Program-made: the position numbers and the translations under genes
Shown: in pieces, positions 1 through 11,486 of the stretch
How the letters are laid out: each line of letters begins with the position of its first letter
Numbering within the stretch: position 1 is the first letter of the stretch
Notes under the pieces: generated by a model
Databases searched by the model: none
Seen by the model: only the letters and a program-made list of their open reading frames with translations
Told to the model about the DNA's origin: nothing
Origin: Chloroflexota bacterium
GTDB lineage: Bacteria; Chloroflexota; Anaerolineae; Ardenticatenales; Ardenticatenaceae
DNA: 11,486 nt
Reading direction: 5' to 3'
Assembly (NCBI GenBank): GCA_003520455.1
Contig: DOUV01001087.1
Location: 1 to 11,486, forward strand

Positions 1-615
1 ACCGATCAGCGGCCCTGCGAGCGGCAGGAGCGCCCGCAGGCGAACCATCGGGCTCCCCTCGGTGCGCAGCCCGCGCGCCCGTTGCGCGTCGAGAATCGCG
101 GTGGCACGGGCCTGCATCCGAGGCAGCAGTTGGATCGCTGCGATGACCAGGTAGCTGATCTCACGCGGCAGTCCAACCCTGTTGAGCGCCAGTGCCAGGT
201 CGGTGGGCTGGGTGCTGAGGAGCAGCAGCAGCGTCGCCCCGGTGAGCAAAAAGAGCCGGCCGGCGATCTGCGCCGCGAAGAGCAACCCCTCCAACTTGAG
301 GCCGAAGGGGCCGAGGCGCCAGAGCACCTGCTCGGCGCCCGGAAAAAAGAATCCCTGAACCAGGACCAACGAGAGAAAGATCGGCGCCAGAATGAAGACC
401 AGCCGCCGGGTCCAGAGCCGGAGCGTCTCTGCGCCGTCGAGCGCGACGAGACCGGCAACCCCCAGCCCGAGCAGTGATGCCAGTAGCGGAACGCCCCGAA
501 CCACCAGGAGGTTAGCAAAGCCCAGCATGAACGCTGCCACCGTCAACGCCAGCTTGGTCAGAGGATGCCAGCGGTGCAGCAAACCATCGCCGGGCAGATA
601 GAGGCCGGTCTCCAT
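1..615 (-). CDS. ecfT: ECF transporter transmembrane component EcfT (partial, cut by window edge)
   Basis: This is the scaffold subunit of an energy-coupling factor (ECF) vitamin importer: it sits in the membrane and links a substrate-binding S component to two ABC ATPases. The frame is open for 205 residues and runs off the window at base 1, so the C-terminus is missing. It begins METGLYLPGDGLLHRWHPLT, the usual EcfT/CbiQ opening, and has hydrophobic stretches near residues 21-60, 71-91 and 110-135. The STQPTDLALAL segment (134-144) is typical. The ARG coupling motif that contacts the ATPases is visible at 180-182 in AQRARGLR; the second expected XRX motif would lie past the edge. ATG at 615 is the only start before an in-frame stop at 627-625; its ribosome site is poor. 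It starts 46 bases after the S component ends, consistent with one operon. Family assignment is firm; which compound it moves depends on the S component. Confidence 0.9.
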   Translation of the reverse strand, partial: METGLYLPGDGLLHRWHPLTKLALTVAAFMLGFANLLVVRGVPLLASLLGLGVAGLVALDGAETLRLWTRRLVFILAPIFLSLVLVQGFFFPGAEQVLWRLGPFGLKLEGLLFAAQIAGRLFLLTGATLLLLLSTQPTDLALALNRVGLPREISYLVIAAIQLLPRMQARATAILDAQRARGLRTEGSPMVRLRALLPLAGPLIG

Positions 616-661
616 GTCACAGGATCACGTTCAGGCGCCTGGTCCGCGACACTCGGTCCGC

Positions 662-1267
662 TCACCCCACCAGTGGCCGGCGCCGGGTGATGTAGCGCTC
701 GCCGAGTGGAAAGCGCGTGAGCAACCGGCGGGAGAGGCCCTTGATGATCAGCCAGACGATCAGGTAGGTGACAATCTTATCGAGCGGGTCGGAGACGGTT
801 CCTTGCAGGAAGTTCGCAGTGATGATGCTCCCGGTAAAGTTCTGGAAAATGGCGACGAGCGCATCGGTGCCGGCCCCAGTGACGCCGCCGAAGACGTAGG
901 CCGCGATTGGCGCACTGATCGCGGCGCTGATGAGCCCGGTGAGCAACCCGACAAGCGCCGCCTGATACCAGCGCTTCAGCCAGCCGGCGCGGCTCGCCAG
1001 TCCGGCAATCAGTCCGATCACGAATGCGACCGGCGCGAACCAGATGATCCCGGAGTTGGGAAAGATCACCTGCCAGATGATGTTGGAGAGCAGTCCCGTG
1101 AGCGCGCCCGCCAGTGGGCCGGCCAGGGAACCGACCAGGACGGTGCCGATAGAATCCAGGTAGAACGGCAGCTTGAGGACATTCTGCACGAGCTGGCCAA
1201 GCACAATATTGATGACGATCGCGAGCGGCATCAATGCCAGGGTTACCGTGTTGAATCGACCATTCAT
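662..1267 (-). CDS. ECF transporter S component, candidate queuine/queuosine-precursor importer
   Basis: A 201-residue, very hydrophobic protein with about six membrane segments (roughly 6-30, 38-60, 74-92, 102-128, 135-152, 162-178) and a basic tail, matching the size and layout of ECF substrate-binding subunits. The stretch with LDSIGTVLVGSLAGPLAG (37-54) followed by a TGLLSN turn is characteristic of these S components. The start at ATG 1267 is fixed by AGGAGG four bases upstream; the same frame is open further upstream but lacks that support. It is followed by ecfT and preceded by tgt and the Qng1 gene, so I infer a substrate related to queuine, in the manner of the predicted queuosine-precursor S components QueT and QrtT. 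I cannot confirm membership of either family from the sequence; riboflavin, thiamine-precursor or other S specificities remain possible. Confidence refers to the ECF S-component assignment, not the substrate. Confidence 0.8.
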   Translation of the reverse strand: MNGRFNTVTLALMPLAIVINIVLGQLVQNVLKLPFYLDSIGTVLVGSLAGPLAGALTGLLSNIIWQVIFPNSGIIWFAPVAFVIGLIAGLASRAGWLKRWYQAALVGLLTGLISAAISAPIAAYVFGGVTGAGTDALVAIFQNFTGSIITANFLQGTVSDPLDKIVTYLIVWLIIKGLSRRLLTRFPLGERYITRRRPLVG

Positions 1268-1309
1268 GGTGCCTCCTGATAAGGGTCGAGTCGAAGAGAG
1301 TGTAGCTCG

Positions 1310-1338
1310 ATTATAACCGATGCCCGACGGAGGGCGAA
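1310..1338 (-). promoter_or_regulatory. Possible promoter ahead of the ECF S component
   Basis: The minus strand has a perfect TATAAT at 1315-1310, 42 bases before the S-component start. Seventeen bases upstream lies TTCGCC (1338-1333), a poor -35 box. It is the only good -10 hexamer in the 237-base gap after tgt, so the transporter genes may have their own start in addition to read-through from tgt. Confidence 0.4.
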
Positions 1339-1357
1339 AGCCGGGGAACAAGTGAGC

Positions 1358-1372
1358 CGCCGGTAACCGGCG
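1358..1372. other. 15-base palindrome CGCCGGTAACCGGCG
   Basis: Perfect 7-base arms around one central base, in the gap between tgt and the ECF S component, just upstream of the possible promoter. It could be an operator, or part of the folded leader described in the findings. It has no T tract on either side, so it is not a convincing terminator. Confidence 0.35.
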
Positions 1373-1504
1373 CGTGTAATGCGGGCCTCGCACACCCACT
1401 GACGAGGGCGCTGCCGACAATTACCTGACGGATGTTCTAGATAGGGGTCGCATACCACGTGAGGATGCTTGTTGTCCCGGGTCAATCCGGCTGGCGGAGC
1501 GGCC

Positions 1505-2797
1505 TTACGCTTCTGTCGCTGCCGCCCGGGCTGCCGCGGCCGGTTCGAGCCACGCCGCCTTCAACGCACTGAAACGCCCCTCACGCAGCGCTGCTCGGAT
1601 CTCGCGCATCAGATCGGCCATGAACTGCAGGTTGTGGATGGTGGCGAGCGTGTAGGCCAGCAACTCCTCGGCGCGGAACAGATGGTGCAGGTAGGCGCGG
1701 GAGAAGCTCTGGCAGGTATAGCACCCGCAGTACTCCACGACGGGTCGCTCGTCGTACTTGAAGCGCGCGTTGCGGATGTTGAGGCGGAACTTCGGGAGTG
1801 TCTGGCCGTCGAGGGTACGCGCCAGCAGCGCGGCGTTGCGTGCGTTACGCGTCGGCGCCACACAATCGAAGGTGTCCACTCCCCGCGCGACCACCTCGAA
1901 GATGTCTGGGATCTCGCCGATGCCGAGGAGGTGGCGCGGCCGGTCGTCGGGCAGATGGGGTATGATCCATTCGAGGATCTGGTGCATGTCAGCCTTGGTG
2001 GTGCCGAGGTTGCCACCGATGGCGATCCCGTCGAAGGGGAGGTTGGCTACGAACTCGGCCGATTTGAGGCGCAGATCCTCGTGAGCACCGCCTTGGACGA
2101 TGCCGTAGAGTGCCTGGGCGCCGCCGTAGCGGGGCTCGCTGTTCTGGAAGTAGGCCAGCGAGCGCCGCGCCCAGCGGTGGGTGCGCTCGAGCGCCTCGGC
2201 CTCGTAGGACTTCGGGTGCAACGGCGAGGTACACTCGTCGAACGCCAGGATCATGTCGGCGCCAAGTTGCCGCTGAATTTCGATGCTCTTCTCAGCGCTG
2301 AACTCATGCAGCGAGCCATCGATGTGGCTCTTGAAGGTCACGCCCTCCTCCCGGATTGTGACGAGGGGCACCTGAGCCTGTTCGCCGCCGCGCCGGCGCG
2401 CGCTGCCCTCCGCCTCAACCTGGAGGCCGCCGGCCTCACCCGGGAAGATGTTGGAGATCTTGCCGACGCCGTGCTCGATCCCCGCCCCGAGGCTGAAGAC
2501 CTGGAACCCACCCGAGTCGGTCAGAATTGGCCGGTCCCACTGCATGAAGCGGTGGAGCCCGCCCAGCCTGGCAACCACACCGGCACCGGGGCGCAGATAG
2601 AGATGGTAGGTGTTGGCAAAGATCACCTGAATCCCCGCCGCCCGCAATTGGTCGGGCGTGACCGCCTTGACGGTGGCCTGGGTGCCGACGGCCACAAACG
2701 CGGGTGTCTCGATAATACCATGGGGCGTCTGGTAGCGGGCCACGCGGGCCGCACCGTCGCGATGGGTGATGTCGAATGCGAAGCCAGGTTGATTCAT
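1505..2797 (-). CDS. tgt: tRNA-guanine transglycosylase
   Basis: Tgt exchanges guanine at wobble position 34 of GUN-anticodon tRNAs for preQ1 or, in some organisms, queuine. Residue numbers count from an upstream in-frame ATG at 2836 (443 residues). I prefer ATG 2797 (430 residues, beginning MNQPGFAFDITHRDG) because family members start there; the upstream ATG has AAGGAG with no spacing. Visible residues are D107 in TDSGGFQVFSL, D200 in AFDEC, Q248 in GIVQGG, the presumed nucleophile D324 in DTFDCVAPTRNARN, and zinc ligands C370, C372, C375 and H401. Two oddities: the segment between VFSL (113-116) and EEGVTF (163-168) is about 46 residues, far longer than in enterobacterial enzymes, and the substrate-pocket loop reads IGGNLGTTK (273-281) where bacterial enzymes usually have GGL-x-VGE. 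Neighbours are a Qng1 gene upstream and ECF transporter genes downstream. Function is certain; the base it accepts is not. Confidence 0.96.
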   Translation of the reverse strand: MNQPGFAFDITHRDGAARVARYQTPHGIIETPAFVAVGTQATVKAVTPDQLRAAGIQVIFANTYHLYLRPGAGVVARLGGLHRFMQWDRPILTDSGGFQVFSLGAGIEHGVGKISNIFPGEAGGLQVEAEGSARRRGGEQAQVPLVTIREEGVTFKSHIDGSLHEFSAEKSIEIQRQLGADMILAFDECTSPLHPKSYEAEALERTHRWARRSLAYFQNSEPRYGGAQALYGIVQGGAHEDLRLKSAEFVANLPFDGIAIGGNLGTTKADMHQILEWIIPHLPDDRPRHLLGIGEIPDIFEVVARGVDTFDCVAPTRNARNAALLARTLDGQTLPKFRLNIRNARFKYDERPVVEYCGCYTCQSFSRAYLHHLFRAEELLAYTLATIHNLQFMADLMREIRAALREGRFSALKAAWLEPAAAARAAATEA

Positions 2798-2973
2798 CTG
2801 GACCGTCCGTTGTCCCTTGTCTCTTTCAGAGACCATCTCCTTGTCCGAACGTTACCACGAAACGACTGAAGCCTGAACCGTGATGACGCGAAGAGCAGGG
2901 GGATTTTCGAGTTCCGCACCCGCCAAAGGACGTCGATGCCACTCGGCCGCTGCGCTCGTTGGCTGCTTTGTGG

Positions 2974-3906
2974 TTAGTAAAAGATCGTCAGCGTCCGGTG
3001 ATGCGGTTTGAGCTCGCGCTGGCGCGCCTCGCCCTCCTGCCAGAGGAGCCAATCGAGCGTCAGGCTGGTCAGTGGGTGCCCCCGCCCCTCGAGGTGCTCG
3101 CGCAGCAGTTCCACCGCCTGGACCGTCGCCGCCCGAAGTTCAACCTCGAAGTCGCTCCCCGCTGGAATCAGACGACCGGTATCGACGGCTGCAGCCAGAC
3201 GCGGACCGTAGCGGAGAACGCGACGCTCGCGCAGGAGTTGGGGCACACGGTAGTCGGCAAACATGGTCAGGTCGCCGATATCGTCGAAGCTCCCCCACAA
3301 TTCGCCGGCGAAGCTCCCCCACAGGTCGCCAACGAAAATCTGGGCACGCTTGTAGAAGAAGATTTGCTTCCCCTCGTAAATAGCGTGGTCGCGAAAACCG
3401 GGGAACTCGGCCGCAACCAGCGCCACCAGCGCGGCCGCCGACCCGTGGGCGGCTTCGACCAATGCGGCGGCCTGGCCACCCCATCGCTCGTCGAGTACTG
3501 CCCCCGCCTCGCGCAGCAGGCGCACCCGCTCGTCCAGGAGTGGCAACGCGCCCCCCAGCCGGCCGGTCAGCTCCGCTCCCGTCAGGCGGCTCAACCTGTC
3601 GGCGTCGAGCCAGCCGGGATCCTGGTCGGTCGCCCGTTTGAGGGCCAGTGCCAGGCGCTGGTAGTCCCACTCGGGTGCCGGCCAGAAACAAAAGTTTAAT
3701 GTATCGAGTACCAGCAAGTACTGCACCGTGAGAGGGCCACCGTCCCGGAAGTGATGCACGTCATCCCACCCGGCGGGCCGGCGCCTGTGGTCGGCCAGCT
3801 CGCGGGCCACACGCTCGACAGCCAACGGGTCGATGTGAACGTGCCGCGCCAGGCGCACGACCGCGCCCGTCGTAGCGCGGACGGCCGTCAAAGGATTGAT
3901 GGGCAC
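2974..3906 (-). CDS. Queuosine 5'-phosphate N-glycosylase/hydrolase (Qng1, DUF2419 family)
   Basis: Qng1 cleaves queuosine 5'-phosphate to free the base queuine for re-use; the family is known mainly from eukaryotes (human QNG1/C9orf64), with some bacterial members. The 310-residue protein carries the recognisable blocks in order: LDTLNFCFWP (67-76), EFPGFRD (167-173), FYKRAQIFVGDLW (184-196), DLTMFADYRVPQ (212-223), LDWLLW (284-289) and a C-terminal HHRTLTIFY (302-310). Length matches the human protein (about 340). A TTG at 3924 would add six residues, but GTG 3906 has GGAGGC seven bases upstream, which decides the start. Residues 193-208 are a tandem duplication (GDLWGSFA then GELWGSFD). 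The next gene is tgt, 137 or more bases downstream; the upstream lipoprotein gene ends 54 bases before. Family assignment is strong; the reaction is known from the family, and cytosolic location is inferred from the lack of signal or membrane segments. Confidence 0.93.
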   Translation of the reverse strand: MPINPLTAVRATTGAVVRLARHVHIDPLAVERVARELADHRRRPAGWDDVHHFRDGGPLTVQYLLVLDTLNFCFWPAPEWDYQRLALALKRATDQDPGWLDADRLSRLTGAELTGRLGGALPLLDERVRLLREAGAVLDERWGGQAAALVEAAHGSAAALVALVAAEFPGFRDHAIYEGKQIFFYKRAQIFVGDLWGSFAGELWGSFDDIGDLTMFADYRVPQLLRERRVLRYGPRLAAAVDTGRLIPAGSDFEVELRAATVQAVELLREHLEGRGHPLTSLTLDWLLWQEGEARQRELKPHHRTLTIFY

Positions 3907-3912
3907 TTTCTC

Positions 3913-3918
3913 GCCTCC
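3913..3918 (-). promoter_or_regulatory. Ribosome binding site of the Qng1 gene
   Basis: GGAGGC on the minus strand, followed by six bases and GTG at 3906-3904. It overlaps the codons just after the alternative TTG start at 3924, and so argues for the GTG start. Confidence 0.7.
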
Positions 3919-3960
3919 AGCCAACGTTTGAACGTCCGAACGGTTGAATCGTTCACCCCT

Positions 3961-5340
3961 TCAGGGTCCCCACCATCCTACTTTGTAGAGTACCCCACCG
4001 CTGCGACCATCGGCCCGCCCGAAGTCAGCGACCCAGAGAGCCCCGTCGCGCGGGTCCACCAGAACGTCCAGCGGGTGGGCGAAGCCGGTGGCGAAGGGTT
4101 GCACGGTCCAATCGCCGGGATAGACGACCACGACCTGCTGGCCAGCGGGTTTGTCGGCAAAGGCCGAGCCCCACTGGGCGATGAAGATCGCGCCCTGATA
4201 GGCCGCCGGGAAGCGCCGGTCGGTGTAGACGGTTAACCCATCCGAAGAGCTGTGGCTCGCCAGGGTCACCACGGGCGCGAGTGTGCCCTCACAGGCGCCG
4301 GGCACACTCGCCTGCCCGACTCCGAAGCAGCCTGGCCAACCGTAGTCGCCCCCCTGCTCGATACGGTTCAGCTCATCGGGCTGGCCCTCGGGCACGTCGC
4401 CGCCGTTGTCGGTCGCCCAGAGTTGGCCCGCGGCGTCGAATGCCAGACCGTAGGGGTTCCGTAGACCGCTGGCATAGAGCTCCAGGTCCGAGCCATCGGC
4501 ATTGAGGCGCAGAATCCCCGCTTGCAACTGGGGTCGCTGGCCGCTCTCGCCCATGTCGTCCACCGAACCCGTCGCGACGTAGAGCTTCCCATCGGGGCCA
4601 AACTCGACGTCGTCTGTCGAGTGGCGGCCCACCGACAACCCGTCGAGTACCTTATCACGGCCCTCGAACTGACCGTCGCCGTCGGCATCCACCAGACGGT
4701 CCACTCCCCCGAGGCGGCTGACGTACAGCCCGTGGGTGGCGGGCTCGAAGGCCAGCCCAAGCGGGGTTACCAGACCGGTCGCAACCGTCACCGGCCGCTC
4801 CGCGCTCTGCGCGTCGCCTCCGAAGCTCATGATCGCCCCGTTGAGCGTCGCGACATAGAGCCTGCCGTCGGGACCCCACGCCAGAGCCGTCGGTGGGTCC
4901 GGGACCTCGCCCCAGCGCCAGGCGTGAAAGCCAGGCGGAACGGTAATCTCAGACGCGACGCCCGGCAGGGATCCTTGAAGCGTCGGCGTGGTCGCAGGGA
5001 GGTGGGCCGTTGGGGTGGCAACGAGGGCGGGGCTGGTGGCTGTCGCGGTCGCCGGAGCGGCCGTCCCCGTTGCAGTCGGAACTGTGGCCGTGGCCGTCGG
5101 ACTGGCGACCGGCGTAGCCGTCGCTGTGAGGGCGTCATGCCCGGACACCGCCGGCCTAGCGGACGAGAGCTGATCCACCCGCGTCGGTGGAGTGGTGACT
5201 GTGGCGAGCGGCGGAGTGGTGGCGGTCGGTGTCACTGTGGGTGCAGCGCCGGGGTGGCAGGCGCCGAGCCCGAGGCCAAGCAACATGGCTGGCAGCAGCC
5301 ACCGAACCGAACGGGGGAAGGAAACGCCGAGTCTGATCAT
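3961..5340 (-). CDS. Glucose/sorbosone dehydrogenase-like beta-propeller lipoprotein
   Basis: A 459-residue exported protein. The N-terminus has basic residues, a hydrophobic core and lipobox LGAC with C28, so it should be lipidated on the outer face of the membrane. Residues 29-125 are a Thr/Pro/Ala-rich, low-complexity stalk. The rest is a six-bladed propeller of the soluble PQQ sugar-dehydrogenase type: PPTALAWGPDGRLYVAT (149-165), RHSTDDVEFGPDGKLYVATGS (239-259), GLRNPYGLAFDAAGQLWATDNG (292-313) and GGDYGWPGC (330-338). A DADGDGQFEG loop (218-227) looks able to bind calcium. H240 and R294-N295 fit the usual catalytic and cofactor positions, but PQQ use cannot be proven from sequence and the sugar is unknown. 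The ATG start overlaps the stop of the small membrane-protein gene as ATGA, suggesting translational coupling; it has no good ribosome site of its own. Confidence 0.88.
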   Translation of the reverse strand: MIRLGVSFPRSVRWLLPAMLLGLGLGACHPGAAPTVTPTATTPPLATVTTPPTRVDQLSSARPAVSGHDALTATATPVASPTATATVPTATGTAAPATATATSPALVATPTAHLPATTPTLQGSLPGVASEITVPPGFHAWRWGEVPDPPTALAWGPDGRLYVATLNGAIMSFGGDAQSAERPVTVATGLVTPLGLAFEPATHGLYVSRLGGVDRLVDADGDGQFEGRDKVLDGLSVGRHSTDDVEFGPDGKLYVATGSVDDMGESGQRPQLQAGILRLNADGSDLELYASGLRNPYGLAFDAAGQLWATDNGGDVPEGQPDELNRIEQGGDYGWPGCFGVGQASVPGACEGTLAPVVTLASHSSSDGLTVYTDRRFPAAYQGAIFIAQWGSAFADKPAGQQVVVVYPGDWTVQPFATGFAHPLDVLVDPRDGALWVADFGRADGRSGGVLYKVGWWGP

Positions 5341-5456
5341 TTCTGCTGCTGTCCAGGTCCCGGTGAAGAGTCAGGCTTTCCGGCCCCTAATGTGATCCCA
5401 ATCAACACCGTGCCGAGAACTGCCAGGCCAAACCACAACACGAGCCCGCCCACCAC
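5337..5456 (-). CDS. Small single-helix membrane protein, 39 residues, unknown function
   Basis: A short frame beginning GTG GTG at 5456, preceded at a short spacing by AAGGTGA, a good match to the anti-Shine-Dalgarno complement. The product has one hydrophobic helix (about residues 3-25, VGGLVLWFGLAVLGTVLIG onward) and a polar tail rich in Pro, Gly and Gln ending QQQK. Its stop TGA overlaps the ATG of the propeller lipoprotein gene in a four-base ATGA junction, a common sign of co-translation. The frame is open upstream to a TGA near 5533, so a longer product from GTG 5507 is possible, but that start lacks a ribosome site. I do not recognise the family. Support comes from the ribosome site, the coherent membrane helix and the overlap; it could still be a chance frame. 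Confidence 0.55.
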   Translation of the reverse strand: MVGGLVLWFGLAVLGTVLIGITLGAGKPDSSPGPGQQQK

Positions 5457-5515
5457 CTGGTCACCTTCACTGTGGAGAGCCCCTCGTACACGGGAACCAA
5501 CCCTCACTACGGCAA

Positions 5516-5550
5516 CGTGGGGCCGGACGCTTCAGCGCCTCGGCCCCACG
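5516..5550 (-). terminator. Strong hairpin downstream of icd, probable transcription terminator
   Basis: Ten perfect GC-rich base pairs (CGTGGGGCCG with CGGCCCCACG), a single bulged A, a further five pairs including one G-U, and a UGAA tetraloop. It begins about 40 bases after the icd stop. No run of Ts follows on the minus strand, so it may stop transcription inefficiently or act as an mRNA 3' stabiliser. Confidence 0.55.
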
Positions 5551-5590
5551 CGAATGTGATGATTGTCGACTCGCCGCGACCGGCCGGCAG

Positions 5591-6847
5591 CTACATGCGG
5601 TCCGCCGCGGCTTGAGCGAAGGCGCTGGATTTGACCTCCCTGGCGCCCTCCATCTGCCGAGCCAAATCGTAGGTGACGATCTTGTCACTGATCGCCGCGG
5701 AAACCCCTCTGTTGACCAACTCGGCCGCCTCGTCCCAGCCAAGGTGCTCCAGCATCATCGCGCCCGAGAGGATCAGGGCGGTCGGATTCACTTTGTCCTG
5801 GCCGGCGTATTTCGGCGCAGTCCCGTGGACCGCCTCGAAAACAGCAACGGTGTCCCCCATGTTGGCGCCGTGGGCGATGCCCAGCCCGCCGACCTGCGCG
5901 GCCGCTGCGTCGGAGAGGTAGTCGCCGTTGAGGTTGGGCAGCGCCAGAACGGAGTACTCATCCGTGCGAGTGAGCAGCTGCTGCAGCATGTTGTCGGCAA
6001 TGCGGTCCTTGACTACGACCTTGCCGTTGCGCTTGCCGTTGTACGGCGCCTGCCAGAGTTGGTCCTCGGTGATGGTTTCGTCGGCGAACTCCTCGCACGC
6101 CAGTTCGTAGCCCCAATCTCGGAAGGCGCCCTCCGTAAACTTCATGATATTGCCCTTGTGAATCAGCGTGACGCTCTCCTGGCCTCGGCGGATAGCATAC
6201 TCGATCGCCTTGCGGATCAGGCGCTTCGACTTGCGCTCGCTGATAGGCTTGATCCCGACGCCGATCGACGCAGCATCCTGGTCCTCGATGGCCTTGACAC
6301 CCATCTCCTCTTTCAGGAAGCGGACGACCCTCTCCGCTTCGGCAGTCCCCGCCTTCCACTCGATCCCGGCATAGACGTCCTCGGTCGCCTCGCGGAAAAG
6401 AATCATGTGCATCTTCTCAGGATGCTTGACAGGGCTGGGCAGACCGGGAATATAGTGTACCGGGCGAACATTGGCGTAGAGGTCGAGGTTCTGGCGAATG
6501 GCCACGTTCAGCGAACGGATCCCGCCACCGATTGGGGTCGTCAGGGGGCCTTTGATCCCGACGTGGTAGTAGGTGAACGCATCGAGGGTCTCGCGTGGTA
6601 ACCACTCGTTGAAACCCTCCAGCGCTCGCTCACCCGCGAAGACCTCAACCCATGCGATTTTGCGCTCGCCCTTGTAGGCCTTGGCGACGGCGGCGGCGAT
6701 CACGTGGAGGGTGGCGGGCGTCACGTCGACGCCGATACCATCACCCATGATGAAGGGGATGATGGGATAGTCGGGTACGACAAGGGTGGCACCATCATAG
6801 GTGATACGCTGGCCCTCACGAGGCGGAGTGAAGGTAGTAAAGTTCAC
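5591..6847 (-). CDS. icd: NADP-dependent isocitrate dehydrogenase
   Basis: Oxidatively decarboxylates isocitrate to 2-oxoglutarate in the citric acid cycle, making NADPH in the cytosol. The 418-residue protein aligns end to end with the E. coli enzyme (416). Substrate residues are all present: S112 and N114 in [14 protein letters not shown]118, R128, R152, Y159, K231, and metal-binding D285, D309 and D313. NADP rather than NAD use is indicated by K346-Y347 in [10 protein letters not shown]353, Y393 and R397. S112 corresponds to the serine that E. coli phosphorylates, but no kinase gene is visible here. Translation starts at GTG 6847, six bases after an AGAGGAG ribosome site. It has 171 bases of non-coding DNA upstream that contain a hairpin sequence resembling one near the glycosyltransferase, and a strong hairpin downstream, so it is probably its own transcription unit. 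Confidence 0.97.
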
Positions 6848-6910
6848 AGATTGCTCCTCTTTGGATCTTGAATTTCAGATCGCTCTTGTTCGGATCGACT
6901 GTATGAGGGA

Positions 6911-6966
6911 GGCGCGGACAGTGCCCGCGCCCGCCCAGCACACCGTATTCCAATGTGAGCGTTTCA
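6911..6966. repeat. Intergenic hairpin element, copy A (upstream of icd)
   Basis: GGCGCGG (6911-6917) pairs with CCGCGCC (6925-6931) around a loop ACAGTGC, followed on the plus strand by the block CACCGTATTCCAATGTGAGCG (6941-6961). The first 14 bases of that block recur on the minus strand at 11053-11066 and the last 13 recur at 11133-11145, both in the large hairpin upstream of the glycosyltransferase. Function unknown; it lies 64-120 bases upstream of the icd start. Confidence 0.5.
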
Positions 6967-7018
6967 GCGTGCTGATTGCCGCTCAGTCCAATAGCAGAGA
7001 TGGAGCCGGCAGCGGAAA

Positions 7019-7978
7019 TCAAACCAGGGCGGGGGCCTCGGCGTCCGTGCCGCACTCTATGACCTCAGCGGCTTCCGGTGCGAGGATTCCTTCGGCAACC
7101 AGAACGTGCTTGAGGCTCACGATCGCCACTTCGAGCATGCTCAGGTCAGGCTCATTGGTGGTGAGCTTTTGAAGCATGAGGCTGGGTGTGATCAGAGCAC
7201 GTACACTCGGGTTGGCATAGTGCCTGGCGCTCCAGCGAATAAATTCGTAGCTGATCGCCGCAACGACCGGGATGAGCAGAATACGGCTCGCCACCATCAG
7301 GATGAAGTTGGGACGACCCAGGAGGCTGAAGACAAAGATGCTGACCACCATTACGACCAGCAAGAATCCGGTGCCGCAGCGCGGGTGGAGCGTCGAAAAG
7401 CGGCGAACGCTCTCGGGCGTCAACTCGGCCCCGGCTTCGTAGGCGTTGATGGTCTTGTGTTCGGCCCCATGGTAGCTAAACACCCGCTGAATCTCGCCCA
7501 TCCGCCGGATCGCCACGAGGTAGCCCAGGAAAATGGCCAGGCGCACCACGCCTTCGGTGATATTGGCAAGCAGATGGGAGGGAATCCAGCTCTCGATCAG
7601 GCGCGAGATAAACAGGGGCAGGATGAAGAAGAGACCGATCCCGAAGGCCAAGGAGACGGCGACGGTCCCCCAGGCCACTGGACCGGCAAAACTGGCCTGC
7701 TCACCACTGGCATCCTTCTCATCCCGGATCGCCACGTCGGCGGACCACATCAGGGCGCGCATCCCAAGCCCGAGGGCATCCCACAACAAGGCCAGCCCGC
7801 GGACAAAGGGCCACTTCCCGACGCGGCTGGTGTAGATCGCTGCCGTGAGGGGCTCCTGTTGGACCACAATCTGGCCATCTGGGGCACGAACAGCGACGGC
7901 CACCTGCTGAGCTCCCCGCATCATCACGCCCTCGATGACCGCCTGGCCGCCGTAGTTGAATTCCTGTTTTGTACTCAT
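7019..7978 (-). CDS. DUF1385 family membrane protein (YqhQ-like)
   Basis: A 319-residue protein of the DUF1385 family, whose role has not been settled; conserved His, Glu and Cys residues suggest a metal site, and it is often called a predicted metal-dependent enzyme. The three hallmark blocks are GGQAVIEGVMMRG (10-22), YHGAEHKTINAYEAG (169-183) and TLHPRCGTGFLL (196-207), plus the common LQKLTTNEPD near the end (269-278). Hydrophobic segments lie at about 101-124, 144-157, 204-220 and 226-245, so it sits in the cytoplasmic membrane. The length is ordinary for the family. The ATG at 7978 has AAGGGGAG just upstream with tight spacing. It follows tdk after 117 bases; tdk/rpmE-type neighbourhoods are a frequent home for this family, but prfA, often the next gene there, is absent and icd comes next. 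Confidence 0.93.
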   Translation of the reverse strand: MSTKQEFNYGGQAVIEGVMMRGAQQVAVAVRAPDGQIVVQQEPLTAAIYTSRVGKWPFVRGLALLWDALGLGMRALMWSADVAIRDEKDASGEQASFAGPVAWGTVAVSLAFGIGLFFILPLFISRLIESWIPSHLLANITEGVVRLAIFLGYLVAIRRMGEIQRVFSYHGAEHKTINAYEAGAELTPESVRRFSTLHPRCGTGFLLVVMVVSIFVFSLLGRPNFILMVASRILLIPVVAAISYEFIRWSARHYANPSVRALITPSLMLQKLTTNEPDLSMLEVAIVSLKHVLVAEGILAPEAAEVIECGTDAEAPALV

Positions 7979-8095
7979 GCTCCCCTTGCCACTACTCCCA
8001 AGAACGTCAGCCTCCGCTCGACCGCTGGTGATGAGCGCGGTCGCACGGCCGCACGCGCTACGGGATTGTACCTGAGGCCGCTCCGACCGGCAAGG

Positions 8096-8686
8096 TCAGC
8101 GTTGGGGCGCGCCGGGCACCTGGTGGCAGTGACGGCAGCGAGCCTCGTAGCACTCATTGGCACCGACAAGAATCACCGGGTCGTTGTAGTGGGCCGGTTC
8201 GTCGTTGATCAGGCGTTGGGTGCGGCTGGCAGGCCCGCCGCATTTCACGCAAATCGCGCTGAGTTTGTCCACCATCTCAGCCTGCGTCATCAGGAGGGGC
8301 ATAGGGCCGAAAGGCTCGCCCCGGAAATCCATATCGAGGCCAGCGGCAATGATTCGGACACCCTGGTCGGCCATCTCATTCAAAACGTCGGCGATCTCCC
8401 AGTCGAAGAACTGAACCTCATCTACCGCCAGGACCGTGGTATCGGGCCGGAGTTGCCGAACCAGGTCGCGGGCACTCTCGACCGGCAGCGCATCGAGCTG
8501 AACGCCGCTATGTGAAGCCACCGCCATCTCGTGGTAGCGGGTATCGATGTGGGGCTTGAACACCTGGACGTGTTGACCTGCGATCTCGGCTCGCCGGACA
8601 CGGCGAATTAACTCTTCAGTCTTGCCACTGAACATGCTGCCGACGATCAGTTCGATCCAGCCACCCTGGTAGTAGCGGTAGGGCAT
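8096..8686 (-). CDS. tdk: Thymidine kinase
   Basis: Phosphorylates thymidine with ATP to dTMP in the nucleotide-salvage pathway; a cytosolic type II (TK1-like) enzyme. The 196-residue length is normal. Visible features are the P-loop GSMFSGKT (16-23), the VDEVQFF block with catalytic E90, the structural zinc cysteines C146/C149 (CVKC) and C184/C187 (CRHC), and the lasso region [17 protein letters not shown] that encloses the substrate. The frame could begin at a TTG at 8701, but ATG 8686 has GGGAGG seven bases upstream, and the TTG would overlap that ribosome site, so I choose 8686. The gene lies just after the terminator of the ribosomal unit; no clear promoter is visible in the 50-base gap, so expression may rely on read-through. 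DUF1385 follows. Confidence 0.97.
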
Positions 8687-8693
8687 GGGCACG

Positions 8694-8699
8694 CCTCCC
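8694..8699 (-). promoter_or_regulatory. Ribosome binding site of tdk
   Basis: GGGAGG on the minus strand, seven bases before ATG 8686-8684. It decides between this start and an in-frame TTG at 8701 that sits on top of it. Confidence 0.75.
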
Positions 8700-8737
8700 A
8701 ATTTCGAAGGTCTCAGCCTTTATGGTTAAGTTAACGC

Positions 8738-8768
8738 AAAAACGGCAGGGCCCTTCCAGGCCCTGCCG
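8738..8768 (-). terminator. Intrinsic terminator after rpmE
   Basis: A perfect 10-base-pair stem (CGGCAGGGCC with GGCCCTGCCG, 8768-8743), six-base loop, and five Ts at 8742-8738 on the minus strand. It stands 39 bases after the rpmE stop and closes the rplU-rpmA-rpmE unit. Confidence 0.92.
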
Positions 8769-8806
8769 TCGTGGACAATTCCAGGACGCCTGGCACCGCA
8801 GCGAAC

Positions 8807-9094
8807 TTAGCTCTCAGCCTCGTCACCGTCGCCCACCGTCTCGATGATGGTGCGACCACGGCGCTTCTTGCCCTTGCTCCCACGTGCATCAACGCTGGCC
8901 TCCAGCCGCCGCATGAAGCGCTCGACCTGGCCGGCACTGTCAACGATGCGCTGCTCGCCAGTATAGAACGGATGGCAATTGCTGCACAGGTCAGTGCGGA
9001 TCTCTTTCACGGTCGAGCCGGTGCGGAAGGTATTTCCGCACGAGCAGACCACCAGAGCGTCTGGATAGTAGGTGGGGTGAATATTCTTTTTCAC
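8807..9094 (-). CDS. rpmE: 50S ribosomal protein L31 (bL31), zinc-binding form with long C-terminal tail
   Basis: A large-subunit ribosomal protein that helps bridge the two subunits. It opens [20 protein letters not shown] and holds the four zinc cysteines C17, C19, C37 and C40, the last two in [11 protein letters not shown], so it is the zinc-containing rather than the zinc-free type. At 95 residues it is about 25 longer than the E. coli protein: after the conserved VERFMRRL there is a basic run (KGKKRRGR, 74-81) and an acidic end (GDGDEAES). The start is GTG at 9094, whose bases overlap the rpmA stop as GTGA, which points to translational coupling. It is the last gene before the terminator at 8768-8738. 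Confidence 0.97.
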
Positions 9095-9360
9095 CGGACC
9101 ATCTCCTCGTTGGGATAAACGCTCACCGCCTTCTTGCCACCCCGAATCGGGTGGAACTTCACCCAGCCATCAACCGTGCTGAAGAGTGTGAAATCGTTGC
9201 CCAAGCCAACATTCTCACCGGGGTGGATCTTCGTACCGCGCTGGCGAACCAGAATCGAACCGGCCGACACAAACTGACCATCGAAGCGCTTGACCCCGAG
9301 GCGTTGCGCATTGCTGTCGCGTCCGTTCCTGCTAGAACCGCCACCCTTCTTATGAGCCAT
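9091..9360 (-). CDS. rpmA: 50S ribosomal protein L27 (bL27)
   Basis: Large-subunit protein whose N-terminal tail reaches the peptidyl transferase centre. The 89-residue product begins [20 protein letters not shown] and contains the conserved [15 protein letters not shown] (34-48) and GNDFTLF (54-60). There is no cleavable N-terminal extension of the Firmicutes type, and correspondingly no prp protease gene between rplU and rpmA. The frame is open further upstream, but ATG 9360 is fixed by the family N-terminus and by AAAGGAG eight bases ahead. It lies 109 bases after rplU and overlaps rpmE by four bases. Confidence 0.98.
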
Positions 9361-9469
9361 CTTCTCAACTCCTTTGGGCCCAAAGCCCGACGCCAAACAA
9401 TTCTAGAGGCATGCAAGTCCACTGCGCGCTTGAGGCCGAGCCTGGCAGGCGCGCAACGCGCTTCGCACG

Positions 9470-9784
9470 CTACGCCAGGACGATCGACTCAATGCGGAGG
9501 CGAGTGATGGGCTGGCGGTGCCCCTTCTTGACGCGATAGCGATTCTTATTGTGGTAGCGGAAGATAATCTTCTTTTTATCTTTCGCCTGGGCCAACACCT
9601 TGGCCCTGACCACAGCGCCATCGACCAACGGCTGCCCGATGATCAGATTATCGTCGTTGCTGACAAGCAACACCCGGTCCAACTCGACGGTTTCCCCTGC
9701 ATTGATGTCCAGGCGCTCTACCTCGAGAGTCTCGCCTTCCTGCACTTTATATTGCTTGCCGCCGGTCTCGATGACTGCGTACAC
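9470..9784 (-). CDS. rplU: 50S ribosomal protein L21 (bL21)
   Basis: Large-subunit ribosomal protein that binds 23S rRNA. The 104-residue product begins MYAVIETGGKQYKVQEGETL and ends with the rRNA-binding KKIIFRYHNKNRYRVKKGHRQ block (part of 71-91) and a C-terminal LRIESIVLA. The open frame reaches much further upstream, but GTG 9784 matches the family start and has GGGAGG seven bases before it. It is first in the rplU-rpmA-rpmE unit, preceded by a consensus promoter and a leader of about 100 bases with three hairpins. Confidence 0.98.
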   Translation of the reverse strand: MYAVIETGGKQYKVQEGETLEVERLDINAGETVELDRVLLVSNDDNLIIGQPLVDGAVVRAKVLAQAKDKKKIIFRYHNKNRYRVKKGHRQPITRLRIESIVLA

Positions 9785-9822
9785 CGCTCTGCCTCCCACG
9801 CGCCCTGACTTGACACAGAACA

Positions 9823-9882
9823 CGGGCCGCACTGGCCCGCGTGGATGAGTCCACAAAGAATGTGGCGCGGTCCCGCGCCACA
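9823..9882 (-). promoter_or_regulatory. Structured 5' leader of the rplU transcript
   Basis: Between the promoter and the rplU ribosome site the minus strand can form three successive hairpins: TGTGGCGCG with CGCGCCACA (9882-9861, nine pairs, four-base loop) lying almost at the predicted transcript 5' end; GTGGA with TCCAC (9854-9841); and CGGGCC with GGCCCG (9839-9823). This is compatible with autogenous control by a ribosomal protein or with mRNA stabilisation; I cannot match it to a named leader motif. Confidence 0.5.
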
Positions 9883-9889
9883 GTTTGAT

Positions 9890-9918
9890 ATTATAAGGTT
9901 GAGAGGAGCACGTGTCAA
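9890..9918 (-). promoter_or_regulatory. Consensus sigma-70 type promoter of rplU-rpmA-rpmE
   Basis: A perfect TTGACA (9918-9913) and a perfect TATAAT (9895-9890) separated by exactly 17 bases. The transcript would begin near 9883, giving a leader of about 100 bases. It lies about 47 bases downstream of the glycosyltransferase stop. Confidence 0.93.
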
Positions 9919-9965
9919 ATTGGAAACCGCCGTAACGGCTCCGTTCCCGGTCTACCGACTTCCCA

Positions 9966-11000
9966 TCACGCCTCCCGCGGGGTAGGGCGCTCAGGCTCAT
10001 AGTCCTCACGATTCACGTGCAGGAACGCGCCGTCCGCAGGCGCCCGGACCGGGACTTGGGGCGCCGGGCGGTCCAGCCCCCACGCGTCCGCGACGATGTA
10101 GAGCGGTCGATGTTTGACCTCCTCGTAGATTCGGCCGATGTACTCGCCCAAGATCCCCAGCGAGAGCAACTGCACACCACCGAGGAAGAGTACCGCAATC
10201 AGGGTCGTCGCCTGGCCCAGGAACGCCTGCATCCCCGACAAACGTAGAATCACGACGATGATGATGAACACCAGACTGATGGTTGCCAGGGTGAAACCGG
10301 CGTAAGTGGCCAGTTGCAGGGGAAAGTAACTGAAACTCGTGATGGCGTTCAGCGCGAGCTTCAGCATCTTCTGAAACGGATAGTGGGTCTCGCCTGCAAA
10401 ACGGGCCTGCCGCACGTAGGGCACACCCGTCTGGCGAAAACCGACCCACGCAGCCATCCCGCGCATGAAGCGGTGTAACTCCCGCATTCCCCGCAGGGTT
10501 TCCACCACCTGGCGATCCATGAGACGGAAGTCGCCCGCGTCGAGTGGGATGTCTACGTTGGTGATACGCCGGATGAGGCGATAGAAGGTCCTCGCTGTCC
10601 ACTCCTTGAACCAGGTCTCCCCGATGCGCTTCTCGCGGATCGCGTAGACAACTTCGTACCCCTTTTTCCACCGCGCGATCAACTCCGGAATCACCTCGGG
10701 TGGATCCTGAAGATCGGCATCAATGATGATCACCGCGTCACCCTGGGCATAGTCGAGCCCCGCGGTGATCGCGATCTGGTGACCAAAATTGCGCGAGAAG
10801 TTGATGACTTTGAACCGTGGGTCCTGCCGGTGGACAGCATGCAGCAGTGCCAATGAATTGTCGCCGCTCCCATCATTCACGAAGACGACCTCAGCGCTCC
10901 CGTCGAGTGAATCCATAACCCCACTGAGCCGACGGGCGAGCTCAAGGATCGTTCCTTCCTCATTAAAGATTGGAACGATGATTGAGTACATTGCAGGCAT
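9966..11000 (-). CDS. Family 2 glycosyltransferase, GtrB/DPM1-like, membrane-anchored
   Basis: Probably transfers a sugar from a nucleotide sugar to a polyprenyl phosphate carrier at the cytoplasmic face of the membrane, for later use in glycan or protein decoration. The 344-residue protein has the GT-A fold landmarks: [11 protein letters not shown] (6-16), [10 protein letters not shown] (40-49), the metal-binding DAD at 94-96 in [11 protein letters not shown], and [10 protein letters not shown] (154-163). Two membrane helices follow at about 229-253 and 264-288, then [19 protein letters not shown] (285-303), the typical end of GtrB-type enzymes, and a Pro-rich tail. Possible starts are TTG 11012, ATG 11000 and ATG 10991; I chose 11000, though the GGGATGG site ahead is weak. 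No flippase or sugar-synthesis gene lies nearby, so the acceptor and sugar are unknown. Confidence 0.92.
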
Positions 11001-11486
11001 ATTCCATCCCAAGGCAGAAAGCCAGCAGCCGAATGATGTTCGTTCCGCTTGTATTGGAATACGGTGCCCGGAACCGGGGCGGAGGTGCGACGCACTTCAG
11101 ACAGTGCGTCGCACCTGATCCGTGCACGCGACTCCAATGTGAGCGGTTCGTTCTATTGTAGCACACCTCCCCTGCAACCATCGAACGGTTAATCCGTCCC
11201 GCACCGCCAACGACCATGGTGGCAACGCTCGGTACCGGCCCCACACTGTTTTCCAGAGGGGATGACTGTGGGCGCGGCATTGCTGGGACAGTCCCCCGAA
11301 GTGTCCGGGCGGCGCTCGGCGCGAACGAAAGCCGTGCGCAACCCGCCCCAGGGCCATGCCAGCCGCAATGTGGTTGTCAGTGGCGAAACAGTGCCAGGGC
11401 GGGTTTTGGAGGATCCAGGCTGGCGACGACCCAGCCCCGATCGGATCGCGCCGGCCGGGCGACGTCTCGGGCAAAACCCGCCCCGA
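11001..11486. other. Non-coding region upstream of the glycosyltransferase, up to the window edge
   Basis: About 485 bases without a gene I can support. It contains the large hairpin element at 11041-11150, a possible -10 sequence TACAAT with an upstream TG (minus strand near 11158-11153) without a good -35, and inverted copies of GGGCGGGTTTTG at 11397-11408 and 11472-11483. A plus-strand frame from ATG 11262 stays open to the edge (75 codons) behind AGAGGGG, but its product looks like no protein family. Confidence 0.5.
11041..11150. repeat. Intergenic hairpin element, copy B (upstream of the glycosyltransferase)
   Basis: A perfect 14-base inverted repeat, AGGTGCGACGCACT (11083-11096) and AGTGCGTCGCACCT (11103-11116), with a six-base loop. 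The symmetry continues imperfectly outward: GTATTGGAATACGGTG at 11051-11066 on the left faces ACTCCAATGTGAGCGG at 11131-11146 on the right. Both outer blocks share 13-14 identical bases with the element upstream of icd. The size and symmetry suit a miniature inverted-repeat or REP-like sequence, but no transposase or target duplication is visible. Confidence 0.6.

Follow-up and report, generated by a model that had tools for sequence, protein, structure and literature searches.

The four genes that open the stretch of Chloroflexota DNA analysed here (11,486 nucleotides in all, hereafter the window) probably constitute a queuosine-scavenging route, in which an ECF transporter imports queuosine, Qng1 frees queuine, and Tgt puts queuine directly into tRNA. 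The transporter (S, T, and ATPases that would lie beyond the window, as in relatives) would import the nucleoside queuosine, which would be phosphorylated by some kinase outside the locus or be cut slowly in unphosphorylated form. Phosphorylation is placed ahead of Qng1 because Qng1 prefers the 5'-phosphate of queuosine, and no kinase for queuosine was recognised in the locus. Qng1 would then release queuine, and Tgt would exchange guanine 34 for it in tRNAs with GUN anticodons, QueA and QueG not being needed.

Organisation of the locus

The genes run in the order qng1, tgt, ECF S, ecfT, all on the minus strand of the window (Table 1), separated by 137, 237, and 46 bases, respectively. The first-pass annotation had read them from the DNA as four consecutive same-strand genes, and both the coordinates and the family matches bear this out; Qng1 and Tgt match their families strongly, S and EcfT sufficiently well. 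Qng1 (310 aa, a member of the 100% cluster P0002) matches PF10343 over profile positions 2-285 of 285 (E 2.3e-81; 274 bits against a cut-off of 25), and its nearest solved structures are 7uk3 and 7u07 (named queuosine salvage protein / DUF2419; E 3e-74). TIGR00430 classifies Tgt as a bacterial Tgt equivalog, with a score of 468 bits (cut-off 306.75). The S protein has the S-component fold and matches PF12822 (31.5 bits against a cut-off of 30.7), and EcfT matches PF02361 (E 3.2e-19).

Table 1. Features of the scavenging locus, in window coordinates
Feature	Position	Strand	Family	Remarks
qng1 (DUF2419, queuosine 5'-phosphate N-glycosylase family)	2974..3906	-	PF10343	start GTG at 3906; alternative TTG at 3924
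tgt, Qng1-linked subclass	1505..2836	-	TIGR00430	start ATG at 2836; alternative ATG at 2797
Tgt insertion, residues 117-162	2351..2488	-		holds subclass motif GVGKI..IFP
Tgt shortened base-pocket loop GGNLG, residues 274-278	2003..2017	-		versus GGLSVGE or alike in normal Tgts of QueA genomes
ECF S component (substrate-binding), CD3073-like; predicted nucleoside importer	662..1267	-	PF12822	
ecfT (transmembrane coupling component)	1..615	-	PF02361	3' end cut by window end

Because ecfT is cut by the first base of the window, ATPase genes are not visible here; they follow T in the loci of relatives and would be expected to do so in this genome. Upstream of qng1, family scans identified a GSDH-like protein, isocitrate dehydrogenase, a DUF1385 protein, thymidine kinase, and a glycosyltransferase, with rpmE, rpmA, and rplU recognised by eye between the last two; no queuosine link was apparent for any of these genes. 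The window had no Rfam family at threshold (positions 560-4100 gave no match even at E 1, so no riboswitch was identified) and no tRNA genes, and a promoter and terminator scan of positions 500-4200 returned zero sites. Neither a queuine lyase (radical SAM) nor a QueK-type nucleoside hydrolase occurred among the nine window proteins scanned, genes beyond the window end being out of view, and no QTRT2-like second subunit was seen in the locus.

Qng1 and Tgt are neighbours in several lineages

Scanning a 23-row Qng1 alignment against bacterial and archaeal genomes yielded 241 relatives, the best 80 of which were kept as loci. Tgt adjoins Qng1 in 47 of these 80, always on the same strand (46 downstream, 1 upstream), with a median gap of 76 bases (maximum 904), and the pairs occur in Chloroflexota, Bipolaricaulota, and delta-proteobacterial lineages. 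Neighbour clustering gave a compatible result: no other family came near the frequency of Tgt, which lay within 3.5 kb in 41 of the 74 loci whose Qng1 clustered, and the next-commonest families reached 10 loci. The pairing of Qng1 with Tgt is more than chance. The entire order Qng1-Tgt-S-T recurs in four loci (L001, L002, L006, and L122), in two of which (L001 and L002) only about 30 bases separate tgt from S; at a fifth locus, L014, S-T-A-A stand before Qng1. The Qng1 neighbourhoods of relatives, which the first-pass annotation had put forward for comparison as a check, support queuine salvage.

Most Qng1-Tgt loci are without an adjacent S, and no transporter common to the Qng1-Tgt loci of other lineages stood out in the neighbour clustering. 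A previous survey looked at the transporters encoded close to bTGT, Qng1, and QueK (Qng1 and QueK being the enzymes that free queuine), and PF12822 was prominent among them (PMC11130926, section 2.2); at the Pfam level, then, the association of Qng1 with transporters has been published before. A plasmid search with Qng1 returned only partial Variovorax matches, in 4 records.

The Qng1 tree held a separate observation. Fifteen Qng1 proteins of plants, algae, oomycetes, and amoebae nest within the Ardenticatenia-type branch that holds the window Qng1 (28 of 57 rows, support 100/100). These eukaryotic rows were gathered by a search seeded with the window protein and include no animals or fungi, which makes the origin of eukaryotic Qng1 a lead only.

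The Tgt linked to Qng1 has a reshaped base pocket

The window Tgt has the catalytic and zinc-site residues of a Tgt. D107 and D324, together with C370, C372, C375, and H401, are invariant in 29 aligned Tgts and in the 25 rows listed from another alignment; by the roles in Z. mobilis, we take the former to be the catalytic Asp pair and the latter the Cys3His zinc site. Two features set it apart. In each of the 46 full-length Tgts that adjoin Qng1 (the incomplete proteins of L025, L030, L041, and L064 excluded), as well as in the window Tgt, GGFQVFSL or a similar sequence is followed by an insertion of 33-60 residues, with the motif GVGKI..IFP in most rows. The pocket loop of all of them reads GG[SAND][LV]G and is thereby shorter than GGLSVGE by one residue. 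Insertion and short loop are also present in 9 of 9 Tgts located elsewhere in Qng1 genomes (G003, G004, G010, G012, G013, G015, G017, G038, and G045), the G003 loop, GGNLGKTK, being the nearest of these to the GGNLGTTK of the window. All 38 normal-type Tgts read in QueA genomes (14, 20, and 4 from three readings) keep the long loop with Val or Leu, though their number is no random draw because the Tgts were chosen as unbroken PF01702 matches, and one genome among the 14 (G050) has only a piece of QueA. The combination of insertion and short GGxLG loop in Qng1-linked Tgts is a new observation. A literature search, most subscription papers being beyond its reach, met no account of the GGxLG subclass in the accessible text, nor of the window S family as nucleoside importers.

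In the Tgt tree, the Qng1-linked Tgts and the window Tgt group together (47 rows, support 87/95, fork not starred), and the window joins the Tgts of L001, L002, L006, and L122 (support 100/98). A normal, unbroken Tgt and a Qng1-linked Tgt are both present in G029, G047, G048, G049, and G177; therefore, one cell can hold the two kinds. G201 has a Qng1-linked Tgt and another that reads GGEAIGYSK. An AF2 model of the window Tgt has low confidence mainly at the insertion (115-153). In a structure search the top 50 rows were all Z. mobilis-type bacterial Tgt entries, so the search does not separate the bacterial from the eukaryotic type.

Published work on Z. mobilis Tgt bears on what the loop may do. 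Replacing Val233 (Val233Gly) opens the pocket for queuine, and the Val233Gly and Cys158Val substitutions gave no queuine-inserting enzyme (PMC3660597). Since Val233Gly alone was insufficient, a wholly reshaped loop, as here, is a plausible rather than a proven means of queuine insertion. The window Tgt keeps Cys158 and is without the Glu of GGLSVGE, and the residue at the Val233 position is Leu or Gly, depending on the alignment. The window loop reads GGNLG and that of most relatives GGSLG, neither an exact match to the published queuine motif GG[LS][AS]G. These points and the Z. mobilis result count against our reading, in which the Qng1-linked Tgt is predicted to accept queuine.

Queuosine pathway genes in Qng1 genomes

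The absence of queC-F from the window, noted in the first-pass annotation, is uninformative by itself because the window is only 11 kb long. We searched for QueA, QueC, QueH, QueG, and QueF in 50 genomes, from 50 of the 80 Qng1 loci. Thirty of the 50 were without full-length QueA, QueC, QueF, QueG, and QueH when strong matches were counted, assembly gaps being possible for any single genome. For QueC, 35 of 50 genomes pass a lenient 22-bit cut-off, and the 16 with at least 176 bits were counted. For QueF, 18 of 70 pass the cut-off; G176 (27.9 bits) and G182 (28.1 bits) were left out as another family, presumably GTP cyclohydrolase. QueG was counted at >200 bits only. QueA matches of 152-275 bits were excluded as a paralogue, which 7 of the 30 genomes have (G006, G013, G014, G016, G017, G025, and G045), and two short QueA pieces were not full length (G003, 67 bits at a contig end, among the 30; G050, 44 bits).

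G001 and G002 are relatives with the same four genes as the window, and in neither did the searches find QueA, QueC, QueF, or QueH. One of them, G002, belongs to the 30 pathway-free genomes. The other, G001 (locus L001), has a QueG-like gene (230-231 bits against the cut-off of 200), which counts against direct salvage. Also counting against it, Qng1 is present with the full pathway and one normal Tgt in G031, G034, G040, and G043, among others, and G038 has QueA, QueC, QueF, and QueG, yet the sole Tgt found there is of the short-loop kind. The proposal of the first-pass annotation, that the cell salvages queuine directly rather than going through preQ1 synthesis, is partly supported, with the Qng1-Tgt pairs and the 30 relatives without these Que genes in its favour and G001 and G038 against it.

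Loop type and QueA in a Chloroflexota sample

We surveyed 201 Chloroflexota genomes, a sample built around G001, which had been selected because it has Qng1; two genomes of the same origin, G041 and G044, are in it too. Of the 201 genomes, 164 had Tgt, 135 QueA, 52 Qng1, and 44 S. Before co-occurrence was counted, four weak Qng1 matches (G052, G055, G061, and G216; 26-33 bits) were dropped, and seven genomes were taken as having only the QueA paralogue, among them G081, where a fragment at the end of a contig may represent a genuine QueA, and G217 and G238, which have QueG. Among clear-Qng1 genomes (n = 48), S was present in 8 of 14 without QueA against 1 of 34 with it (P = 6e-5), and among Tgt-holding genomes in 19 of 39 without QueA against 23 of 125 with it.

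Loop type was read in 40 hand-picked Tgts. Of the 11 genomes that have only Tgt and S, 9 were used, together with G195, 10 of the 14 that have only Tgt, 17 of the 22 in which Tgt, QueA, and S occur together, and 3 that combine Tgt with QueA. The loop was short or had Gly for Val in 16 of 20 QueA-minus genomes against 0 of 20 QueA-plus genomes (Fisher 1.5e-7, kinship uncorrected). The QueA-minus Tgts comprised 10 with GGLAGDE, the published queuine type, 6 with GGSLG and insertions of 27 residues, and 4 with a normal loop. One GGSLG Tgt comes from a genome (G182) nearly all on one 4.9-Mb contig. The four normal loops (G171, G178, G188, and G231) count against our reading; QueA may have been missed in two of these genomes, because those two have QueG. 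QueG was above the cut-off in 1 of the 21 QueA-minus genomes with a short- or Gly-loop Tgt read, namely G001. All 11 sampled genomes that have S and Tgt without Qng1 and QueA have a short or Gly loop.

The ECF S component belongs to a family often found beside nucleosidases

The best curated match to the window S is the CD3073 family (NF045596), at 126.7 bits over nearly its whole length. The cut-off of 180 bits is reached neither by this protein nor by any of 9 other S proteins scored against the model. Assignment as a QueT protein is ruled out: Pfam-A gives only PF12822, and NCBIfam only the CD3073 and FolT-family models at E 0.001.

We inspected the surroundings of S in 41 of the 53 genomes that have it. 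S stands beside a nucleoside hydrolase in 18 of the 41 loci, beside Qng1 in 7, and beside Tgt alone in 1; the remaining 15 have no adjacent N-glycosidase or Tgt, and in 4 of these the contig ends nearby or is itself short. Locus L156, a short contig, carries S and T alone. In QueA-plus Chloroflexota, S adjoins nucleoside hydrolases and PfkB kinases, and it stands beside nucleoside hydrolases in QueA-plus genomes with a normal Tgt as well. Outside Chloroflexota, the same neighbourhood occurs in Haladaptatus (an archaeon), Enterococcus raffinosus, and Lacticaseibacillus. Seven of 18 plasmid records with S were examined; the Paracoccus and Salmonella records have S-T-A-A without a nucleosidase, and a Streptomyces record was without annotation. 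The closest S in the 201-genome sample (G214, 63%) lies away from Qng1 and Tgt.

Because the family is often beside N-glycosidases, the predicted cargo is the nucleoside queuosine rather than queuine; because it neighbours nucleoside hydrolases in QueA-plus genomes and in an archaeon, S need not be specific for queuosine. We infer from these neighbourhoods that the window S imports queuosine rather than queuine or another nucleoside. The first-pass annotation had taken S for a queuine or queuosine transporter; a nucleoside is now the better guess over queuine, and a nucleoside unrelated to queuosine could also be the cargo.

Alternative explanations

It is somewhat unlikely that the transporter brings in free queuine for Tgt to insert, with Qng1 merely recycling queuosine 5'-phosphate from the turnover of the cell's own tRNA. 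In C. difficile, preQ1, queuine, and queuosine all enter through the same ECF S protein (PMC11130926), the many Qng1-Tgt loci without S indicate that Qng1 is useful apart from a transporter of the window type, and the 11 genomes with S and Tgt alone fit a base importer. A base importer, however, would not need the nucleosidase (nucleoside hydrolase or Qng1) that adjoins S in 25 of 41 loci. That S-T is a general importer of nucleosides or another micronutrient, merely neighbouring a Qng1-Tgt recycling pair, is an unlikely reading to which the hydrolase and kinase neighbours, the isolated G214 relative, and the 237-base gap before S, which may make S-T a separate transcript, lend weight. Against it stand the recurrence of the four-gene order in four relatives, the close tgt-S spacing in two of them, and the higher frequency of S in Tgt-holding genomes without QueA.

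We regard as improbable a preQ1 route, in which Tgt inserts scavenged preQ1, QueA and QueG are encoded elsewhere in the genome, and Qng1 acts in an unrelated recycling step. An Acidobacteriota transporter beside qng1 carried preQ0/preQ1 (PMC11130926). Cys158 is retained as in preQ1 enzymes, G001 has its QueG-like gene, and G038 combines the pathway with a short-loop Tgt; against these points, QueA, QueC, QueF, and QueH are missing from G001 and G002, and the pocket loop is unlike that of the 38 normal-type Tgts. Import of queuosine, its cleavage by Qng1, and direct insertion of queuine remain our preferred reading.

Implications

A wider hypothesis, which we offer tentatively, is that the Qng1-linked enzyme is a third kind of Tgt, found in bacteria and distinct from both the preQ1-inserting and the eukaryotic enzymes. 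With its shortened GGxLG loop devoid of Val and Glu and its flexible insertion, it might have evolved to insert queuine and might travel with Qng1 in all three groups of lineages named above; beside a normal Tgt it could give some cells both de novo and salvage entry to queuosine. In the window lineage it would be fed by a queuosine-specific branch of a family of ECF nucleoside importers. Queuine is usually seen as made by free-living bacteria and scavenged by eukaryotes or host-bound bacteria. If our reading of the locus holds, environmental Chloroflexota and other lineages would scavenge queuosine and so compete with eukaryotes, which need the same micronutrient. In genome data, the Qng1-linked Tgt would then be a sequence mark that may separate organisms using queuine directly from those using preQ1. 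Nucleosides would also be a testable substrate class for this ECF S family, which its curated model names only "putative".

Comparison with known systems

As described in PMC11570991, Chlamydia trachomatis salvages queuine directly by means of QPTR/YhhQ and a Tgt of changed specificity. The window resembles it in having a Tgt with an altered pocket that is thought to insert the base directly; that route has no QueA, QueG, or QueH, and among relatives of the window 30 of 50 Qng1 genomes are without full-length QueA, QueC, QueF, QueG, and QueH. It differs in having an ECF transporter instead of QPTR, in having Qng1, and in its loop, GGxLG here versus GG[LS][AS]G there. Clostridioides difficile salvages queuine indirectly (PMC11570991 and PMC11477304). 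Its QueK-QrtT-QueL operon likewise places an ECF S component beside an enzyme freeing queuine from queuosine (PMC11477304), whereas the window has Qng1 in place of QueK, no recognised queuine lyase, T (and in relatives the ATPases) beside S, and Tgt within the locus. With eukaryotic salvage through Qng1 and QTRT1/QTRT2 the window shares the Qng1 family and the predicted direct insertion of queuine, but not ECF import or the bacterial-type Tgt. The term "eukaryote-like" used in the first-pass annotation accordingly suits the route and Qng1, and does not suit Tgt, a bacterial TIGR00430 enzyme of its own subclass.

Queuosine genes and Tgt paralogues in relatives

Qng1 is not near Tgt in 11 genomes of relatives (G028, G031, G033, G034, G036, G037, and G040–G044), which their record titles assign to Ktedonobacteria, to a Sphaerobacter, or to a Chloroflexia bacterium; QueA, QueC, QueF, and QueG are present in these genomes, and the Tgt loop is normal in every one (11/11, all loops read). 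Additional Tgt paralogues with differing loops (GGWPLDK, GGESIGFSK, and GGEAIGYSK) were observed at L144 and L145 (Ktedonobacteria-type loci), L151 (genome G177), and L153 (genome G201). A lower-scoring QueA-like family (~250–275 bits) is repeatedly present in Chloroflexota (genomes G013, G014, G016, G017, and G025), including in genomes where the search did not recover the other queuosine genes, and second copies in Ktedonobacteria-type genomes are members of this family.

Neighbors of the S component and of Qng1

At 12 loci (L125, L126, L127, L150, L160–L166, and L170), the S protein carries an internal repeat that makes it larger, visible as two matches to the middle part of the query, and a nucleoside hydrolase adjoins the enlarged S in most of them. 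No nucleosidase accompanies the S-T-A-A set (S, EcfT, and two ATPase genes) in the Paracoccus or Salmonella plasmid record. Thymidine kinase adjoins Qng1 in an Ardenticatena record, and in the window it is found upstream of Qng1 at a distance of ~4 kb, a proximity that is possibly due to chance.

Coordinates of Qng1, of thymidine kinase, and of the S-T-A-A sets
Feature	Record	Positions	Context
Qng1	Window	2974–3906	Ardenticatenia-type branch
Thymidine kinase	L004, Ardenticatena	9013–9594	Adjoins Qng1
S-T-A-A set	L211, Paracoccus plasmid	4513–7731	After PPC-domain DNA-binding gene
S-T-A-A set	L212, Salmonella plasmid	4535–7587	After PPC-domain DNA-binding gene

Placement of eukaryotic Qng1

In the Qng1 tree, eukaryotic Qng1s (among protein rows P0041–P0119) from plants, algae, an oomycete, and Dictyostelium nest inside the group of Ardenticatenia-type proteins, to which that of the window belongs, and the other sampled bacterial Qng1s are separate from it.
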